64,000 nucleotides of DNA from Mesotoga infera (GTDB lineage Bacteria > Thermotogota > Thermotogae > Petrotogales > Kosmotogaceae): NCBI RefSeq assembly GCF_900157305.1, contig NZ_LS974202.1, positions 682,001 through 746,000 on the forward strand, in the 5' to 3' direction. The notes under the pieces are model-generated. The model worked only from the letters and a program-made list of their open reading frames with translations, was not told the DNA's origin and searched no databases. Below are positions 1 to 64,000 of the stretch, piece after piece (positions within the stretch are counted from its first letter, which is position 1; every line of letters starts with the position of its first letter). The position numbers and the translations under genes are program-made.

Positions 1-246
1 GGGTTATACGAACTTGGTATAACCACGACAAAAACTCCTAATGGCAACGAGGTAAGGGTCTATAATGCAGAGAGAACACTGTGCGACACTCTAAAGGGAC
101 GAAGTCATACAGATATACAGATCATCAGCGAAGCATTCAAGAGATACGTAAAACTGCTCAATAGAGATATTCCATTGATTTCAGAATACGCAAAGCTCAT
201 GAGGGTAGAAAAGAAGCTTCGGGCTTATTTAGAGGTGTTACTTTGA
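1..246 (+). CDS. AbiEi-type antitoxin, C-terminal fragment (5' end outside window)
   Basis: The first bases are open in frame 1 and end at TGA 244-246, giving about 81 residues. The stretch VYNAERTLCD matches VYDLERTICD of the complete AbiEi-like protein at 39565-40191, and both continue into a helical tail of similar length. AbiEi proteins are DNA-binding antitoxins and autorepressors of type IV toxin-antitoxin pairs; the N-terminal winged-helix part lies outside the window. The stop codon overlaps the TTG start of the next gene (shared bases 244-245), so translation is probably coupled. Family assignment rests on this homology and on the toxin-like partner directly downstream. Confidence 0.72.
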   Translation, partial: GLYELGITTTKTPNGNEVRVYNAERTLCDTLKGRSHTDIQIISEAFKRYVKLLNRDIPLISEYAKLMRVEKKLRAYLEVLL

Positions 247-1082
247 AGAATTCGATGCAGCTGAAAGCGATCGTTAAGAACATGGCTAAAAGCAAGAAAA
301 TCTCCGCTCAGATTGTCCTGCAGAACTATATGCTGGAGCGTTTGCTGGAAAGAATTTCATTATCACGCTACCAATCGAACTTCATCTTGAAAGGTGGATT
401 TCTTATCGCGTCAATAGTAGGCCTTGATACAAGAGCGACCATGGATATAGACGCGACCATTAAAGGGCTAAAGATTAATGCAGAAAGCATACAGAACATG
501 CTGAACGAGATTTGTGCGATAGAAATTAATGATGAAGTCATTTTCTCGCTCAGAAGGATTGAAGAGATACGTGAGAGTGCAGATTATCATGGATTCCGCG
601 TAGCCCTGGAAGCGGTGTACCCTCCGATAAAAGTACCTCTGAAAGTTGATATCACCACAGGAGACATCATCACGCCAAAAGAAATCAACTACGAATTTAG
701 ACTGCTCTTCGATTCCCGGAGCATCAGAATACTTGCATATAACCTGGAGACGATAATGGCCGAGAAACTAGAAACAACGATAGCAAGAGGAAATCAAAAT
801 ACTCGTCCCAGGGATTATTACGACATCTATATAATTCGCAAACTGCAGTGGCAAAACATTGATCCGCGTACTCTGAAGGAAGCTTTGCTCAATACCTGCC
901 AAAGCAGAGGAACTATAAACATAATTAAGCGCTATGACGAAATACTAAAAACGGTCCAGACCAGCGATGCAATGAGTGAGTTCTGGAAAGATTATCAGAA
1001 TCAGTTCGATTATGCCAGAGATATCGGATTCGATCATATCTGTCATACAATAAGAGAAATACTTAACGATATTCTAGAATAG
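243..1082 (+). CDS. AbiEii-type nucleotidyltransferase toxin
   Basis: This 279-residue protein has the hallmarks of the AbiEii/AbiGii toxin family: ILKGGFL near residue 48 and TRATMDIDATI near residue 63, whose D-x-D would bind metal in the nucleotidyltransferase fold, then MAEKLETT and RPRDYYDIY in the second half. Known members modify nucleotide or tRNA substrates and are held in check by AbiEi. The start is TTG at 243, overlapping the antitoxin stop; ATG at 255 is an alternative. Relatedness to 38655-39560 is clear from shared motifs (ILKGG, TxDxD, AEKLET, DYYDIY/DFYDIY), but the two sequences are far from identical. Phage defence is the usual role; here it is inferred. Confidence 0.85.
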   Translation: MKNSMQLKAIVKNMAKSKKISAQIVLQNYMLERLLERISLSRYQSNFILKGGFLIASIVGLDTRATMDIDATIKGLKINAESIQNMLNEICAIEINDEVIFSLRRIEEIRESADYHGFRVALEAVYPPIKVPLKVDITTGDIITPKEINYEFRLLFDSRSIRILAYNLETIMAEKLETTIARGNQNTRPRDYYDIYIIRKLQWQNIDPRTLKEALLNTCQSRGTINIIKRYDEILKTVQTSDAMSEFWKDYQNQFDYARDIGFDHICHTIREILNDILE

Positions 1083-1119
1083 AAACAAATCTACTCGAAC
1101 TATAACCTTTCGTGAAAAA

Positions 1120-1925
1120 ATGGAGTCCCCTATTTTTCATACTGTCATTCCGGCTTCGAACTCTGCTTCGTGTCATCCCGTGGAGCCTGTCCTGATAAGC
1201 CTGCCCTGAAATGTTCCTATTCAGGGTCATCCCGTAATGCTCACCCTTATGTCATCCCGTTGTGCTCTTAAACGGGATCCCGCTCCTTACGGTTGAAAGA
1301 GCAGATTCTGAGTCAAGCTCAGAATGACATCAAGTGAGTCCGGCATGACGCGAGGGGTCTGTCATCCCGTAACGCCCCCGCACTGTCATCCCGTAGTGCT
1401 TCTATACGGGATCTCGCTCTTGCTCTTTCAAAGGAGCGGAGATGCCGGATCAGGTCCGGCATGACGGGAAGGGACTGTCATCCCGTAATGTTCTTATACG
1501 GGATCTCGTTCCTTAGTACTCCTCCGCCGTCATCCCGTAATGCTCCTATACGGGATCTCGCTCTTGCTCTTTCGAAGGAGCGGAGATGCCGGATCGGGGT
1601 CCGGCATGACGGCAAGGGACTGTCATCCCGTAATGCTCCTATACGGGATCTCGCTCCTTACGGTTGAAAGAGCAGATTCTGAGTCAAGCTCAGAATGACA
1701 TCAAGTGAGTCCGGCATGACGTGAAGGAGCAAAGACCGCGAAAAACCACGTTTTTCGCGTTCTAGACCCTAGACCCGAAACCCGAGACCCGCTGCTCGTG
1801 TCTCGCCCTCTCTCCTCTGGTTCCGCTCTTCCAAAGGACGGGTCCACGCTCCGGGACGAAGGACGAAGGACGGCTCTTCGCTCTTCCCACCTCTAACCTC
1901 TCGCCTCTCACCTCCCACGATCTCT
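1120..1925. repeat. Composite island of dispersed hairpin repeats
   Basis: No gene is supported here. The DNA is a patchwork of short palindromic units also found throughout the window: the ATCCCGTA..TACGGGAT unit several times, ATTCTGAG..CTCAGAAT at 1305-1325 and again near 1675, and ATGCCGGA..TCCGGCAT at 1442-1462. The island ends in a GCGAAAAA..TTTTTCGC hairpin near 1737-1760, followed by a conserved cassette (tctagaccctagacccgaaa...) and a purine/pyrimidine-rich tail containing 'acctct' words. A 68-codon reading frame at 1461-1667 consists wholly of repeat units and is not a gene. Confidence 0.85.
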
Positions 1926-1957
1926 TAAAATTTTACATTTCTCCTAATCTCCTTATC

Positions 1958-1986
1958 TTGACTGGCATACGAAAACTTAATATAAT
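1958..1986 (+). promoter_or_regulatory. Sigma-70 promoter of the polysaccharide locus
   Basis: TTGACT (1958-1963) and TATAAT (1981-1986) are separated by exactly 17 bases. This is the only strong promoter seen ahead of the locus. It predicts a leader of roughly 240 nt before the first start codon, long enough for leader-mediated control. Confidence 0.75.
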
Positions 1987-2069
1987 TAGAAGCATAAACC
2001 CACAAATGGGCCTGGACGGTTATAGACGTACATGAAATGCATTTGAAATAAGGTTATTTATGTTAACAA

Positions 2070-2113
2070 GATGAAGCAAATCGACGTTATCGATGAAGCA
2101 AATCGACGTTATC
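2070..2113 (+). repeat. 22-bp perfect tandem repeat in the leader
   Basis: The 22-bp unit starting GATGAAGCAAATCG occurs twice without a gap, at 2070-2091 and 2092-2113. It lies inside the predicted 5' leader of the polysaccharide operon. It may be a recent slippage duplication or a doubled binding site; nothing seen decides between these. Confidence 0.8.
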
Positions 2114-2230
2114 GCCGAACATCGAATTAAGCGCATGTTATCTTTTTCGCCTTGCAAGTACATTAGGTCAAACGAACACGCACTTTATTATGAAACAATC
2201 GATTAAACTAAGGAAGTGAGGCGGGGCAGT

Positions 2231-3514
2231 ATGCTCAGAAGACTTGCTGGCTTCAAATACATGATAGCAACTCTCCTTTATGCCTCCCTGTTTTTCACTC
2301 AGTCGCTTACCCTAACCTGGACCGTCGGTTACATCTTTCAAGCTCTCATACTTAACACGGCCATAATGCTCGGCATATACGCCTTCAGGGGCTTCGACAA
2401 CTCTATGACCTCATCTATGAACTCGTGCTTTGTCTCTTACCTTTCGGGAACCATTCTGGGAACGCTCTTCTCCATGATCCCGATACTCTTCTTTAGCGCG
2501 AGACTACCCAGATTTACCATGGCAGTCACTGCCGTTATCTCCATCTTCATATTCCCGTTTATTGGTTGCATGTTGATGAGATACACCATAAAACACCTGC
2601 CCCCGAAGAGATACCTCGTGATAGGAAAGGAAGAAGAGCTCTCGCCCATACTGGAAGAAGTTAGAAAGGCCTCGATGAACAAGATACAGATCTACTCCTA
2701 CCTCAACCCCTCCCCTGTCACCCTCATTGCGGCCATGGAGATAGAAGCGACCCGGCCCTACGACGCCATACTTATCGGGGATCCAAAGCTGGCTAGAGAC
2801 GTCGAATCTGTCCTCAATGACGCGATGACTAAGAACGTAGAAATCGAATACCTGCCTACGATAGTCGAAAACGTCCTCCATAGAATCCCCGTCGAGATGA
2901 TCACCATTTTCAGAGACTACTACCAGGTAGTCTTCTCTCAGGCGAGATTCTCAAGGCGAATAAGAGTATTGGACATCGTCTTCTCCTCTGCGCTGCTCGT
3001 CATGTTCTCCCCCTTTATACTCTTTTGCATAATATATATACTTATCCGGGACGGCAGGCCGGTCTTTTACAGCCAGCCCAGACACGGTATAAACGCAAAA
3101 ATCTTCAAAGTCTATAAATTCCGCACCATGGACGACCCGAAAGAAGGCGAAGGCAGTCCAACCCTCACAAAGAGCGGCAAACTGCTCAGAATGACCAGAC
3201 TGAACGAAATCCCGCAGCTCCTGAGCGTCTTCATAGGCAATATGAGCATAGTCGGCCCAAGACCGGACATACCCTCGACCTACGAGTACTGCACGAAGGT
3301 GATCCCCTTCTACAGATACAGAACTAAGATAATGCCCGGAATCACCGGACACGCGCAGGTGCTCTATCGGTACGTGGACAAACTTGAATACGATACCTTC
3401 GCCAGAAGGCTTTCATACGATCTTTATTATGTCAAGAACATGGATTTCAGGCTGTATCTGGCTACAATGCTCCGCACGGCCGAAACCATGATCTTTAGAA
3501 GGGGAGCTAAATAA
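2231..3514 (+). CDS. Polyprenyl-phosphate sugar-1-phosphate transferase (WbaP/WcaJ type)
   Basis: A 427-residue membrane protein that should start the repeat unit by moving a sugar-1-phosphate from a nucleotide sugar to undecaprenyl phosphate. The N-terminal third has several hydrophobic segments, the middle a nucleotide-binding-like region, then a membrane segment near residue 250. The C-terminal catalytic domain carries PVFYSQPRHG, YKFRTM and MSIVGPRPD. The usual Asp-Glu pair (DELPQ) reads NEIPQ here, which is notable because that Asp is the proposed nucleophile in PglC-type enzymes. ATG 2231 is preferred over GTG 2216 because GAGG (2218-2221) is well placed for it. The stop overlaps the next start in TAATG. 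Confidence 0.85.
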   Translation: MLRRLAGFKYMIATLLYASLFFTQSLTLTWTVGYIFQALILNTAIMLGIYAFRGFDNSMTSSMNSCFVSYLSGTILGTLFSMIPILFFSARLPRFTMAVTAVISIFIFPFIGCMLMRYTIKHLPPKRYLVIGKEEELSPILEEVRKASMNKIQIYSYLNPSPVTLIAAMEIEATRPYDAILIGDPKLARDVESVLNDAMTKNVEIEYLPTIVENVLHRIPVEMITIFRDYYQVVFSQARFSRRIRVLDIVFSSALLVMFSPFILFCIIYILIRDGRPVFYSQPRHGINAKIFKVYKFRTMDDPKEGEGSPTLTKSGKLLRMTRLNEIPQLLSVFIGNMSIVGPRPDIPSTYEYCTKVIPFYRYRTKIMPGITGHAQVLYRYVDKLEYDTFARRLSYDLYYVKNMDFRLYLATMLRTAETMIFRRGAK

Positions 3515-4323
3515 TGAGTGAAGTCCTTATATCGAACGTAGAGAAATGGCTGACGCCTCACCTCGAAAGAGCCTTCAAAATAAGATATACCGAGCAATTG
3601 AAACACTCGCACTTCACGGCCTTTGATCCCGAGAATCCTTACATAATAGGCTTTGAGTATATCGGGGAATTCACGGATATCGGCTCGCTCGGGGACGTCT
3701 TACATATGGCCGCCCAGATGGGAAGGCTCAAGACGTTAATCTATCTCTCATCTTATGGAGTGTACAGCCCTAAGAAGAAGCTCTTCAGCGAAGACGACAT
3801 CGTCTGCCCAAAGAACTTCGTCGGCACGAGATCGGCAATGCTCGAGGACATCCTCGTCTATCTGGCGAATCGCTACTCGCTCGACCTCACTGTCCTCAGA
3901 CTCTTCAACCCCTACGGCCCGTACCAGCTCTCGCCCTATGTCGTCCCGACAGTCCTCGAAAAGATAGCGACCGAAGGCACCGTAAACATAGGAGACTCGG
4001 AGAAAGTCCGCGACTTCTTCTACATATCCGACCTCATAGACCTCGTAAAACTCGTCCTCGAAAAAGACCCGAAGGGAATAAACGTCTTTAACGTCGGCTC
4101 TGGCGTGCCGACCTCTATAAGCCAGCTAATAGTCAAAGCCCAGGAAGTCACGGGCGGGAGCTGCGACGTAATCTTCGACGCGACCAAGCTCCGCGAGGAG
4201 TACGACTACGCCGTGGCAGATATAACAAGAATAAAAAAAGAGCTCGGCTGGGAGCCGAAAGTCAGCCTCGAAGAAGGCCTGGCCCTGACCTACCAGTGGA
4301 TACTGGGCAGGAGTGGCAAATAA
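3514..4323 (+). CDS. Degenerate NAD-dependent epimerase/dehydratase family protein
   Basis: The 269-residue sequence aligns with extended short-chain dehydrogenases from LSSYGVY through LRLFNPYGP, RDFFYISDL and FNVGSG. Key residues are missing. The glycine-rich NAD loop is replaced by SNVEKWL after VLI, and the catalytic Tyr-x3-Lys is Phe-Val-Gly-Thr-Arg (NFVGTR). It therefore probably does not carry out normal NAD-dependent sugar oxidation; a structural or binding role is possible. ATG 3514 overlaps the upstream stop and the next gene begins in another TAATG overlap, so it is translated as part of the operon and is not an obvious pseudogene. Confidence 0.75.
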   Translation: MSEVLISNVEKWLTPHLERAFKIRYTEQLKHSHFTAFDPENPYIIGFEYIGEFTDIGSLGDVLHMAAQMGRLKTLIYLSSYGVYSPKKKLFSEDDIVCPKNFVGTRSAMLEDILVYLANRYSLDLTVLRLFNPYGPYQLSPYVVPTVLEKIATEGTVNIGDSEKVRDFFYISDLIDLVKLVLEKDPKGINVFNVGSGVPTSISQLIVKAQEVTGGSCDVIFDATKLREEYDYAVADITRIKKELGWEPKVSLEEGLALTYQWILGRSGK

Positions 4324-5027
4324 TGTTCAAATTCGGCTTCATCATGGCCGGAGGACAGGGCAAGAGACTCAGGCCCCTGACCTCGGCTATTCCCAAACCG
4401 CTGCTCCCGGTGGGAGACAAACCGATCATCCAGTTCATAATAGAGCACATGAGAGACTCGGGCATCACTGAGATCTTCGTCTCGGTCAACTACAAAAAAG
4501 AGATAGTCAAATCCTTCCTGCGCGACGGCTCCAGATACGGCGTCAGGATAACCTACATAGAAGAAGTCGAAATCACAGGCACGGCCGGCTCGCTCGCACT
4601 CCTCCCGGAGGACTTCGACGACAAGATCCTCGTCTCCAACGGCGACCTAATCTGCGACGTCGATTACCGGACGATAAATGAAATGCTCTCCCGGTACGAC
4701 CTCGTCCTCACGGGAATAGAAAAACAGATCCCGGTCGATTTCGGCGTGCTCCAGATGAACGGCTCCTCCGAACTGATAGGCTGGGAAGAGAAACCGAAGC
4801 TCAAATACATAATAAACGGCGGCATCTACGGCGTCTCGAAAAAAGTGATAGGCTATATAAAGAACAACATTCCCCGCAACCAGCACATAGACATGCCGAC
4901 CCTGTGGGGTATAATGAAGGACAACGGAATGAAACTGGCCGTCCACATCCACAGGGGAAGGTGGCACGACGTGGGGAGGATGGAAGACTACATGGCACTG
5001 ACGGAAAGGGGAGAGGAGATCACTTGA
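4323..5027 (+). CDS. Sugar-phosphate nucleotidyltransferase
   Basis: A 234-residue NTP-transferase that should make a nucleotide sugar from a sugar 1-phosphate. The N-terminus holds the signature MAGGQGKRLRPLT followed by PKPLLPVGDKP; SNGDLICDVD supplies the metal-binding Asp region. It has no C-terminal hexapeptide domain and no CBS domain, so it is a minimal enzyme. Start ATG 4323 overlaps the upstream stop (TAATG). Directly upstream of LegB- and LegC-like genes it could supply their activated sugar, perhaps GDP-GlcNAc as PtmE/LegX does in legionaminic acid pathways. Base specificity cannot be read from the sequence. Confidence 0.82.
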   Translation: MFKFGFIMAGGQGKRLRPLTSAIPKPLLPVGDKPIIQFIIEHMRDSGITEIFVSVNYKKEIVKSFLRDGSRYGVRITYIEEVEITGTAGSLALLPEDFDDKILVSNGDLICDVDYRTINEMLSRYDLVLTGIEKQIPVDFGVLQMNGSSELIGWEEKPKLKYIINGGIYGVSKKVIGYIKNNIPRNQHIDMPTLWGIMKDNGMKLAVHIHRGRWHDVGRMEDYMALTERGEEIT

Positions 5028-5995
5028 AAGCTCTCGTGACCGGAGCCGGAGGCTTCATAGGCTCGCATCTAGCAGAATATCTTGTCCAGAAGGGCTTCCA
5101 GGTTAAAGCCTTCGTCCGCTACAACTCCAAAAACAACTGGGGCTGGCTCGAAGAATCGCCTTACAGAGATAAAATAGAAGTCTACACAGGAGATATAAGA
5201 GACTTCGACTCAGTCAAAGACGCGATGAAAAATATAGACGTCGTCTTTCACCTGGCTGCGCTGATCGGAATCCCCTACTCGTACGTCTCGCCTCTGGCAT
5301 ATATAAAAACGAACGTAGAGGGAACATACAACGTATTGCAGGCGGCAAGAGAGCTCAGCACACAGAAAGTCATCCACACGTCCACTAGCGAAATATACGG
5401 CACGGCCCAGTACGTCCCGATAGACGAGAAACACCCCGTCAACCCGCAGTCCCCCTACGCGGCGACGAAATCGGGAGCCGACCAGCTTGCGCTGACCTTT
5501 TACCGCTCCTTCGGCCTGCCCGTATCCGTAATAAGGCCGTTCAATACATTCGGCCCGAGACAGTCGGCCAGGGCCGTGATCCCTACGATCATCTCTCAGT
5601 TATTGACGGGAAAGAAGAGCATAAAGCTCGGCAACCTCGAGGCCACCAGAGACATGAACTACGTGCTCAACACCTGCGAGGGCTTCTGGCACGTCGGTCT
5701 TCACGAGGCAAGCACGGGAGAGGTGATAAACCTCGGCTCTAACAGAGAAATATCCATAAAAGACCTCGCGCAACTTATCGCGAGCCTCATGAACAGAGAG
5801 CTCAAAATAGAGATAGACGACCAAAGGATAAGGCCCGAAAAGAGCGAGGTCGAAAGGCTCCTCTGCGACAGCTCCAAAGCAAAAGAGCTGACCGGCTGGG
5901 AGCCCAGACACACTCTCGAGGAGGGCCTCAAAGAAACGATAGCCTGGCTGGAAAACCACATGGAACACTATAAACCCGACATATATAACGTGTAG
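5024..5995 (+). CDS. LegB-like nucleotide-sugar 4,6-dehydratase
   Basis: A 323-residue extended SDR. The NAD loop TGAGGFIG is at the very N-terminus, STSEIYG has the Ser/Glu pair typical of 4,6-dehydratases, YAATK is the catalytic Tyr-x3-Lys, and RPFNTFGPRQSARAVIP is typical of LegB-like enzymes acting on GDP- or UDP-GlcNAc. The start is TTG 5024, which overlaps the upstream TGA and follows a GGAG ribosome site; it leaves the Rossmann fold at the N-terminus as expected. Followed by an aminotransferase and an acetyltransferase, it fits the first step toward a 2,4-diamino-2,4,6-trideoxy sugar. Confidence 0.83.
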   Translation: MKALVTGAGGFIGSHLAEYLVQKGFQVKAFVRYNSKNNWGWLEESPYRDKIEVYTGDIRDFDSVKDAMKNIDVVFHLAALIGIPYSYVSPLAYIKTNVEGTYNVLQAARELSTQKVIHTSTSEIYGTAQYVPIDEKHPVNPQSPYAATKSGADQLALTFYRSFGLPVSVIRPFNTFGPRQSARAVIPTIISQLLTGKKSIKLGNLEATRDMNYVLNTCEGFWHVGLHEASTGEVINLGSNREISIKDLAQLIASLMNRELKIEIDDQRIRPEKSEVERLLCDSSKAKELTGWEPRHTLEEGLKETIAWLENHMEHYKPDIYNV

Positions 5996-6004
5996 GTGAT
6001 AAAG

Positions 6005-7108
6005 ATGGATACGATATTCCTCGATGCACCAAACCTCGGAGAACTCGAAAAGCAATACCTGCTCAAATGCGTCGACTCTACGTTTGTCTCGACGGCCGGA
6101 CCGTTCATCCCCGAATTCGAAGCCAGATTCGCCCGGTACGTCGGCACAAAACGGGCCGTCTCTACCCAGAGCGGCACGGCGGCCATCCACCTCGCCCTTC
6201 ACGAGCTGGGCATAGGCCCGGGAGACGAAGTGATCGTTCCACTCATCACCTTCATCGCCTCGGTCAACCCGGTGACCTACGTGGGAGCCACACCGGTATT
6301 TGTGGATATAGATCCCTCCAGCTGGAACATGATACCTGAGCTGGTGGAGAGGGCGATAACGAAAAAGACGAAGGCCATACTCCCCGTCCACATATACGGC
6401 AATCCCTGCGATATGGACGCGATAACGGAGATCTCTCAAAGACACGGAATTCCCATAATAGAAGACGCGACCGAAAGCCTCGGAGCCTCCGTCCACGGAA
6501 GAAGGACCGGCACCTTCGGCTCTATGGCCTGCTTCTCCTTCAACGGAAACAAAGTCATCACCACAGGCGGTGGCGGAATGATAACCACCAACGACGAAAA
6601 ACTGGCCGACCACATGAAATTCCTTGTCAACCAAGCCAGGGACGAAAGCAAGGGCTACTACCACCCCGAGATCGGCTTCAACTACCGCATGACCAACCTC
6701 GAAGCCTCTCTCGGCCTTGCCCAGTTCGAAAGACTGCCCGACTTCCTCCAGAAAAAGAGAAGATACATGGAAATATACAGAGAGATACTCACAGGCGTAA
6801 AGGGAATAGAGTTCCAAGAGGAATATCCAGATTCTATAAGCTCCTGGTGGCTATCGTCTATCAAGATAAACCACCCGACAAAAGACCTCCCCCAGATCCA
6901 GAAGGAGCTAAAAGAAAAGGGAATACCCACCAGAAGGATATTCGTCCCGATAACTGAATTCCCGCCATACGAGAAATACAAAAAAGAAGAATACCCCAAC
7001 TCATACGAACTGTACGAAAAAGGCCTGAATCTGCCAAGCTCCACACTCAACAGCGAAGAGCAGGCGGAGTTTGTGGCAAGGAGCATCGTTGATGTCATTG
7101 AAGCCTGA
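6005..7108 (+). CDS. LegC-like PLP-dependent sugar aminotransferase (DegT/DnrJ/EryC1)
   Basis: This 367-residue protein belongs to fold-type I sugar aminotransferases. The PLP lysine is in FSFNGNKVITTGGGG, with IIEDATESLGA upstream and NYRMTNLEASLGLAQ downstream. It should aminate the 4-keto-6-deoxy sugar made by the preceding dehydratase. Start ATG 6005 is preferred to GTG 5996 because AGGTGAT sits five bases before it. It overlaps the acetyltransferase by 17 bases. The LegC/PerA/PglE subfamilies are close, so the exact nucleotide sugar is not certain. Confidence 0.85.
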   Translation: MDTIFLDAPNLGELEKQYLLKCVDSTFVSTAGPFIPEFEARFARYVGTKRAVSTQSGTAAIHLALHELGIGPGDEVIVPLITFIASVNPVTYVGATPVFVDIDPSSWNMIPELVERAITKKTKAILPVHIYGNPCDMDAITEISQRHGIPIIEDATESLGASVHGRRTGTFGSMACFSFNGNKVITTGGGGMITTNDEKLADHMKFLVNQARDESKGYYHPEIGFNYRMTNLEASLGLAQFERLPDFLQKKRRYMEIYREILTGVKGIEFQEEYPDSISSWWLSSIKINHPTKDLPQIQKELKEKGIPTRRIFVPITEFPPYEKYKKEEYPNSYELYEKGLNLPSSTLNSEEQAEFVARSIVDVIEA

Positions 7109-7736
7109 CATCATTCTTGTCGGCGGCGGAGGTCACTGCAAAGTAGTGATCTCCATAATAAAAAAGCTTGATACATTCAACATCGCAGGTATCTCTGATC
7201 TGAAAGAAAACCTCGGTAAAGAAGTACTGGGAATAGAGACCAGATACACGGATGACCAACTGGAAGAGTTACATGATAAAGGTATAAAATACGCCTTCGT
7301 AACTCTTGGAAGCGTGGGTAATCCAGATAACAGGATAAGACTCTTTGAAATGCTCAAACAGACAGGATTCGAGATCCCGGTAATTATCTCTAAAGACGCA
7401 ATAGTTGACGAATCGGTTGAAATAGAAGAAGGCACGGTAATAATGCCGGGGGCGATAATAAACCCTGGAACAAAGATCGGCAAAAACTGTATCATAAACA
7501 CCGGGGCAGTCATAGACCACGATTGCATGATTGGAGACCATGTTCATATAGCTCCGGGGGTTACCTTGAGCGGCTCAGTCAAAATAGGTTCTAGTTCTCA
7601 TATAGGAACTGGAGCGTCCGTGATACACGGAATAGAAATAGGATCTAGGGTCATCGTCGGCGCAGGCAGTGTTGTAGTTAATACAATACAAGACAATAAA
7701 AAAGTAATGGGAGTACCGGCGAGAGATTTGAGTTGA
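7092..7736 (+). CDS. Sugar O/N-acetyltransferase, PglD/NeuD/LegH family
   Basis: The 214-residue protein has the N-terminal LVGGGGHCKVV Rossmann-like segment of this family and a C-terminal left-handed beta-helix with hexapeptide repeats (for example DHVHIAPGVTLSGSVKIG) carrying the catalytic-type His in GAVIDHDCMIGDH. It would acetylate the new 4-amino group, completing a QuiNAc4NAc-type sugar. ATG 7092 is chosen because AAGGAG (7078-7083) is eight bases upstream; the earlier TTG 7071 lacks a site. From here the DNA becomes visibly more A+T rich than in the preceding five genes. Confidence 0.83.
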   Translation: MSLKPDIILVGGGGHCKVVISIIKKLDTFNIAGISDLKENLGKEVLGIETRYTDDQLEELHDKGIKYAFVTLGSVGNPDNRIRLFEMLKQTGFEIPVIISKDAIVDESVEIEEGTVIMPGAIINPGTKIGKNCIINTGAVIDHDCMIGDHVHIAPGVTLSGSVKIGSSSHIGTGASVIHGIEIGSRVIVGAGSVVVNTIQDNKKVMGVPARDLS

Positions 7737-7754
7737 GATTTATTAGGAGGAAAA

Positions 7755-8984
7755 ATGCATATACTATATATACACCAATATTTTGCAACTCTTTCAAACT
7801 CTAGTGGAACGAGGTCGTATGAATTTGCAAGAAGGCTTGTACAATCTGGTCATGAAGTGACTATGCTTACTTCAAATTCTAATCTTCAACTCCTTTTCAG
7901 AGAAGGTGAAGATGAAATAAGAGAAACAAGTGTTGATGGAATAAGAGTCCTGGTTATCAATGAATCAGTTAACAATAGAACATCTTTTGGAAAGAGATTG
8001 ACTTCCTTCTCTTCTTTTGCAAGAAAAGCAACACGGTTGGGAATGAAAGTGAGCTGCGACTGTGTGTTCGCAACTAGCACCCCGCTTACAGTAGCTTATC
8101 CAGCATTAAGGATATCCAAGACAAAGAAGATCCCCATGATTTTTGAAGTAAGAGATATTTGGCCAGATGTACCTATTGAATTAGGGATTATTAAGAATCC
8201 GATATTGAAATGGCTCTCAAGAAGGCTGGAAATGAAAGCTTACAAATTCGCGAAAAGGATAATTGCTCTTTCTTTTGATATGAAGAACAACATAGTTGGT
8301 AAAGGAATACCTGCAGACAAGATTGTGGTAATTCCAAATGCTTCGGATAATGAGATTTTTGATAGTGTAAGCAGCGTAGAATTAGAGAAGTTTCAAGAGG
8401 AATATCCTATTTTCAGAGAAAGAAAAGTTGTACTTTATGCTGGTACAATCGGCATGGTAAATGGCCTGAAATATATGGTCGAACTAGCCGCAGAAGCAAT
8501 AAAACATAGTCAAAAAGTTGCATTTGTTATCATTGGTGATGGCCGAGAGAGAGAAGAAGTAATAGGATACGCGAAGTCTTTGAAAGTGTTTGACAGAAAT
8601 CTGTTTGTATTCCCTCCTATGCCCAAAAATAGAGTTATTTGTGCTATGAAAGCAGCAACAATTCACACTTCTTTTGTTATCAATAAGGAAGTCTTATGGG
8701 CTAACTCAGCAAATAAATTCTTTGATGCACTCGCTGCTTCAAAACCCATTGTGATAAACTATGGAGGTTGGCAATCCGAAGTTCTTATGGAGAATGATGC
8801 AGGTATTCTCCTACCTCCCGATTCTCCGGTCGAAGGAGCAAGAAGAATTCTTGAACTAATAAATAATTGGACAAAGTATCATAATATGTGTGAAAACGCA
8901 AAAAGGATAGCGGTAACCCTATATGACAGGAACACTCTATTTAAGCGACTTGATAACGTAATTACGGAGAGCAGTAATAGCTAG
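7755..8984 (+). CDS. Family 4 glycosyltransferase, WbuB-like
   Basis: A 409-residue GT-B glycosyltransferase. The N-terminus ILYIHQYF and GTRSYEFARRLV is characteristic of the WbuB/WcaI group; VRDIWPDVPIELG and the C-terminal KPIVINYGGW with its downstream acceptor region follow. WbuB enzymes are commonly encoded next to FnlABC and are thought to transfer L-FucNAc-type residues, which matches the three genes that follow. A strong AGGAGG precedes ATG 7755. A 65-90 base gap with no clear terminator separates it from the next gene. Confidence 0.8.
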   Translation: MHILYIHQYFATLSNSSGTRSYEFARRLVQSGHEVTMLTSNSNLQLLFREGEDEIRETSVDGIRVLVINESVNNRTSFGKRLTSFSSFARKATRLGMKVSCDCVFATSTPLTVAYPALRISKTKKIPMIFEVRDIWPDVPIELGIIKNPILKWLSRRLEMKAYKFAKRIIALSFDMKNNIVGKGIPADKIVVIPNASDNEIFDSVSSVELEKFQEEYPIFRERKVVLYAGTIGMVNGLKYMVELAAEAIKHSQKVAFVIIGDGREREEVIGYAKSLKVFDRNLFVFPPMPKNRVICAMKAATIHTSFVINKEVLWANSANKFFDALAASKPIVINYGGWQSEVLMENDAGILLPPDSPVEGARRILELINNWTKYHNMCENAKRIAVTLYDRNTLFKRLDNVITESSNS

Positions 8985-9070
8985 AAGAAATCTAGAAGCT
9001 ACTGGATCACTACTCAGTAATGGCTTGCTAATAGCTCTCTGAGATTAGTTTGGAAAAAGGAGGTTGCCTT

Positions 9071-10108
9071 TTGTTCAAAAACAAAACCCTTTTAGTCACC
9101 GGTGGTACCGGCTCTTTTGGAAACGCAGTTGTCAGGCGTTTCCTTCAGACAGAGATAAGCGAGATCCGCATATTCAGTCGTGACGAAAAGAAGCAGGACG
9201 ATATGCGGAAACTCTACAACAACGACAAGCTCAAGTTCTATATAGGAGATGTGCGCGATTACAACAGCATCGAATCTGCTCTCAGAGGAGTGGATTTCGT
9301 TTTCAGCGCCGCGGCGCTGAAACAAGTTCCCTCCTGCGAGTTCTTTCCGCTCGAGGCTGTTAAAACAAACATCCTCGGAACCGAAAACACCCTAAACGCC
9401 GCGATAGCCAACGGCGTGAAGAAAGTAATCGTTCTCAGCACGGATAAGGCAGTCTATCCAATAAACGCCATGGGCATGACCAAAGCCCTCATGGAGAAGG
9501 TTATGGTCGCCAAATCCAGAACGATCTCGGAGAACAAGACAGTGCTCTGCGGCACGAGATACGGCAACGTCATGGCCTCCAGGGGTTCGGTTATCCCTCT
9601 ATTTATCGAACAGATCAAAGCCGGAAAACCTCTTACGATCACCAACCCGAACATGACACGCTTCATGATGAGCCTTGACGATGCGGTTGATCTGGTTCTC
9701 TACGCTTTCAAGAATGGCAACCAGGGAGATATCTTCGTCCAGAAAGCCCCGGCTGCAACGATAAAGACTCTCGCCGAAGCCCTAATAGATATCTTCGAAG
9801 CAGACAACAAGATCCAGATAATCGGCACACGCCACGGGGAGAAGATATACGAAAGCCTCCTGACTTCCGAAGAGAAAGTCGTGGCAGAAGACCTCGGAGG
9901 CTATTACAGAGTCCCGGCAGACACGAGAGATCTGAATTACTCGAAGTACTTCGAAAAGGGTCAACTCATGGTTGATAACATTGAACCCTACACATCTCAT
10001 AACACAGAACGATTAAGCCTAGAAGAACTGAAGAAGCTCCTGCTATCATTGGAAGAGGTCCAGATCGAATTGGAAAAATGGCGTTCTACTAGAGATAAAA
10101 TAAGGTAA
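9071..10108 (+). CDS. fnlA: UDP-GlcNAc 4,6-dehydratase/5-epimerase (FnlA/CapE type)
   Basis: A 345-residue SDR with VTGGTGSFGNAV, SRDEKKQDDMR, AALKQVPSCEFFP and STDKAVYPINAMGMTK. In this subfamily the catalytic Tyr of Tyr-x3-Lys is replaced by Met, and MGMTK is seen here. It converts UDP-GlcNAc to a 4-keto-6-deoxy L-sugar intermediate. Start TTG 9071 is preferred over TTG 9050 because AAAGGAGG (about 9056-9062) is correctly spaced for it and the NAD fold then begins at residue 2. It starts the FnlA / RmlD-like / 2-epimerase trio. Confidence 0.88.
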   Translation: MFKNKTLLVTGGTGSFGNAVVRRFLQTEISEIRIFSRDEKKQDDMRKLYNNDKLKFYIGDVRDYNSIESALRGVDFVFSAAALKQVPSCEFFPLEAVKTNILGTENTLNAAIANGVKKVIVLSTDKAVYPINAMGMTKALMEKVMVAKSRTISENKTVLCGTRYGNVMASRGSVIPLFIEQIKAGKPLTITNPNMTRFMMSLDDAVDLVLYAFKNGNQGDIFVQKAPAATIKTLAEALIDIFEADNKIQIIGTRHGEKIYESLLTSEEKVVAEDLGGYYRVPADTRDLNYSKYFEKGQLMVDNIEPYTSHNTERLSLEELKKLLLSLEEVQIELEKWRSTRDKIR

Positions 10109-10125
10109 GGTAAAAGGAGACTAAG

Positions 10126-10980
10126 ATGAGGTTTCTCGTACTTGGAGCAGCCGGAATGGCCGGGCATACAATATCGACCTACCTATTTGAAAGGGGACAC
10201 GATGTTATTGGATTCGATCGTGTAAAGGGGCAGCATTGCGAATTTGTCATTGGAGATGCAAGAAACATCGAATTTATTCGTGGCATACTGAATCAAGGTC
10301 GATTCGATTCAGTCATTAACTGCATCGGCATTTTGAATCAATTTGCGGATCAGAATAGAGAGCTCGCAGTATTTTTGAACTCATATCTTCCCCACTTCCT
10401 TGCGGAAGTAACTAAGAACATGAGTACACAGATCATACACATGAGCACGGACTGCGTTTTCTCTGGAAAGAAAGGTGGTTATACAGAATCGGATCTAAGA
10501 GACGGAGAGACTTTCTACGATCGAACCAAAGCTCTAGGGGAACTAGAAGACGAGAAGAACATCACTCTTAGAAACTCGATTGTCGGACCGGATATGAACG
10601 AAAATGGAATAGGTCTTTTCAACTGGTTCATGAAACAGAAGGGGACAATAATGGGCTATACGAAAGCGATGTGGACAGGACTTACAACTCTTGAACTTGC
10701 CAAAGCGATGGAACAGGCAGCCAAGAAAAGAGCGAGCGGTTTGTACAATATGGTTTACAGCGAACCAATAAGTAAATATGACTTGCTCAAGCTATTCAAC
10801 AAATATATGAGAAACAACGAACTAAATATCGAGCCTTTCGATGGATTCGTTGCAGATAAATCACTGAAGAGAACGAGATTTAACTTTGAATATACTATTC
10901 CCGACTATGAGACAATGATATCAGAGATGGCAGAATGGATAAGAAATCACAAAGACTATTACCCTCACTACAACCTATAG
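10126..10980 (+). CDS. RmlD-like 4-keto-sugar reductase (WbvR type)
   Basis: The 284-residue SDR starts FLVLGAAGMAGH, has INCIGILNQ, MSTDCVFSGKKGGY and the catalytic YDRTK, and ends in a short DYYPHYNL tail. It should reduce the 4-keto group of the FnlA product. CapF/FnlB proteins that lead to L-FucNAc are about 370 residues and carry a C-terminal cupin domain; that domain is absent here. The size and sequence style instead fit WbvR, which leads to UDP-L-RhaNAc and, after 2-epimerisation, UDP-L-QuiNAc. AAAGGAG precedes ATG 10126. Confidence 0.78.
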   Translation: MRFLVLGAAGMAGHTISTYLFERGHDVIGFDRVKGQHCEFVIGDARNIEFIRGILNQGRFDSVINCIGILNQFADQNRELAVFLNSYLPHFLAEVTKNMSTQIIHMSTDCVFSGKKGGYTESDLRDGETFYDRTKALGELEDEKNITLRNSIVGPDMNENGIGLFNWFMKQKGTIMGYTKAMWTGLTTLELAKAMEQAAKKRASGLYNMVYSEPISKYDLLKLFNKYMRNNELNIEPFDGFVADKSLKRTRFNFEYTIPDYETMISEMAEWIRNHKDYYPHYNL

Positions 10981-10996
10981 AGCTCTGGAGAGTACG

Positions 10997-12124
10997 ATGA
11001 CCAAAACAAAGGTAATGACAATTGTTGGAACCAGGCCTGAGATTATCAGGTTGGCCGAGATCATAAAAAAGTTCGATAAATACTTCGATCACATTCTCGT
11101 TCATACAGGTCAGAACTGGGATTATACGTTGAACGAGATCTTCTTTCAGGAGCTCGAGATAAGAAAGCCGGATTATTTTCTCAACGTCCCGGGAAAGCAT
11201 CTTGGCGAGACGATGGGGAATATTATCAGCGCCGCTTATGAAGTCCTTCTGAAAGAGAAGCCAGAAGCGCTTCTCATTCTTGGAGATACCAATAGCGCTC
11301 TTAGCGCTATTCCCGCGAAGAGACTGAAGATCCCTATATTCCACATGGAAGCGGGAAATAGATGCTTCGATCAGAATGTTCCCGAAGAGATAAATAGAAA
11401 GATAGTCGATCATATAAGCGATATAAATCTTCCATACACAGAGCACAGCAGGAGATATCTCCTCTCCGAAGGCTTCAGAAAGGAGCATATCTTCGTCACC
11501 GGCTCTCCAATGCCTGAAGTGTTATATCACTACATGGATAAAATAGACAACAGCGATGCTCTTGAAAGACTGAACCTTGAAGAGGGAAAGTATATCCTTG
11601 TAAGCGCCCACAGAGAAGAGAACCTGGATATAGAGAAGAACTTCAACGAAGTAGCGAACACGCTGAACACAGTAGCCGAAGAGTTCAAACTACCGTTGAT
11701 CTACTCGACCCATCCCAGGAGCTGGAAGAAGATAGAAGAGAAGGGAGTCAAATTCAATCCACTCATAACCAATCTAAAACCCTTCGGCTTCTTCGACTAC
11801 AACAAGCTCCAGAAGAAAGCCTATTGCGTTCTCTCAGACAGTGGAACTCTCAGCGAAGAATCATCTATTCTTGGATTCCCCGCAGTCCTCTTCAGAACGA
11901 GCACAGAGAGACCGGAAGTGCTTGACAAAGGCTCGATAGTTATTGGTGGAATAAAAGCCAGAGGAGTAGTAAACGCAATAAGAATCGCAAAAGAAAGCTT
12001 CGACAACGAAGAAAGAGCTCCTTTGTCGCCGGATTATCTGGATAGGAATGTGTCACTAAAAGTTTTGAAGATAATTCAAAGCTTCTTTGAGATCATCTGT
12101 CAATTAACTTATAAACAGTACTAG
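10997..12124 (+). CDS. Non-hydrolysing UDP-N-acetyl-hexosamine 2-epimerase (WecB/FnlC/WbvD family)
   Basis: This 375-residue GT-B-fold epimerase has TIVGTRPEIIRLAE, VHTGQNWDYTLN, LGDTNSALSA, HMEAGNRCFD and VSAHREEN, and later SDSGTLSEESSILG. Next to the FnlA- and WbvR-like genes it most likely performs the last step, C2 epimerisation of an L-configured 6-deoxy-N-acetyl sugar, rather than making ManNAc. The upstream stop lies 16 bases before ATG 10997. Confidence 0.85.
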   Translation: MTKTKVMTIVGTRPEIIRLAEIIKKFDKYFDHILVHTGQNWDYTLNEIFFQELEIRKPDYFLNVPGKHLGETMGNIISAAYEVLLKEKPEALLILGDTNSALSAIPAKRLKIPIFHMEAGNRCFDQNVPEEINRKIVDHISDINLPYTEHSRRYLLSEGFRKEHIFVTGSPMPEVLYHYMDKIDNSDALERLNLEEGKYILVSAHREENLDIEKNFNEVANTLNTVAEEFKLPLIYSTHPRSWKKIEEKGVKFNPLITNLKPFGFFDYNKLQKKAYCVLSDSGTLSEESSILGFPAVLFRTSTERPEVLDKGSIVIGGIKARGVVNAIRIAKESFDNEERAPLSPDYLDRNVSLKVLKIIQSFFEIICQLTYKQY

Positions 12125-12154
12125 AAGAAAAAGAGAAGGGATAGGTGAATACAA

Positions 12155-12952
12155 CTGAGCAGAGTAGAAGTTTTGCTTTCATGTATGAATCAAAAGGATA
12201 TGTCAATTATTCAAAGAACCAATATAAACACTGATGCCCTATTAATAAACCAAACAGACAGCAATAGCGAACTGGAAGTTACTAATAACGGGAATGTGGT
12301 GAGACTAATAAACACTACAGAAAAAGGCTTATCAAGAAGTAGGAATAAGGCAATAATGAGTGCCCATGGTGAAATATGCTTGCTTTGCGATGACGATGAG
12401 ATTTTGGTTGATAATTATGAGGCAATCATAACGAATGCGTTTGATTCGATTCGCGAAGCTGACATTATTGCTTTTAAGATAGCTAGAAAAGGAAAGAAAT
12501 ATTGGAACAGGATCAAATCAGTCAATAGATTCAGTTCGCTAAGAATTAGCTCCGTTCAGATAGCTTTCAAGCGGGACTCAATAGTCAGAAAGGGAGTGAA
12601 GTTCAACGAACAGTTTGGAGCTGGGAGCAATTATCCATTCGGTGAAGAGAACCTTTTCTTGATTGAATGCTTGAAAAATGGCTTGAAGATATTTTTCTTT
12701 CCCAGTGAAATTGGCACTGTTAAGCAAGAATCATCAAGCTGGTTCAAAGGCTATGATGAATGCTATTTTTATCATAGAGGTATTGTCACTGCTGTATGTC
12801 TTGGAAGAATAACTGCTGTGTGCTACGGCGTATATTTCATGTTAAGCAAAAGAAGAAAATTTGAGAATTCGATTGGTCTCACGAAAGGTTTACTTTGTTT
12901 AATGAGGGGGGTTTTTGATAGCAGAAGAATCAGTAAGGGAATGCTTAAATGA
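12155..12952 (+). CDS. Family 2-like glycosyltransferase with probable CTG start
   Basis: About 265 residues. A GT-A-type core is indicated by SCMNQKD at the N-terminus, EKGLSRSRNKA, and LLCDDDEILVDNYE, whose Asp cluster would bind the metal and nucleotide. FGEENLFLIECLKNG follows. The first standard start (TTG 12173) would cut into the first beta strand. CTG 12155 restores VEVLLSCM, is preceded by AGGTGA, and the frame closes at TGA 12146-12148 just upstream, so translation must start in this short interval. The acceptor and donor are unknown. Confidence 0.7.
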   Translation: MSRVEVLLSCMNQKDMSIIQRTNINTDALLINQTDSNSELEVTNNGNVVRLINTTEKGLSRSRNKAIMSAHGEICLLCDDDEILVDNYEAIITNAFDSIREADIIAFKIARKGKKYWNRIKSVNRFSSLRISSVQIAFKRDSIVRKGVKFNEQFGAGSNYPFGEENLFLIECLKNGLKIFFFPSEIGTVKQESSSWFKGYDECYFYHRGIVTAVCLGRITAVCYGVYFMLSKRRKFENSIGLTKGLLCLMRGVFDSRRISKGMLK

Positions 12953-14303
12953 CACTTTGGATGTGATGAAACCCATGGAGAAAAGAGACAATTATCGTAC
13001 ACTGATTATCAGTCATAACAGTCTTTCTTCAGGTAGTTCAAATGGTAGAACGCTAGAGGGTTTTTTTTGGTGCTGGAGGAAAGATTCTTTAGCTCAGATT
13101 TTCTTCGCATCAGAAATTCCTGACACTGATGTATGCTCAAAATTCTTTAGAGTCACTGATATGGAAGTATTAAAGGCCACTATATTTTCTGAAGATGCCG
13201 GTAAAGAGATCGAATGTTCAAGCGGATCTCAGACAAGAAAGTCCAGTAGCAGTCGAATTGAAAAAGTTTTGCACACCTTTGGTAAGAAAAAAACTTCAAT
13301 CGGATATATAGCAAGAAATCTAATATGGAGACTTGGATCAAAAAGGCTTTCCCTGCTAAATAGATGGATTGATTTATTCGATCCCGAGGTCGTACTCTAT
13401 CAGGCAGGAGATTATGTGTTCTCGCTGAAGATTGCACTTGATGTTTCGAGAAGAAAAGGTATACCGCTAATAATATACAACAGTGAAGATTATTTCCTGA
13501 AAAAGAGGTTTTCTTTGAACCCCTGCTACTGGATGAATAGGAAGGCTTTTGTGAGAGTTTTTCGTGAAGCGATCGAAAACGCTTCATATGTAATATATAG
13601 TTGTGAACTCTTAAAGGAGGATTTCGATGATTTCTTTGAAACTCCTTCTGAAGTTATCTATACCTCCAGTCGAATAGAGCCGACGTTTAGAAAAAAAGAC
13701 AACACGCATTTCAGGATTTCTTTCATAGGTAATTTGGGAAACAGAAGGCATGTGCCTCTGATAGACTTTTGTGAAGAACTGGTTAAGATCGATCCTAGGC
13801 TTTATGTTGATGTGTATAGCAAAACAAGCATAGATCTGAACCGCTTTGATTCTAAGGGATTGAAATTTCATGGATCGATAGGATACCAGCAAGTTCAAGA
13901 AGTGATAGCGCAAAGCGATTTTCTGCTTCATGTGGAAGACTTCTCAAAAACGACCAAGCGAGACCTGAGACACGCTTTTTCTACAAAAATTGCTGATTAT
14001 CTTTCCAGCGGAAAATGCGTCATAGCTTATGGGCCCGTGCAAATTGCTTCAATTGAGTATCTTCTGAGAAACAGGGCCGCTTTAGTAATAACCGAGAAGA
14101 ACGAAATCGAACCATCGCTCAAATCATTGTTAAGAGATGTTACCTTACAAAGATTCCTGTCATTTAATGCACTTAATTTGGCAAAGAAGAATCATAATCC
14201 ACTAGCAAATTGTGACAGATTCAAGAGTATTGTAGACACTGTAATAAAGTCTGACTCCAGAAAAGTACTTTCAACAAGAAGCAAAAACCTCTGGCGCGAA
14301 TGA
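12915..14303 (+). CDS. Putative glycosyltransferase (GT-B like)
   Basis: A 462-residue protein with features of GT-B glycosyltransferases: ISHNSLSSGSSNGRT near the N-terminus, LFDPEVVLYQAGDY and SEDYFLKKRF in the middle, then FRISFIGNLGNRRHVPL, FHGSIGYQQVQEVIAQSDFLLHVE and FSTKIADYLSSGKCVIAYGP, which resembles the donor-binding half. The start is TTG 12915, preceded by GAGGGGG and overlapping the previous gene by 38 bases; ATG 12966 has no ribosome site. Substrate unknown. Confidence 0.65.
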   Translation: MIAEESVRECLNDTLDVMKPMEKRDNYRTLIISHNSLSSGSSNGRTLEGFFWCWRKDSLAQIFFASEIPDTDVCSKFFRVTDMEVLKATIFSEDAGKEIECSSGSQTRKSSSSRIEKVLHTFGKKKTSIGYIARNLIWRLGSKRLSLLNRWIDLFDPEVVLYQAGDYVFSLKIALDVSRRKGIPLIIYNSEDYFLKKRFSLNPCYWMNRKAFVRVFREAIENASYVIYSCELLKEDFDDFFETPSEVIYTSSRIEPTFRKKDNTHFRISFIGNLGNRRHVPLIDFCEELVKIDPRLYVDVYSKTSIDLNRFDSKGLKFHGSIGYQQVQEVIAQSDFLLHVEDFSKTTKRDLRHAFSTKIADYLSSGKCVIAYGPVQIASIEYLLRNRAALVITEKNEIEPSLKSLLRDVTLQRFLSFNALNLAKKNHNPLANCDRFKSIVDTVIKSDSRKVLSTRSKNLWRE

Positions 14304-14312
14304 GGAGAGTTA

Positions 14313-15359
14313 ATGGCAGTATACTATGTTTTAATCGCCTCTTTAACATTCTTTACGATTTTTGATTTGGTATCCAGCAGATTATCAAAAAAGTACTTGG
14401 TAATACTCGTACTGATTGCTTTTGTACTAATCCAAGCGTTTAGAAGTGTAGAAGTTGGTATAGATACGAGATCGTACATCAAGATATTCACTATAGCCAA
14501 GTTTGGTAACTTGTCTACGCTAAGTGCAATTACTAACTTCGAGAGCGGTTTCCTGCTGTTTATCAAGATAATTTCTCTGTTCACAGAAAACACGCAAGTA
14601 TTTCTGGGAGTTCTTTCAGTCTGTATATTAGCTACTATTATCTATATCATCTATAAATACTCCAAAATGCCTATGTTGTCACTATTTCTCTTTTTCGCAA
14701 TGGGTTTCTATGGTTTCACATTTTCTGGAATTCGTCAGTCTTTAGCAATTGCTTTGTGTTTTGCTTCATACGGCTTCATAAGAAGCAGGCGCCCAGTGTT
14801 ATTTGTACTTCTAATGATCCTTGCTGCTTCAATCCACTATTCCGCACTTGTTTTCTTGATCGCGTATCCTCTTAGTCGGCTGGGCATCAAGAAGCGTCAT
14901 TTCCTGCTAGTAATCACAGTTTTTCTTATTATATTTCTTGGAAGAGGATTCGTTTTCTCGGTAATCCAAATGACGATTACACGTAGATATACATCTGCAA
15001 TTTACTATGAAGCATCTGATTCATACAGTTTGTTGCTTGTTATGCTTTTGCTTTTCATGTTTACTATGTTTATCGGGAGGAGCAGTACTGAGAATCTGGA
15101 AAGTAATACTTTAAGAAATTTTCTGCTTATAGCAGTCTTCATACAGTTGTTTGCATCTCTATCTCCAGTAGCAATGAGAGCAGGATATTACTTCTGGTGG
15201 TTCAGTGTTCTTCTCATTCCGGAAGTAATAGTCAATCAACCTACAAGAAGAGAAAGGCACATCCTTTTAGTGGTAATTCTGATTTTCGGATTTATGTATT
15301 TTCAATTCCTTTATTCTTCTGGAATGCTTAACACCTCGCCTTATAAAGCTTTCTGGTAG
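14313..15359 (+). CDS. EpsG-family polysaccharide polymerase (Wzy-like)
   Basis: A 348-residue, strongly hydrophobic protein with about nine to ten membrane segments. RSVEVGIDTRSYIKIF between the second and third segments is typical of the EpsG family, and GIRQSLAIALCFASYG is the usual central motif. It should polymerise lipid-linked repeat units on the outer face of the membrane, working with the flippase at 17808. GAGGAG precedes ATG 14313. Confidence 0.83.
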   Translation: MAVYYVLIASLTFFTIFDLVSSRLSKKYLVILVLIAFVLIQAFRSVEVGIDTRSYIKIFTIAKFGNLSTLSAITNFESGFLLFIKIISLFTENTQVFLGVLSVCILATIIYIIYKYSKMPMLSLFLFFAMGFYGFTFSGIRQSLAIALCFASYGFIRSRRPVLFVLLMILAASIHYSALVFLIAYPLSRLGIKKRHFLLVITVFLIIFLGRGFVFSVIQMTITRRYTSAIYYEASDSYSLLLVMLLLFMFTMFIGRSSTENLESNTLRNFLLIAVFIQLFASLSPVAMRAGYYFWWFSVLLIPEVIVNQPTRRERHILLVVILIFGFMYFQFLYSSGMLNTSPYKAFW

Positions 15360-15381
15360 GCAGAATTGGAGGGTAACGCCT

Positions 15382-16593
15382 ATGCGTGTTCTGCAACTGA
15401 ATGTTGTATATAGAAGAGGAAGTACTGGAATGATAGTCCATTGGATTCATGACGGACTAAAGAGATACGGCCATGACTCTATTGTATGTTACGGAAGGAA
15501 GAGAGTCTCAAAGGAAGAAAACGTATTCAAGATATCTTCTGAATTTGAGGCGAAATTTCACGCACTGTTGACTAGACTAACTGGAAGAATGTATTTGTAC
15601 TCGTTTTTCTCAACCAGAAAAGCCATTAGCCTAATTAAGTTTCTTAAGCCTGACATTGTTCATGTGCATTGCCTAAATGGATGGTTTATTAACATTCATA
15701 AGCTCTTTGATTTCTTGAAAGAAGGCAATATCAGAACCGTTCTGACACTTCATGCAGAATTCATGTTTACAGGAAACTGTGGACATTCTTATGATTGCGA
15801 CAAGTGGAGGACAGGCTGTGGAAAATGCCCAAATCTCAAAGAAGCCACTACCTCATTAATTCTAGACAGGACAGCTGAGGAATGGCAGAGAATGAAGCAG
15901 TCACTATCAGGCTTTGAAAAGCTTGCCATTATTGCGGTGTCAGAATGGCTAGCGAAAAGAGCAAGGTTGTCGCCAATTTTTGAGGAATTGCCAGTCACTG
16001 TTATTTGGAATGGGGTAGATACCGATGTATTTCGTCCCGTGGCGACAGAAAGATTAAAGAAACTGCACAAAATTGATGATCAGAAAGTTATCCTGCATGT
16101 TACGCCAGCATTTTCAAATCCTTCAAAAGGAGGCCAATATGTATTAGAATTAGCCAGGAGGCTTGATAGTAAACTGTACAAGTTCATAATAGTCGGATAC
16201 AATCTAAGAAAAGGTAATTTACCAGCCAACGTCATACCAGTAATGCACACTTCGAACCTGTTGGAGCTCAGTGAATACTATTCGCTTGCTGATCTAACTC
16301 TATTAACGAGCAAGCGTGAAACGTTTTCTTTAGTCACTGCTGAATCTTTGTGTTGCGGTACGCCCGTTGTAGGTTTCAGGGCTGGTGGCCCCGAAGAGAT
16401 CGCTATGAAAGACTATAGTGAATTTGTAAATTACGATGATATAGATAGTTTAGAAGTCGTGATAAAAACTTGGTCGAGAAGATCTAGTTATAGAAGCGAT
16501 ATTTCGCATAGTGCGTCGGCTCTTTATTCTAAGAGAAGAATGGTAGACAAATATCTAGAAACCTACAGAAGACTACTCGAATCTTCTCTTTGA
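15382..16593 (+). CDS. Family 4 glycosyltransferase, WcaC-like
   Basis: A 403-residue GT-B enzyme. The N-terminal RRGSTGMIVHWI is the acceptor-side start; HVHCLNGWFINI and LTLHAEFMFTGNCGHSYDC precede a cysteine-rich WRTGCGKCP segment common in this branch. SEWLAKRA, WNGVDTDVFRP and AESLCCGTPVVGFRAGGPEEI mark the donor-binding domain. GGAGGG lies upstream of ATG 15382. It acts in assembly of the repeat unit; the linkage is not predictable. Confidence 0.82.
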   Translation: MRVLQLNVVYRRGSTGMIVHWIHDGLKRYGHDSIVCYGRKRVSKEENVFKISSEFEAKFHALLTRLTGRMYLYSFFSTRKAISLIKFLKPDIVHVHCLNGWFINIHKLFDFLKEGNIRTVLTLHAEFMFTGNCGHSYDCDKWRTGCGKCPNLKEATTSLILDRTAEEWQRMKQSLSGFEKLAIIAVSEWLAKRARLSPIFEELPVTVIWNGVDTDVFRPVATERLKKLHKIDDQKVILHVTPAFSNPSKGGQYVLELARRLDSKLYKFIIVGYNLRKGNLPANVIPVMHTSNLLELSEYYSLADLTLLTSKRETFSLVTAESLCCGTPVVGFRAGGPEEIAMKDYSEFVNYDDIDSLEVVIKTWSRRSSYRSDISHSASALYSKRRMVDKYLETYRRLLESSL

Positions 16594-16665
16594 ATCAGCA
16601 AGTATAGGAAACATGCTTGTATTTGAGTTTCGATATTTGCAAAAGCTTTCATCTGGGAGGAGCCC

Positions 16666-17811
16666 ATGGCTAGGATTGGGATAATCACTTTCCATTACTC
16701 GAATAACTACGGTGGGGTTCTACAAGCGGTCGCATTGCAGAAGACCCTTGAACAACTAGGATTTGAAGCCGAAATAATAGACTTTGTACCTCTAAACTAT
16801 GCTGCAACAGGAATTTTCAAGAGACTTGGGATAAGCAAAAGAACGCTACTGAACTCCATAAGAAGATTCGAGTTTGCTTCAATTCTCAGGAAAATGAAAA
16901 TAGCGAGAACACATAGCAAAGAAATAACTGCAAAGGTGAACAGTTTTAGAGAGAGGGAAACTAGACTCAGCAAACGTGTTGATGAAAACTCTCTTAGTTC
17001 AATTCTAAGAGATTATGACGCAATTGTTGTCGGCAGTGACCAGGTTTGGAATCCCAGCCAAAGGAAGAAACCATACTACTTTCTGGATTTTGGAAAAGAC
17101 TTTGAGGGTAGGAAGATTAGCTATGCTGCAGATTCTACGACAAGTGAAGTAAGTAATGAAGAACTGGAAACCATAAAGAGAGCTTTAGATGACTTCTATG
17201 CGATCTCGGTTAGAAACGAACATAGCAAGGAATTTGTGAGGAAAGTAACCGGTTCAGAGGCCGAAATCGTGGCTGATCCCACAGTTCTATTTGATTTTTC
17301 CTATCTCTTGAAAACTCATAAGAATCCTGAGAAGTATATTTTAACTTATGTTCTTGGAAAGGAAATATCTGGATCTCACATTAAGGTGATCGAAGAAATC
17401 AGAAGTGTATACGGGAAGCTACCAGTATACTCAATAAAGATTCCTACAATGAATTTCGAGTTTTCAGATTTCGCAGACAAGACATTCTATAATCTTGATC
17501 CCGTTCAGTGGCTGGAGATGCTTAAAAATGCGGCCTTTGTTTATACTGATTCTTTTCATGGAACATTATTCTCTCTCAAGTTTCATAAACCCTTTCTTGC
17601 GTATTACTCTGAGAAAATGAGATCAACCCGACTTCTCGATCTAGGACACAGACTTGGGATACAGGACTTTGTTGTTAACAGTGTTAGCGAAATGCACGAG
17701 AAGCGCAGCATTCATCTCAAACCAGATTTCAGTAGAATAGAACAGCTGTTTGAGACGCAGAAAATTACTTCGATAGACTTTCTAGAAAAAGCTTTGGAAG
17801 GACTAAAGTGA
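16666..17811 (+). CDS. Polysaccharide pyruvyl transferase family protein
   Basis: A 381-residue CsaB/WcaK-type protein: NNYGGVLQAVALQKTL at the N-terminus, VVGSDQVWNP in the middle, and the pair FVYTDSFHGTLFSLKFHKPF toward the end, which is the most conserved part of the family. Such enzymes attach pyruvate ketals to sugars from phosphoenolpyruvate. A flippase and an FrhB-like gene follow, a common set in polysaccharide clusters. GGAGGAG precedes ATG 16666 and the stop overlaps the next start (GTGA). Confidence 0.85.
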   Translation: MARIGIITFHYSNNYGGVLQAVALQKTLEQLGFEAEIIDFVPLNYAATGIFKRLGISKRTLLNSIRRFEFASILRKMKIARTHSKEITAKVNSFRERETRLSKRVDENSLSSILRDYDAIVVGSDQVWNPSQRKKPYYFLDFGKDFEGRKISYAADSTTSEVSNEELETIKRALDDFYAISVRNEHSKEFVRKVTGSEAEIVADPTVLFDFSYLLKTHKNPEKYILTYVLGKEISGSHIKVIEEIRSVYGKLPVYSIKIPTMNFEFSDFADKTFYNLDPVQWLEMLKNAAFVYTDSFHGTLFSLKFHKPFLAYYSEKMRSTRLLDLGHRLGIQDFVVNSVSEMHEKRSIHLKPDFSRIEQLFETQKITSIDFLEKALEGLK

Positions 17812-19235
17812 ATAGTAATTACAGAACGCTAGGCAAAAATACCATGATTTTCGCTCTAGGAACATTCGGTTCGAAAGCAATTGTTTTCCTAATGCTCCCC
17901 GTCTTTACTCGTGTTCTGACACAGGCAGATTATGGAAAAATTGACATCATAACAACCTCAATCTCTCTTTTGCTTCCTCTTGTTACTCTCAATATCGTCG
18001 AGGCAGTATTTCGCTTCACTCTGGACAAGGGAACTATGGAACAAAAGCAGGCTATTTTTAGTTCGGCATTGACTATCGGAACAGCAGGATTTCTGTTTCT
18101 CCTTCTTTTCATTCCTGTCTTCATTCATTTCGGAGTTTCCGGTTCTCTTCTAGCTGCCTTCCTGATTTTGTTCTATCTTGATATAATCCACGGAGTGACA
18201 AAGGTTCTTGTCAGGGCAGAACAGAAACTTAAACTATTTGCCATGAGCGATATTATCCACACGGCAGTGTTCGCTTCAATGGGTATACTTCTTGTAGCTA
18301 TTCTCAGGTTGGGAGTAATTGGGTATTTGCTTTCTCAAATAATCGCGGTGACTGTATCTACGGTAGTTCTTTTTTTGTTTGGATCGGTTGGCAAGTATGT
18401 GATAGTGTCCGCCGTAAGGGTTATGCAAATTAAGGAGATGGCAAGATACTCGCTCCCTCTTGTACCGAATGCTCTTGCATGGTGGATAATGAGTGCATCT
18501 GATAGATACATGCTGGCTTTCTTCTTAGGTTTCTCTTCTACGGGGATATACGCAGTTGCTCACAAGTTTCCTATGCTTCTGTCGATACTAAATACGGTGT
18601 TTTACCAGGCATGGCAAATCTCTTCTATAGATCAGTACAATAGCCCCGAGAGACAAACGTTCTATTCGAATACCTTCAGGATACTCTACACATTCATGTT
18701 CCTCGGGACTATCCTTTTCTCTATAGTCCTCAAACCCTTTGTTACTCTCATGACTGGAACGGGCTTTCAAGAATCCTGGAGATTCGTTCCTTTTCTAATT
18801 CTCGGTACTGTTTTTCATTCTTTCTCTCAGTTCTTTGGTGTAGGTTATCTTGCCGCAAAAAAGACAGGTGGAGCTTTCAGGACATCGGGTATCGGAGCTG
18901 CAGCGAATATCGGTGTCAATCTTCTCTTGATTCCGATAATTGGTATTCAAGCTGCCTCAATTTCAACTGCAATAGCGTTTTTTGTAATGTGGATTGCTCG
19001 GTTGATTGAGACAAGAAAATACTTCACAGTTACGATAAACTGGACGAGATTGTCTCTAGGTATTACTCTAGTAGTTGTGTCTCTTATGATGGCGTATTTC
19101 GGCATTACAGGTACTGTTATTCAGTCGATTTGTCTGCTTTCATTTTTGATACTGGAAAAGAGAACACTGAAAGCAATGCTGAAAAAACTACTGACAGTTC
19201 TTACAGGAAAACGCAGGAGGAAGGACTTGAGGTGA
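17808..19235 (+). CDS. Wzx-type oligosaccharide flippase
   Basis: A 475-residue membrane protein with about twelve to fourteen hydrophobic segments. GTFGSKAIVFLMLPVFTRVL at the N-terminus and RYSLPLVPNALAWWIMSASDRYMLAFF in the middle are classic for the polysaccharide transporter (MVF/Wzx) family. It would flip lipid-linked repeat units across the membrane before polymerisation. Start GTG 17808 overlaps the previous TGA by three bases. The last 15 residues are basic. Confidence 0.87.
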   Translation: MNSNYRTLGKNTMIFALGTFGSKAIVFLMLPVFTRVLTQADYGKIDIITTSISLLLPLVTLNIVEAVFRFTLDKGTMEQKQAIFSSALTIGTAGFLFLLLFIPVFIHFGVSGSLLAAFLILFYLDIIHGVTKVLVRAEQKLKLFAMSDIIHTAVFASMGILLVAILRLGVIGYLLSQIIAVTVSTVVLFLFGSVGKYVIVSAVRVMQIKEMARYSLPLVPNALAWWIMSASDRYMLAFFLGFSSTGIYAVAHKFPMLLSILNTVFYQAWQISSIDQYNSPERQTFYSNTFRILYTFMFLGTILFSIVLKPFVTLMTGTGFQESWRFVPFLILGTVFHSFSQFFGVGYLAAKKTGGAFRTSGIGAAANIGVNLLLIPIIGIQAASISTAIAFFVMWIARLIETRKYFTVTINWTRLSLGITLVVVSLMMAYFGITGTVIQSICLLSFLILEKRTLKAMLKKLLTVLTGKRRRKDLR

Positions 19236-19239
19236 TTTT

Positions 19240-20667
19240 ATGAACACGTGTTCTTACAGGGATCTTAGAGAAAAGGTCATAAACGGTGGATATTGCATAG
19301 GTTGTGGCGCTTGCGTTAGTCAATCAAATTCGGTGGGAAGTAACGTATTGAACGCCAGAGGAATGTATGAGCCCGATTTCGCGTCATCAGAAAGCGAGAT
19401 TAACAACGTCTGTCCTTTCTTCAGTGATCGCAGTGAGACAGAGATCGCGAAGACCATATTTGCAGCAACCAAGGGTATCAGAGAAAATGAATTTATCGGC
19501 TTCTATTTGTCCACTTACGCAGGTTATGTTGCTGAGGATTCCTTTAGAGAAGGAGGGAGTTCCGGCGGCTTTGGAACATGGGTACTTTCTAGGTTTCTGA
19601 GCGAGAATCTGGTTGACGGCGTAATCCATGTCAAACCTTCTTCTGGAAAGGGTGTTCTGTTTGAATACGGCATTTCGAATAGTATTGAAGACCTGAAGAA
19701 AGGAGCCAAGTCACGATATTACCCTGTTGAGTTCTCTGGAGTTCTCAGGGAAGTAAGAAAAAGTCAGAAGAAGTATGCTTTCGTTGGGGTTCCGTGCTTT
19801 GTGAAAGCAGCGCGTCTTCTTTGTGAGAATGATGATGAAATTGCAGACAGAATACTATTCTTTGTTGGTTTGGTTTGTGGCCATTTGAAATCGAAACGAT
19901 TTGCGGATATGCTAGCATGGCAAAAAGGTATAAAGCCTGATGAACTTCGCGCTATAGATTTCAGACAGAAATTTTCATCGGGTCCTGCCAGCAATTACGG
20001 TATAGAGATTAGAGGAGAAAAGGACAGAAAAGCCGAAATTTTGGCTGAAAGAGCGAGCAGCTTCTATGGATATAATTGGGGCTATGGTTTCTTCAAGCCC
20101 AGAGCATGCGATTTCTGTGATGATGTAGTGAGCGAAACAGCGGACGTTTCAATAGGTGATGCTTGGCTTCCTGAATATGTAGACGACAGCAAGGGCACAA
20201 ATGTTGTTGTAGTACGAAATCCGGTTATTCAAGAGCTAGTTGACTCCGGTATTAAGAGTGGAGCGCTCAGGCTCGATTCGATACCGCCAGAGAAGATAAT
20301 TGAATCACAAGAGGGAGGCTTCAGGCATAGAAGGGATCTTTTGGCTTATAGACTCGTTTTAGCTGAGGAACAAGGCGAGTGGTATCCAAGAAAGCGAGTA
20401 GAACCGAAGAAGGATGGTATTGATGAAAGATATAAGAAGATAACTGTTCTCAGAATGCAATTGGCAGAGAAATCGCATTCTGCATTCGAAAAGGCATTGA
20501 AAGCGGATGATTTCGAAGTATTCAAAACCGAGATGAAACCGCTACTTCTGGAATATGACAGACTATACAGAAAATCATTTGCTTCAAGAGTACTCTCAAA
20601 AGCGAAGCGTGTTTTGAAGAAACGAAAAATTAGAAAAATTAGGGACAGACTCCATTTTTTGGTATAA
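19240..20667 (+). CDS. FrhB-like coenzyme F420 hydrogenase/dehydrogenase beta-subunit family protein
   Basis: A 475-residue Fe-S flavoprotein-like protein often encoded beside pyruvyl transferases. CIGCGACVSQ is a ferredoxin-like cysteine motif at residues 18-27; GGSSGGFGTWVLS and VGVPCFVKAARLLC match the FrhB N- and C-domain core, and CDFCDDVVSETADVSIGDAW is the second cysteine cluster. A role in F420 chemistry is not implied; in these clusters such proteins are thought to act on sugars. The last codons run into a repeat half-site (tagggacagactccattttt), so the tail may have been altered by it. Confidence 0.78.
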   Translation: MNTCSYRDLREKVINGGYCIGCGACVSQSNSVGSNVLNARGMYEPDFASSESEINNVCPFFSDRSETEIAKTIFAATKGIRENEFIGFYLSTYAGYVAEDSFREGGSSGGFGTWVLSRFLSENLVDGVIHVKPSSGKGVLFEYGISNSIEDLKKGAKSRYYPVEFSGVLREVRKSQKKYAFVGVPCFVKAARLLCENDDEIADRILFFVGLVCGHLKSKRFADMLAWQKGIKPDELRAIDFRQKFSSGPASNYGIEIRGEKDRKAEILAERASSFYGYNWGYGFFKPRACDFCDDVVSETADVSIGDAWLPEYVDDSKGTNVVVVRNPVIQELVDSGIKSGALRLDSIPPEKIIESQEGGFRHRRDLLAYRLVLAEEQGEWYPRKRVEPKKDGIDERYKKITVLRMQLAEKSHSAFEKALKADDFEVFKTEMKPLLLEYDRLYRKSFASRVLSKAKRVLKKRKIRKIRDRLHFLV

Positions 20668-20850
20668 TCTGAGTTGAATTAGAGCGAGATCCCATATAAA
20701 ACCATTACGGGATGACGGGGACGGAGCCGATGCGAAAAACGGTGGCGAAAAACGGTACAGACGTTAGGGGAATCGTCAGTCCCTATTTTCGCCTCCGAGG
20801 AGCCCGTCGGTTCCTATTTTCGCTGTTTTCGTCAGTTTTTCGTTTGTGAG
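20640..20850. repeat. REP-like repeats flanking the RAYT gene
   Basis: Between the FrhB-like gene and the transposase are a half-site tagggacagactccattttt (from about 20640), an ATCCC..GGGAT hairpin, and from 20745 a variant of the larger hairpin found elsewhere: GCGAAAAACGG..CAGACG pairs with CGTCAGTCCC..TTTTCGC. A partial second arm follows (gtcggttcctattttcgc). No gene is present. Confidence 0.75.
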
Positions 20851-20858
20851 GTGATCGG

Positions 20859-21596
20859 ATGCCCAGGAGAGCAAGGGTTGTCTTTGAGGGTGTGGTTCAT
20901 CATATCACCCAGAGAGGCAATTACAGGCAGAATGTCTTTGAAGATGATTCCGATAAAAGGAAGTATGTCGAGTTCATAAGGGAGTATTCAGAGAAGTACG
21001 GAATGAAGATCTACGCTTATTGCCTTATGAGCAATCATGTTCACTTCATAGCCGCTCCCGTTAAGGAAGATTCGCTCGCGATGACTTTCAAATACGCTAA
21101 TATGAGGTATTCTAGCTACTTCAACAGGAAGAACAGGAGATCGGGTCATCTATGGCAGGGAAGGTTTTATTCATGCCCTTTGCATTTTGAACATGCCCTG
21201 GAGGCTTTGAGGTATGTTGAGAGGAATCCAGTGAGGGCTAGGATGGTAGAGCTTCCCTGGGAGTATGAATGGTCGAGCGCTAGGGAGCATGTGAGATTTA
21301 ATGCGGAGATAGAAACTGCCACTAAAGGCGAGGGAAATGATTTATCTTCTCAGACTTCAGTTACTTCTTATAGGAGCATTCAGCTTTGCTCGCTGAAGGA
21401 TCTGGATCTTAACTGGAATGTGGAAGGCTGGAGAGAGTATCTCGGTTTCCCCGATGAAGATGATTTTCTCATCAGAATCAGGGGAAATACGTTTTCTGGA
21501 AAGCCGTTGTTTGCCGAGGAACTTGTGGCCGGTCTTGAGAAGGAGCTCGGGGTTCCACTTAGCAGGAAGCCGAGGGGGAGACCGAGGAAGGAGTAG
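20859..21596 (+). CDS. REP-associated tyrosine transposase (RAYT, Y1_Tnp/IS200-like)
   Basis: A 245-residue HUH endonuclease-type transposase. HITQRGNYRQNVFED is the typical opening, MSNHVHF carries the His-x-His metal site, GHLWQGRFYSCPL and YVERNPVRARMV are signature stretches of RAYTs, and the last residues RKPRGRPRKE are basic. RAYTs nick single-stranded REP hairpins and are usually single-copy and immobile. GAGGTGAT precedes ATG 20859. The gene lies between hairpins of the family best represented as GAAAAACGGGGACAGACG..CGTCAGTCCCCATTTTC, which is the likely cognate REP. Confidence 0.9.
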   Translation: MPRRARVVFEGVVHHITQRGNYRQNVFEDDSDKRKYVEFIREYSEKYGMKIYAYCLMSNHVHFIAAPVKEDSLAMTFKYANMRYSSYFNRKNRRSGHLWQGRFYSCPLHFEHALEALRYVERNPVRARMVELPWEYEWSSAREHVRFNAEIETATKGEGNDLSSQTSVTSYRSIQLCSLKDLDLNWNVEGWREYLGFPDEDDFLIRIRGNTFSGKPLFAEELVAGLEKELGVPLSRKPRGRPRKE

Positions 21597-21840
21597 CTTT
21601 AGGAGCCGTCCATCGTCCGGCGTCCCGGAGCGTGAACCCGTCCTTGGAGAACCTGAGGCCAGAGGACAGAGGTGAGAGGTGTGAAGAACGGGACCTTGAT
21701 CTTCTTACCTCTGACCTCATTCCTCTTACCTCTGTTTAGAGACGAACGAGAAGAACGAGATCCCGTATAGAAGCATTACGGGATGACACGCAAGGTCTTT
21801 CCGTTTCTATTCGCCTGGTCGGTCTCTCGCTCTGTGTGTC
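21597..21840. repeat. Repeat stretch downstream of RAYT
   Basis: Directly after the stop comes the ccgtccatcgtccggcgtccc cassette seen six or more times in the window, then 'acctct/agaggt' words forming a long loose inverted repeat, and an ATCCCGTA..TACGGGAT hairpin near 21762-21787. No gene is supported. Confidence 0.75.
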
Positions 21841-21852
21841 ATTTTGCAGCCC

Positions 21853-22095
21853 TCACTTCGCCAATACTTTCATTGCGCTTTTCCAGAATCCCTTTTTGAG
21901 GAACATGACCACTACGTCTATCGAGATATCCAGGATGAAGTCGAAGAATTCCGGGTCGATCTTCCATTGTTCCTCGGGCAGCGCGTCTTTTATCATCTGT
22001 TTCACTTGCTCTTTCTTGGCCGGGCCGTCTCCCGGGTGTTCGACGTAGCTGGCGAAGAGAGCGATGAGATTCAGCAGTTCTTCGAGCCAATTCAC
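21853..22095 (-). CDS. Small hypothetical protein
   Basis: 80 residues, starting GTG 22095 behind a very good AAAGGAGG. The sequence is amphipathic and mostly helical (NWLEELLNLIALFASYVEH, then a charged PAKKEQVKQMIKDALPEEQW and a hydrophobic FILDISIDVVVMFLKKGF end). No family is recognised. It points the same way as the two small genes at 22649 and 22983 and probably belonged to the same operon before the four-helix-bundle gene and repeats came to lie between them. Confidence 0.65.
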   Translation of the reverse strand: MNWLEELLNLIALFASYVEHPGDGPAKKEQVKQMIKDALPEEQWKIDPEFFDFILDISIDVVVMFLKKGFWKSAMKVLAK

Positions 22096-22208
22096 GGGGT
22101 TACCTCCTTTCTGTATTCGAGTTTTATAGAGGTGAGAGGTTAGAGGTTAGAGGTGTGAAGATCAAGAGCTATAATAGAGCATCACAGTCATTCTCATAGG
22201 AGGTTAAG

Positions 22209-22592
22209 ATGTTTGGCAATTTCAGGAATCTTGCGTTGTGGAAATCTTCGATGAATCTGACCACAGAAATCTATAAACTCACAAAACTCTTTCCCGATCA
22301 TGAGCGTTTCGGTCTTGTTTCGCAAATGCAGAGAGCTGCCGTTTCTATTCCTTCAAATATCGCTGAAGGCTTTGGAAGAGAGTCCACGAAAGATTTGATA
22401 AGGTTTCTTTACACTTCTAGAGGTTCTCTTATGGAGCTTTCCACACAGCTTGAAATCAGTATCAATCTGGGTTATATCTCGAGCGATTCCAGCAAGCCGA
22501 TTATTGATAATGCCAATGAAGTCAACAGGCTCCTGAATGGATTGATTTATTCTCTGAAATCTCAGCTAAAAAAATCTTCCAAATCTAAGTAA
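22209..22592 (+). CDS. Four-helix-bundle protein (S23 / 23S rRNA intervening-sequence family)
   Basis: A 127-residue protein with LALWKSSMNLTTEIYKLTKLFP, RFGLVSQMQRAAVSIPSNIAEG, RFLYTSRGSLMELSTQLEI and a basic tail: the standard features of the S23 family (pentameric four-helix bundles, originally found in rRNA intervening sequences). GGAGGT precedes ATG 22209. It runs against the neighbouring small genes and is bracketed by 'agaggt' and 'acctct' repeats, consistent with arrival by insertion. Confidence 0.85.
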   Translation: MFGNFRNLALWKSSMNLTTEIYKLTKLFPDHERFGLVSQMQRAAVSIPSNIAEGFGRESTKDLIRFLYTSRGSLMELSTQLEISINLGYISSDSSKPIIDNANEVNRLLNGLIYSLKSQLKKSSKSK

Positions 22593-22648
22593 GGGGGGCG
22601 GGGAGGTGAACCCCGCCCTTTCTTACCTCATACCTCTTGCCTCACACC

Positions 22649-22864
22649 TCACAAGAGGTTGAAGAGTTCGTTTTTCTGGGTGTCCACCACGGCGGCGTAA
22701 TCTACGGCGTGAGTGGCGGGTATGACTTTGAGGGTTATGAGGTTGTTCATAACGCTCTGTACGGTCTCCGTGGTGAGCCCCTCTTTCGGTTCTTTGAGGT
22801 TGAAGCCCTTCGATTTGCCTGTTTCAGCGCTCGCGTTGTACCATCTCATGTTCAAGACTCTCAT
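22649..22864 (-). CDS. DUF2922-like small protein
   Basis: 71 residues. The pattern of a short beta N-terminus, FNLKEPKEGLTTETVQSVMNNLI and a C-terminal DYAAVVDTQKNELFNLL resembles DUF2922 proteins, which are usually encoded beside DUF1659 proteins as here. GGAGGCACGCAAG precedes ATG 22864. Function unknown for the family. Confidence 0.65.
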   Translation of the reverse strand: MRVLNMRWYNASAETGKSKGFNLKEPKEGLTTETVQSVMNNLITLKVIPATHAVDYAAVVDTQKNELFNLL

Positions 22865-22982
22865 CTTGCGTGCCTCCTTTCGTGAGAGGTTAGTGGCCGG
22901 AGGCGAGAGGCGAGAAGGTTCTCAGATCTTGATCTTCTTACCTCTTACCTCTTACCTCTTACCTCTTACCTCTCGTCCATTC
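22865..22982. repeat. Agaggt/acctct repeat between the small genes
   Basis: The spacer between the DUF2922-like and DUF1659-like genes is mostly 'gagaggttagtggc...' followed by four tandem ttacctc words near 22940-22975. Equivalent blocks lie at 22127-22165, 22618-22650 and 23230-23330, so every spacer in this small cluster contains the same repeat type. Confidence 0.75.
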
Positions 22983-23219
22983 TCAGTCGATGGGTGAGAG
23001 TATTTCCTGCGTGACCAGGTAGATGTTGCTTATGGTGTAGTCTGTGAGGCTGGCTATGTTGTAGGCGGCGTCGTACGCCTCCTGCGGCGTGATGGCCGAA
23101 TCGACCTTCAGGGTCTGCCTCGACAGCACGGGTTTGTCTCCCTCCAGCACACCGGTGTCCCACACGATCACCAGGGATTTCTCGGTTCCTATCACGTTTG
23201 CCGTTGCTCCAAGTCCCAT
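22983..23219 (-). CDS. DUF1659-like small protein
   Basis: 78 residues; LVIVWDTGVLEGDKPVLSRQ, then an alpha-helical ITPQEAYDAAYNIASLTDYT and NIYLVTQEILSP match the general plan of DUF1659 proteins (two short strands, a helix and a strand). AAGGAGG lies just before ATG 23219. It would be the first gene of the small-protein operon on this strand. Function unknown. Confidence 0.65.
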   Translation of the reverse strand: MGLGATANVIGTEKSLVIVWDTGVLEGDKPVLSRQTLKVDSAITPQEAYDAAYNIASLTDYTISNIYLVTQEILSPID

Positions 23220-23470
23220 ATCGGACCTCCTTTTTTTAGAGGTTAGAGGAGAAGGGTTAGAGGTTAGAAAGATCAGGATCTGAAGATCTTCTTACCTCAT
23301 GCCTCTGGCCTCTTGCCTCTTCTCTCGGCGCGCGCCTGTCATAAGCCTATTACGGCCGGCCAGTATTTTCCAAGCGCACAAGCGGCGTTTGTGTCGGTTT
23401 CATTCCAGAATATATACGTATAATCTTGTATTGTTAAGATAAAGGTCATATAGAAAAGAATTTAGCTTTT

Positions 23471-23533
23471 AATCGCATTTAATCGTCCACAATCGTAAAT
23501 GGCGCACCTTGACGCAAAATGCACGTGTAATCG
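23471..23533 (+). promoter_or_regulatory. Phased AATCG direct repeats upstream of a strong promoter
   Basis: AATCG occurs at 23471-23475, 23481-23485 and 23491-23495, exactly one DNA helical turn apart, with a further copy at 23529-23533. They lie 14-76 bases before the -35 box at 23547. The phasing would place bound proteins on one face of the helix. The protein that binds is unknown; the XRE protein at 23761 is a candidate. Confidence 0.5.
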
Positions 23534-23546
23534 GCTCTGTGAGCTA

Positions 23547-23574
23547 TTGACAGACAGCAAGCATATGATATAAT
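23547..23574 (+). promoter_or_regulatory. Consensus sigma-70 promoter
   Basis: TTGACA (23547-23552) and TATAAT (23569-23574) with a 16-base spacer: both hexamers are perfect. It drives the 35-residue peptide gene and the XRE regulator. Confidence 0.8.
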
Positions 23575-23631
23575 CTTTGTGTGACGATATTGATCGTGTT
23601 AACCACGAATATGAAGGAGGTGAGTCGAAGC

Positions 23632-23739
23632 ATGCGCGAATATGGTTACGGGAAAGCCACGGGACCGTCCTGCGATTCTTTCTCCGCCGGTAATTTGTGT
23701 GTCTTCTTTCCACGTTCGTTCTTCAACGATTGCGGTTGA
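23632..23739 (+). CDS. 35-residue peptide with perfect Shine-Dalgarno
   Basis: ATG 23632 to TGA 23737-23739. It is preceded at 23614-23622 by AAGGAGGTG, which is fully complementary to the 3' end of 16S rRNA, and sits 58 bases after a consensus -10. The peptide begins MREYGYGKATGPSCDSF and has three cysteines. No family is recognised. Position between the promoter and the regulator suggests either a leader peptide or a small protein in its own right. Confidence 0.5.
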   Translation: MREYGYGKATGPSCDSFSAGNLCVFFPRSFFNDCG

Positions 23740-23760
23740 ATCGGGAAAAGGAAGTGATCG

Positions 23761-24039
23761 ATGGATCTATTTCTGGATGAGAGGTTGAGAAACCGTTTCA
23801 CTCAGAAGCAGCTGGCAGACGCGATAGGAAAGACGCAGCAGTACATTTCTGCCATCGAGAAAGGGAAGATAGTCCCGCCGTTCAGGGAGGCGGACAGATT
23901 GGCCAGGTACATGGGAGTCCCGGTGGAGAGGATCTTCAACTGTTATGTGAGAGTTTCGAAGCTGCCGACTTTCAGGGATCTCATGTATCTGTACAGCGAA
24001 GGGTACGATATAGGAGCCTATGAGGTGGAGGAAGTGTGA
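23761..24039 (+). CDS. XRE-family helix-turn-helix regulator
   Basis: 92 residues. TQKQLADAIGKTQQYISAIEKGK is a canonical Cro/C1-type helix-turn-helix at residues 15-37, continued by ADRLARYMGVPVERIF. The C-terminal LPTFRDLMYLYSEGYDIGAYEVEEV may mediate dimer or ligand contacts. A GGAAGTGAT sequence precedes ATG 23761. It is cotranscribed with the 35-residue peptide. The stop is followed within three bases by a repeat cassette (ccgtccttcgtccggcg). Confidence 0.85.
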   Translation: MDLFLDERLRNRFTQKQLADAIGKTQQYISAIEKGKIVPPFREADRLARYMGVPVERIFNCYVRVSKLPTFRDLMYLYSEGYDIGAYEVEEV

Positions 24040-24330
24040 AGAGCCGTCCTTCGTCCGGCGTCCCGGAGCGTGAACCCGTCCTTGGGAAGAGCCGAGAGCA
24101 CGCGCGGAGTACATCAATCCGTCATTCTGAGCTTGACTCAGAATCACGTTCTTCCATCGTTCCCGTCATGCCGGACTCACTTGATGTCATTCTGAGCTTG
24201 ACTCAGAATCTGCTCTTTCAACCGTAAGGAGCGAGATCCCGTATAGGAGCATTACGGGATGACCCTGAATAGGAGCATTTCAGGGCAGGCTCCACGGGGA
24301 CACCACGGAATGACTTTGTAGGAAAGGCAG
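24040..24330. repeat. Hairpin repeat island
   Basis: No gene. It contains the gtccggcgtcccggagcgtg cassette, ATTCTGAG..CTCAGAAT hairpins near 24124 and 24189, and an ATCCCGTATAGGAGCATTACGGGAT hairpin near 24235. Confidence 0.8.
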
Positions 24331-24496
24331 AAGGCGTGAAAGAGAAGATGTAAAAGAGAGAAGGTGATGTTTTGATTGGGCCTGTTAGAAATGAGAACGG
24401 GTCTCCCGCCAGAGACCCGCTCAGTAACACAAGAAATTTATCGCACAATTATTTTATCATTCCATTTGACAAAGTGTATGACAAAACTGTCAAAAA

Positions 24497-24514
24497 CTAT
24501 CACTATCGTGATAG
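24497..24514. promoter_or_regulatory. 18-bp palindrome resembling a phage-repressor operator
   Basis: CTATCAC (24497-24503) and GTGATAG (24508-24514) form a perfect 7-bp inverted repeat around TATC. Half-sites of the TATCAC type are familiar from lambda-like operators. It lies between the XRE gene and the next small gene. A TTGACA at 24466-24471 and TGTCAA at 24488-24493 are nearby, but no matching -10 box was found. Confidence 0.45.
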
Positions 24515-24663
24515 GTCTATACCCTTCAGTGGCGCCGGCGGTGTCTGTCCGGGGCGATCTTCGAGAAACAGCCGGATAACAGGGATCGGGAACAGCTCAC
24601 ACGAGGAGTGGCGGGACGACCGCCGCTCCCCCGCCTTGAACGTTTTTCTCGCTTTTGGAAGGA

Positions 24664-24936
24664 ATGAGAGAGATGAAGAGCCTTGACGGAGAAGGCATCG
24701 ACCGTTATGACGACGGATGCGACGGTGAAGACCTCGAAAGGATAGTGATAACTGACAGGGAGGCCGTCTTCGATTTCATCACCCATCTCGAAAATCCCCT
24801 GAAGTACATCTCTTTCAGGAATCTCAAGGAGCTCGTGGAAATGGAGCTGCCTCAAATGTTCTACGAGAGAAGGCACAGGACCAGAAGAGCGGAAGAGCGA
24901 GAAGAACCGTCCTTCGTCCGGCGTCCCGGAGCGTGA
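24664..24936 (+). CDS. Small acidic hypothetical protein running into a repeat
   Basis: About 90 residues from ATG 24664 (GGAAGGA upstream). The first 70 residues look like a genuine protein: acidic (DRYDDGCDGEDLER), then VITDREAVFDFITHLENPL and FRNLKELVEMELPQMFYE. The last 20 or so (after RRHRTRRA) are encoded by the repeat cassettes gaagagcgg... and ccgtccttcgtccgg, so the original 3' end has been replaced. No family recognised. Confidence 0.5.
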   Translation: MREMKSLDGEGIDRYDDGCDGEDLERIVITDREAVFDFITHLENPLKYISFRNLKELVEMELPQMFYERRHRTRRAEEREEPSFVRRPGA

Positions 24937-25575
24937 ACCCGTCCTTGGAGAACAGAAGAGCGGTTCCGGCGCGTTGCGCCCAAGTTCCTCGTTCCGACGC
25001 TGCGCGTCCAGGTTCTTGGTTTGTAAGAGCGGAAAGACGTCCCTCGTCCTTCGTCCAAGAGCATGGACCCGTCCTTGGGAAGATCAGAAGAACGAGATCC
25101 CGTATAGGAGCACTACGGGATGACAGCCCTTCTTCCTTCCCGTCATGCCGGACCTGATCCGGCATCTCCGCTCCTTTGAAAGAGCAAGAGCGGGATCCCG
25201 TTTAAGAGCACAACGGGATGACAGTCCCTTCCCGTCATTCTGAGCTTGACTCAGAATAACGTTTTTTCCTCCCCTCACGTCATGCCGGACTCACTTGACG
25301 TCATTCTGAGCTTGACTCAGAATCACGGTTTTCTAAGGAGTGGATCCCGGGTCGGAGCCCGGGATGACAGTCTTACTCCCTTCCCGTCATGCCGGACACT
25401 GATCCGGCATCTCCGCTCCTTCAAAAGAGCGGGAGAGCGAGAAGAGCGGTTCCGGCGCGTTGCGCCCAGGTTCTTGGTTTAGGATCGAGGCCATAAGAGC
25501 GGGATAAAGATCCATTACTTGAAGAACGATGTCCTGTATAGAATTAATTCGGGATGAAACGGGATAATCGAATGG
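24937..25575. repeat. Hairpin repeat island
   Basis: No gene. Cassettes ggcgcgttgcgcccaggttc and gtccttcgtccaagagcatg alternate with hairpins of four families: ATCCCGTA..TACGGGAT (near 25100), ATGCCGGA..TCCGGCAT (near 25144 and 25387), ATTCTGAG..CTCAGAAT (near 25236 and 25303) and ATCCCGGG..CCCGGGAT (25344-25366). Confidence 0.85.
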
Positions 25576-25579
25576 GGCA

Positions 25580-26038
25580 TTAGAATCTCATTTCTTTGTC
25601 AACAACCAAATGTTCTTGTGGACCGTCGATTCCTTGTTTGCGAAGAAGACGAATTTTCTGTGAGTTCTTGGTGATCTTTACGTTACCAGATGCAACCCAG
25701 AAGAACTTCCGGTTCTCAGTGATGACTCTTATCTGATTATCCATGATCCATTGCTTCATCCATTGCGCCTTTTTGATCACCGCATCGACTTCGGATTCAT
25801 TTGCCGGATGAATCTCTATGAAAGCTGTTTTCAGAACAGCATCAATCTCGATGAAAACAGCATAGTCCCATCTATTCTCATTGGGATAATCTTCTTTAAG
25901 GCATCTATCTATATCAACGCTCTTTGCATTGGTTCTCTTTTCTTGAAGTCTGACTTTGTCAGGGTTGCCAATTGCTTGAAGTCCGTTTTTTATACAGGGG
26001 CCAAGAGATGAATTCATTATGGGCTGCATTTGATCCAT
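25580..26038 (-). CDS. Small partner protein of an AAA ATPase (candidate effector)
   Basis: 152 residues, starting ATG 26038 three bases after the ATPase stop, with CTGGAGG inside the ATPase end as ribosome site, so the two are translationally coupled. RWDYAVFIEIDAVLKTAFIEIHPANESEVDAVIKK suggests an alpha/beta core with conserved acidic and His positions, which could be a diverged nuclease fold, but no family is recognised with confidence. The C-terminal half has strands (VRVITENRKFFWVASG) and a basic segment. Its role is inferred only from pairing with the ATPase. Confidence 0.6.
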   Translation of the reverse strand: MDQMQPIMNSSLGPCIKNGLQAIGNPDKVRLQEKRTNAKSVDIDRCLKEDYPNENRWDYAVFIEIDAVLKTAFIEIHPANESEVDAVIKKAQWMKQWIMDNQIRVITENRKFFWVASGNVKITKNSQKIRLLRKQGIDGPQEHLVVDKEMRF

Positions 26039-26041
26039 TTT

Positions 26042-27193
26042 CTACCTCCAGAGCTGTGCTACGATTTCGTTTGTCTTGGAAGTGAATTCTACGAGGCCGC
26101 CCCATTCCGACACTGACTTCTTATCGCTCCCGGGATCGAGTGAAGAAATATCTTCAGTAACCACGCCAGCCTCGGTTGGTCTGAAGTAGTTGACAACGAG
26201 CTTCTTGTTCTCTAAATCCTTTATTAGTTTGTTCGTATTTGCCGTTGCTTTTAGTTCGAAAAGGTCGAGGAGAAGCTTCCTCTTTTTGTCCGCAGTTGCT
26301 TCAGGATGATATACAATCTCATTTATGGCCCACACCAGTTCGATTATTCCTGATGAGTGAGTTGAGAGCAAGACTTTATAATTCCTGCTCAACAGCTCAA
26401 CTATAGTAAGAAAGACATCCCTAATTGCAAGCGGGTGAAGGCTTGCCTCTGGCTCTTCAACAATGACCCAGTTCACACCTTGCTTTTTCGAGACTTTTGC
26501 CGAAGGCAGCAGCCAGAACAATCCAAGTAGTAACGGGGCAAATTCCCTTTGACCTGCAGACCAGGTCATGATGGGCATTGATACTCCAGCAACCTCCAGC
26601 ATGATTCTCTTCCTAAGGCCTACATCTAGTTTCAATTTGCCTTCTCTCATTATGGATTTCTGCAGCGCGTCCCTTATCTCTTTCTTGAAGTATCCGTCTC
26701 TCGGAAAGATAGGGATGCCGCCCTTCCCAAGGCCGGAATCCATTATGCGCCTGATCTTCTCGCTGAAGTCCTTAACAACGAAAGGGTACGTAGCATCGAA
26801 AGAGGTGAAAGGAAGTGGCCACCCGGCAGAGATAATCAGAACTCGTTGAGCGGGTATATAAAACACCTTTGGCCCTTTGCCATTTCCACCTGATCTCTTC
26901 ACGTGAGTTTCGATCTGAAACTTTCTTCCGTTAAGTCCAATGCAGCTCTGAGAATTCCATATCGCCTGCATCCCTTCGCCAAAATAGACTGGCAAGAAAC
27001 TCTCGAGCTCATTCTTCCAATCAAAGCCAAACTTCTTCAATTCTCTGACTATGCCAGCGTGATCAACGCAGAACTTGAACAACTGAAGAAAGATGCTTTT
27101 ACCCGTTGCTTGTGGCCCGACGAGAACGGTCAGGTCACCGGCCGAAATGTCTGCTTTTTTTATCGGCCCGATATTCTCAAGAACGACTCTCAC
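26042..27193 (-). CDS. AAA/ABC-type ATPase (AAA_15/OLD-like)
   Basis: A 383-residue ATPase of the structural-maintenance-like class. Walker A is VGPQATGKS near residue 33, the ABC-type signature is TWSAGQREFAP, Walker B is WVIVEEPEASLHP and the switch His is STHSSG. The short insert between Walker A and the signature carries no recognised domain. ATPases of this shape paired with a small effector are common in prokaryotic defence systems (Septu, PARIS and similar). Start GTG 27193 is preceded by GGGAGGG. A repeat-rich spacer lies upstream. Confidence 0.82.
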   Translation of the reverse strand: MRVVLENIGPIKKADISAGDLTVLVGPQATGKSIFLQLFKFCVDHAGIVRELKKFGFDWKNELESFLPVYFGEGMQAIWNSQSCIGLNGRKFQIETHVKRSGGNGKGPKVFYIPAQRVLIISAGWPLPFTSFDATYPFVVKDFSEKIRRIMDSGLGKGGIPIFPRDGYFKKEIRDALQKSIMREGKLKLDVGLRKRIMLEVAGVSMPIMTWSAGQREFAPLLLGLFWLLPSAKVSKKQGVNWVIVEEPEASLHPLAIRDVFLTIVELLSRNYKVLLSTHSSGIIELVWAINEIVYHPEATADKKRKLLLDLFELKATANTNKLIKDLENKKLVVNYFRPTEAGVVTEDISSLDPGSDKKSVSEWGGLVEFTSKTNEIVAQLWR

Positions 27194-27299
27194 GGAGAAC
27201 CCTCCCTTCTTCCTGTGCTGCTTAGGCTATACAAGACAATTATATCAATTTCCGCATGAGTTCCTGAATCTTCAACCAAACCACACAAAGTAAGGCCTT

Positions 27300-27720
27300 T
27301 CCTTCAATAAAATAGGGACTCTATTATTTTCATTTCGGAAACGTTGTTCTACGTTCCAGTGTGCCAAGAAGGCGAAGAAGGGAACTTCAAGCCATGCTTA
27401 ATTGAAGATGAGGGAGGGCCCCTCGAAGCCGTCATGCAGGTGGAGGCTTCAAACCGCCGTAAGCTGCTGTGGTAAAGAGCCATGGTAGTGGAAAGACAAA
27501 ATAGGGACTCCATTTTCTCAAGAGCGGTTCCTCCTTCCTACGCTTCGCGTCCACGTTCTCTTTCCTAGAACCGGGTCTAGGGTCTGGAAAGGGCGAGATC
27601 CCGTGCAGTTGCATCACGGGATGACATAATGAGGGGGTTCGAAGGTATATAGGGACTCCATTTTTGCGAACAAGAGCAGTTCCTCGTTCCGACTCATTGC
27701 TTCCATGTTCTTGGTTCTTA
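27300..27720. repeat. REP half-sites and repeat cassettes
   Basis: No gene. The word aatagggact followed by c(c/t)att recurs near 27309, 27499 and 27651, matching the RAYT-flanking half-site. Cassettes of the tcctcgttccgac and gcgtccacg type and one ATCCCGT..ACGGGAT hairpin (near 27598) fill the rest. Confidence 0.7.
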
Positions 27721-27775
27721 CGCCGCGGAGAGGAACTGGTATTTACGATTGTGTAGGTAATTATGTAGGTCTTAT

Positions 27776-27794
27776 TGTACAATATGCTTGTACA
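27776..27794. promoter_or_regulatory. Operator palindrome of the Phd/PIN operon
   Basis: TGTACAA-TATGC-TTGTACA is a perfect 7-5-7 inverted repeat ending immediately before the AGGAGGT ribosome site (27795-27801). Phd/YefM antitoxins repress their own operons by binding such palindromes, so this is the likely autoregulatory site. Confidence 0.65.
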
Positions 27795-27806
27795 GGAGGT
27801 GGTTTT

Positions 27807-28088
27807 ATGAAGTACATAGCGACTCGAGACCTGAGAAGCAATCCCTCAGCGGTCTGGGAAACGCTTGATGAGGGATCGGAGGTTATCGTTACGGTTAACG
27901 GGAAGCCTAAAGCAATAATGATAAGGGCAGACGAGGATCTCGAGTTTCTCATAAAGGCTATTTCCCGAGCAAAAGCTGAACTCGCGGTCGAAAGAATGCG
28001 GCTCCAGTCTTTGAATAGCGGTCTTGATAGTCTTTCTTCAGAGGAAATTGAGAGAGAGATATCTGAAAGCAGAAAAGCTGACAGATGA
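27807..28088 (+). CDS. Phd/YefM-family antitoxin
   Basis: 93 residues. The N-terminal ATRDLRSNPSAVWETLDEGSEVIVTVNGKPKAI is the Phd/YefM DNA-binding fold. The C-terminal half is helical and charged (AKAELAVERMRLQ, SSEEIEREISESR), as expected for the segment that wraps the toxin. ATG 27807 lies five bases after AGGAGGT. The last codons overlap the toxin start by four bases (ATGA). Earlier in-frame starts would begin inside repeat DNA and are not used. Confidence 0.85.
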   Translation: MKYIATRDLRSNPSAVWETLDEGSEVIVTVNGKPKAIMIRADEDLEFLIKAISRAKAELAVERMRLQSLNSGLDSLSSEEIEREISESRKADR

Positions 28089-28489
28089 AGATAGTAGTAG
28101 ATACAAACGTCCTTGTCGCGGCTCTATTGAATCCTTACGGAAGTCCCGCAGGTGTTCTCAATTGTATTCTCTCAAATCGTGTTCTTCCCTGTTTCGATGC
28201 AAGAATCATCGATGTATACGAGAGGGTTCTTCGAAGACCGAGATTTGGATTCAGGAGCGATGATATAAGGGGGCTTCTGGATTTCTTTGTCAGGGTCGGC
28301 TTTCTTGTGGCTCCCGAACCTGTCTCTTTGGAGCTTCCAGATCTATCGGATTTACCTTTTGTTGAAGTCTCTAGAGCCACTAACAGTCCGATCGTTACGG
28401 GGAATCCTAAACACTTTCCCGCTGATTTCGTAACTGTCCTGAGTCCTGCAGCGTTGCTTGAGATAATTCACAGAAGGGCGGGTAAATAG
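28085..28489 (+). CDS. PIN-domain toxin
   Basis: 134 residues. VVDTNVLVAALL at the N-terminus supplies the first catalytic Asp, CFDARIIDVYERVLRRPRF the conserved Glu region, and TNSPIVTGNPKHFP the usual late motif, where the second acidic residue often reads TGD(x)KHF; here it is TGNPKHF. It belongs to the PIN family of RNases paired with Phd/AbrB-type antitoxins. The start overlaps the antitoxin stop. Confidence 0.85.
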   Translation: MKIVVDTNVLVAALLNPYGSPAGVLNCILSNRVLPCFDARIIDVYERVLRRPRFGFRSDDIRGLLDFFVRVGFLVAPEPVSLELPDLSDLPFVEVSRATNSPIVTGNPKHFPADFVTVLSPAALLEIIHRRAGK

Positions 28490-29212
28490 GGACCACGGTA
28501 AATAGCGATAAATAGGGACCTTATCATATAAAGGGTAAATAGGTAAGGTAAATAGGGACAGACTCCGTTTTCTCCGGCTCATTGCGCCCAGGTTTTTCGT
28601 TCCAGAGCTAGGAGCTTTGTTCTTGGTGGAGAACGATGCGCGGAAGAGCGGGAAGAGCCGGAACGAGAAGAGGAGAGAGGGCGAGACACGAGCAGCGGGT
28701 CTCGGGTTTCGGGTCTAGGGTCTAGAACGCGAAAAACGCGGTTTTTCGCGGTCTTTGCTCCTTTTCGTCATGCCGGACCTGATCCGGCATCTCCGCTCCT
28801 TCGAAAGAGTAAGAGCGAGATCCCGTATAGGAGCACTACGGGATGACATGAGGGGGAGCGTTTCAGGGCAGGCTCTCCTTTAACGTCATCCTGACGTGCT
28901 CCCAGTCAGGATCCCGGTCTTCCTCCCTCACGTCATGCCCGGTCTTCGCGAAAAACGGGGACAGACGTCAGGAGCCCGTCAGTCCCCATTTTCGCGGTCC
29001 TTCCTCCTTCCCGTCATGCCGGACTCACTTGAAGTCATTCTGAGCTTGACTCAGAATCACGGTTTTCTAAGGAGTGGATCCCGGGTCGGAGCCCGGGATG
29101 ACAGGATAGAGGCGTTCTGGATGCTTAATGTCGAGGAACTGCTCCCAATGCTCTCACGAAGGACGGGTCCATGATCTTGGACGAACAACGAAGGACGTCT
29201 CTTCTAGGCGAG
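28490..29212. repeat. Repeat island after the PIN toxin
   Basis: No gene. It begins with four or five copies of aaatagggac (28497-28560), then cassettes, the tctagaccctagac / GCGAAAAA hairpin cassette in reverse orientation (28680-28760), an ATGCCGGA..TCCGGCAT hairpin, ATCCCGTA and ATCCTGAC hairpins, a full RAYT-type hairpin at about 28947-28996, and ATTCTGAG and ATCCCGGG hairpins (29035-29102). Confidence 0.85.
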
Positions 29213-29520
29213 ATCCCGTAAGAATACCAGTTGAATGCTTCCTGCTTCTCTCCGTACAACCTCGCATGGGTTACGACCCTTTCGTATCTCTCGTCCAGTA
29301 TCGTTACTGTGAAAGCCTCTGCCTTCAACCACAACTCCCTCAAGGATAGTTCCGGTGCTGTCGAGTAGCTGTTCTTCTCAAAGGTGACTATCCCGTATTT
29401 GTTTGCCTTTACACTAAGCAGTTTCGAGATGAGAACGGTGTGGCAGGTAGTTCGTTCATCCTATCCCGCTCTTCTTCAAAGAGTTTCGAGATGAGAACAT
29501 CTTTCTTGTAGTGGTTCCTC
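29213..29520 (-). pseudogene. Decayed IS21-family IstA transposase fragment
   Basis: On the minus strand two frames carry pieces typical of the IstA C-terminal third: KKDVLISKLFEEERDRMNEL then, after a frameshift, KANKYGIVTFEKNSYSTAP, LSLRELWLKAEAFTVTILDE and RVVTHARLYGEKQEAFNW. It is a different IS21 group from the intact elements at 54 and 57 kb. The N-terminal two thirds are missing and one end abuts a repeat island. A 16-bp word (gtttcgagatgagaac) occurs twice, 64 bases apart, inside it. Confidence 0.6.
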
Positions 29521-29539
29521 CTCCTGTCTTCGTCCGAGA

Positions 29540-30205
29540 CTCTCAAGAGCTCTCTCTGGTGGCCAGCATTCAGATCGCAAAGAACAATCTCGTCAGCATA
29601 GGCGACTGGATAGAGGTTCCGAAATTTCAGGCCGACGGAGACGTTATAGACATTACACTTACGACGATCAGGATCCAAAACTGGGACAAGACAATAAGCC
29701 CAATTCCCTTCTACGCCTTAATCTCGGAATCCTTCAAGAACTGGAAGGGGATGTTTCAGGCCGGGAGAAGGCGGATCAAGAGATCGGTATTCATAGACAG
29801 CTCCTCGATTCGCTTTTTGGATGACGAGTTGTACGATAGACTCTACAGAGTCGAGATTCTCAGGCCTTATCTCGAAAGCAGGAAGAAAGAGATAGAGTAA
29901 TTCAACAGGAAGAACGAGATAGATGTGAGCGAACCGGTCAATGGCAGAAGGATGACGAATATCGGGACCTTCAGGGCATATCTGACCGCATTTCTACGGG
30001 ACCATCCCGGAACCAACAAAGACACGATAATCATGGTAAACTATGAATCATTACAGTCTGACATCTTCGATCATTTTTTTTGCCTCCATGCCCCACTTCG
30101 GGCTAAGGCTCTTCCAGAACCCGTCGGGGAGAGACGTGAGGGCACTCGGCGATCTCTTTGTGAGCGGCAAGATTTCCGTTCCGCGTCCTTCAATCGGCGG
30201 CTCCT
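29540..30205 (+). pseudogene. Decayed MscS-family channel (YbdG-like), C-terminal part
   Basis: From about 29545 the frame reads LSLVASIQIAKNNLVSIGDWIEVPKF, then LTTIRIQNWDKTISPIPFYALISE, typical of the YbdG branch of mechanosensitive channels. The membrane domain is missing, with the IstA remnant in its place. A TAA at 29898-29900 interrupts the frame; it continues as FNRKNEIDVSEPVNGRRMTN to about 30030, loses an internal piece, and resumes in other frames (SDIFDHFF; HFGLRLFQNPSG). It cannot make a functional channel. Confidence 0.8.
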
Positions 30206-30269
30206 CCACAATCAACAATTACGAGGATGGACCGCTTGATCATCAGCAGTAGCTGGTCCGGCAATCTTC

Positions 30270-31013
30270 TTACTCCGAGGAAAAGCTCTTCTCTATATTC
30301 CCCAGCAGCGAATCGGCCGAAAAGGCAAGAAGAGCGGCAGGAATTGCTCCTTCCAGTATGAAGGCGGGATTCTCCGACACAAGCCCCGCCGTTATGGGCG
30401 ATCCAAGTCCGCCGGCTCCTATAGTGGCTCCGACGGTCGCCGTCCCGATATTTATAACAACAGATATCCTTACTCCCGACATAATTACCTTTAGCGCTAG
30501 AGGAAGCTCGATCTTGAAGAGAACCTGCCAGGAAGACATACCCATACCGTAAGCCGCTTCGCGAACTTCGGAGGGGATATTCTCTATGCCGGTTATCGTG
30601 TTCCTTAGGATAGGCAGAAGTCCATATAGGAGCAGAGCGGCAACCGTGGGCTTGAACCCGAATCCAAGAAGAGGAACAGCAAGGGCAAGCACCGCAACGG
30701 GCGGAAAGGTCTGTCCGAGAGAGCTGAGATTGGAGACGAGTGGCAGATACTGCCTTCCTAGCGGCCTCGTAACCAGAACGCCGATCGAAATACCTATTAC
30801 AGTTGCAAGTCCGCTTGAGACAATCACCATCCACAGGTGTTCGCCAACCAGTTCCAGCAGGGTACCTCTGGGGTGAAGAACCTCCCTCTCTTCCGGAAAG
30901 AGCCATCTTAGAAAGCTCTCCCAGAGAGCCATGTTGGATATTAGCAGAATGAATGCCAAAAGGAATATCCCAAGGATTATCCAGGATATGACTCTACTCT
31001 TCTTCTCTGACAC
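30270..31013 (-). CDS. Osmoprotectant ABC transporter permease (YehW/OsmW-like)
   Basis: 247 residues with about six membrane segments. PLGRQYLPLVSNLSSLGQTFPPVAVLALA and the EAA-type loop VREAAYGMGMSSWQVLFKIELPLAL match ProW/OpuCB-type permeases. It is the last gene of a four-gene set whose order (binding protein, long permease, ATPase, short permease) matches E. coli yehZYXW. GTG 31013 overlaps the ATPase gene by 20 bases. The transporter would import compatible solutes such as glycine betaine. Confidence 0.87.
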   Translation of the reverse strand: MSEKKSRVISWIILGIFLLAFILLISNMALWESFLRWLFPEEREVLHPRGTLLELVGEHLWMVIVSSGLATVIGISIGVLVTRPLGRQYLPLVSNLSSLGQTFPPVAVLALAVPLLGFGFKPTVAALLLYGLLPILRNTITGIENIPSEVREAAYGMGMSSWQVLFKIELPLALKVIMSGVRISVVINIGTATVGATIGAGGLGSPITAGLVSENPAFILEGAIPAALLAFSADSLLGNIEKSFSSE

Positions 31014-32091
31014 TCTTAGTCAACTCCTGAATTTTCGATAGACTTATCTGGCCTAGAAAACGGCCCGATCTCTCAACAACCGGCAGAGCCATAGTTCCGC
31101 TTTCAAGCATTCTCGAGAGCGCTTCCTTCATTGTGCTGTCGGGGCTCAAAATCTCTTCCTCCAGCATCTCAGTCAGAGCTTCTCTGAGCGGAAGCTCTCT
31201 ACTGGAATGAGAAACATCTACCCATCCGATGAGTTTCTTACTATCGTCCAGTGCCCAGACGAATTCCTCTTTTGTGACACCCAGCTGCTCCCAGCCGCCG
31301 TTAATGTCTATCGTTTCGCTTTTCTCTATGTACTCAAGAACGGGAATTCTCGAGAGCCTCTTCAGAGCCCTGTCGGAGCCCATGAAATCATGAACGAACT
31401 TCTCTACCGGCCTTGCGAGAATCTCTTCGGGCGTGTCGAACTGGAGAATTCTTCCCCCTTTCATAACGGCAATTTTATCTGCCAGTCTTATCGCCTCGTC
31501 TATATCGTGAGTCACGAAGACAATTGTTTTGTGCAGTTCCTCCTGAATTCTGGCAAATTCATCCTGAAGCCTGACTCTCGTAAGAGGGTCGACTGCCCCG
31601 AAAGGTTCGTCCATGAGAATTATCGGCGGATCGGCGGCAAGGGCTCTCGCAACTCCCACTCTCTGGGCTTCGCCGCCCGACAACTCTTTGGGAAGCTTAT
31701 TTGCGTAGGACTTCGGCTCCAGTCCGACCAGCTGCAGCAATTCTTCCACCCGAACGTCGATCTTCGATCTCTCCCACTTCAGTAGTTTGGGCACGGTGGC
31801 GATGTTGTCCTTAACCGTCATGTGGGGAAAGAGTCCCACATTCTGGATGACGTAGCCTATTCCTCTCCTGAGCTGCCTGATATCCATCTCAGTTACATCG
31901 CTGCCGTCTATCAGAATCCTTCCGGCAGTAGGTCTGATTATTCGGTTTATCATCTTGAGTGTCGTTGTCTTCCCGCATCCAGACGGCCCGATAAGAACGG
32001 TAAGTTCTCTCGAAGGAATCTCGAACGTAATATCCTTTACGGCTACGGTCTCTTCATCGTATTCCTTTGTAACTTTCTCGAATCTAATCAT
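30994..32091 (-). CDS. Osmoprotectant ABC transporter ATP-binding protein with CBS domains (YehX/OpuCA-like)
   Basis: 365 residues. Walker A GPSGCGKTT, signature ELSGGEAQRVGVARALA, Walker B ILMDEPFGAVDP and switch FVTHD are all present. The C-terminal third (from about residue 260) contains a CBS pair, ending LPVVERSGRFLGQISLSKI; such domains sense ionic strength in OpuA-type systems. Start ATG 32091 follows GGAGGGAG; an upstream in-frame start at 32109 lacks a site. Confidence 0.9.
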   Translation of the reverse strand: MIRFEKVTKEYDEETVAVKDITFEIPSRELTVLIGPSGCGKTTTLKMINRIIRPTAGRILIDGSDVTEMDIRQLRRGIGYVIQNVGLFPHMTVKDNIATVPKLLKWERSKIDVRVEELLQLVGLEPKSYANKLPKELSGGEAQRVGVARALAADPPIILMDEPFGAVDPLTRVRLQDEFARIQEELHKTIVFVTHDIDEAIRLADKIAVMKGGRILQFDTPEEILARPVEKFVHDFMGSDRALKRLSRIPVLEYIEKSETIDINGGWEQLGVTKEEFVWALDDSKKLIGWVDVSHSSRELPLREALTEMLEEEILSPDSTMKEALSRMLESGTMALPVVERSGRFLGQISLSKIQELTKSVREEE

Positions 32092-33259
32092 CGGCTCCCT
32101 CCGAAACAAGACCTCTGGGCGTAAGAACAGCTATCAGCAACTGCATAAGAGAATCGACTATCAGCGCTAGAGCCACGATCGGCAACGCGCCTAGCAGTAC
32201 TAGATCCATTGCGGCCTGACCAAGCCCCTGAAAGACGAAAACACCAAGACCCCCCGCACCAATGAGAGCTGCCATCGTTGTGTTGCCCACCGCCTGAACG
32301 GCCGCCGTTCTCACGCCTGCCAGAACTATCGGAAGTGAGATCGGAATCTCGACCTTCCCGAGAACCTGAAATCTGCTCATTCCCATGGCCCTTGCAGCCT
32401 CAACCGTATCGACCGGAATTACCTTCAGACTCGAATAAGTATTCCTGACTATCGGAAGCAACGAATAAAGAATCAAAGCTATCATTGCTGGAGCCCAACC
32501 CACACCCGTTATTCCTATCTCCCTCAGAAACGGCAGACTGCGAGAAAAATACGAAAGGGGAGCGATCAGCAGCCCAAAGAGAGCTATGCTGGGAATCGTC
32601 TGAATGAAATTCACCACCCCGAAAACCGGCTTCTCTATCTTGGGAGACCTGTTAGCCACTATTCCAAGAGGCACTCCGATTATCACTCCGGAGACTACGG
32701 CTCCACCGGCTATCATAAGATGCCTCACCGTCTCCTCTAGAAATCTATCGCTCCTGTTTGCGTACTCCTTCATGATCGCAAGCTCCTTGAGATGTCCTGA
32801 GACAAGCATTATGAGAAAGGAGGCAATAGGAATCAATACAAGAAACGCGGAGAGTACCTTCTTATCTTTAAGCCTTCTTCTGGCGGCGAACACGACTATG
32901 TAGCCGGCCAGAAGCAGAAGCCAAAGTCCTGTATAGGGTGAGACTCTGGCGAACGGACCTGTTGCCGAAGCGATGGAGAGTGCATAGCTCCCGGCAAGGA
33001 AAAAACCGAAAACAGGTACAAGCCCTGCCACAATGCCCATAAGAAAAGCGTATTTGCTGTAAGAAAGGAAGAAGATGGCAACCGAGGCGGCTGCAAGAGA
33101 TACCAGCCCGACTATCGAGAAGCTTCCCAGGCTTACCGGCAGGGCTTCGGAAATCCTTGTCTCCTTAACCGAAAGAAAACCCGGAATTACGAGCGAAAAC
33201 AACATGATGGCCATTCCCAGAATGGCCATCACATCTCTTCGTCTGCCAATAAACTTCAT
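32084..33259 (-). CDS. Osmoprotectant ABC transporter permease, long form (YehY-like)
   Basis: 391 residues. The first 190 carry several membrane segments that are not part of the permease core, as in YehY. The core has VIIGVPLGIVANRSP, FIQTIPSIALFGLLIAPL and the EAA loop VEAARAMGMSRFQVLGKVEIPIS. It would form the channel with the shorter permease. The end overlaps the ATPase gene by eight bases and the start lies five bases after the binding-protein stop. Confidence 0.88.
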   Translation of the reverse strand: MKFIGRRRDVMAILGMAIMLFSLVIPGFLSVKETRISEALPVSLGSFSIVGLVSLAAASVAIFFLSYSKYAFLMGIVAGLVPVFGFFLAGSYALSIASATGPFARVSPYTGLWLLLLAGYIVVFAARRRLKDKKVLSAFLVLIPIASFLIMLVSGHLKELAIMKEYANRSDRFLEETVRHLMIAGGAVVSGVIIGVPLGIVANRSPKIEKPVFGVVNFIQTIPSIALFGLLIAPLSYFSRSLPFLREIGITGVGWAPAMIALILYSLLPIVRNTYSSLKVIPVDTVEAARAMGMSRFQVLGKVEIPISLPIVLAGVRTAAVQAVGNTTMAALIGAGGLGVFVFQGLGQAAMDLVLLGALPIVALALIVDSLMQLLIAVLTPRGLVSEGADD

Positions 33260-33264
33260 GGATC

Positions 33265-34170
33265 CTAATCAATCAAGGACTTCGATCTCAGGAACTGCTC
33301 AGCAACATAACCCGCATCCAGACCTTCGATAGCTATCGAAGCGTTGAGAGACTGCAAACTCTCTAGGTCCAGTGATTCGAAGACGGGTTTCAGGAGTCCT
33401 TCGATCTCGGGATACATGTCGTAGACCTCTTTCCTCACTATGGGAGCGGGTTCGTAGATGGGCTGTACGCCTTTGGTGTCCTCAAGAACGACAAGTCTGA
33501 GGGCCGAGAGCGCCCCGTCCGTACCGTATGCCATAGCGAGATTGACCCCGTCTATATTCTGTGCGGCAGCCCTGATCGTCTGAGCGGTGTTTCCTCCGGA
33601 GAAGGCCAGAATTTGATCGTTGGAAAGTTCAAAACCATATGCCTCCTGGAAGGCAGGCATCGCATCGGGCCTCGTCAGAAACTCTTCGGAAGCGGCCAGC
33701 TTGATGAATCCTCCACCGTTAATGTATGTCGCAAGGTCTTCGAGGGTCTTGATTCCCTCACTCTCGGAAAGATCCTTTCTGATCGCCAGAGCCCAGGTAT
33801 TGTTCGCAGGAGCTGGAGTAAGCCAGACGAGACCGTTACTTGCCAGATCAAGGGCCTTCACAGTCTCGTATCCCGACTTCGCGTTCTTCCATACCATGGG
33901 ATCTGTGTTATCAAAGAAGAAGCCTCCGTTTCCGGTGTACTCGGGGTAGATATCGATCTCACCAGCGATGATCGCCTTTCTGATGACACTCGTCGTGCCG
34001 AATTCTGTCTTGTCATTCACCTTGAAACCGTTCTTTTCAAGGACGATGACAATCATCTGACCGAGCAGAGCTCCTTCTGTATCAATCTTCGATGCCACCG
34101 TAATCGGCCCCTTCAGTGCCAAACCAATTACAGTTATCAATAATAGCGCTATTAACATTATTCTCTTCAC
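33265..34170 (-). CDS. Osmoprotectant-binding protein (YehZ/OsmF-like)
   Basis: 301 residues with a signal peptide (KRIMLIALLLITVIGLALKG). VASKIDTEGALLGQMIVIVLEKNGF and TSVIRKAIIAGEIDIYPEYTG are characteristic of OpuAC/ProX-type solute receptors. No lipobox cysteine is seen, so it may be free in the periplasm or anchored by an uncleaved signal. GTG 34170 follows GGAGGT. A minus-strand TATAAT at 34204-34209 is the best -10 candidate, without a clear -35. Confidence 0.88.
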   Translation of the reverse strand: MKRIMLIALLLITVIGLALKGPITVASKIDTEGALLGQMIVIVLEKNGFKVNDKTEFGTTSVIRKAIIAGEIDIYPEYTGNGGFFFDNTDPMVWKNAKSGYETVKALDLASNGLVWLTPAPANNTWALAIRKDLSESEGIKTLEDLATYINGGGFIKLAASEEFLTRPDAMPAFQEAYGFELSNDQILAFSGGNTAQTIRAAAQNIDGVNLAMAYGTDGALSALRLVVLEDTKGVQPIYEPAPIVRKEVYDMYPEIEGLLKPVFESLDLESLQSLNASIAIEGLDAGYVAEQFLRSKSLID

Positions 34171-34370
34171 AACAACCAACCTCCATAGTTTGTATTGCCG
34201 ATAATTATACTCAACTTAATTGTACACTATCACCGGAGATTTTCAATGCATTGCTACCTCTGTAGATTCGTCTGACTTTTGTAGCGAGCTAAGACGCATT
34301 CGCGGAATCTCCTGTTTTTTCATTTTAGAAAAGCTCAAGAAAGAATCCCGGCGAGTATTCTCCTTACCGC

Positions 34371-35768
34371 TCAGCTATCCAGTGTCATGAAGAGATTGTT
34401 CAGTGATTCCACGAGCGTCGGGTGAGCGAAGATGCCGTCTCTCAACGTGGTGTAAGGAAGACCGCCCATCATTGCTATCTGAATTGCAGACATGATTTCT
34501 CCTCCCTCGACACCCAGAATCGCGGCTCCAATTATCTGATCTGTTTTTGAATCGACAAGAGCCTTCATCACTCCCCTGGTCTCGTCCATTTCTATCGCCC
34601 GTGCCACCCTATTAAAAGGCAGCTTTGCCACACGAAAGTCACGTCCCTGACTCGATGCTTCTTTCTCGGAGAGACCGATTCTTCCAAGCTGGGGATCTAT
34701 GAATACGACATACGGGACAAACCTCTCTTCTATCGTCGAGCTTCCTCCGTTCAAGAGGTTCTGCTTCAATACTCTGAAGTCGTCGTAAGAAATATGTGTG
34801 AAGGCCGGTCCGCCTTTGACATCTCCTATCGCATAGATGCCCTTCGACGTTGTCTCAAGCCTACTGTCAACCCTAACGAATCCCCGCCCGTCAACCTGAA
34901 TCCCGGCCTTCTCGAGATTCAAGTCGGGAGTATTGGGCAATCTGCCGGTCGCGAGCAGCAGATGGCTACCCGCCAACGTCGTTTCCTTCTCAGAAGACCT
35001 CACTGTCAGGCTGATCCTGTTGCCCCCGGCGCTCCTGATTTGGAGCGGTTCGCTGTCTAGAAGGACATCTATGCCTTCGTCCTTCATGATTTCCAAAACC
35101 ATGTCGGCGATGTCTTCATCTTCGCGAGAGAGCAGCTGTTTATTCCTTTGAATGATGGTTACTTCACTTCCAAAACGTCTGAACATCTGCCCGAACTCGA
35201 GACCTACGTAGCCGCCGCCAACGATTATAAGATGTTCCGGAAGCTCATCGAGCTCCATTATTGAAGTCGAGTCATAAGCCACTGAATCATACAGACCTCT
35301 AATCTCAGGTCTCGCAGGACTCGTTCCGGTGTTTATCACTATGATGTCTGCTTCCAGGAACTCCGTTCGCCCGTCTTGAAGGCTGACTTCGAGCTGTCTT
35401 TCCCTGACGAAACGAGCGCTGCCTTCTATCAATGAAAGGTTTTGCGAGTCTAGAATCCTTTTCTTGCTACCTTCTCTGAAGCTCTTGACAACCTGCCTTT
35501 TCCGCTGGACAACTCTTTCCAGATCGAGTGAGATCTCCCCCGCATGAACTCCGAAATCTCCTGCGCGCCGAACCAAATGCGCTATTCTTGCGCTGGCTAT
35601 CATGGTCTTTGTCGGGGTGCAGCCTTCGTTGACGCAAGTACCTCCAACTGCTTTCCTCTCGACAAGGGCTACCTTCCATCCGGCCTCTGCAAGCGAAAGC
35701 GCCAGAGGAGTTCCCCCCTGCCCGGAACCGATAACAATCGCATCAAACTTTCTTCTGCCATCCTTCAT
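34371..35768 (-). CDS. FAD-dependent disulfide oxidoreductase (mercuric reductase / lipoamide dehydrogenase-like)
   Basis: About 465 residues. FAD loop [10 protein letters not shown], redox-active pair [16 protein letters not shown](P) loop [10 protein letters not shown], second FAD motif [14 protein letters not shown] and the C-terminal dimer His-Glu pair AHPTLVE are all intact. There is no N-terminal heavy-metal domain and no C-terminal Cys pair, so mercury reduction is not indicated. The physiological substrate is unknown. ATG 35768 is preferred (GGTGAT upstream); ATG 35795 and 35801 are possible. It stands alone. Confidence 0.87.
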
Positions 35769-36159
35769 TTCATCACCATCCCGTTGTCCAACCATGGTCA
35801 TCTCAAGCTTCTCAATCAATTGTCGTATTCTATATGGAAAGCAAAGAGGTGCGGTTCCGCTTCTCTGCTTCAGTGAGATCAATGTACGAAAGATCTAGGA
35901 GAGAAAACTGACATGTTCTGATTGTTTAACTGAAGCAACGAGCGGACGACAGTACGTCCAAAAACCAAGACTGTGACCGTTTTATTGAGAAAGGGAATAC
36001 CCAGAGCACGTGCGAGTATAGCATATAGCATCGGGCAAATCAAAACAACTGAAGGGGAGAGTCTGGAACCGAAGTTGATGGACCATTCGAAGCCAGCATC
36101 ATGTTTCGCCTTTCTCTACTACCCCGTCAGTGGTGGAGGATGCCTCAACCCACGCCTAG
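35769..36159. other. Intergenic region without a supported gene
   Basis: Divergent spacer between the flavoprotein gene and the Fe-S protein. No repeat cassette and no protein-like frame is seen. TATAAT at 36160-36165 is a reasonable -10 for the rightward gene, but its -35 is poor. Confidence 0.5.
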
Positions 36160-36198
36160 TATAATTGTAAGATCCAATATAGGTCGGTGGTGAATGAA

Positions 36199-37320
36199 AT
36201 GGACAGATACGATGAGCGCGACACGATATTTGCCCGGATGAACTACGAAGTCGACTCACCGGAGTATTGTGACTACTACTCCAGGCATCCCGAGTTGAAA
36301 GAGGTCGATGATGAACTGCGCAGCAAACCGGATCTGTGCGACGCAAGCTCCCCCTCTTATGATCCGATTGAAGCTTCAGAAATCCGTTCGAATTTCTCCC
36401 TTATAGAAGACCTTCGGCCTCTATGCGAGGGCAAACCATCATCCGGCAAACTCCATGTTGAACCATCGGACATTACGGATCAAATTAAACTTATGGCCCT
36501 CGATTATGGGGCAGATCTCGTAGGTGTTGCAAGGATGAAACCGGAATTTTATTATAGCCACAGGGGCAGGCATCGAGAGCACTACGGAGATGAAATAGGC
36601 GATCTGCTTCCATACGGAATCGTTTTCGCGGTTGAGATAAAGAAAGAAATGATCGACACCGCGCCAGCGATGACGGCAATGGTCGAGAGTTCCAGAACCT
36701 ATCTGAAGGCTGCAACGATAGGACTGAGTCTATCCTATTTCATTCGCAGTCTGGGATACTCGGCCAGAAACCATATGGACGGCAATTATCTCTCAGTTCT
36801 CCCCCTGGTGGCGTCAGCCGCAGGAATTGGAGTCTTCGGGAGACACGGCCTTCTCATCTCTGACAGGTTCGGCCCGAGAATAAAACTCGGACTGGTAACC
36901 ACGGATATGCCTTTGACCGGCAGCCGATCAGTAAATGTCGACCTTGAAAGATTCTGCAGCAATTGCGGGGCTTGCTCCAGAGAGTGCCCTGCCTCTGCAA
37001 TATCAGGTAATGGACAGGAGATCGTCAACGGCACCAGTAGATGGAGAATCGATCATGAGCTCTGTTACTCGTATTGGAGATCGAACGGAACCGACTGTGG
37101 TATCTGCATGAAGGTTTGTCCTTTTTCGAGAGGGATCGGCTTTTCCCAATTCATAAATAATAGGGACAAAATAATAGGGACAGACTCCGTTTTCCTAAGA
37201 GTGGTTTCTCGTTCCGACGCTTCGCAGAAAGAACCGTCCTCCGAGAAGAGCGGGAGAGCCGTCCAGCGTCGGAGCGTGGACCCGTCCTTGGGAAGAGCGA
37301 AACCAGAGGTGAGAGGGTAA
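36199..37320 (+). CDS. Reductive dehalogenase-like Fe-S protein, C-terminus overwritten by a repeat
   Basis: About 373 residues. DYGADLVGVARMKPEFYY, SRTYLKAATIGLSLSYFIRSLGY, VASAAGIGVFGRHGLLIS and FGPRIKLGLVTTDMP follow the plan of RdhA/QueG-like cobamide-dependent proteins. The two clusters FCSNCGACSRECPASAI and CGICMKVCPFSRG would bind 4Fe-4S centres. There is no Tat signal, so it is cytoplasmic. From about 37155 the frame is encoded by the repeat aatagggacagactccgttt and its cassettes, so the true end is lost. ATG 36199 is preferred to GTG 36187/36190. The substrate is unknown; queuosine reduction is unlikely because of the long N-terminus. Confidence 0.65.
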   Translation: MDRYDERDTIFARMNYEVDSPEYCDYYSRHPELKEVDDELRSKPDLCDASSPSYDPIEASEIRSNFSLIEDLRPLCEGKPSSGKLHVEPSDITDQIKLMALDYGADLVGVARMKPEFYYSHRGRHREHYGDEIGDLLPYGIVFAVEIKKEMIDTAPAMTAMVESSRTYLKAATIGLSLSYFIRSLGYSARNHMDGNYLSVLPLVASAAGIGVFGRHGLLISDRFGPRIKLGLVTTDMPLTGSRSVNVDLERFCSNCGACSRECPASAISGNGQEIVNGTSRWRIDHELCYSYWRSNGTDCGICMKVCPFSRGIGFSQFINNRDKIIGTDSVFLRVVSRSDASQKEPSSEKSGRAVQRRSVDPSLGRAKPEVRG

Positions 37321-38312
37321 AGGTATGAGGCGAGAAGAGCGGGATTTTGATCTTCTTACCTCTTACCTCTCCTCCTCTTACCTCTGTTTAGAGACGAACG
37401 AGAAGAGCGAGATCCCGTATAGGAGCACTACGGGATGACACGAGTGGGGCATTACGGGTCTTCGGAAAAACGGGGACAGACGTCAGGAGCCCATCAGTCC
37501 CCATTTTCGCGTTCTTTCCTTTCTTCCCGTCATTCTGAGCTTGACTCAGAATCACGTTCTTCCTCCCCTCACGTCATCCTGACGTGCTCCTAGTAAGGAT
37601 CCCGGTCTTCGGAAAAACGGGGACAGACGTCAGGAGCCCGTCAGTCCCCATTTTCGGGGTCGGAGCCCGGGATGACAGTCCCTTCCCGTCATGCCGGACT
37701 CACTTGACGTCATTCTGAGCTTGACTCAGAATCACGTTCTTCCTCCCCTCACGTCATCCTGACGTGCTCCTAGTAAGGATCCCGGTCTTCGCGAAAAACG
37801 GGGACAGACGTCAGGAGCCCGTCAGTCCCCATTTTCGCGGTATTTGATCCCTTCCCGTCATGCCGGACCCCGATCCGGCATCTCCGCTCCTTCGAAAGAG
37901 CAAGAGCGAGATCCCGTATAGGAGCACTACGGGATGACACGGAATGACAGCCCCTTCCCGTCATGCCGGACCCGATCCGGCATCCTGGTCCTTCGAAAGA
38001 GTGAGAAGAGCGAGAAGAGCGGTTCCAAGAGCGGTTCCGGCGCGTTGCGCCCAGGTTCTTGGTTAAAGACTCGAGATGAGGAGAGAGGAAGAGACTGGGG
38101 AGAGATTTCTCATCCGCTCGTGAGCGGAGCGAACTCTCGACGATGCTCTTTCTCGGCTCTTACCGACAACCCACAACGCACAACCCACCACGGTTCTTCG
38201 TTCCAGAGCTAGGAGTTTTGTTGTTCGTTCCGACGCTGCGCGTCCAAGTTCTTGGCAAAAACTCGAGGCCTGAGGTCAGAGGCGAGAGGTATGAAGAGCG
38301 CGATCTTGATCT
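37155..38312. repeat. Large hairpin repeat island
   Basis: No gene. It holds three RAYT-type hairpins (about 37462-37511, 37611-37655, 37789-37838), several ATTCTGAG..CTCAGAAT and ATGCCGGA..TCCGGCAT hairpins, ATCCCGTA and ATCCTGAC units, the ggcgcgttgcgcccaggttc cassette (near 38039 and in altered form near 38235), and 'acctct' runs at 37360-37386. Confidence 0.85.
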
Positions 38313-38640
38313 GTTGAGTGGCCCGGGGGGATTACACCCCCAGGCTCTCCCAGAACCGGAAATGAACCTCTCGATTCATCCGGCTCCTATTATCCAGGCG
38401 CATAGTGTATCTCCATAGTCCATTGAACAAAGAGCTTGGTAGGCAAAAGCTGCTTTGTAGCGGGGCGAATGCCTTCAAAATTGACACGACTGACTAAGCC
38501 GTGTCATGAATTCCTATGGAATTGTTTCGAACCACTTCGTGGTTGTTGATAAGGTAGCTAAGCTGAAAACCGAGTTGCACGCTAACGCATGAGGGAACCT
38601 TGAAGAACAGGGATAGTTATCAAAGGTGTTCTTTCCTTTG
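38313..38640. other. Probable group II intron remnant
   Basis: Read on the minus strand, about 38395-38345 folds as a domain V-like hairpin: GAGCCGGATGAATC..GGTTCATTTCCGGTTC, followed by a GGGGG..CCCCC domain VI-like stem and an end CCACTCAAC. To its right, 38430-38640 has several stable small hairpins (GACACG..CGTGTC, AACCAC..GTGGTT) resembling intron domain I material. No reverse-transcriptase frame and no exact intron ends were found. It differs in sequence from the introns at 53-60 kb. Confidence 0.45.
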
Positions 38641-38654
38641 TTATTTTTGTTGGT

Positions 38655-39560
38655 TTATAAGGTAGATGCCCAGCGCCATGTGTTGAAATCCCAAATACTT
38701 TCTTCTTGATTTTTCATTATGATTGGTCTGGTAAAAGAATCCAGCTTTTTAACCAATTCCTGGTATGAGATATCCGTAAGTTGTCCGTGTCTTGAAATGA
38801 AGGCTTTCCACCGTATTTCCATACCAGAATCGTCTTTGATCATTTCGGGAAAGAAAGTTTCTTCTGGAAGAGGAGTTCCTCGATTCATGAAGGTTGACTT
38901 TATTGAGTTGGAGAGGACATCGAGAGAAAAATTGGTTGTTTTAGCAAGGTAGTATATGTCATAGAAATCTTTCAACCTGCTATTTGCCGTGCTTCTTTTG
39001 ACAATTGTCTCAAGCTTTTCAGCTATAACTGTTTCTTTGGAATAAGCCATAACCTTAGGAGCTTCAAAATCAAGAAGTACGGGATATTCCATTTCAATCG
39101 GACTTGGAACAATGCTGTCTCCCACGGGAATATCCAAATGAAGTCGGGTCCTTACTTTAGTATCGGCAAGCTGAGCCACAAAAAAGACCCGAATTCCTGT
39201 ATAATCTTGATCTTCTGTTATTTGCTCAACCCGAATGCTGTTTGCATCAAATAGCACCCCATCATTCGAGTCTGCGGAATTAAGTATCTCCTCAATAATT
39301 GGTTTTACCTTGTCCGCTTTTATTGGAAGCCCCTTTGCAAGAAAATCTAGGTCTTTTGTAGGCCTTGATCTATTTAGAGAATCGTAGGATATCAACAGCA
39401 TTCCGCCTTTGAGTATCAGTCTATTTCTGTATTTTGATTTTCCTAATCTGTAGAGAAAACGCTCATAAAAGTATTGTATGAGCAAGTACTCATTGGATCT
39501 TCCTGTCTTTCTTGAAATGTTCAACAGTTTCGTTCTTACCGAAGCCCCAATATTTCGCAT
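38655..39560 (-). CDS. AbiEii-type nucleotidyltransferase toxin
   Basis: 301 residues. RLILKGGMLL, then SRPTKDLDFLAKGL with the metal-binding D-x-D, VIAEKLETIVKR and RLKDFYDIYYL are the conserved AbiEii motifs. It should be the toxin of a type IV toxin-antitoxin pair used in abortive infection. ATG 39560 lies four bases after the antitoxin stop and the GGAGTGA that contains that stop serves as ribosome site, so translation is coupled. Confidence 0.9.
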   Translation of the reverse strand: MRNIGASVRTKLLNISRKTGRSNEYLLIQYFYERFLYRLGKSKYRNRLILKGGMLLISYDSLNRSRPTKDLDFLAKGLPIKADKVKPIIEEILNSADSNDGVLFDANSIRVEQITEDQDYTGIRVFFVAQLADTKVRTRLHLDIPVGDSIVPSPIEMEYPVLLDFEAPKVMAYSKETVIAEKLETIVKRSTANSRLKDFYDIYYLAKTTNFSLDVLSNSIKSTFMNRGTPLPEETFFPEMIKDDSGMEIRWKAFISRHGQLTDISYQELVKKLDSFTRPIIMKNQEESIWDFNTWRWASTL

Positions 39561-39564
39561 ACAA

Positions 39565-40191
39565 TCACTCCATAGCGGATTTTATAATGGGTATAAGATA
39601 AGGTGTTATCACCGTTTTGATTCTAAGCATTGATGCGTATTCCATTAGCTTTGAGATATTTGAATCCTTGCGTTTTACATAATTTATTAATGATTCAACG
39701 GCAATGTCTTCTCCAAGTTCCTTCCTGAATCTGAAAGCATCGCAGATGGTTCTTTCGAGGTCATATATTCTTATAATCCCGGAATCCGTTTTTATTCTTG
39801 TAATACCGATTTTGTATGTGCTTTTGTCAAAGTAATAGAGTTTAACGGGGGGATATTCAAACTTGAGATGACTTACGTTATTAGGGACACCAATGGTAAT
39901 TTTAGGAGAGATGTATGTGGTCAGGTTATAAAACTGGAGTGCTGAAGCTAGACATATAACGGTATACTTACTTGCTTTAGTAATTGCCACAAGATCAGTT
40001 TCAAGACCATTGTATGCATCTGCCAGCATATATAGACCATGTTTTATCCTGATAATCCATCCATTTTCCAGAGCCGTCTTTATTTCTCTTGGATGTATTC
40101 CCATTTTTAGAAACTGCGATGTTCGCTGGAAATAACTATTATATTTGAAGCAGGACTTTATTTTTTTCTCAATATCGGTTTTTTTGCTCAT
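39565..40191 (-). CDS. AbiEi-type antitoxin / autorepressor
   Basis: 208 residues. An N-terminal winged-helix region (YFQRTSQFLKMGIHPREIKTALENGWIIRIKHGLY) is followed by LASALQFYNLTTYI and YDLERTICDAFRFRKELG of the AbiEi C-terminal domain. AbiEi proteins bind inverted repeats in their own promoter; a perfect 15-bp inverted repeat flanks the -10 box just upstream. GGAGG precedes ATG 40191. Confidence 0.88.
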   Translation of the reverse strand: MSKKTDIEKKIKSCFKYNSYFQRTSQFLKMGIHPREIKTALENGWIIRIKHGLYMLADAYNGLETDLVAITKASKYTVICLASALQFYNLTTYISPKITIGVPNNVSHLKFEYPPVKLYYFDKSTYKIGITRIKTDSGIIRIYDLERTICDAFRFRKELGEDIAVESLINYVKRKDSNISKLMEYASMLRIKTVITPYLIPIIKSAME

Positions 40192-40213
40192 TAAAAGGGC
40201 CTCCAGCGATTAC

Positions 40214-40263
40214 TTGGATAGAACACTATGTAATTATAAATTTTTGCCTAGTGTTCTATCCAA
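40214..40263 (-). promoter_or_regulatory. AbiE promoter with 15-bp inverted-repeat operators
   Basis: TTGGATAGAACACTA (40214-40228) and TAGTGTTCTATCCAA (40249-40263) are perfect inverted repeats 20 bases apart. On the minus strand the interval contains TATAAT as -10, so one repeat covers the -35 side and the other the start region. The streptococcal AbiEi is known to bind two inverted repeats in this arrangement and repress its operon. Confidence 0.75.
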
Positions 40264-40309
40264 ATTATTCTACCATAATGCCTAAGAAACACGACACGAA
40301 CCGCTTTGC

Positions 40310-41564
40310 GGTTGCCATGGAAAAACAGGGACTCCACATTTTCTCAAGAGCGGTTTCTCCGGGTTCCTCCGGCGCGTTGCGCCCAGGTTCTTGGTTAAAG
40401 ACTCGAGATGAGGAGAGAGGACGAGACACGAGCAGCGGGTCTCGGGTTTCGGGTCTAGGGTCTAGAACGCGAAAAACGCGGTTTTTCACGGTCTTTGCTC
40501 CTTTTCGTCATGCCGGACCTGATCCGGCATCCCTGTCCTTAGAGAGAGCGAAACCAGAGGTGAGAGGGTAGAGGTATGAGGCGAGAAGAGCGGGATTTTG
40601 ATCTTCTTACCTCTTACCTCATTCCTCTTACCTCTGTTTAGAGACGAACGAGAAGAGCGAGATCCCGTATAGGAGCACTACGGGATGACAGGATGGGGGC
40701 GTTGCCGAATGACAGTCCCTTGCCGTCATGCCGGACTCACTTGACGTCATTCTGAGCTTGACTCAGAATCACGTTCTTCCTCCCCTCACGTCATCCTGAC
40801 GTGCTCCAAGTCAGGATCCCGGTCTTTGCGAAAAACGGGACAGACGTTAGGAGCCCGTCAGTCCCCATTTTCGCGGTCTTTCCTCCCTTCCCGTCATGCC
40901 GGACTCACTTGACGTCATTCTGAGCTTGACTCAGAATCACGGTTTTCTAAGGAGTGGATCCCGGGTCGGAGCCCGGGATGACAGTCCTCTCACGTCATCC
41001 TGGCGTGCTCCAAGTCAGGATCCCGGTCTTTGCGAAAAACGGGACAGACGTTAAGAGCCCGTCAGTCCCCATTTTCGCGGTATTTGATCCCTTCCCGTCA
41101 TGCCGGACCCCGATACGGCATCTCCGCTCCTTCGAAAGAGCAAGAGCGAGATCCCGTATAGGAGCACTACGGGATGACACGGGATGACGGTCCTTCTTCC
41201 TTCCCGTCATTCTGAGCTTGACTCAGAATCACGGTTTTCTAAGGAGTGGATCCCGGGTCGGAGCCCGGGATGACAGTCCCTCCCCGTCATGCCGGACCTG
41301 ATCCGGCATCCCTGTCCTTAGAGAGAGCGAAACCAGAGGTGAGAGGGTAGAGGTATGAGGCGAGAAGAGCGGGATTTTGATCTTCTTACCTCTTACCTCT
41401 CCTCCTCTTACCTCTGTTTAGAGACGTACGAGAAGAGCGAGATCCCGTATAAAAGCACTACGGGATGACACGGGATGATGGTCCTTCTTCCTTCCCGTCA
41501 TTCTGAGCTTGACTCAGAATCCCGCTCTTTCCTCCCTTCGGGTCATCCTGACATGCTCCTAGAA
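40310..41564. repeat. Large hairpin repeat island
   Basis: No gene. The order of units closely resembles 37155-38100: the tctagaccctagac cassette with GCGAAAAA hairpin (40425-40495), 'acctct' blocks (40600-40635 and 41385-41415), ATCCCGTA hairpins, RAYT-type hairpins (about 40827-40875 and 41031-41080), repeated ATTCTGAG, ATGCCGGA and ATCCCGGG hairpins. It runs to within a few bases of the MscS stop codon. Confidence 0.85.
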
Positions 41565-42368
41565 CTAGTCCTTCTTGATATGCAGGTCGATCTGACTGAA
41601 GGGAATCTCTATACCGTTTTCGTCGAATTTTGTCTTTATTATCTTCGCCAGATCCGTGCTGGAATTGACAAAGTTACTCCTTTCAACCCAGAAACGGACA
41701 ACGAAATCTATCGAAGAGCTGCCGTATCCTGTGAACTGGATAACCGGTTTGTGACTTTCGTCTTTGTAGAGCTTCTCATACGAGTTGACCGATTCCTCAA
41801 GTACCCTCATGACCTTGTTCAAATCGCTGGAGTACGAAACGCCTACGTTCAAATCGTTTCGCCTTATATTCTCCGGCCAGAAGTGGATTATGGTCGCCGT
41901 CCAGACCGATCGGCTGGGCATGGTTATCATCTTCCCATCCCACGTTTTCAGAAGCACGTGATTCAACTTGATTTCGACGATCGAACCTGATTGGCCTGAG
42001 ATTTCCACGGCCTCTCCCTCCAATATGAGTTTGTTGAGCATAATGAGAATACCGCAGATGAAGTTTTCCAGGGGTTCCTTGACCGCCAGGCCTATTATGA
42101 TGCTTGAAACGCCGAGTCCGGTCAAAACGGGGGTTAGGTTTTTGAAGAGAACCGACACGATTATGAAAATGGCCAGCGCATAGAAAGCGATATTGAACAA
42201 TGTCTTCAGGGTTCTCTGGTATTGCACGTTCACTATCCCCGTTTTCTTGGACAGTTTCATGAAGCCGTTGTAGAAGATCTTCGACAACCACCGGGCTATT
42301 ATGAAAATGAGTATGCTTACCCCTATCCTGATGGCCCAATCGATGATTATGGACACTGTATCGCTCAA
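41565..42368 (-). CDS. MscS-family mechanosensitive channel
   Basis: About 267 residues. Three membrane segments are followed by GLGVSSIIIGLAVKEPLENFICGILIMLNKLI, the pore-lining helix and start of the beta domain, and KLNHVLLKTWDGKMITMPS of the cytoplasmic part. It relieves osmotic downshock by opening under membrane tension. TTG 42368 is favoured because AAGGAG is spaced about eight bases from it; GTG 42377 overlaps that site. The region upstream is divergent from dnaK. Confidence 0.88.
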   Translation of the reverse strand: MSDTVSIIIDWAIRIGVSILIFIIARWLSKIFYNGFMKLSKKTGIVNVQYQRTLKTLFNIAFYALAIFIIVSVLFKNLTPVLTGLGVSSIIIGLAVKEPLENFICGILIMLNKLILEGEAVEISGQSGSIVEIKLNHVLLKTWDGKMITMPSRSVWTATIIHFWPENIRRNDLNVGVSYSSDLNKVMRVLEESVNSYEKLYKDESHKPVIQFTGYGSSSIDFVVRFWVERSNFVNSSTDLAKIIKTKFDENGIEIPFSQIDLHIKKD

Positions 42369-42641
42369 ACGACTCACTCCTTCCTGATTGAGAGACTATA
42401 CTCTATTCTTACATATTTCGGCCGGGATAAAAAGTCTGGAATCGATGTCGAGAGCACAGCCCGACTCTTGCGGGCAAAAACCTTTCACCTTTATGGCAAA
42501 AAAAGAATCACTAAAAAGCGAATCTTCTTCTTATCAGTCTTTAGCTAAGAACGCTATACATTTTGATTATGATTATATTTATTAATTTATAGTGCTTTTT
42601 AGATGAGACTTTTGGTGGTATATAATTAATAAAAATTCTTG

Positions 42642-42670
42642 TTGACAGTGCCCGGACTCTTACCTATAAT
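42642..42670 (+). promoter_or_regulatory. Consensus sigma-70 promoter of dnaK
   Basis: TTGACA (42642-42647) and TATAAT (42665-42670) with a 17-base spacer, both perfect. No CIRCE element (TTAGCACTC-N9-GAGTGCTAA) was seen, so HrcA control is not supported. The spacer 42369-42641 upstream is A+T rich and holds no gene. Confidence 0.85.
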
Positions 42671-42711
42671 ATAAATGTAGAAGCGTTGAGCTGAGCAAGG
42701 AGGGGAACAGG

Positions 42712-44547
42712 ATGGCAAATAAAGAATATACGGTAGGAATCGATCTGGGCACGACCAATTCGGTTATAGCGTGGGTCAAGCAGGATGGCAGCGTTGAGGT
42801 GATACCCAACGCCGAAGGAAACAGGACCACACCTTCGATAGTCTCCTTCAGCAAGACCGGGGAGATAGTCGTAGGTGAGCCGGCGAAGAGACAGGCTATA
42901 TTGAACGCCGATAGAACCGTCAGATCTATCAAAAGGAAAATGGGTTCGGACTACACGATAAAGATAGATGAGAAAGAATACACTCCGCAAGAGATAAGCG
43001 CATACATACTCAAAAAGATGAAGGCCGATGCCGAGGCTTATCTAGGCGGAAAAGTTACGAAGGCGGTTATCACCTGCCCCGCGTACTTCAACGATGCGCA
43101 GAGACAGGCCACCAAGGAAGCGGGTATCATAGCCGGCATGGAAGTTCTGAGAATAATTAACGAACCGACGGCGGCGGCAGTTGCATACGGTATCGATAAG
43201 AAGCAGGGAGACAGGAAGATCATCGTTTACGACCTGGGAGGCGGAACTTTCGATGTGTCGCTGCTGGACATAGGAGACGGAGTGGTTGAAGTTCTTTCGA
43301 CCTCGGGCAATAACCACCTCGGTGGAGACGATTTCGACCAGTTGCTCATCGACTACATAGCCGAGGACTTCAGGAAGAAGAACAACGTCGATCTCAGAAA
43401 GGACAAGCAGGCTTTCCAGAGGCTTAAGGACGCCGCAGAAAGGGCCAAGATTGAACTCTCGGCGAAGTACGAAACGGAGGTCTCTCTCCCCTTCATAACC
43501 GCGACGGCCGACGGACCGCTCCATCTGGAGATGAAGATCACCAGATCGACCTTCGAGTCTTTGATCAAAGATCTGGTCGAGGGAACCAGAGAACAGATAG
43601 AGAGGGCAATGAGCGACGCCAAGGTCTCTCCAAAAGAAGTGGACGAGATACTTCTGGTCGGTGGTTCCACTAGAATTCCCATGGTCCAGAGTTTCATCAA
43701 GTCGATATTCGGCAAGGAACCCAACAAGAACATCAACCCGGACGAGGCCGTTGCGATCGGTGCGGCTCTCCAGAGCGGTATCCTCGCCGGAAGCGTGGAA
43801 AGCGATCTCGTTCTGGTGGACGTAACGCCCCTCACTCTAGGAGTTGAAGTAATGGGTGGCCTGCTGGAACCGATAATCGAGAGAAACTCGACGGTGCCTG
43901 TCAAGAGGTCCAAGGTCTTCACGACGGCGGCCGACGGTCAGACAGAAGTGGAAGTTGCCGTTTACCAGGGCGAAAGATCGATGGCCAAAGACAACATGGC
44001 ACTGGGAAGTTTCAAGCTCACCGGTATAGCGCCGGCCCCGAGGGGAATTCCTCAGATAGAGGTAACGTTCGATATAGACAGCGACGGAATAGTTCATGTG
44101 TCGGCGAAGGATCTTGGAACCAACAGAGAGCAGTCGATGGTCGTCAGTGGAAGACAGAAGATGTCCGAAGAAGAAATCAAGAGAATCGTCGAAGACGCCA
44201 AAAAGTACGAAGAACAGGACAAAAAGAAGAAGCAGGAAGTCGAACTGAAAAACCAGGCCGATCAACTCGCCTACAGCATAGAAAAGCTCCTGAAGGATAG
44301 CGGCGACAAGATCTCTTCCGAGGACAGGGGAAAGCTGGAAGGCCTTGTGAAAGATCTGAGAGACGCGATAAACCAGGACAATATGCAGAGAGTGAAGTTG
44401 CTCTTCGATCAGCTCCAGAAGGAGAGCATGAGGGTCGGGCAGAGCGTTTACCAGAAGACTCAGGTAAAGACCGACCAGGGTCCCGAAAATGGCGGCGAAG
44501 TTAATGACGGCGGCGCCGAGTACATACCGCCGGAAGACAATCAGTGA
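42712..44547 (+). CDS. dnaK: Chaperone DnaK (Hsp70)
   Basis: 611 residues. [11 protein letters not shown]-type start ([14 protein letters not shown]), [25 protein letters not shown] and the substrate domain [14 protein letters not shown] are all present, with a short lid and a tail ending in EYIPPEDNQ. It folds and protects proteins with DnaJ and GrpE, which are not in this window. AGGAGGGGA precedes ATG 42712. It is the first gene of a heat-shock cluster with hsp20 and a Clp ATPase. Confidence 0.97.
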
Positions 44548-44575
44548 AAATAATATAAAAACGGAGGTGTTCAAA

Positions 44576-45022
44576 ATGTTGGCTATCAGAAGAAGTGATG
44601 TTTTCAGACCGTTCGAAGAGATCCAGAAGGAAATGGACAGACTTTTCAACGAAGCCTTCAGAGGGTTTAACAACCAGCCCAGAGAGACCTCTATGATCAG
44701 TCCGGAAGTCGATATCTACGAAAAAGACAACTCGGTTTTCATCGAAATGGATGTACCCGGAATAAAGAAAGACGAACTGGAGATAAAAGTAGAGGAAGAC
44801 GTACTCTCGATCAAGGGCGAGAAAAAGCTTGAAAGAGATGACAAGGGAAGGGATTACCACCGCTACGAGCGCTTCTGCGGTGCCTTCCAGAGGATCTTCA
44901 GACTGCCCGACTATGTTAAGTCCGAAGAGATAAAGGCCAAGTACGAGGACGGTGTTCTGAAGATCGAGCTTCCAAAGAAAGAGGAAGTCAAGAAAGAAGC
45001 CATTCAGGTCAAGATCGACTGA
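44576..45022 (+). CDS. Small heat-shock protein Hsp20
   Basis: 148 residues. The alpha-crystallin domain runs from about residue 43 (SPEVDIYEKDNSVFIEMDVPG) to KYEDGVLKIELPK, with RYERFCGAFQRIFRLP in the middle; the C-terminal AIQVKI is the I-x-V anchoring motif. It holds unfolding proteins for DnaK and the Clp ATPase. ATG 44576 follows CGGAGGTG; earlier in-frame starts would overlap dnaK and lack a site. A terminator follows. Confidence 0.93.
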   Translation: MLAIRRSDVFRPFEEIQKEMDRLFNEAFRGFNNQPRETSMISPEVDIYEKDNSVFIEMDVPGIKKDELEIKVEEDVLSIKGEKKLERDDKGRDYHRYERFCGAFQRIFRLPDYVKSEEIKAKYEDGVLKIELPKKEEVKKEAIQVKID

Positions 45023-45036
45023 AGGTGCTAGAAGAT

Positions 45037-45067
45037 GAAAAGGGGCGCTTGAAGGCGCCCCTTTTTT
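45037..45067 (+). terminator. Rho-independent terminator after hsp20
   Basis: GGGGCGC (45042-45048) pairs with GCGCCCC (45055-45061), followed by six T. The T-run is immediately followed by the GGAGG of the Clp gene, so this may be a partial terminator that lowers readthrough into it. Confidence 0.85.
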
Positions 45068-45077
45068 GGAGGTCAAG

Positions 45078-47456
45078 ATGATAAACTACGATGAATATAC
45101 GGAAAAGGCCAAAAAGATACTGATGGATGTTCAGGATATACTCACGCGTTACAGACAAAACCAGCTGGCCTCAGAACACATCCTTTTGTCGATGCTCGAG
45201 GATGACGACAATATCGCCGTGGATATTCTTAAGGAGAAAAACGGAAAGACAGAGTCTCTGAGGAGGGACGTAGAAGAGGTGATTGGCCGCTACGGCAGTT
45301 CTGGCCAATCTACCAACCAGATCTTCATAACTCCCGAGGCCCGGCACATACTGGAAAACGCCAGGAGCGAGTCGAGAAGGATGCAGGATTCCAAGGTCGG
45401 AACGGAACACATACTCCTGGCTATGGTAAGGGAGACTTCGGCGGTCGCCAGCAGACTCCTTCAGAAGTACGGCATCAATATAGACAATATCTACTCTCTC
45501 ATTTTGAAAAGGAGAAACGTGGCCGAATCGGAAGAGAGCGAAAACGTGAACTCCCTGAAGAAATACACGATAGACCTGACGCAACTGGCCAGAGAAGGCA
45601 AATTGATGCCCGTGATCGGAAGAGAGGACGAGATTCGCAGGGTTATTCAAATCATAGGAAGAAAAACGAAGAACAACCCTGCGCTGGTCGGCGAGCCGGG
45701 CGTGGGGAAGACGGCCATTGTGGAGGGTCTCTCCCAGAGAATAGTCAGCGGGGACGTTCCGCATTATCTGAGGGACAAGAGAGTCCTCGCCCTCGATATG
45801 GGCAGACTGGTAGCCGGGACGAAGTTTCGTGGAGAGTTCGAAGAGAGGATGAAGGATATAATCGACTCGGTGAAGAAGCTCTCCGGTGACGTGATTCTTT
45901 TCATCGACGAGATCCACAGCGTAGTTGGTGCCGGCTCGGCCGAAGGCTCTATGGACGCGGCGAACCTAATGAAGCCGGCCCTGGCGAGGGGAGAGCTCCA
46001 GTGCGTGGGTGCCACAACCCTTGACGAATACAGGAAATACATAGAGAAAGACAGGGCGCTCGAGAGAAGGTTCCAGCCGGTGCTGGTCGATGAGCCGACC
46101 ACAGAAGAGGCCTATGAAATAATGAGAGGCCTGAAAGAGACCTACGAGAAACACCACGAGATAAAGATAACCGATGAAGCGCTGAAGACGGCCGTGGATC
46201 TGAGCGTAAAATACATTCCCGACAGATATCTCCCCGACAAGGCCATCGACCTCATAGACGAGGCGGCGTCCTTCGTCAGGCTAAAGGCCGGTTATATGCC
46301 CGACAACCTGAGATCCATGGACAGGGAATTGAAGGAACTGGACGCACAGATAACCGCTCTGGCCGAAAAGGGCGATTACAAAGCCGCCGCCGAATTGAAA
46401 ACCAGGGCTGAACAGCTCAAGAAAGAGTATCTGGCCGAAAAGGCCAGGTGGGAAGCGAACGAATCGACCAGCAGTGCGGTCACACCGGACATAGTGGCCT
46501 CTGTCGTGGAGCAATGGACGGGAATACCGGCCGGCAAGATGCTCCAGTCCGAGCGCGACAGGCTGAAGAACCTGGAATCACTTATACACGAGAGGTTCAT
46601 GGACCAAAACGAAGCCGTCGATGTGGTGTCCCAGACGATACGCCGCGCCAGGGCGGGCTTGAAAGATCCCGGCAAACCCTGGGGCTCCTTCCTCTTCATG
46701 GGACCGACCGGGGTGGGAAAGACCGAGCTGGCCAAAACGCTTGCCTTCCTCCTCTTCGGAAGCGAAGAGGCCATGGTGAGGCTGGATATGTCGGAATACA
46801 TGGAGAAACACACAGTATCCAGGCTGATCGGTGCGCCCCCGGGCTATGTGGGTTACGACGAGGGCGGGCAGTTGACTGAGGCCGTTAGAAGAAGGCCTTA
46901 CTCGGTGGTCCTGCTGGACGAAATCGAAAAGGCCCATCCCGACGTTCACAACGTGCTTCTGCAAACCATGGACGACGGGAGGTTAACCGATGGCAAGGGG
47001 AAGACCGTCTCCTTCGCAAACACGATCATAATAATGACCAGCAACATCGCCTCGGAAGAGCTGGCAGACATACGGGAGAACCCTGGGGCCAAAGAAATCG
47101 CCGGTGAAAAACTGCGCAGAGCGTTCAGGCCGGAGTTCCTTAACAGGCTGGATGCCATAGTTCTCTTCGAACCGCTCGATCCTTCGGCGATGAAGGGCAT
47201 AGTCAAACTGCAACTCTCGGAGATAGAAGAGCGATTACGCGAGCAGAACATAGGCATAGACGTCACCGACGCGGCCGTCGAATATCTGGCCGAGAACGGA
47301 TACGATAAACTTTACGGGGCAAGGCCGGTGAGGCGCCTAATAGAAAGAACCATAGAAGGACCCGTGGCCGACATGATAATCGACGGCAAACTCCAGGAAG
47401 GAGCCACGGTGTCGGTCGATACGGATGAACTTGGAATAAAGCTGGATATCCGGTAG
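45078..47456 (+). CDS. Clp-family AAA+ disaggregase/unfoldase with ClpC-like short middle domain
   Basis: 792 residues. Two Clp N repeats (residues 4-145), first AAA+ module with GEPGVGKT and [11 protein letters not shown], second with GPTGVGKT and [12 protein letters not shown], arginine finger region [15 protein letters not shown]. The middle domain is about 50 residues (residues 405-455), as in ClpC, not the long ClpB coiled coil. The ClpP-docking loop of ClpC/ClpA, an I/V/L-G-F/L tripeptide between the TSN motif and FRPEF, is not seen. With DnaK and Hsp20 upstream, protein disaggregation is the likely task. ATG 45078 follows GGAGG. Confidence 0.9.
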
Positions 47457-47462
47457 CCTTTC

Positions 47463-47496
47463 AAGACCGGAGGGGTGTCTCCCTCCGGTCTTTTTC
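47463..47496 (+). terminator. Rho-independent terminator after the Clp gene
   Basis: AAGACCGGAGGG (47463-47474) pairs with CCCTCCGGTCTT (47481-47492), loop of six bases, then TTTC. It closes the heat-shock cluster. Confidence 0.9.
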
Positions 47497-47537
47497 TTTA
47501 AATACAAGATGATATCATTATTAAAGGAGGTGCCTGA

Positions 47538-48491
47538 ATGGACAAAATTTTCTATACTTACAGAATCCCCGATGAAGGTATGCTTCTTCTCAAGAACTAC
47601 GAAATCTCCGGAAACAACGAGGACCGTTTTCTAAGTAAGGAGGAGATAATCAAAGGGGCCCGCGACGCCTCTGCGCTCATTTCACTGCTCTCGGACAGGA
47701 TAGATTCCGAAGTTATTTCGTCGCTGCCGAAGCTGAAAGTGATAGCCAACTACGCGGTTGGGTACAACAACATAGACATAGAAGAGGCCAAAAGGAGAAA
47801 AATAAGGGTGACCAACACTCCGGGAGCCCTGACCGACGCAACTGCAGATCTCACCATGGCACTGCTTCTGGCAACGAGTAGGAAGATAGTCGAAGGCGAC
47901 AGGCTCGTGAGAGAGCACAAATTCGAAGGCTGGAAGCCCGGCCTGCTCAAGGGCCCAGCGCTCAAGGGCAAGATCCTGGGAATAATAGGAATGGGCAGGA
48001 TAGGAAAGGCCGTGGCGAGCAGGGCGAAGGCCTTCGGCATGAACATACTCTATCACAACAGAAAGCCTCTCCTGCAATCGGAGGAAGAAGAGCTCTGTGT
48101 AAAACACGTGAGCCTCGAAGAACTACTCAAAAGCTCGGACTTCATTTCTTTGCATGTGCCGCTCATGGGCGAGACCTACCATCTGCTCAACGAAAAGAGA
48201 CTCTCTCTCCTGAAGCCGGAGGCGATAATCATCAACACCTCTCGCGGAGCCGTCATAGATGAAAAAGCTTTGATCAAAGCCCTGAAAGATGGAAAGATAG
48301 CCGGAGCAGGGCTAGACGTCTATGAAGAGGAGCCGTTCGTGCCGCAGGAGCTGATAGATCTTCCAAACGTCGTCCTTTTGCCCCACCTCGGATCGGCAAC
48401 CAACGAGGCCAGAAGGGAAATGGCCATAATGGTCGGACGAAACGTGGCGGCCGTTCTCGAAGGCAAAGAGCCACCCAATCCCGTTATTTGA
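47538..48491 (+). CDS. D-isomer-specific 2-hydroxyacid dehydrogenase
   Basis: 317 residues. NAD loop GIIGMGRIGKAVA, INTSRGAVIDEKAL with the catalytic Arg, GLDVYEEEPF with the Glu, and LLPHLGSAT with the His form the usual triad. The N-terminal half (VIANYAVGYNNID, ITVTNTP-like VTNTPGALTDATAD) fits glyoxylate/hydroxypyruvate reductases. It reduces 2-keto acids with NAD(P)H; the preferred substrate is not clear. AAAGGAGGTG lies before ATG 47538. Single gene between two terminator/convergent boundaries. Confidence 0.9.
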   Translation: MDKIFYTYRIPDEGMLLLKNYEISGNNEDRFLSKEEIIKGARDASALISLLSDRIDSEVISSLPKLKVIANYAVGYNNIDIEEAKRRKIRVTNTPGALTDATADLTMALLLATSRKIVEGDRLVREHKFEGWKPGLLKGPALKGKILGIIGMGRIGKAVASRAKAFGMNILYHNRKPLLQSEEEELCVKHVSLEELLKSSDFISLHVPLMGETYHLLNEKRLSLLKPEAIIINTSRGAVIDEKALIKALKDGKIAGAGLDVYEEEPFVPQELIDLPNVVLLPHLGSATNEARREMAIMVGRNVAAVLEGKEPPNPVI

Positions 48492-48505
48492 GACGTTTTA
48501 CCCGG

Positions 48506-48940
48506 TTACCTGGTCACGAAGTACCAGACGGGTCCGGAATAACGTCTGCCGTTTCTGTCCACCGCCACTATCTGCCAGTAATAGGTCATATTTGGAGACA
48601 GTCTGTCTATAATGACCCTGTTCGACGCCGTGCTGGTGTAAACTTGAGGGGTGGGGGTGGTTCCAAGATAAACGTTATAGCTCACGATTTCTATATACGG
48701 AGCGGATTTTATCCCTATACTGCCGCCGGAGTTTCTGCTCGAGAACCAGATATCTATGTTGTTCAAAACCAACGAGCTGCCGCGGATAGTGACGTCCCAG
48801 CCGAGCACCACGCTTCCTCCATAAACATAGGCTCCATCCTGGAGATGGCTGAAAAAAGTGGCTTCAGTATAAGGTGTCAGCGATGCGGCGAGCGCCACCA
48901 CAAAGATCGTAAGGAGCACTGTGAAAAAAACTCGTTCCAT
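48506..48940 (-). CDS. Secreted protein with fibronectin type III-like domain
   Basis: 144 residues. A signal peptide (VFFTVLLTIFVVALAASLT) is followed by about 40 residues of unknown type, then a C-terminal domain with YNVYLGTTPTP, RLSPNMTYYWQIVAVDRNG and GPVWYFVT, the usual signature of FN3-type beta sandwiches. It is likely extracytoplasmic, binding protein or carbohydrate. CGGAGGTG precedes ATG 48940. It converges with the dehydrogenase gene, 14 bases away. Confidence 0.7.
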   Translation of the reverse strand: MERVFFTVLLTIFVVALAASLTPYTEATFFSHLQDGAYVYGGSVVLGWDVTIRGSSLVLNNIDIWFSSRNSGGSIGIKSAPYIEIVSYNVYLGTTPTPQVYTSTASNRVIIDRLSPNMTYYWQIVAVDRNGRRYSGPVWYFVTR

Positions 48941-49011
48941 TCTTACACCTCCGTTTATAGTTTGACTGATGGAAACAACGGATGGTTTTACGGCCGAAAG
49001 GAGTTGAGAAA

Positions 49012-49137
49012 GTGAAAGTCAAAAAAGTTGGAGAGGTTTATCGCTGCGAAATCTGCGGAAACGTCGTGGAAGTGAAGGAAGTCGGCGGCGGCGAGCTTGT
49101 CTGCTGCGGAGAGCCGATGAAACTGGTCAAGAAATGA
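49012..49137 (+). CDS. Desulforedoxin-like rubredoxin-type protein
   Basis: A 41-residue gene. GTG 49012 is preceded by [19 protein letters not shown] has the C-x2-C pair and ELVCCGEPM the adjacent Cys-Cys pair, the exact four-cysteine set of desulforedoxin and of the N-terminal domain of desulfoferrodoxin. It binds one Fe(SCys)4 centre and forms dimers; it passes electrons in oxygen or superoxide protection in anaerobes. A terminator follows directly. Confidence 0.9.
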
Positions 49138-49140
49138 AAA

Positions 49141-49165
49141 AAGCCCCGAAGTCCGGGGCTTTTTC
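49141..49165. terminator. Bidirectional Rho-independent terminator
   Basis: AGCCCCG (49142-49148) pairs with CGGGGCT (49154-49160), flanked by an A-run on the left and TTTTT on the right. It ends the desulforedoxin gene and could also serve the leftward lipoprotein gene. Confidence 0.88.
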
Positions 49166-49252
49166 TTAATGGGTAAGGCATATCGATCCAACCGCTTCGA
49201 GGTCGATAGTGGCTACAATTTTATCTGCCCGGTCTCACGCGAATCAATGCGA

Positions 49253-49681
49253 CTATAAAGAGTTGCTTTGAGTTATGTACCATTTATTGCCGATCTTTAC
49301 GACGGTCCAGCTGTAGTTGTTTTCGACGAACGTGCCGTCCATATAACCGATTCTCGCCAAAAAAGTCACGTCGGCCTCATTCAAACCGGTTTTGAAAGAT
49401 ATATTCTTATCGGAGAGGAATTGAAAGTAACTCACATCCTTAATGAGAAATATCAAGCCGTAAAGACTCGCAATCTGGTCCCTCGTGTAACTGGTTCCGC
49501 CTACAAAGGCCGGCTCGGTGTAGAGAGCTCCCAGCGCGACATAGCTCTCCTGTTCCCAGTACTTCTCGAAATCGTTGATCAGATTACTGACGCCGACCAT
49601 CGGCGTGATGATGAAACAACCGCTCAGCAGAAAAACCACCAGCAGACCGGCAATCGAAAGCGCAAATGTTGATCTCTTCAC
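49253..49681 (-). CDS. Small lipoprotein, NTF2-like
   Basis: 142 residues. The signal ends in a lipobox, LLSGC at residues 18-22, so it should be lipid-anchored. The mature part (NDFEKYWEQESYVALGALYTEPAF, then SYTRDQIASLYG and a final WTVVKIGNKWYITQ) has the cone-shaped NTF2/SnoaL-like strand pattern, a common ligand-binding fold. GGGGAGGGG precedes GTG 49681. No specific function is implied. Confidence 0.7.
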   Translation of the reverse strand: MKRSTFALSIAGLLVVFLLSGCFIITPMVGVSNLINDFEKYWEQESYVALGALYTEPAFVGGTSYTRDQIASLYGLIFLIKDVSYFQFLSDKNISFKTGLNEADVTFLARIGYMDGTFVENNYSWTVVKIGNKWYITQSNSL

Positions 49682-49768
49682 CTAAACCCCTCCCCTTGAA
49701 AGTTTTGAAGACGCCTCAATTATACGCCTTGCGCCTTACTTTGGAGCTTTTCAGTTTGTGTTGAACAT

Positions 49769-49797
49769 AAAAAAGCGGCCATCGAAGGCCGCTTTTC
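49769..49797 (-). terminator. Terminator downstream of metQ
   Basis: On the minus strand GCGGCC and GGCCGC (plus positions 49775-49780 and 49787-49792) form a stem followed by TTTTTT. It lies just beyond the metQ stop. Confidence 0.85.
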
Positions 49798-49819
49798 ACC
49801 TTCTAGAACCCCCTATATT

Positions 49820-50599
49820 CTAAAAAGTGGGAACAATGGAGCCTTCGAACTTGTCCCAGATGAACTGCCTCACCTCATCACGCGTGATAATCTGCTTTAG
49901 AGTGGCGAGCCACTGGCTGTTGAGGTTTTCTTCGCGAACGACTATGAAATTGGCGTACGGCGAATTGCTATCCTCAACGAAAGTGGCGTCCTTCTGTGAA
50001 TTCAATCCGATCGACAGGGCATAATTGGCGTTCAGAACCGCCCCCACGACGGTATCGTCTTCTTTGAACACCCTCGGCACAAAGCCCGCCTCCATCTCCA
50101 CCAGTACCAGCCCCTTCGGGTTGTCCTGTATATCTCTTACCGTCAAATCGGCCTTAGAAGGATCCTTCAGCGTTATCAGGCCGTTGTTGTGAAGCAGAAG
50201 CAGCGCCCTCGTCTCGTTGGTCGGGTCGTTCATCAGGGCTATTTTATCCCCCTTCTTCAGCTCCTCGAGTGGCTTTTTCATATAAAAGCCCATAGGAGCT
50301 ATGAGAACATTGACGGCGGGCACCAATCCTTTGATCCCTCTTTGTGCGGTGAAGGACTTCAAATACTGCGCGTGCTGAAAAAAGTTGGCGTCCAGTTCCT
50401 TCGAAGAAAGCGCAAGATTTGGAAGAACATAGTCGCTGAAAACGACTATCTCCAGCTCAATGCCGGCCTCTTCCAGCTGAGGCCTGATAAACTCGAGAAT
50501 ATCCACGAACGGGATCGGCGTAACTCCGATCTTCACCTTAGTAGCCCCACAAACGATGATCGCCATAACGACTACCAGAACCAGTAAAACCTTTTTCAT
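49820..50599 (-). CDS. MetQ/NlpA-family substrate-binding protein
   Basis: 259 residues. Signal peptide KKVLLVLVVVMAIIVCGATK; the cysteine has Val at -1, so lipid modification is uncertain. VKIGVTPIPFVDILEF, ELDANFFQHAQYLKSF, VNVLIAPMGFY, DKIALMNDPTNETRALLLL and DNPKGLVLVEMEAGF are diagnostic of MetQ/NlpA, receptors for methionine uptake. The metN and metI partners are not adjacent. AGGAGG precedes ATG 50599, and an intrinsic terminator sits just ahead of it in the leader. Confidence 0.9.
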   Translation of the reverse strand: MKKVLLVLVVVMAIIVCGATKVKIGVTPIPFVDILEFIRPQLEEAGIELEIVVFSDYVLPNLALSSKELDANFFQHAQYLKSFTAQRGIKGLVPAVNVLIAPMGFYMKKPLEELKKGDKIALMNDPTNETRALLLLHNNGLITLKDPSKADLTVRDIQDNPKGLVLVEMEAGFVPRVFKEDDTVVGAVLNANYALSIGLNSQKDATFVEDSNSPYANFIVVREENLNSQWLATLKQIITRDEVRQFIWDKFEGSIVPTF

Positions 50600-50617
50600 A
50601 CAACACCTCCTGAAGAA

Positions 50618-50650
50618 AATAAAAAAACGGGGTGTCTCGCGACACCCCGC
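50618..50650 (-). terminator. Attenuator-type terminator in the metQ leader
   Basis: On the minus strand CGGGGTGTC and GACACCCCG (plus 50628-50636 and 50641-50649) form a 9-bp stem with a four-base loop, followed by TTTTTTTATT. It ends only eight or so bases before the metQ ribosome site, so full-length metQ mRNA must read through it. CCCCG at about 50684-50689 could pair with the left arm as an antiterminator. Confidence 0.75.
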
Positions 50651-50659
50651 ATTTCTAAC

Positions 50660-50796
50660 AGCGACAGAGACCCTGTCAGAGCAACGGGGCTTCCCTGCAC
50701 ATCACCATGCCAATAAATATGAACCCACGCAAAATCGACAAAATAAATCCCTCCGAGTTATTGGAAGGATTATACAAAAAAAGTGATTTCGAACAA
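50660..50796 (-). promoter_or_regulatory. Promoter and structured leader of metQ (candidate riboswitch)
   Basis: Minus-strand TTGTTC (plus 50791-50796) and TATAAT (plus 50769-50774) with a 16-base spacer suggest a transcript start near 50762. The 110 nt that follow contain a GACAG..CTGTC hairpin and the CCCCG segment complementary to the terminator arm. The sequence lacks the conserved core of SAM-I riboswitches and of T-box leaders. Confidence 0.5.
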
Positions 50797-50854
50797 ATCA
50801 AATGATTGTGAATTGTGTGACGCACGATCCCACGCCGGAGGGTTATGGATAAAA

Positions 50855-51775
50855 AAGAGCGTCGAGAGTTCTCCTCGCTCTTTCGAAAGAGCGGAGATGC
50901 CGGATCAAGTCCGGCATGACAGGAAGGAGGGAAGGACGCGAAAATGGGGACTGACGGGCTCCTGACGTCTGTCCCGTTTTTCGCGAAGACGGAGATCCTG
51001 ACTAGGAGCACGTCAGGATGACCCGAAGGGACTGTCATCCCGTAATGCCCCACTCGTGTCATCCCGTAATGCTCCTATACGGGATCTCGCTCTTTAGTGC
51101 CCCCATCCTGCCATCCCGTAATAGCCTGTCCTGAAGAGCCTGCCCTGAAATGCTCCTATTCAGGGTCATCCCGTAATGCTCCTATACGGGATCTCGCTCT
51201 TGCTCTTTCGAAGGAGCGGAGATGCCGGATCAAGTCCGGCATGACAGGAAGGAGGGAAGGACGCGAAAATGGGGACTGACGGGCTCCTGACGTCTGTCCC
51301 GTTTTTCGCGAAGACGGAGATCCTGACTAGGAGCACGTCAGGATGACCCGAAGGGACTGTCATCCCGGGCTCCGACCCGGGATCCACTCCATAGAAAACC
51401 GTGATTCTGAGTCAAGCTCAGAATGACGGGAAGGGAGTAAGACTGTCATCCCGTAGTGCACCAATCCCGTCATCCCGTAATGCTCCTATACGGGATCTCG
51501 CTCCTTACGGTTGAAAGAGCAGATTCTGAGTCAAGCTCAGAATGACATCAAGTGAGTCCGGCATGACGGGAAGGAGCAAAGACCGCGAAAAACCGCGTTT
51601 TTCGCGTTCTAGACCCTAGACCCGAAACCCGAGACCCGCTGCTCGTGTCTCGTCCTCTCTCCTCCTCTCGAATCTTTTACCAATAACCTGGGCGCAACGC
51701 GCCGGAACCGCTCTTCTCGGAGGACGGTTCTTTCTGCACAGCATCGGAACGAGGAACTGCTCTTGATAAAACGGA
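50855..51775. repeat. Large hairpin repeat island (reverse orientation)
   Basis: No gene. Two near-identical runs (50886-51030 and 51215-51345) contain an ATGCCGGA hairpin, a RAYT-type hairpin (about 50938-50988 and 51262-51312) and an ATCCTGAC hairpin. ATCCCGTA, ATCCCGGG and ATTCTGAG hairpins and the tctagaccctagac cassette (51580-51655) follow. The unit order is the reverse of the islands at 37 and 41 kb. Confidence 0.85.
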
Positions 51776-51877
51776 GTCTGCCCTCCCTATGTCTCCCTTC
51801 ATATGTTCCCACAGTAAAATATATTAAACTCAAATCGCTAGAATGGTATAATGTAATAAACTAAATGGAGGTGCGAT

Positions 51878-53086
51878 ATGGTAGACCTTCAACCCTTTTT
51901 TGAGATTCAGGAGAGGCTTCTCAGTTCTGTTCCTACAGAGTTCAAGCGTTATGCGTATGAGCTCATTGATTGGAACGATCCGCTTCTGGGAATCGTTGGA
52001 GCCAGAGGCTGCGGAAAGACGACTTTGCTTCTGCAGAAGATCCTTGAGAAAGGACAGAAGGGTTTTCTATACATCTCCGGAGACAATCCCTTAGTTCTCA
52101 GAGAGGGAATATACGCCATAGGAGACACATTCTTCAAGCTTGGCGGAAAGACGCTAGTGGTAGATGAAGCTCATAGACAGCCGGGATGGGCAAATGACAT
52201 CAAAGCCTTGCATGACTCGCATCCGGGAAAGCGGATTCAATTCTCGGGCAGCTCGAGGTACTCCGTAATGAAAGGGACCGCAGACCTCTCAAGGCGAGCG
52301 GTATTGAGTGAACTGAGGCATCTCTCATTCAGAGAATTCGTCAATCTGGAGAAAGGCGAGAATTTTCCCGCATTAAGTATCAGTGAGCTTCTCGAGAATC
52401 ATATAAATATCGGCAGAAAGCTTCAGAAGCTACAGCCGCTGGAGCTGTTCAGGGAGTACTTGAGAACCGGCTCATACCCTTTCCGTCTTTCGTACGGCTC
52501 TTACTACGAGAGAATACTAAACACTCTAGACAAAGCGATTTATCAGGATGTTGTCGAACAAGATTCGCTGAGAGGTGAGGCGGCAACAATCATTAAGAAG
52601 ATCATCGCCTTTGTGGCAACCAGTGTTGTTCCTTCAATCTCTCCCGAGTCGCTATGTAAGGAGTTAGGAATAACCAAAGTTACCTTATACTCCTATCTAG
52701 ATTCTCTCGAGAGGGCGGGAATTCTGAAAAGACTCCTTCCATGCGGAAGAGGAATAAAAGGAATGCGCAGCGGTTCAAAAGTCTTTCTCGGCGAAACCAA
52801 TCTCTATTATGCTCTCGGCCTTTCGCAATGGAATCTTGAAGCAAACATGGGAACGATACGCGAAGCCTTCTTCGTTTCGCAAGTCGGTCATCTGGGAATT
52901 TGCGTACCGGCCAGCAGCGACTTTACCCTGAGAGAAAAAAACAAGGAGATTACTTTCGAAGTCGGTGGTCCAGACAAAGGAAGACGCCAGCTCAAGGATT
53001 TCTCAAATGGATTCGTACTGCGTGACGGCATCGAAATCGGGTTCGAGAACGTTATCCCGCTGTTCCTCTTCGGGTTTCTCTATTAG
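51878..53086 (+). CDS. AAA ATPase with DUF4143 domain
   Basis: 402 residues. Walker A GARGCGKTTLL at about residue 41, Walker B KTLVVDEAHRQPGW, then the AAA_14 part with FSGSSRYSVMKGTADLSRR and LSFREF. The C-terminal DUF4143 half has REYLRTGSYPF, a winged helix (SLCKELGITKVTLYSYLDSLERAGILK) and a nuclease-like end (EVGGPDKGRRQL). This family is widespread and of uncertain function. TGGTATAAT (51844-51852) is an extended -10 and GGAGGTG precedes ATG 51878. Confidence 0.88.
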   Translation: MVDLQPFFEIQERLLSSVPTEFKRYAYELIDWNDPLLGIVGARGCGKTTLLLQKILEKGQKGFLYISGDNPLVLREGIYAIGDTFFKLGGKTLVVDEAHRQPGWANDIKALHDSHPGKRIQFSGSSRYSVMKGTADLSRRAVLSELRHLSFREFVNLEKGENFPALSISELLENHINIGRKLQKLQPLELFREYLRTGSYPFRLSYGSYYERILNTLDKAIYQDVVEQDSLRGEAATIIKKIIAFVATSVVPSISPESLCKELGITKVTLYSYLDSLERAGILKRLLPCGRGIKGMRSGSKVFLGETNLYYALGLSQWNLEANMGTIREAFFVSQVGHLGICVPASSDFTLREKNKEITFEVGGPDKGRRQLKDFSNGFVLRDGIEIGFENVIPLFLFGFLY

Positions 53087-53241
53087 GAGAGGCATCATTT
53101 CGGATTCTGTACCTCCGAACCTGGACGCGTAACGTCGGAACGAATAACTGCTCTTTCGCTCTCTCTCAGGACAATCGAGTAGGAGAGGGGCGGAGCCCCT
53201 CGTCCTCTCACAGAACCGTGCGTACGGGCCTCGTACACGGC

Positions 53242-54032
53242 TCATGGATCGAGTATCGGATACTTCGACAGGGGATGATAGTACGATGTCATATCGAATA
53301 AGTTTATCTCTTCAAAGAACCTGTTGGGAATGGCGTAATTGACTGCTTTTGTGTGAGAAGAGCGCCATTTGTTCATTCTCAAATTGACTTTCTCTTCCCA
53401 TCCAGCCCTTCTAAGGACTCTGTTCAGTTTCTTTGTGCTCTTCCACTGGTGTAGTATGATGGCTCTAAGCCTTCTCCTTATCCAGCTCAAAAGCCCTCTC
53501 AAGGTAGATTGTAAGTCTACTATCCTGAAATAGCTGGCAAATCCTCTCAACAGTGGATTTAGCTCTTTCACTATTTCCTTTACCGGTGTGCTCTGGTTCC
53601 TTCTTGTAAGTCCCTTGACCTTTCCCTTGAACCTTTTCAATCTGGATTTCTCTATCCCAACTCTCTCGCCTTTTATTTCGAAGCCAAGAAAGTGAAAGCC
53701 CTCCTCCAGTGTTGTGATTCTCGTCTTGTTTCTGTTGACCTTGAGCTTCATGTCAATCTCCAGTATGTTGATCGCGATTGCCAGAAACTCTCGGGCTTCT
53801 TCCTGGGTTTTCGAGAAGATTAATATGTCGTCTGCATATCTGACTATCCTTATTCCTCTGGCTTTCATCTTCTGGTCGAACTCGTCCAGGTAGATGTTCG
53901 CCAGCAGGGGACTTATTACACTACCCTGTGGACTGCCAGTTTCTGTTGCCTTCCAGACTCCATCTTCCATTACTCCGCTCTTCAGCATTGCGCGTATGAG
54001 TTTGAGTATCTTTCCATCACTCACTCTCTCTG
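53242..54032 (-). pseudogene. Group II intron reverse transcriptase/maturase, C-terminal part (intron A)
   Basis: About 262 codons. TGSPQGSVISPLLANIYL and RIVRYADDILIF are reverse-transcriptase motifs with the catalytic YADD. FHFLGFEIKGER and the region around VKGLTRRNQSTPVKEIV are the end of RT and start of the maturase domain. There is no endonuclease domain after GWEEKVNLRMNKWRSS. The N-terminal part is absent from copy A. It cannot make an active enzyme. Confidence 0.88.
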
Positions 54033-54143
54033 TGTCGACATCAACAGTAAAATAAGAAAAACGCCGGTAGAAAATGTGAAAAAGCATCGGGAGAAATTGT
54101 GGACTAACATTTGAATATTCTCAGGCAAAAAGGGGGTATTCAG

Positions 54144-55235
54144 ATGTTGGGAGAGAAGCAGGTCATTGAAATAAGAATACTTAGCAAGAGGGGAATTACA
54201 AACAGAGAGATAGCCAGAGAAATGGGCTGCCATGAAAACACAGTCAGCAAGTATTTGAAGGAGGATTGGAAGAAGATGAAGGGTATTTCAAAACTGGATC
54301 CTTACAAAGAGCACATAATCAAAAGGCTAGAAGAGTATCCGTCAATAAAAGCCACAGTGTTGTTCAAAGAGATAAAGGCTCAAGGTTACACCGGAGGAAT
54401 GACGATAGTTCGGATGTATGTGCACTCCATACGTCCGGAGGATGAAATTGAGAGCACAAGATTTGAGACAGCTCCGGGCAGGCAATTCCAGGCCGATTGG
54501 GGAGAGGGTGAGACCAGGATAGGTGGAAAGTCGGTGGTGATAAAGTTCTTCACCATGGTCCTAGGATACTCGCGAATGTTGTATGTCCAGATAGTCAATG
54601 ACGAGAAGCTTGAGACACTTCTTCAAGCTCATAACAAGGCATTCGAATACTTCGGAGGTTATCCACATGAAGGGCTGTACGACAACATGAAAGCCGTGGT
54701 CAAGTCTCTTGAGAGGAAGAAAGAATACAATGCCAAGTTCACAGATTTCGCAGACTTCTATGGCTTCAGGATAATAACTCATCGTCCATACAACCCGAAG
54801 GCCAAAGGGAAGGTTGAGAGGATGGTTCCGTATGTGAGAAACAACATACTGTATGCTCAAAGCTACTCAAGCCTCTCTGAATTAGAGAACACTCTTCTCG
54901 ATTGGTTGGTCATTGCCAACCAGAGATTACATTCTTATCTAAAAGAAACCCCTCTCGAGAGGTTCGAGAGGGAAAAGGAACATCTGAATAAACTAACTAG
55001 ATTCTATCCCTTGAGGAGATTAAACACAAGGCTGGTAAGAGAGTCCGGACAGGTCATTTACAAAGAAAGAGCTTACAGGGTACCTGAGAAATACACCGGC
55101 AAGAAAGTCAACCTGCAAACGGAAGGTCAGATGCTGAAGATTTATTGTGAAGATGATCTGATCAACAGCCAGCCACTCAAAGACCAGGTTGAAGTAAGGT
55201 CCTTGAAGGAATACCAGAAACTGGTGGGGGCATGA
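54144..55235 (+). CDS. istA: IS21-family transposase IstA (copy 1)
   Basis: 363 residues. N-terminal HTH (ILSKRGITNREIAREMGCHENTVSKYL), then the DDE core: FQADWGEGE, EGLYDNMKAVV and PKAKGKVERMVPYV supply Asp, Asp and Glu. ATG 54144 with GGGGGT upstream is chosen over TTG 54111. The stop lies one base before istB. It cuts and joins the IS ends. Confidence 0.93.
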   Translation: MLGEKQVIEIRILSKRGITNREIAREMGCHENTVSKYLKEDWKKMKGISKLDPYKEHIIKRLEEYPSIKATVLFKEIKAQGYTGGMTIVRMYVHSIRPEDEIESTRFETAPGRQFQADWGEGETRIGGKSVVIKFFTMVLGYSRMLYVQIVNDEKLETLLQAHNKAFEYFGGYPHEGLYDNMKAVVKSLERKKEYNAKFTDFADFYGFRIITHRPYNPKAKGKVERMVPYVRNNILYAQSYSSLSELENTLLDWLVIANQRLHSYLKETPLERFEREKEHLNKLTRFYPLRRLNTRLVRESGQVIYKERAYRVPEKYTGKKVNLQTEGQMLKIYCEDDLINSQPLKDQVEVRSLKEYQKLVGA

Positions 55236-55236
55236 A

Positions 55237-56013
55237 ATGGCATACGAAAAAGTGAGAGAGTTAATGGAATCGCTCAAGCTTACCGGAATGATGAACTCGC
55301 TGGATTTCTCTCTACACAATTGGGGCAAAGGAGAGAAAGATGTAACCGAGCTCTTGGAAGAATTACTGCTGGCTGAAGTAAAGGAGAAGAGTGAAAGAAG
55401 ATATCTCACAGCTCTCAAATACAGTGGACTTCCATTTCACAAAACACTCGAAGAATTCGACTTCTCCTTTCAGCCTTCAATAGACAGGAAACAGATAATG
55501 GAACTGAAGAGCTTGAGATTCCTGTACGAAAAAGAGAATGTCGTTCTGCTTGGACCTCCCGGGGTTGGAAAAACACATCTGGCAGTAGCCCTGGGAATGG
55601 AAGCGCTCAGAGAAGGGAAGAAAGTTTACTTTGTGAATGCAATATCGCTTGTGGACAAACTGAAGAAGGCCTTTTCTGAAAGACGGTTTGAAAAGACGAT
55701 AGGTTACTTCAAATCGATTGAGCTACTCATTGTAGACGAGTTGGGGTATCTCCCACTTGAAAATGAAGGTGCAAAGCTCTTCTTTGAACTGGTGAGTGAG
55801 AAATACGAAAAGGGAAGCATAATTCTTACTTCAAACAGAGGCTTTGCAGAATGGAACAGAATCTTTGAAGACGAGATACTCGCAACAGCCGTTCTTGACA
55901 GACTATTGCATCACTGTACCATTGTCAACATACGAGGAAAGAGTTACAGGCTTAGAGAGAAACAGAAAACCGGTCTTATTGGTACACAATTGATTAGTTC
56001 GCCTGGTCATTGA
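55237..56013 (+). CDS. istB: IS21-family helper ATPase IstB (copy 1)
   Basis: 258 residues, DnaC-like AAA+ ATPase. Walker A LLGPPGVGKTHLAVALG, Walker B LLIVDELGYLPL, sensor LTSNRGFAEW. It selects target DNA and activates IstA. It starts at ATG 55237 directly after istA. The protein is identical to copy 2. Confidence 0.93.
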   Translation: MAYEKVRELMESLKLTGMMNSLDFSLHNWGKGEKDVTELLEELLLAEVKEKSERRYLTALKYSGLPFHKTLEEFDFSFQPSIDRKQIMELKSLRFLYEKENVVLLGPPGVGKTHLAVALGMEALREGKKVYFVNAISLVDKLKKAFSERRFEKTIGYFKSIELLIVDELGYLPLENEGAKLFFELVSEKYEKGSIILTSNRGFAEWNRIFEDEILATAVLDRLLHHCTIVNIRGKSYRLREKQKTGLIGTQLISSPGH

Positions 56014-56328
56014 TTTCACAAAAATCGTTGATGTTTTTCCACATTTCCGATCGATGTTTTTTCACATTTCCGATTGATGTTGACAACACCACTTTCATCC
56101 GAATCCTGCCATCCGAACCTTTACAGCTGGAGTCAGGGCTTTCCCTTATCTCGCAGGGTTACCCTCTGTAACGGCCATCTCTGGTTCACTTTCGTTCAGT
56201 TCCGGACTTTGCCTCGGGCTTCCTTCAGATTCACCGTTACCAGTGACACCCTTGCCTCTGGCTAATGCTTCTTTGACTCCCCACATTCGGGTCTTTCACC
56301 CTATAGTTGTGTACCATGCCGGGCGCAC

Positions 56329-56524
56329 GAGATTCTGAGTCAAGCTTAGAATGATGGGAAGGAAGAAGGACCGTCATCCCGTAATGATCCTATACGGGAT
56401 CTCGCTCAGAAGAGCCGTCCTTCGTTGTTCGTCCCAGATCATGGACCCGTCCTTCGTGCAGTTCCTCGTTCCGACGCTGCGAGTCCAGGCTCCTCGTTCC
56501 TGGTTCAAGACAGAGGAAAGAGCG
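56329..56524. repeat. Repeat-derived spacer between the two introns
   Basis: 196 bases made of the ATTCTGAG hairpin that forms the 5' exon of intron A, an ATCCCGTA..TACGGGAT hairpin, and the gtccttcgttgttcgtcc and cctcgttccgacgctgcg cassettes. It ends in gacagaggaaagagcg, the 3' exon side of intron B. No gene. Confidence 0.8.
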
Positions 56525-56592
56525 ATCGAGTAGGAGAGGGGCGGAGCCCCTCGTCCTCTCACAGAACCGTGCGTACGGGCCTCGTACACGGC

Positions 56593-57383
56593 TCATGGAT
56601 CGAGTATCGGATACTTCGACAGGGGATGATAGTACGATGTCATATCGAATAAGTTCATCTCTTCAAAGAACCTGTTGGGAATGGCGTAATTGACTGCTTT
56701 TGTGTGAGAAGAGCGCCATTTGTTCATTCTCAAATTGACTTTCTCTTCCCATCCAGCCCTTCTAAGGACTCTGTTCAGTTTCTTTGTGCTCTTCCACTGG
56801 TGTAGTATGATGGCTCTAAGCCTTCTCCTTATCCAGCTCAAAAGCCCTCTCAAGGTAGATTGTAAGTCTACTATCCTGAAATAGCTGGCAAATCCTCTCA
56901 ACAGTGGATTTAGCTCTTTCACTATTTCCTTTACCGGTGTGCTCTGGTTCCTTCTTGTAAGTCCCTTGACCTTTCCCTTGAACCTTTTCAATCTGGATTT
57001 CTCTATCCCAACTCTCTCGCCTTTTATTTCGAAGCCAAGAAAGTGAAAGCCCTCCTCCAGTGTTGTGATTCTCGTCTTGTTTCTGTTGACCTTGAGCTTC
57101 ATGTCAATCTCCAGTATGTTGATCGCGATTGCCAGAAACTCTCGGGCTTCTTCCTGGGTTTTCGAGAAGATTAATATGTCGTCTGCATATCTGACTATCC
57201 TTATTCCTCTGGCTTTCATCTTCTGGTCGAACTCGTCCAGGTAGATGTTCGCCAGCAGGGGACTTATTACACTACCCTGTGGACTGCCAGTTTCTGTTGC
57301 CTTCCAGACTCCATCTTCCATTACTCCGCTCTTCAGCATTGCGCGTATGAGTTTGAGTATCTTTCCATCACTCACTCTCTCTG
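56593..57383 (-). pseudogene. Group II intron reverse transcriptase, C-terminal part (intron B)
   Basis: Same as the part in intron A except for one residue (FFEEM here, FFEEI there). It continues in frame from the N-terminal part at 59437-59976 once the IS and one CTCTG are removed, giving ..DSVAE|RVSDGKIL... The total would be 441 residues. Confidence 0.88.
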
Positions 57384-57494
57384 TGTCGACATCAACAGTA
57401 AAATAAGAAAAACGCCGGTAGAAAATGTGAAAAAGCATCGGGAGAAATTGTGGACTAACATTTGAATATTCTCAGGCAAAAAGGGGGTATTCAG

Positions 57495-58586
57495 ATGTTG
57501 GGAGAGAAGCAGGTCATTGAAATAAGAATACTTAGCAAGAGGGGAATTACAAACAGAGAGATAGCCAGAGAAATGGGCTGCCATGAAAACACAGTCAGCA
57601 AGTATTTGAAGGAGGATTGGAAGAAGATGAAGGGTATTTCAAAACTGGATCCTTACAAAGAGCACATAATCAAAAGGCTAGAAGAGTATCCGTCAATAAA
57701 AGCCACAGTGTTGTTCAAAGAGATAAAGGCTCAAGGTTACACCGGAGGAATGACGATAGTTCGGATGTATGTGCACTCCATACGTCCGGAGGATGAAATT
57801 GAGAGCACAAGATTTGAGACAGCTCCGGGCAGGCAATTCCAGGCCGATTGGGGAGAGGGTGAGACCAGGATAGGTGGAAAGTCGGTGGTGATAAAGTTCT
57901 TCACCATGGTCCTAGGATACTCGCGAATGTTGTATGTCCAGATAGTCAATGACGAGAAGCTTGAGACACTTCTTCAAGCTCACAACAAGGCATTCGAATA
58001 CTTCGGAGGTTATCCACATGAAGGGCTGTACGACAACATGAAAGCCGTGGTCAAGTCTCTTGAGAGGAAGAAAGAATACAATGCCAAGTTCACAGATTTC
58101 GCAGACTTCTATGGCTTCAGGATAATAACTCATCGTCCATACAACCCGAAGGCCAAAGGGAAGGTTGAGAGGATGGTTCCGTATGTGAGAAACAACATAC
58201 TGTATGCTCAAAGCTACTCAAGCCTCTCTGAATTAGAGAACACTCTTCTCGATTGGTTGGTCATTGCCAACCAGAGATTACATTCTTATCTAAAAGAAAC
58301 CCCTCTCGAGAGGTTCGAGAGGGAAAAGGAACATCTGAATAAACTAACTAGATTCTATCCCTTGAGGAGATTAAACACAAGGCTGGTAAGAGAGTCCGGA
58401 CAGGTCATTTACAAAGAAAGAGCTTACAGGGTACCTGAGAAATACACCGGCAAGAAAGTCAACCTGCAAACGGAAGGTCAGATGCTGAAGATTTATTGTG
58501 AAGATGATCTGATCAACAGCCAGCCACTCAAAGACCAGGTTGAAGTAAGGTCCTTGAAGGAATACCAGAAACTGGTGGGGGCATGA
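57495..58586 (+). CDS. istA: IS21-family transposase IstA (copy 2)
   Basis: 363 residues, identical in protein sequence to copy 1: HTH, DWGEGE, GLYDNMKAVV and KGKVERMVPY of the DDE core. One silent difference was noticed (cataac in copy 1, cacaac here). Start ATG 57495 with GGGGGT upstream. Confidence 0.93.
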   Translation: MLGEKQVIEIRILSKRGITNREIAREMGCHENTVSKYLKEDWKKMKGISKLDPYKEHIIKRLEEYPSIKATVLFKEIKAQGYTGGMTIVRMYVHSIRPEDEIESTRFETAPGRQFQADWGEGETRIGGKSVVIKFFTMVLGYSRMLYVQIVNDEKLETLLQAHNKAFEYFGGYPHEGLYDNMKAVVKSLERKKEYNAKFTDFADFYGFRIITHRPYNPKAKGKVERMVPYVRNNILYAQSYSSLSELENTLLDWLVIANQRLHSYLKETPLERFEREKEHLNKLTRFYPLRRLNTRLVRESGQVIYKERAYRVPEKYTGKKVNLQTEGQMLKIYCEDDLINSQPLKDQVEVRSLKEYQKLVGA

Positions 58587-58587
58587 A

Positions 58588-59364
58588 ATGGCATACGAAA
58601 AAGTGAGAGAGTTAATGGAATCGCTCAAGCTTACCGGAATGATGAACTCGCTGGATTTCTCTCTACACAATTGGGGCAAAGGAGAGAAAGATGTAACCGA
58701 GCTCTTGGAAGAATTACTGCTGGCTGAAGTAAAGGAGAAGAGTGAAAGAAGATATCTCACAGCTCTCAAATACAGTGGACTTCCATTTCACAAAACACTC
58801 GAAGAATTCGACTTCTCCTTTCAGCCTTCAATAGACAGGAAACAGATAATGGAACTGAAGAGCTTGAGATTCCTGTACGAAAAAGAGAATGTCGTTCTGC
58901 TTGGACCTCCCGGGGTTGGAAAAACACATCTGGCAGTAGCCCTGGGAATGGAAGCGCTCAGAGAAGGGAAGAAAGTTTACTTTGTGAATGCAATATCGCT
59001 TGTGGACAAACTGAAGAAGGCCTTTTCTGAAAGACGGTTTGAAAAGACGATAGGTTACTTCAAATCGATTGAGCTACTCATTGTAGACGAGTTGGGGTAT
59101 CTCCCACTTGAAAATGAAGGTGCAAAGCTCTTCTTTGAACTGGTGAGTGAGAAATACGAAAAGGGAAGCATAATTCTTACTTCAAACAGAGGCTTTGCAG
59201 AATGGAACAGAATCTTTGAAGACGAGATACTCGCAACAGCCGTTCTTGACAGACTATTGCATCACTGTACCATTGTCAACATACGAGGAAAGAGTTACAG
59301 GCTTAGAGAGAAACAGAAAACCGGTCTTATTGGTACACAATTGATTAGTTCGCCTGGTCATTGA
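58588..59364 (+). CDS. istB: IS21-family helper ATPase IstB (copy 2)
   Basis: 258 residues with GPPGVGKTHLAVALG (Walker A) and LLIVDELGYLP (Walker B). It starts one base after the istA stop. About 70 bases separate its stop from the right IS end, which carries two ccgat(c/t)gatgtt words. Confidence 0.93.
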   Translation: MAYEKVRELMESLKLTGMMNSLDFSLHNWGKGEKDVTELLEELLLAEVKEKSERRYLTALKYSGLPFHKTLEEFDFSFQPSIDRKQIMELKSLRFLYEKENVVLLGPPGVGKTHLAVALGMEALREGKKVYFVNAISLVDKLKKAFSERRFEKTIGYFKSIELLIVDELGYLPLENEGAKLFFELVSEKYEKGSIILTSNRGFAEWNRIFEDEILATAVLDRLLHHCTIVNIRGKSYRLREKQKTGLIGTQLISSPGH

Positions 59365-59436
59365 TTTCACAAAAATCGTTGATGTTTTTCCACATTTCCG
59401 ATCGATGTTTTTTCACATTTCCGATTGATGTTGACA

Positions 59437-59976
59437 CTCTGCTACGGAGTCTATTATCTTCTCATGATCCAGAGTGTCGAAACATTTGCTCAGGTCAAGT
59501 TCCACTACATTGCACAGACCGTATTTGGATGCAAAAGCTTTCGCCTTCTCCACCGCCTGCCAGGCATTTCTTCCCTTTCTGTAACCGTAACTGGAGGGGT
59601 GGAATCTTTCCTCGAGTATAGGTTCCAGTATCTCCTTGAGAGATTGTTGTACCACCCTGTCTCTCACAGCAGGTATTCCCAATTGCCTTGTTTTACCATC
59701 TGCTTTTGGGATTTCTACTCTCCTGAGTGGCATGGGCATGTACTCACCGCTCTTGATTTCTTCGGATAATCTCTCGATTTCTTCGAGGAGTTTCTCCCCG
59801 AATGATTTTACGGTTACTCCGTCTATCCCAGGAGCTCCTCTGTTGGAGTTTACCCTGTGATAGGCTTTCAATAGGTTCTTCTTCGAATAGACTTTGTCGA
59901 TTAGACTGTAATACTTCATCTCTTTCTCCTGCATGCTCCCTTCCAACAGCTCCAGCCTCAGATATTGTTGCGACAA
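59437..59976 (-). pseudogene. Group II intron reverse transcriptase, N-terminal part (intron B)
   Basis: 180 codons from TTG 59976 (ATG-initiated variants lie a few codons in). VNSNRGAPGIDGVTVKSF, MPMPLRRVEIPKADGKTRQLGIP and VRDRVVQQSLKEILEPILE are RT motifs 0-2; YGYRKGRNAWQAVEKAK and VELDLSKCFDTLDH carry motif 3 with a catalytic Asp. The frame is then broken by the IS21 right end and closes a few codons inside it. Confidence 0.9.
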
Positions 59977-60517
59977 TTAATGACTGGCTTCTCTACCCTC
60001 CCGGGAATATGTACCTTGTCTTTAACTGTCTGACCTAAGTCTCTTCACTGTCTTCCGATCACATTTCTTCGATCCTTCTCCCCTTCGCAAGTGATGGAGC
60101 CTTTCGACCTCCTCATCACCCCCTTGGCTTATAGCCAAGGTCCCTTCTCCTTTCGGAGAGGTTCTTCACTACTACGGGTTCATCTGCCATCCTCCTGAGC
60201 TTTCCCTTAACTTGGATCTCCTCCTTGCTAACGGTTACCCCTTTCGGACTCATGAGGACTTCCCCGGGTAAGATACACCACTTTCATCCGAATCCTGCCA
60301 TCCGAACCTTTACAGCTGGAGTCAGGGCTTTCCCTTATCTCGCAGGGTTACCCTCTGTAACGGCCATCTCTGGTTCACTTTCGTTCAGTTCCGGACTTTG
60401 CCTCGGGCTTCCTTCAGATTCACCGTTACCAGTGACACCCTTGCCTCTGGCTAATGCTTCTTTGACTCCCCACATTCGGGTCTTTCACCCTATAGTTGTG
60501 TACCATGCCGGGCGCAC

Positions 60518-61095
60518 GAGATGCCGGATCAGGTCCGGCATGACGAAAAGGAGCAAAGACCGCGAAAAACCGCGTTTTTCGCGTTCTAGACCCTAGACCC
60601 GAAACCCGAGACCCGCTGCTCGTGTCTCGCCCTCTCTCCTCTTCTCGTTCCGGCTCTTCCCGCTCTTCCGCTCTTTCGAAGGAGCGGAGATGCCGGATCA
60701 GGTCCGGCATGACGGGAAGGAGGAAAAGGCGGGATTCTGGCTAGGAACATGCCAGAATGACGTGAGGGGGCTATCATCCCGTAATGCCCCACTCGTGTCA
60801 TCCCGTAGTGCTCTTATACGGGATCTCGCTCTTGCTCTTTCGAAGGAGCAAAGATGCCGGATCAGGTCCGGCATGACGAAAAGGAGCAAAGACCGCGAAA
60901 AACCGCGTTTTTCGCGTTCTAGACCCTAGACCCGAAACCCGAGACCCGCTGCTCGTGTCTCGCCCTCTCTCCTCTTCTCGTTCCGGCTCTTCCCGCTCTT
61001 TCGCTCTTTCGAAGGACGGGTCCACGCTCTGGGACGAAGGACGCTGGACGGCTCTTCCCGCTCTTCCAAGGACGGTTCTTCTCGTTACACGACTA
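60518..61095. repeat. Hairpin repeat island right of intron B
   Basis: No gene. The ATGCCGGA..TCCGGCAT hairpin at 60521-60541 is the 5' exon of intron B. Two near-identical runs follow (60535-60660 and 60870-60985), each with the GCGAAAAA..TTTTTCGC hairpin and tctagaccctagac cassette, then gtccacgctctgggacgaag cassettes up to the ATPase stop. Confidence 0.85.
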
Positions 61096-61098
61096 ACA

Positions 61099-63819
61099 TC
61101 AGGAACGCCTTCTAGCAGAGAGGGCCTTCTTTATTTCGTATAACCAGAGTATGGCGCTTCCCAGCGCGATCGAGATGATAAGATCGACCAATCCCAGATG
61201 CTGTGTAGAGAAGAGTCTCTTCATGAACGGGATATAGATGACGCTCAGTTGGAGCAGGAAACTTCCGGCCACGGCAAGCACGAGGAATTTGTTGGTGCGC
61301 AGGCTAGTCCTGAAGACGGATTTCTTTCTCGATCTGATCGCCATCACCAGGAAGAGCTGCGAAAAGACCAGCGTCGAGAAGATCATCGTTCTCCACGGGC
61401 CGTTGCTATCGCCGAGCCAGTATATGTAGCCAGTACCCAGCGAGAAGGCAGCCATAATGAGACCTATCAGCGTCACCGTCCAGCCGCCGTTTGCGAAGAC
61501 GTGCTGTTGCGAGGGGTTGGGAGGTCGCTTCATTATGTCGTCTTCGGGAGGTTCCACCGCCAGCGCCAGCGCAGGAAGCCCGTCGGTTATAAGGTTTATC
61601 CACAGTATCTGGAGTGGCGCAAGCGGCAGAGATATGCCCATGAATGGACCGAGGAGCATTACCCAGATCTCGCCGAAGTTCGAAGCCAGTATGTATCTTA
61701 TGAACTTCTGTATGTTGTCGTAGATAGTCCTTCCTTCGCGCACGGCCGAGACGATAGTGGTGAAGTTGTCGTCTGTCAGCACCATGTCGGCTACTTCTTT
61801 GGTCACATCCGTTCCGGTTATACCCATCGCCACGCCTATATCGGCCTGCTTCAGGGCCGGCGCGTCGTTCACGCCGTCGCCGGTCATGGCCACTATGTTG
61901 CCCTGTCTCTGGAGCGAACCGACTATCTTCAATTTGTGTTCCGGGGCGACCCTCGCGTACACTGAAGTTGAGGCCGTGACCCTGTCGAGTTCGTCGTTGG
62001 AGAGGAGCTCTATATCACGGCCGGTCTTGACCTGGGATCTGTCGTCTATCATCGTAAGACTGGCGGCGATGTATCCGGCCGTCAGGGGATGGTCGCCGGT
62101 GATCATTATAGTTCGTATCCCTGCCTCTTTGGCGGTTACGATCGATTCTTTGACACCCTCTCTCGCCGGGTCCATCATACCGAACATCCCTATGAAGATC
62201 AGATCTCTCTCCTCCACGGTTTCACTCTCGACTTCGCTCTCTTCGACCGGTCTGAAGGCTATGCCGAGCACACGCATGCCATTGGAGGCCATCGAGTTGT
62301 TGCTCTCCACGATTCTGCTCTTCCACCCTTCGTCGAGGGGGTGTACTTCGTCTCCTTCCAGTACTCTATCGCACACCTCCATGAGCGAATCTACGGCTCC
62401 CTTGGTGAAGGCGACGTATTTCTCTATTCCATGCTCTCGTAAGTGTTCGGGAACATCGGCGGCGACTGCGCCTTTCGGGTCGGATTCGATCGCGTGTACG
62501 GTTGTCATTCTCTTTCTCTCCGAGTCGAAAGGCTTTTCGAGAACTCTGGGCATCGCCTGTTCGAGATCGCCCTTTTCAATTCCGACCCTGTAGGCGGCAT
62601 ATACAAGCGCGCCTTCGGTAGGGTCTCCGATCATATCGACCTGTTGCTTTTTTTGTACCGGTGGCTTGATAGTGGCGTCGTTGCAGAGAGCCCCTCCTGT
62701 GAGCATTATCTCCAGCGCCCTGTTATCGTCCTCGGGAAGCGACTCGGGATCGGGTTCGTCTTCCTTTCCAAAATCCAGCCTTCGCCCGGCCATCTCGAGG
62801 AGAGTTACGCGCATTCTGTTCTCGGTTATCGTTCCCGTCTTGTCCGAACATATCACCGTTACTGAGCCGAGAGTTTCGACGGCCGTGAGTTTGCGTATGA
62901 GCGCATTTTTCTTGAGCATCCGCTGGGCGCCAAGGGCAAGTGCTATCGTCACCACTGTCGGAAGGCCTTCCGGAACGGCGGCTACGGCGAACGAGACGGC
63001 GGTCAGGAACATAAGCTCGAGATCTTCTCCCCTTAGAAGCCCCATCACGAAGATAACGGCGACTATGCCCATCGCCAGAAGCGCCAGAACCTTGCCGAGC
63101 TGGTCGAGGTTCTTCTGGAGCGGCGTCTGGCCTTCGCGTGTGTCCTGTATCATCGTGGCGATTCGACCGATCTCCGTGCTCATACCGGTCGCCGTCACGA
63201 TTCCCGTTCCCCTTCCGTAAGTGACAACGGTACTCGAGTAGGCCATGTTTTTCCTGTCGCCGAGCGCAGGGTTTTTATCCTCTATTATCCCGCTATGTTT
63301 GTCTACCGCTTCCGATTCACCCGTCAGGGCCGATTCCTGTATCTTGAGGTTACTTGTTTCGATGAGACGCATATCGGCGGGGACTATGTTGCCAGCCTCC
63401 AGGATCACTATATCGCCGGGGACGACTTCGACCGCGCTTATCTCGACCGTTTTGCCCTCGCGTCTTACCTTCACCTTCGGGACGGACAGCCTTTTCAGGG
63501 CGGACATGGCCTTTTCGGCCTTGTACTCCTGGGAGAAGCCGAGAATAGTGTTGAGCGTGACTACCGCCAGTACAACTATCGTATCCCTGATCTCTCCTAT
63601 GAAGGCCGTTATAATTGCCGCGGCGATCAGTATTATGATCATAACCGAGGACAGCTGGGCGAGAAGTATCTTCCACGGGCTTCTCTTGTTTTTCTCGCTC
63701 AGTTCGTTCCTGCCGAATTTTTCGAGCCTCTCCCTTACCTCTACCGGAGAGAGCCCCTCTTCTCTAGAGTTCAGCCTCCGTATCGCTTCTTTTTTCTCGA
63801 GCCGGTACATGCTTTCCAT
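61099..63819 (-). CDS. SERCA-like P-type cation (calcium) ATPase
   Basis: 906 residues, the usual length for P2A pumps. Actuator motif ALTGESEAVDK, membrane motif AAVPEGLPTVV, phosphorylation site CSDKTGTITEN, nucleotide-binding AFTKGAVDSLMEVC, and the hinge TGDGVNDAPALKQADIG are all present, with ten predicted membrane segments. It exports Ca2+ or a similar cation using ATP. The stop lies in repeat-bordering DNA. ATG 63819 follows a GGGGGG run; it is 45 bases after the upstream gene. Confidence 0.92.
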   Translation of the reverse strand: MESMYRLEKKEAIRRLNSREEGLSPVEVRERLEKFGRNELSEKNKRSPWKILLAQLSSVMIIILIAAAIITAFIGEIRDTIVVLAVVTLNTILGFSQEYKAEKAMSALKRLSVPKVKVRREGKTVEISAVEVVPGDIVILEAGNIVPADMRLIETSNLKIQESALTGESEAVDKHSGIIEDKNPALGDRKNMAYSSTVVTYGRGTGIVTATGMSTEIGRIATMIQDTREGQTPLQKNLDQLGKVLALLAMGIVAVIFVMGLLRGEDLELMFLTAVSFAVAAVPEGLPTVVTIALALGAQRMLKKNALIRKLTAVETLGSVTVICSDKTGTITENRMRVTLLEMAGRRLDFGKEDEPDPESLPEDDNRALEIMLTGGALCNDATIKPPVQKKQQVDMIGDPTEGALVYAAYRVGIEKGDLEQAMPRVLEKPFDSERKRMTTVHAIESDPKGAVAADVPEHLREHGIEKYVAFTKGAVDSLMEVCDRVLEGDEVHPLDEGWKSRIVESNNSMASNGMRVLGIAFRPVEESEVESETVEERDLIFIGMFGMMDPAREGVKESIVTAKEAGIRTIMITGDHPLTAGYIAASLTMIDDRSQVKTGRDIELLSNDELDRVTASTSVYARVAPEHKLKIVGSLQRQGNIVAMTGDGVNDAPALKQADIGVAMGITGTDVTKEVADMVLTDDNFTTIVSAVREGRTIYDNIQKFIRYILASNFGEIWVMLLGPFMGISLPLAPLQILWINLITDGLPALALAVEPPEDDIMKRPPNPSQQHVFANGGWTVTLIGLIMAAFSLGTGYIYWLGDSNGPWRTMIFSTLVFSQLFLVMAIRSRKKSVFRTSLRTNKFLVLAVAGSFLLQLSVIYIPFMKRLFSTQHLGLVDLIISIALGSAILWLYEIKKALSARRRS

Positions 63820-63864
63820 TATACGACCCCCCGCGAACGTTCTCTTTGGTACAAGTTTATCATT

Positions 63865-64000
63865 TCATAGCGAAAGGTCTCTGTCCAGAAGGGCTCTGGT
63901 CCTTTTTATGAGCACTGGCCACAGCGACACCGTCCCCGCGGCGCATATCGCGGCTATTATGAGGGCCATCACCCAGCCGGCCAGCGTGCTTCTCAACAGA
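63865..64000 (-). CDS. C-terminal end of a membrane protein (5' end outside window)
   Basis: The minus frame is open from the window edge to TGA at 63865-63867 and encodes about 44 residues: one hydrophobic helix (AGWVMALIIAAICAAGTVSLWPVL) and a short charged tail ending DRDLSL. It ends 45 bases before the P-type ATPase start, so the two may form an operon. The family cannot be named from this fragment. Confidence 0.6.
   Translation of the reverse strand, partial: LLRSTLAGWVMALIIAAICAAGTVSLWPVLIKRTRALLDRDLSL

Follow-up and report, generated by a model that had tools for sequence, protein, structure and literature searches.

The window analysed here is a stretch of 64,000 bases (G000:C1:682001-746000) of the genome of Mesotoga infera (G000), which is a single contig of 2,965,660 bases. 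It contains a RAYT gene with repeats on either side, and the features of this neighbourhood are:

20635-20668, plus strand: short left-end palindrome ATTAGGGACAGACTCCATTTTTTG, with TATAAT at 20663-20668 (from the sequence; pattern match at G000:702638)
20681-20716, plus strand: CGTC-type REP between the palindrome at the probable promoter and the RAYT (direct repeat D1, 89% identical to 21752-21787)
20742-20794, plus strand: hairpin copy upstream of the RAYT (model R1, 65.0 bits, E 4.6e-16)
20859-21596, plus strand: RAYT, a TIRYT-type Y1 HUH transposase gene of 245 aa (PF01797, NF047646, fold 4er8, alignments)
21752-21787, plus strand: CGTC-type REP downstream of the RAYT (direct repeat D1)

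The open reading frame that the initial annotation had called a RAYT proved genuine. Its 245-aa product carries an IS200-like HUH domain with one catalytic tyrosine (Y1_Tnp, PF01797, 57.7 bits against a cut-off of 23 in a profile search), the HVH motif is formed by residues 60-62, and His60, His62 and Tyr84 are invariant across 30 aligned sequences, namely the RAYT and 29 homologues. The NF047646 profile (REP_Tyr_transpos) scored 69.6 bits, below its equivalog cut-off of 80, a score of at least 80 bits being reached by no genome of the family in the profile search. A phmmer search against PDB sequences returned no match, and the predicted structure (mean pLDDT 86.7) was therefore used for fold comparison, with 4er8, the E. 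coli RAYT in complex with a REP hairpin, as the top solved-structure match (E 8e-9). The RAYT is single-copy, a second PF01797 match at 628325 being a separate IS200-like gene, and some relatives have two RAYT-like genes. The C-terminal part is conserved and helical, ends in RGRP and had no Pfam HTH match. Among the Mesotoga orthologues (L034-L041), a fast-changing spacer separates the core from this part, and the proteins are 245 to 338 aa long. Near two of the RAYTs, C-terminal fragments (L034 265-357 and L035 2926-3018) resemble relics of old copies.

Upstream of the gene, the palindrome at 20635-20661 overlaps the TATAAT, an arrangement also seen in G003, in G006 and in related Kosmotogaceae genomes. 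Together they form a probable RAYT promoter that is overlapped by an end signal, and since the two overlap, the RAYT protein may regulate its own expression. The hairpin at 20742-20794 is nested in a second, degenerate outer hairpin (arms at about 20732-20743 and 20797-20823) and, reading GGTACAGAC...GGGGAAT...GTCAGTCCC, represents a divergent subtype that differs from the common dispersed sequence; the dispersed consensus of this genome is not notably near the hairpin at its own RAYT. The gene had been described as flanked by hairpin variants, which is correct for the upstream side but not for the downstream side, where neither a GGGACAG/GTCAGTCCC motif nor a hairpin was found. Flanking on both sides is instead provided by the CGTC REPs, which flanked none of the tyrosine transposase genes examined by Di Nocera et al. 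(2013; PMC3733652) and which here also carry the hairpin; their presence on both sides may be due to chance in a REP-rich zone. Further along, 22209-22592 encodes a 23S rRNA-intervening-sequence family protein.

The ends of the gene were then compared across 66 RAYT homologues from many phyla (42-49% identity), taking 250 bp on each side. GGGACAG was present upstream in 56 of 66 loci as opposed to 0 of 66 control stretches, and downstream in 52 of 66 as opposed to 4 of 66. In the listed loci it usually takes the form of a palindrome such as AAAATAGGGACAGCGACCATTTT, mostly ~65-70 bp before the start codon, and a copy in the opposite orientation lies downstream. Of 79 distant RAYT loci, 7 (L188, L195 and L218, for example) have inverted GGGAC[AT]G pairs spaced 10-60 nt apart. 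A comparison with the repeats next to RAYT orthologues, which had been proposed as a check, placed a hairpin or part of one close upstream of the orthologues in G003, G005, G006 (L037) and G007, while the second-clade orthologues L040 and L041 (336-338 aa) had no adjoining hairpin.

Judged by these ends, the RAYT belongs to a GGGACAG-ended clade and fits the TIRYT/TIRtron class, in which a RAYT-like Y1 gene has GGGGWSAS-type inverted ends on both sides and in which families of TIR repeats occur singly, as dimers or in clusters and are dispersed in some genomes (Di Nocera et al., 2013; PMC3733652). The likeness covers the Y1 gene, the type of ends and the dispersal of TIR repeats. In two respects the M. 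infera system differs: inverted repeats on both sides of the gene are the rule family-wide, yet its RAYT has kept the upstream end only, and its dispersed form is a long imperfect hairpin with a covarying loop-closing pair that is mostly fused to CGTC REPs. The TIRYT/TIRtron class has been placed mostly in TnpA-REP subclass 2.1, which has an extra C-terminal domain resembling an HTH (Quentin et al., 2018; PMC6006769). This is probably also the subclass of the RAYT studied here, although its C-terminal part matched no HTH profile.

A covariance model (R1) built from 21 diverse hairpin copies recovered nine strong copies in the window, all with E <= 3e-15 for the window: the one upstream of the RAYT and eight dispersed ones. 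The latter, and two copies of the short end palindrome, are:

28946-28997, plus strand: dispersed hairpin (R1, 68.0 bits)
37461-37512, plus strand: dispersed hairpin (R1, 62.2 bits)
37608-37659, plus strand: dispersed hairpin in a CGTC-REP composite (R1, 64.1 bits)
37789-37840, plus strand: dispersed hairpin in a CGTC-REP composite (R1, 68.0 bits)
40825-40876, plus strand: dispersed hairpin in a CGTC-REP composite (R1, 73.4 bits)
41029-41080, plus strand: dispersed hairpin in a CGTC-REP composite (R1, 71.5 bits)
50936-50987, minus strand: dispersed hairpin in a CGTC-REP composite (R1, 74.3 bits)
51261-51312, minus strand: dispersed hairpin in a CGTC-REP composite (R1, 74.3 bits)
28551-28571, plus strand: short end-palindrome copy AATAGGGACAGACTCCGTTTT (pattern match at G000:710551)
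37173-37193, plus strand: short end-palindrome copy inside the 3' end of ORF 36187-37320 (pattern match at G000:719173)

All eight further copies that the initial annotation had listed were thus recovered, and they do lie between genes in both orientations, being intergenic with respect to large ORFs, six on the plus and two on the minus strand. Small arrays of the half-end AAATAGGGAC also occur at gene 3' ends (28486-28571 and 37156-37193), the second within the frame of ORF 36187-37320. A shorter hairpin, CGCGAAAAACGCGGTTTTTCGCG, lies at 28726, 40466 and, on the minus strand, at 51608, 60585, 60918 and 1761; it has the same arms as the main hairpin and no GGGACAG core, and is preceded by a GGGTCTAGGGTCTAGAA module and followed by the same REP linker.

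The genome-wide count that had been suggested as a check found the 32-base hairpin core (up to 3 mismatches) in 39 places, compared with 0 for a reversed-pattern control. There are 48 distinct copies among the fetched M. infera loci and ~50 in the genome, and the TIR family is in this sense dispersed. The distribution, for which chromosome-wide statements rest on model matches and twenty 20-kb samples, is uneven: 30 of 37 clusters fall within G000:C1 0.6-1.53 Mb, which is 31% of the genome, and none of 5000 uniform placements reached that concentration. CGTC REPs occupy the same zone in the 20-kb samples, and in G002, 19 of 21 listed hairpin copies lie within 131 kb (G002:C1 1.157-1.288 Mb). 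A strand bias along the chromosome was considered and dropped, as a by-eye count of listed positions gave ~20 copies on the plus and 23 on the minus strand within 0.6-1.53 Mb; dnaA lies at ~0.7 kb, and GC skew calculated from the 20-kb samples was not clean.

Each dispersed hairpin is about 50 bp long and has the form CGCGAAAAAYGGG(G)ACAGAC-N-loop-N'-GTCAGTCCCYATTTTCGC, which can be read as an end motif followed, across a short loop, by its inverted counterpart, and hence as a REPIN-like doublet. Single-strand DNA folding of four copies gave z-scores of -3.7 to -5.8. While the arms are fixed by the method used for finding copies, the loop-closing base pair (N and N') is free, and it was complementary in 111 of 115 copies (GC 73, AT 26, CG 12), whereas 5000 shuffles averaged 55 and reached 73 at most. 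Since shuffling ignores the relatedness of copies, more weight is given to switches on identical loops, where TCAGGAGCC is closed by GC or CG and TGAGGAGAAT by GC or AT. This pair indicates that the stem is under selection. An inverted pair of RAYT-associated motifs that forms a hairpin with compensatory changes, as well as tandem arrays that include flanks, nested elements and a RAYT nearby, resemble the REPIN/RAYT systems of Pseudomonas (Bertels and Rainey, 2011; PMC3116915); unlike those REPINs, the Mesotoga hairpin has a GGGACAG core instead of the GTAG tag, and no conserved GTAG was seen in the aligned copies or their flanks. The earlier reading of a RAYT with cognate REPs thus stands for the type of gene, but the repeats are TIR-type (GGGACAG) doublets and not classic GTAG REPs.

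An intergenic, stable stem under selection would also suit an element that acts at the RNA level as a transcription terminator or mRNA stabiliser, with the likeness to RAYT ends being incidental. Such roles have been proposed for REPs in general (PMC3733652), yet I consider this improbable here, as there is no T-run after the stem, the copies sit in repeat islands at no fixed position relative to genes, and the core motif is common to RAYT ends.

The least expected feature of the system is the fusion of the hairpins to CGTC REPs. Of the 48 fetched M. infera copies, 34 follow the tail of a CGTC REP and 7 more follow a truncated one (GTCATGC..CGGTC), making 41 in total, and in 39 of 48 a GGTCTTTCCTCC-like linker comes next. 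Linkers without a hairpin also occur (GGATCCCGGTCTTTCCTCCC, L133), which marks the hairpin as a discrete insertion at such places, and comparison with these linkers puts CGGTCTT on both of its sides. The initial annotation had the hairpins joined to other hairpins; composites in islands do exist, but the partners are largely CGTC-type REPs, which had already been described in M. prima and K. olearia (PMC3733652). These GTCAT...GGATC palindromes, alike to the CGTC REPs of that study, make up the bulk of the M. infera islands.

This context raises the possibility that the hairpins are passengers of CGTC-REP arrays, multiplied by recombination or array amplification after entry into the linker and not by the RAYT. 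The high proportion of copies behind full or truncated REP tails, the spacing of tandem composites at ~150-330 bp and the shared chromosomal zone are all in line with it. Against it, other Mesotoga genomes keep the same hairpin boundaries (CGCGAAAA...TTTTCGC) amid varied left and right neighbours, including GA-rich tracts and unrelated modules; in G002 and G007 the neighbours are different ones that occur in combination, and the boundary lies at the arms of the hairpin; and a CGTC REP was scored beside 0 of 13 copies in G006 and 0 of 4 in G003. As a full explanation I therefore regard it as tentative and somewhat doubtful, while local amplification is likely as a second process in M. infera, where the composite of REP and hairpin is probably carried along as the REP spreads. 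In my reading, the doublets linked to the RAYT are old and came to sit in REP arrays, and the composites were amplified later in the M. infera lineage.

CGTC REPs are reported to have no transposase of their own. That the GGGACAG-type RAYT mobilises the hairpin/CGTC-REP composites, and would thereby be the missing enzyme that spreads these REPs, is unlikely.

The flanking CGGTCTT resembles a target duplication and counts against an origin by RAYT activity, as Y1 enzymes make no target duplication; it may stem from a single ancestral event in M. infera. Together with the terminal CGCGAAAA/TTTTCGCG arms, this direct repeat would suit a MITE that has short inverted ends and is moved by an ordinary DDE transposase. 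Such an origin is very improbable, however: copies with other flanks in G002, G004, G006 and G007 show no evident direct repeat, the GGGACAG core is common to RAYT ends across phyla, and the compensatory changes in the loop-closing pair agree with recognition of a folded strand.

Strand-wise matches to the model, in which each palindrome may score on both strands and repeats are undercounted in fragmented assemblies, numbered 85 in M. infera, 74 in G007, 60 in G002, 28 in G006, 21 in G004, 14 in G005, 9 in G003, 4 in G009, and 1 each in G001 and G008. They were confined to Mesotoga and to G011 and G013, both of which have RAYTs of the GGGACAG clade; five other genomes of the family gave no model matches, and genera g2 and g5 were without both RAYT and hairpin. 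The proposal that hairpins should be missing from relatives that lack the RAYT did not hold. G001 has no RAYT and no more than one hairpin, but the complete genome G002 (60 matches) and G004 (21) carry hairpins without a detectable RAYT orthologue, which rules out strict dependence. Placing the RAYT within its own repeat family is hence justified by the end signal in common with the dispersed hairpins, but not as a strict link. The second RAYT-like clade (G002, G005, G007) was rejected as a source of the hairpins, since neither GGGACAGAC nor GTCAGTCCC occurs where these genes lie.

In G002, four stretches that contain hairpins could be aligned with the RAYT-bearing G007 over 469-654 bp, and a G004 locus has 414 bp in common with an M. 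infera locus, starting at the right edge of the hairpin. These copies look inherited, which makes RAYT loss the simpler reading and suggests that G002 and G004 lost the gene after inheriting the hairpins, rather than that the two are independent. For one G006 copy, an empty-site comparison between species gave no clean empty site, the flanks matching relatives piecewise and not across the site.

I assign a probability of about 0.72 to the reading that a RAYT of the TIRYT kind recognises GGGACAG palindromic ends, with the dispersed hairpins being doublets of this end signal that it probably copied in trans. Its basis is the RAYT gene and the fold predicted for it, the motif common to gene ends and hairpins, the number of copies, a stem under selection, the setting of the hairpins in composites and the hairpin loci found in more than one species. 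From these I infer a putative role of the RAYT in binding, cleaving and mobilising the hairpins. Under this mechanism, a single-copy HUH/Y1 endonuclease would recognise GGGACAG-bearing palindromic ends, and the hairpin, an inverted doublet of that signal, would be the analogue of a REPIN. Copying around the genome would probably have proceeded via single-stranded intermediates; most M. infera copies, which lie in a CGTC-REP linker, seem to have spread as REP-hairpin-REP composites, and the same end signal at the promoter may let the protein regulate itself.

This kind of partnership between a transposase and its repeats is already known; the Mesotoga case is new, with an unusual fusion of most hairpins to CGTC REPs. 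The comparative evidence, namely the motif test in 66 homologues, the covarying stem and the persistence of hairpin loci in species that lack the gene, widens the TIRYT/TIR-repeat partnership to include Thermotogota. The system also offers a tractable case for asking if RAYT repeats outlive the loss of their transposase, and if CGTC REPs travel with RAYT hairpins.

Elsewhere in the window, 27705-28489 holds a Phd/PIN toxin-antitoxin-like pair, and 53242-59364 is a tandem duplication with a period of ~3351 bases that contains an IS21-like pair and a 281-aa ORF. The pair consists of a 374-aa integrase-core gene and a 258-aa gene matching DnaA-type AAA, and to judge by DnaA-type matches at 817, 1237 and 2113 kb, the 258-aa gene may have additional copies.

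Follow-up and report, generated by a model that had tools for sequence, protein, structure and literature searches.

A probable methionine leader peptide upstream of a stand-alone metQ gene in Mesotoga infera and its counterparts across the Thermotogae

The leader of a stand-alone metQ gene

The window analyzed here is a 64,000-nt stretch of the Mesotoga infera genome (contig NZ_LS974202.1, positions 682,001 to 746,000), and its minus strand carries a stand-alone second copy of a gene for a metQ-type substrate-binding lipoprotein (49820..50599; PF03180, Pfam E 4e-76). The solved relatives of this protein include MetQ chains, and it scores below the curated NCBIfam MetQ/NlpA cut-offs. It shares only 58% identity with the operon-encoded MetQ of its own genome and 63% with the MetQ of G041, a genome of another family. 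In a tree of 31 MetQ proteins from the class and 13 others (leaving out G010, G035, and both G014 pieces), it forms a separate long branch (0.46) next to the operon copy, and it may have originated by an old duplication or by transfer. Elsewhere in the window are pieces of group II introns (RF00029, RF01999, RF02001) at 53174-54087, 56084-56596, 60273-60435, 38313-38388, and 27410-27506, one of them adjoined by a reverse-transcriptase-like ORF. Inspection by eye of the intergenic region at 50870-51560, upstream of the metQ leader, revealed dense dispersed repeats, including a segment of about 150 nt present in two near-identical copies, which start at about 50877 and about 51200, and many short palindromic units like GTCATCCCG / ATGCCGGATCAAGTCCGGCATGAC.

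The metQ start codon (AUG at 50599, minus strand) is preceded by a Shine-Dalgarno sequence, AGGAGG (50606..50611, minus strand), which lies 3' of the T-tract of an intrinsic terminator. This terminator (50627..50650, minus strand) reads GCGGGGUGUC-GCGA-GACACCCCGU and runs into a U tract; it consists of a 10-bp stem with 7 G-C pairs, a 4-nt loop, and a T-rich tail. The terminator scan listed it first of 9 terminator-like sites in 50000-52500, where shuffles average 3.2. A preliminary description of this DNA, made from the sequence alone, had recognized about 110 nt of leader, transcribed leftward, and a strong intrinsic terminator ahead of the metQ ribosome site, and both are real. The promoter that it proposed stands on its −10 box, a TATAAT at 50769..50774 (minus strand) that recurs in like surroundings in two sister leaders, those of G003 and G009; the −35 element TTGTTC (50791-50796, minus strand) is weak, with 3/6 consensus matches, and the box at 50774-50769 is absent from the output of a promoter scan of the region. 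Transcription of the leader would start at about 50762. The folding stability of the complete leader, which had also been called structured, shows just a modest excess over shuffles (z −2.1; 6/200 as good).

The element overlooked in that description is a short ORF (50741-50676) that contains Met codons; in the mechanical ORF list it was concealed at the end of a longer ORF of 128 aa. Its Shine-Dalgarno sequence, GGAGGG (50749..50754, minus strand), is found in G003, G007, and G009 too, and its 21 codons run from a UUG start at 50741 to a UGA stop at 50678-50676 and encode the peptide MSILRGFIFIGMVMCREAPLL. The regulatory codons are AUG GUG AUG (Met-Val-Met; 50700..50708, minus strand), so that this leader contains two Met codons only, at 50708-50706 and 50702-50700, with a Val codon between them. 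After the last Met codon come 9 nt (UGC AGG GAA) and then, still within the ORF, the antiterminator strand GCCCCGUU (DNA GCCCCGTT; 50683..50690, minus strand), which is complementary to TGCGGGG in the 5' arm of the terminator. A CCCCG segment that had been noticed earlier as a possible partner of the terminator arm (50689-50685) is part of this strand. The pairing was equaled or bettered in 17/1000 shuffles.

Rfam models at the gathering score identified no family in the window leader, and a permissive scan returned sub-threshold matches at chance level only, with no SAM or T-box family among them, in agreement with the earlier remark that SAM-I and T-box cores are absent here. SAM-I (RF00162) was likewise not among the matches listed for genome G000 in a scan that scored 33 of 193 first-look candidates.

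Methionine leaders upstream of metQ across the class

MetQ matches (E 1e-20) were obtained in 30 of the 103 genomes sampled from the class, giving 37 rows that represent 35 loci once the two rows each of G010 and G035, which are pieces of one gene, are counted singly. Two fragments from G014 start at contig ends and were left out, leaving 33 testable upstream regions. In 23 of these, an ORF led by a Shine-Dalgarno sequence and containing a Met cluster is followed by an intrinsic terminator (hereafter Met leader); 9 have SAM-I without a Met-cluster ORF; and the last, in G033, has neither device in the short stretch before its contig ends. The preliminary description had named two findings that would refute its reading, a leader without conservation in relatives and a terminator that merely ends an upstream leftward transcript. 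The layout recurs in 23/33 class upstreams, and since relatives keep the leader together with metQ, the terminator is not just the end of such a transcript.

The closest orthologues retain MVMC, with C-terminal ends GMVMCREAPLL, SMVMCREAPLF, SMVMCRETPL, and GMVMCRETPFR, and other lineages have Met clusters such as NMMMMWH, HMCMPWQ, NMMMPWC, and MNMIMCTSAP. The window's own genome has a further Met leader, encoding MDFKAVGGKKISMMMYGNALVSSGA, before its metQ-metN-metI operon, in which gene 2 carries a NIL domain and gene 3 is closest to MetI. Shuffled leaders produced a Shine-Dalgarno-led ORF with a Met cluster in 22/6900 cases. By eye, the upstream regions of three PF01053 genes and metK in the window's genome lack a Met-cluster ORF with a terminator. 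Among metQ loci from named records in other phyla 0/79 have the leader, which is a weak control, with a terminator-like site upstream in 5/80; the remaining 1 of the 80 loci belongs to a Thermotogales MAG and has the leader. At one locus, in genome G035, metQ is broken by stop codons and the Met leader and terminator are intact.

In all 23 metQ leaders, a strand close behind the last Met codon pairs with the 5' arm of the terminator, and the sequences involved are lineage-specific (for example GCCCCGU/ACGGGG, GCGCCCC/GGGGCGC, ACCGGUCUUCU/GAGAAGGCCGGU, and AACCGA/UCGGUU). The pairing beats 95% of 1,000 shuffles in 18/23 leaders; those below this mark, with the number of shuffles per 1,000 as good, are G013 (472), the G007 orphan (140), G041 (95), G035 (62), and the G009 orphan (55). 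When strands and arms were exchanged among 9 metQ representatives, the leaders' own combinations summed to −141.9 kcal/mol versus a permuted mean of −85.1 kcal/mol (sd 13.7), with 0/20000 permutations as good, and in an exact permutation of 7 metQ lineages 11/5040 arrangements were as good as the own pairs. These leaders retain a mutually exclusive antiterminator through compensatory change of both arms. A putative protector (1:2) hairpin, which would free the terminator in the absence of a ribosome, can be discerned clearly just downstream of the Met codons in some lineages but not in others.

These observations bear on the possibility, raised in the preliminary description, of a new or diverged sensor of methionine or SAM. 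As a riboswitch, the leader RNA itself would bind methionine, SAM, or SAH and thereby select between antiterminator and terminator. A leader with a terminator and an alternative pairing before a methionine-transport gene fits such a sensor, as does the presence of SAM-I at the same gene in relatives. What the lineages share, however, is a reading frame with Met codons and helices of changing sequence; the ORF is free to vary in its N-terminal parts, and conserved unpaired core nucleotides were not seen in leaders aligned by eye. The spacing of about 9 nt between Met codon and antiterminator is also something that an aptamer would not need. Rfam searches for such an element at gathering and permissive thresholds returned no relevant match, and we regard a riboswitch as very improbable.

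In the MetQ tree the class forms one group (100/99), the owners of SAM-I form one clade (100/99), and the owners of Met leaders are spread over several branches beside the SAM-I clade. The simplest reading of these sequences is that SAM-I replaced the Met leader in one clade, although the position of the root inside the class is unsettled. G037 (L026 and contig C71:618-3111) has SAM-I before its HcyBio gene and a Met leader before metQ, and therefore both sensors coexist in one genome. Near the SAM-I/metQ region of G024 there is also an HNH endonuclease-associated HEARO RNA (L014, 3301-3525).

A second gene set in homocysteine and methionine synthesis

A pattern search of the form ATGATGATG...TTTTTT revealed leaders ahead of aspartokinase genes. 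Matches to such patterns are mostly due to chance, and only those with leader anatomy were pursued, with full listing for 33 chosen genomes. HcyBio (PF01837) occurs in 35/103 genomes, and 34 loci were examined, G065 being left out since its match begins at a contig start. A Met leader precedes 22/34 of these loci, SAM-I precedes 3/34, and 9/34 have neither. The 22 leaders comprise 13 at the 22 fetched loci, 8 in family f10, and the one in G039, and the three SAM-I elements, all on the same strand upstream of HcyBio (G031, G033, and G037), belong to loci outside the Met-leader scan. With the leader of G051, which lies before aspartokinase on a contig that stops before any HcyBio, the second set totals 23 leaders before aspartokinase, metH, or HcyBio operons. 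SAM-I and Met leaders are thus found at the same genes in different relatives.

The gene order behind these leaders varies: MKSLGIFIHFENNVIVMIMCIHAPGGAPGI is encoded ahead of a 188-aa gene, a metH-type gene, and aspartokinase; MKNQANAFQRKGYMMMRHTPPKLGGRV ahead of aspartokinase, semialdehyde dehydrogenase, and HcyBio; and a peptide with C-terminal MMAMMMWRTDRPVCP ahead of aspartokinase, HcyBio, and methylenetetrahydrofolate reductase. Run on the opposite strand of each of the 22 loci fetched, the scanner returned 0 matches. The 9 leaderless loci among them still gave none when the terminator condition was dropped, the Met-ORFs found in that search sitting inside HcyBio. Rfam scans of 20 of the 22 fetched upstream regions produced nothing relevant at gathering or permissive thresholds. 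For six aspartokinase-HcyBio operons in family f3 (genera g29 and g30; L185, L188, L189, L191, L194, and L196), the sequence retrieved contains no Met leader and no SAM-I.

The loci of the second set were chosen on Met runs together with terminators or T runs, and not on pairing. In a swap test on 13 of the 23 leaders, own combinations reached −221.7 versus −128.4 for permuted ones (sd 13.7), with 0/20000 as good. Together with the window leader and its 22 further metQ counterparts, the 23 biosynthetic leaders make 46, with 44 different peptides containing 2 to 7 internal Met each, from 8 of 11 family labels (f1, f2, f3, f4, f5, f6, f8, and f10). The Met cluster in 46/46 is a selection criterion, whereas the pairing offset was not selected.

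An ordinary terminator or small RNA before metQ, with the ORF and the complementarity arising by chance, would be in keeping with the modest stability of the window leader relative to shuffles and with a promoter that is weak by consensus. This reading is contradicted by the fact that ORF, Met cluster, and matched pairing are found together in 46 leaders ahead of genes related to methionine, and by the low yield of such ORFs from the shuffled leaders given above, and it is the least likely that we considered, to be entertained only as an extreme improbability. The pairing and its recurrence in 46 leaders instead support a transcription attenuator that chooses between the terminator and an alternative fold, as the preliminary description had suspected, and make the link to methionine that it drew a probable one.

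Ribosome position, proposed mechanism, and known systems

The effect of a translating ribosome was modeled by masking a footprint that extended 15 nt upstream and 9 nt downstream of the A-site codon and folding the nascent RNA to the end of the terminator 5' arm, with loss of pairing taken as a fall below 60% of the best value. Modeled antiterminator pairing persisted with the ribosome at or upstream of the Met cluster, and in 22/23 metQ leaders it was lost 0 or +1 codon beyond the last Met; the exception is G026, where the rule fires early because pairing stays low up to the Met run and peaks with the ribosome there. For the second set, 19/23 leaders showed the modeled loss 0 to +2 codons beyond the last Met, with no loss in G050 and G076 and early loss in G082 and G088. 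Across both sets, modeled pairing was gone within two codons past the last Met in 41/46 leaders. In the window leader the antiterminator has a predicted value of 0.88 with no ribosome, 0.70 with the ribosome at the second AUG, 0.43 one codon later, and 0.01 at the Pro codon. At equilibrium the complete leader gives the terminator a value of 0.97 at nearly every ribosome position and the switch is not visible, so the choice must be kinetic and made during transcription. Since the nascent RNA without a ribosome already prefers the antiterminator, the model does not predict the untranslated default state.

Stalling at a fixed site would work the same RNA switch if, instead of responding to starvation for Met-tRNA, the leader peptide sensed methionine or SAM in the ribosomal tunnel and arrested its own synthesis. 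Residues that recur behind the Met cluster in related leaders, for example MCxxAP, could be taken as a trace of such a peptide. However, 46 leaders encode 44 different peptides, and the residues that would occupy the tunnel ahead of the Met cluster are unconserved between families, the Met cluster alone being common to them. Arrest by the nascent peptide is accordingly a poor candidate, and we give it scant probability.

We are highly confident that the leader instead acts by ribosome-mediated transcription attenuation, with a methionine leader peptide sensing charged Met-tRNA. We infer that the ORF is translated, that ribosomes stall in it when methionine runs short, and in which direction expression responds. 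RNA polymerase would start at about 50762, and a ribosome would load at GGAGGG and translate the 21 codons of the peptide. Under a shortage of charged Met-tRNA, the ribosome would stall with the AUG at 50708-50706 or 50702-50700 in its A site, and since its footprint would end about 9 nt downstream, GCCCCGUU would be left exposed. The exposed strand would then pair with the emerging UGCGGGG, blocking the terminator and allowing metQ to be transcribed. When Met-tRNA is plentiful, the ribosome would reach the UGA and mask GCCCCGUU, the terminator at 50650-50627 would form, and transcription would stop before metQ. The device is very probably a Met-specific variant of the trp/his-type attenuator with a simpler strand geometry and not a new riboswitch.

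Methionine genes are usually explained by SAM riboswitches, T-boxes, or repressors, and in this class leader peptides seemingly control two gene sets. We think it reasonably likely, with less assurance than for the mechanism of the single leader, that charged Met-tRNA sensed through leader peptides is the main RNA-level methionine signal of the class, that the leaders govern an old regulon (metQ, metN, and metI; metH, aspartokinase, HcyBio, and metF) in which SAM-I and Met leaders have been swapped at the same genes, and that the antiterminator geometry has been simplified. Such an exchange would shift the sensed signal from SAM to charged Met-tRNA and offers a natural comparison of the two sensors. 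The class-wide regulon is of greater interest than the window leader itself. The Met leader can also guide the annotation of orphan structured leaders in genomes of the class, and the practical lesson is to translate a leader before proposing a new riboswitch.

In the portions of the literature available to us, a search found no Met leader peptide for Thermotogae, and an earlier prediction may exist. The nearest precedent is the metL peptide of Streptomyces lividans, a Met-containing leader peptide before metNIQ for which control of the methionine import operon has been proposed (PMC8079986). As far as the accessible sections of that paper go, it differs from the Met leader in its actinobacterial host, a leaderless transcript, the lack of a typical Rho-independent terminator, its description in one strain, and the absence of a Met run (PMC8079986). 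A single-amino-acid leader ORF for transcription control has likewise been proposed in the cysS leader of Rhodobacterales (uORFC-8-2), which concerns cysteine and alphaproteobacteria, and the words methionine and metQ do not appear in the text available from that source (PMC8632094). Where their text is accessible, Seliverstov 2005 reports Actinobacteria methionine operons without conserved upstream RNA structures (PMC1262725), an RNA-regulon survey that included 11 Thermotogales genomes used Rfam motifs and does not contain the term "leader peptide" (PMC3766115), and Korolev 2016 mentions Thermotogae in connection with leader-gene distances (PMC4833913).

Within the class, SAM-I (S-box, RF00162) is the device at these genes in other relatives, where it controls metQ in 9 genomes and the HcyBio operon in 3. 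Unlike the Met leader, it senses SAM through an aptamer and does not need translation, and the window leader has no match to it. The trp, his, leu, thr, and phe operons of enterobacteria are controlled by ribosome-mediated attenuators with a leader ORF. They share with the Met leader a short ORF with many codons for the amino acid that the pathway concerns, a terminator before the first gene, an alternative antiterminator, and a codon position that lets a stalled ribosome decide the fold; the Met leader differs from them in its Met codons and its Thermotogae host. The trp attenuator has a separate region 2 behind the leader ORF, whereas the antiterminator strand of the Met leader is part of the ORF, follows immediately on the regulatory codons, and forms its duplex with the 5' arm of the terminator itself.
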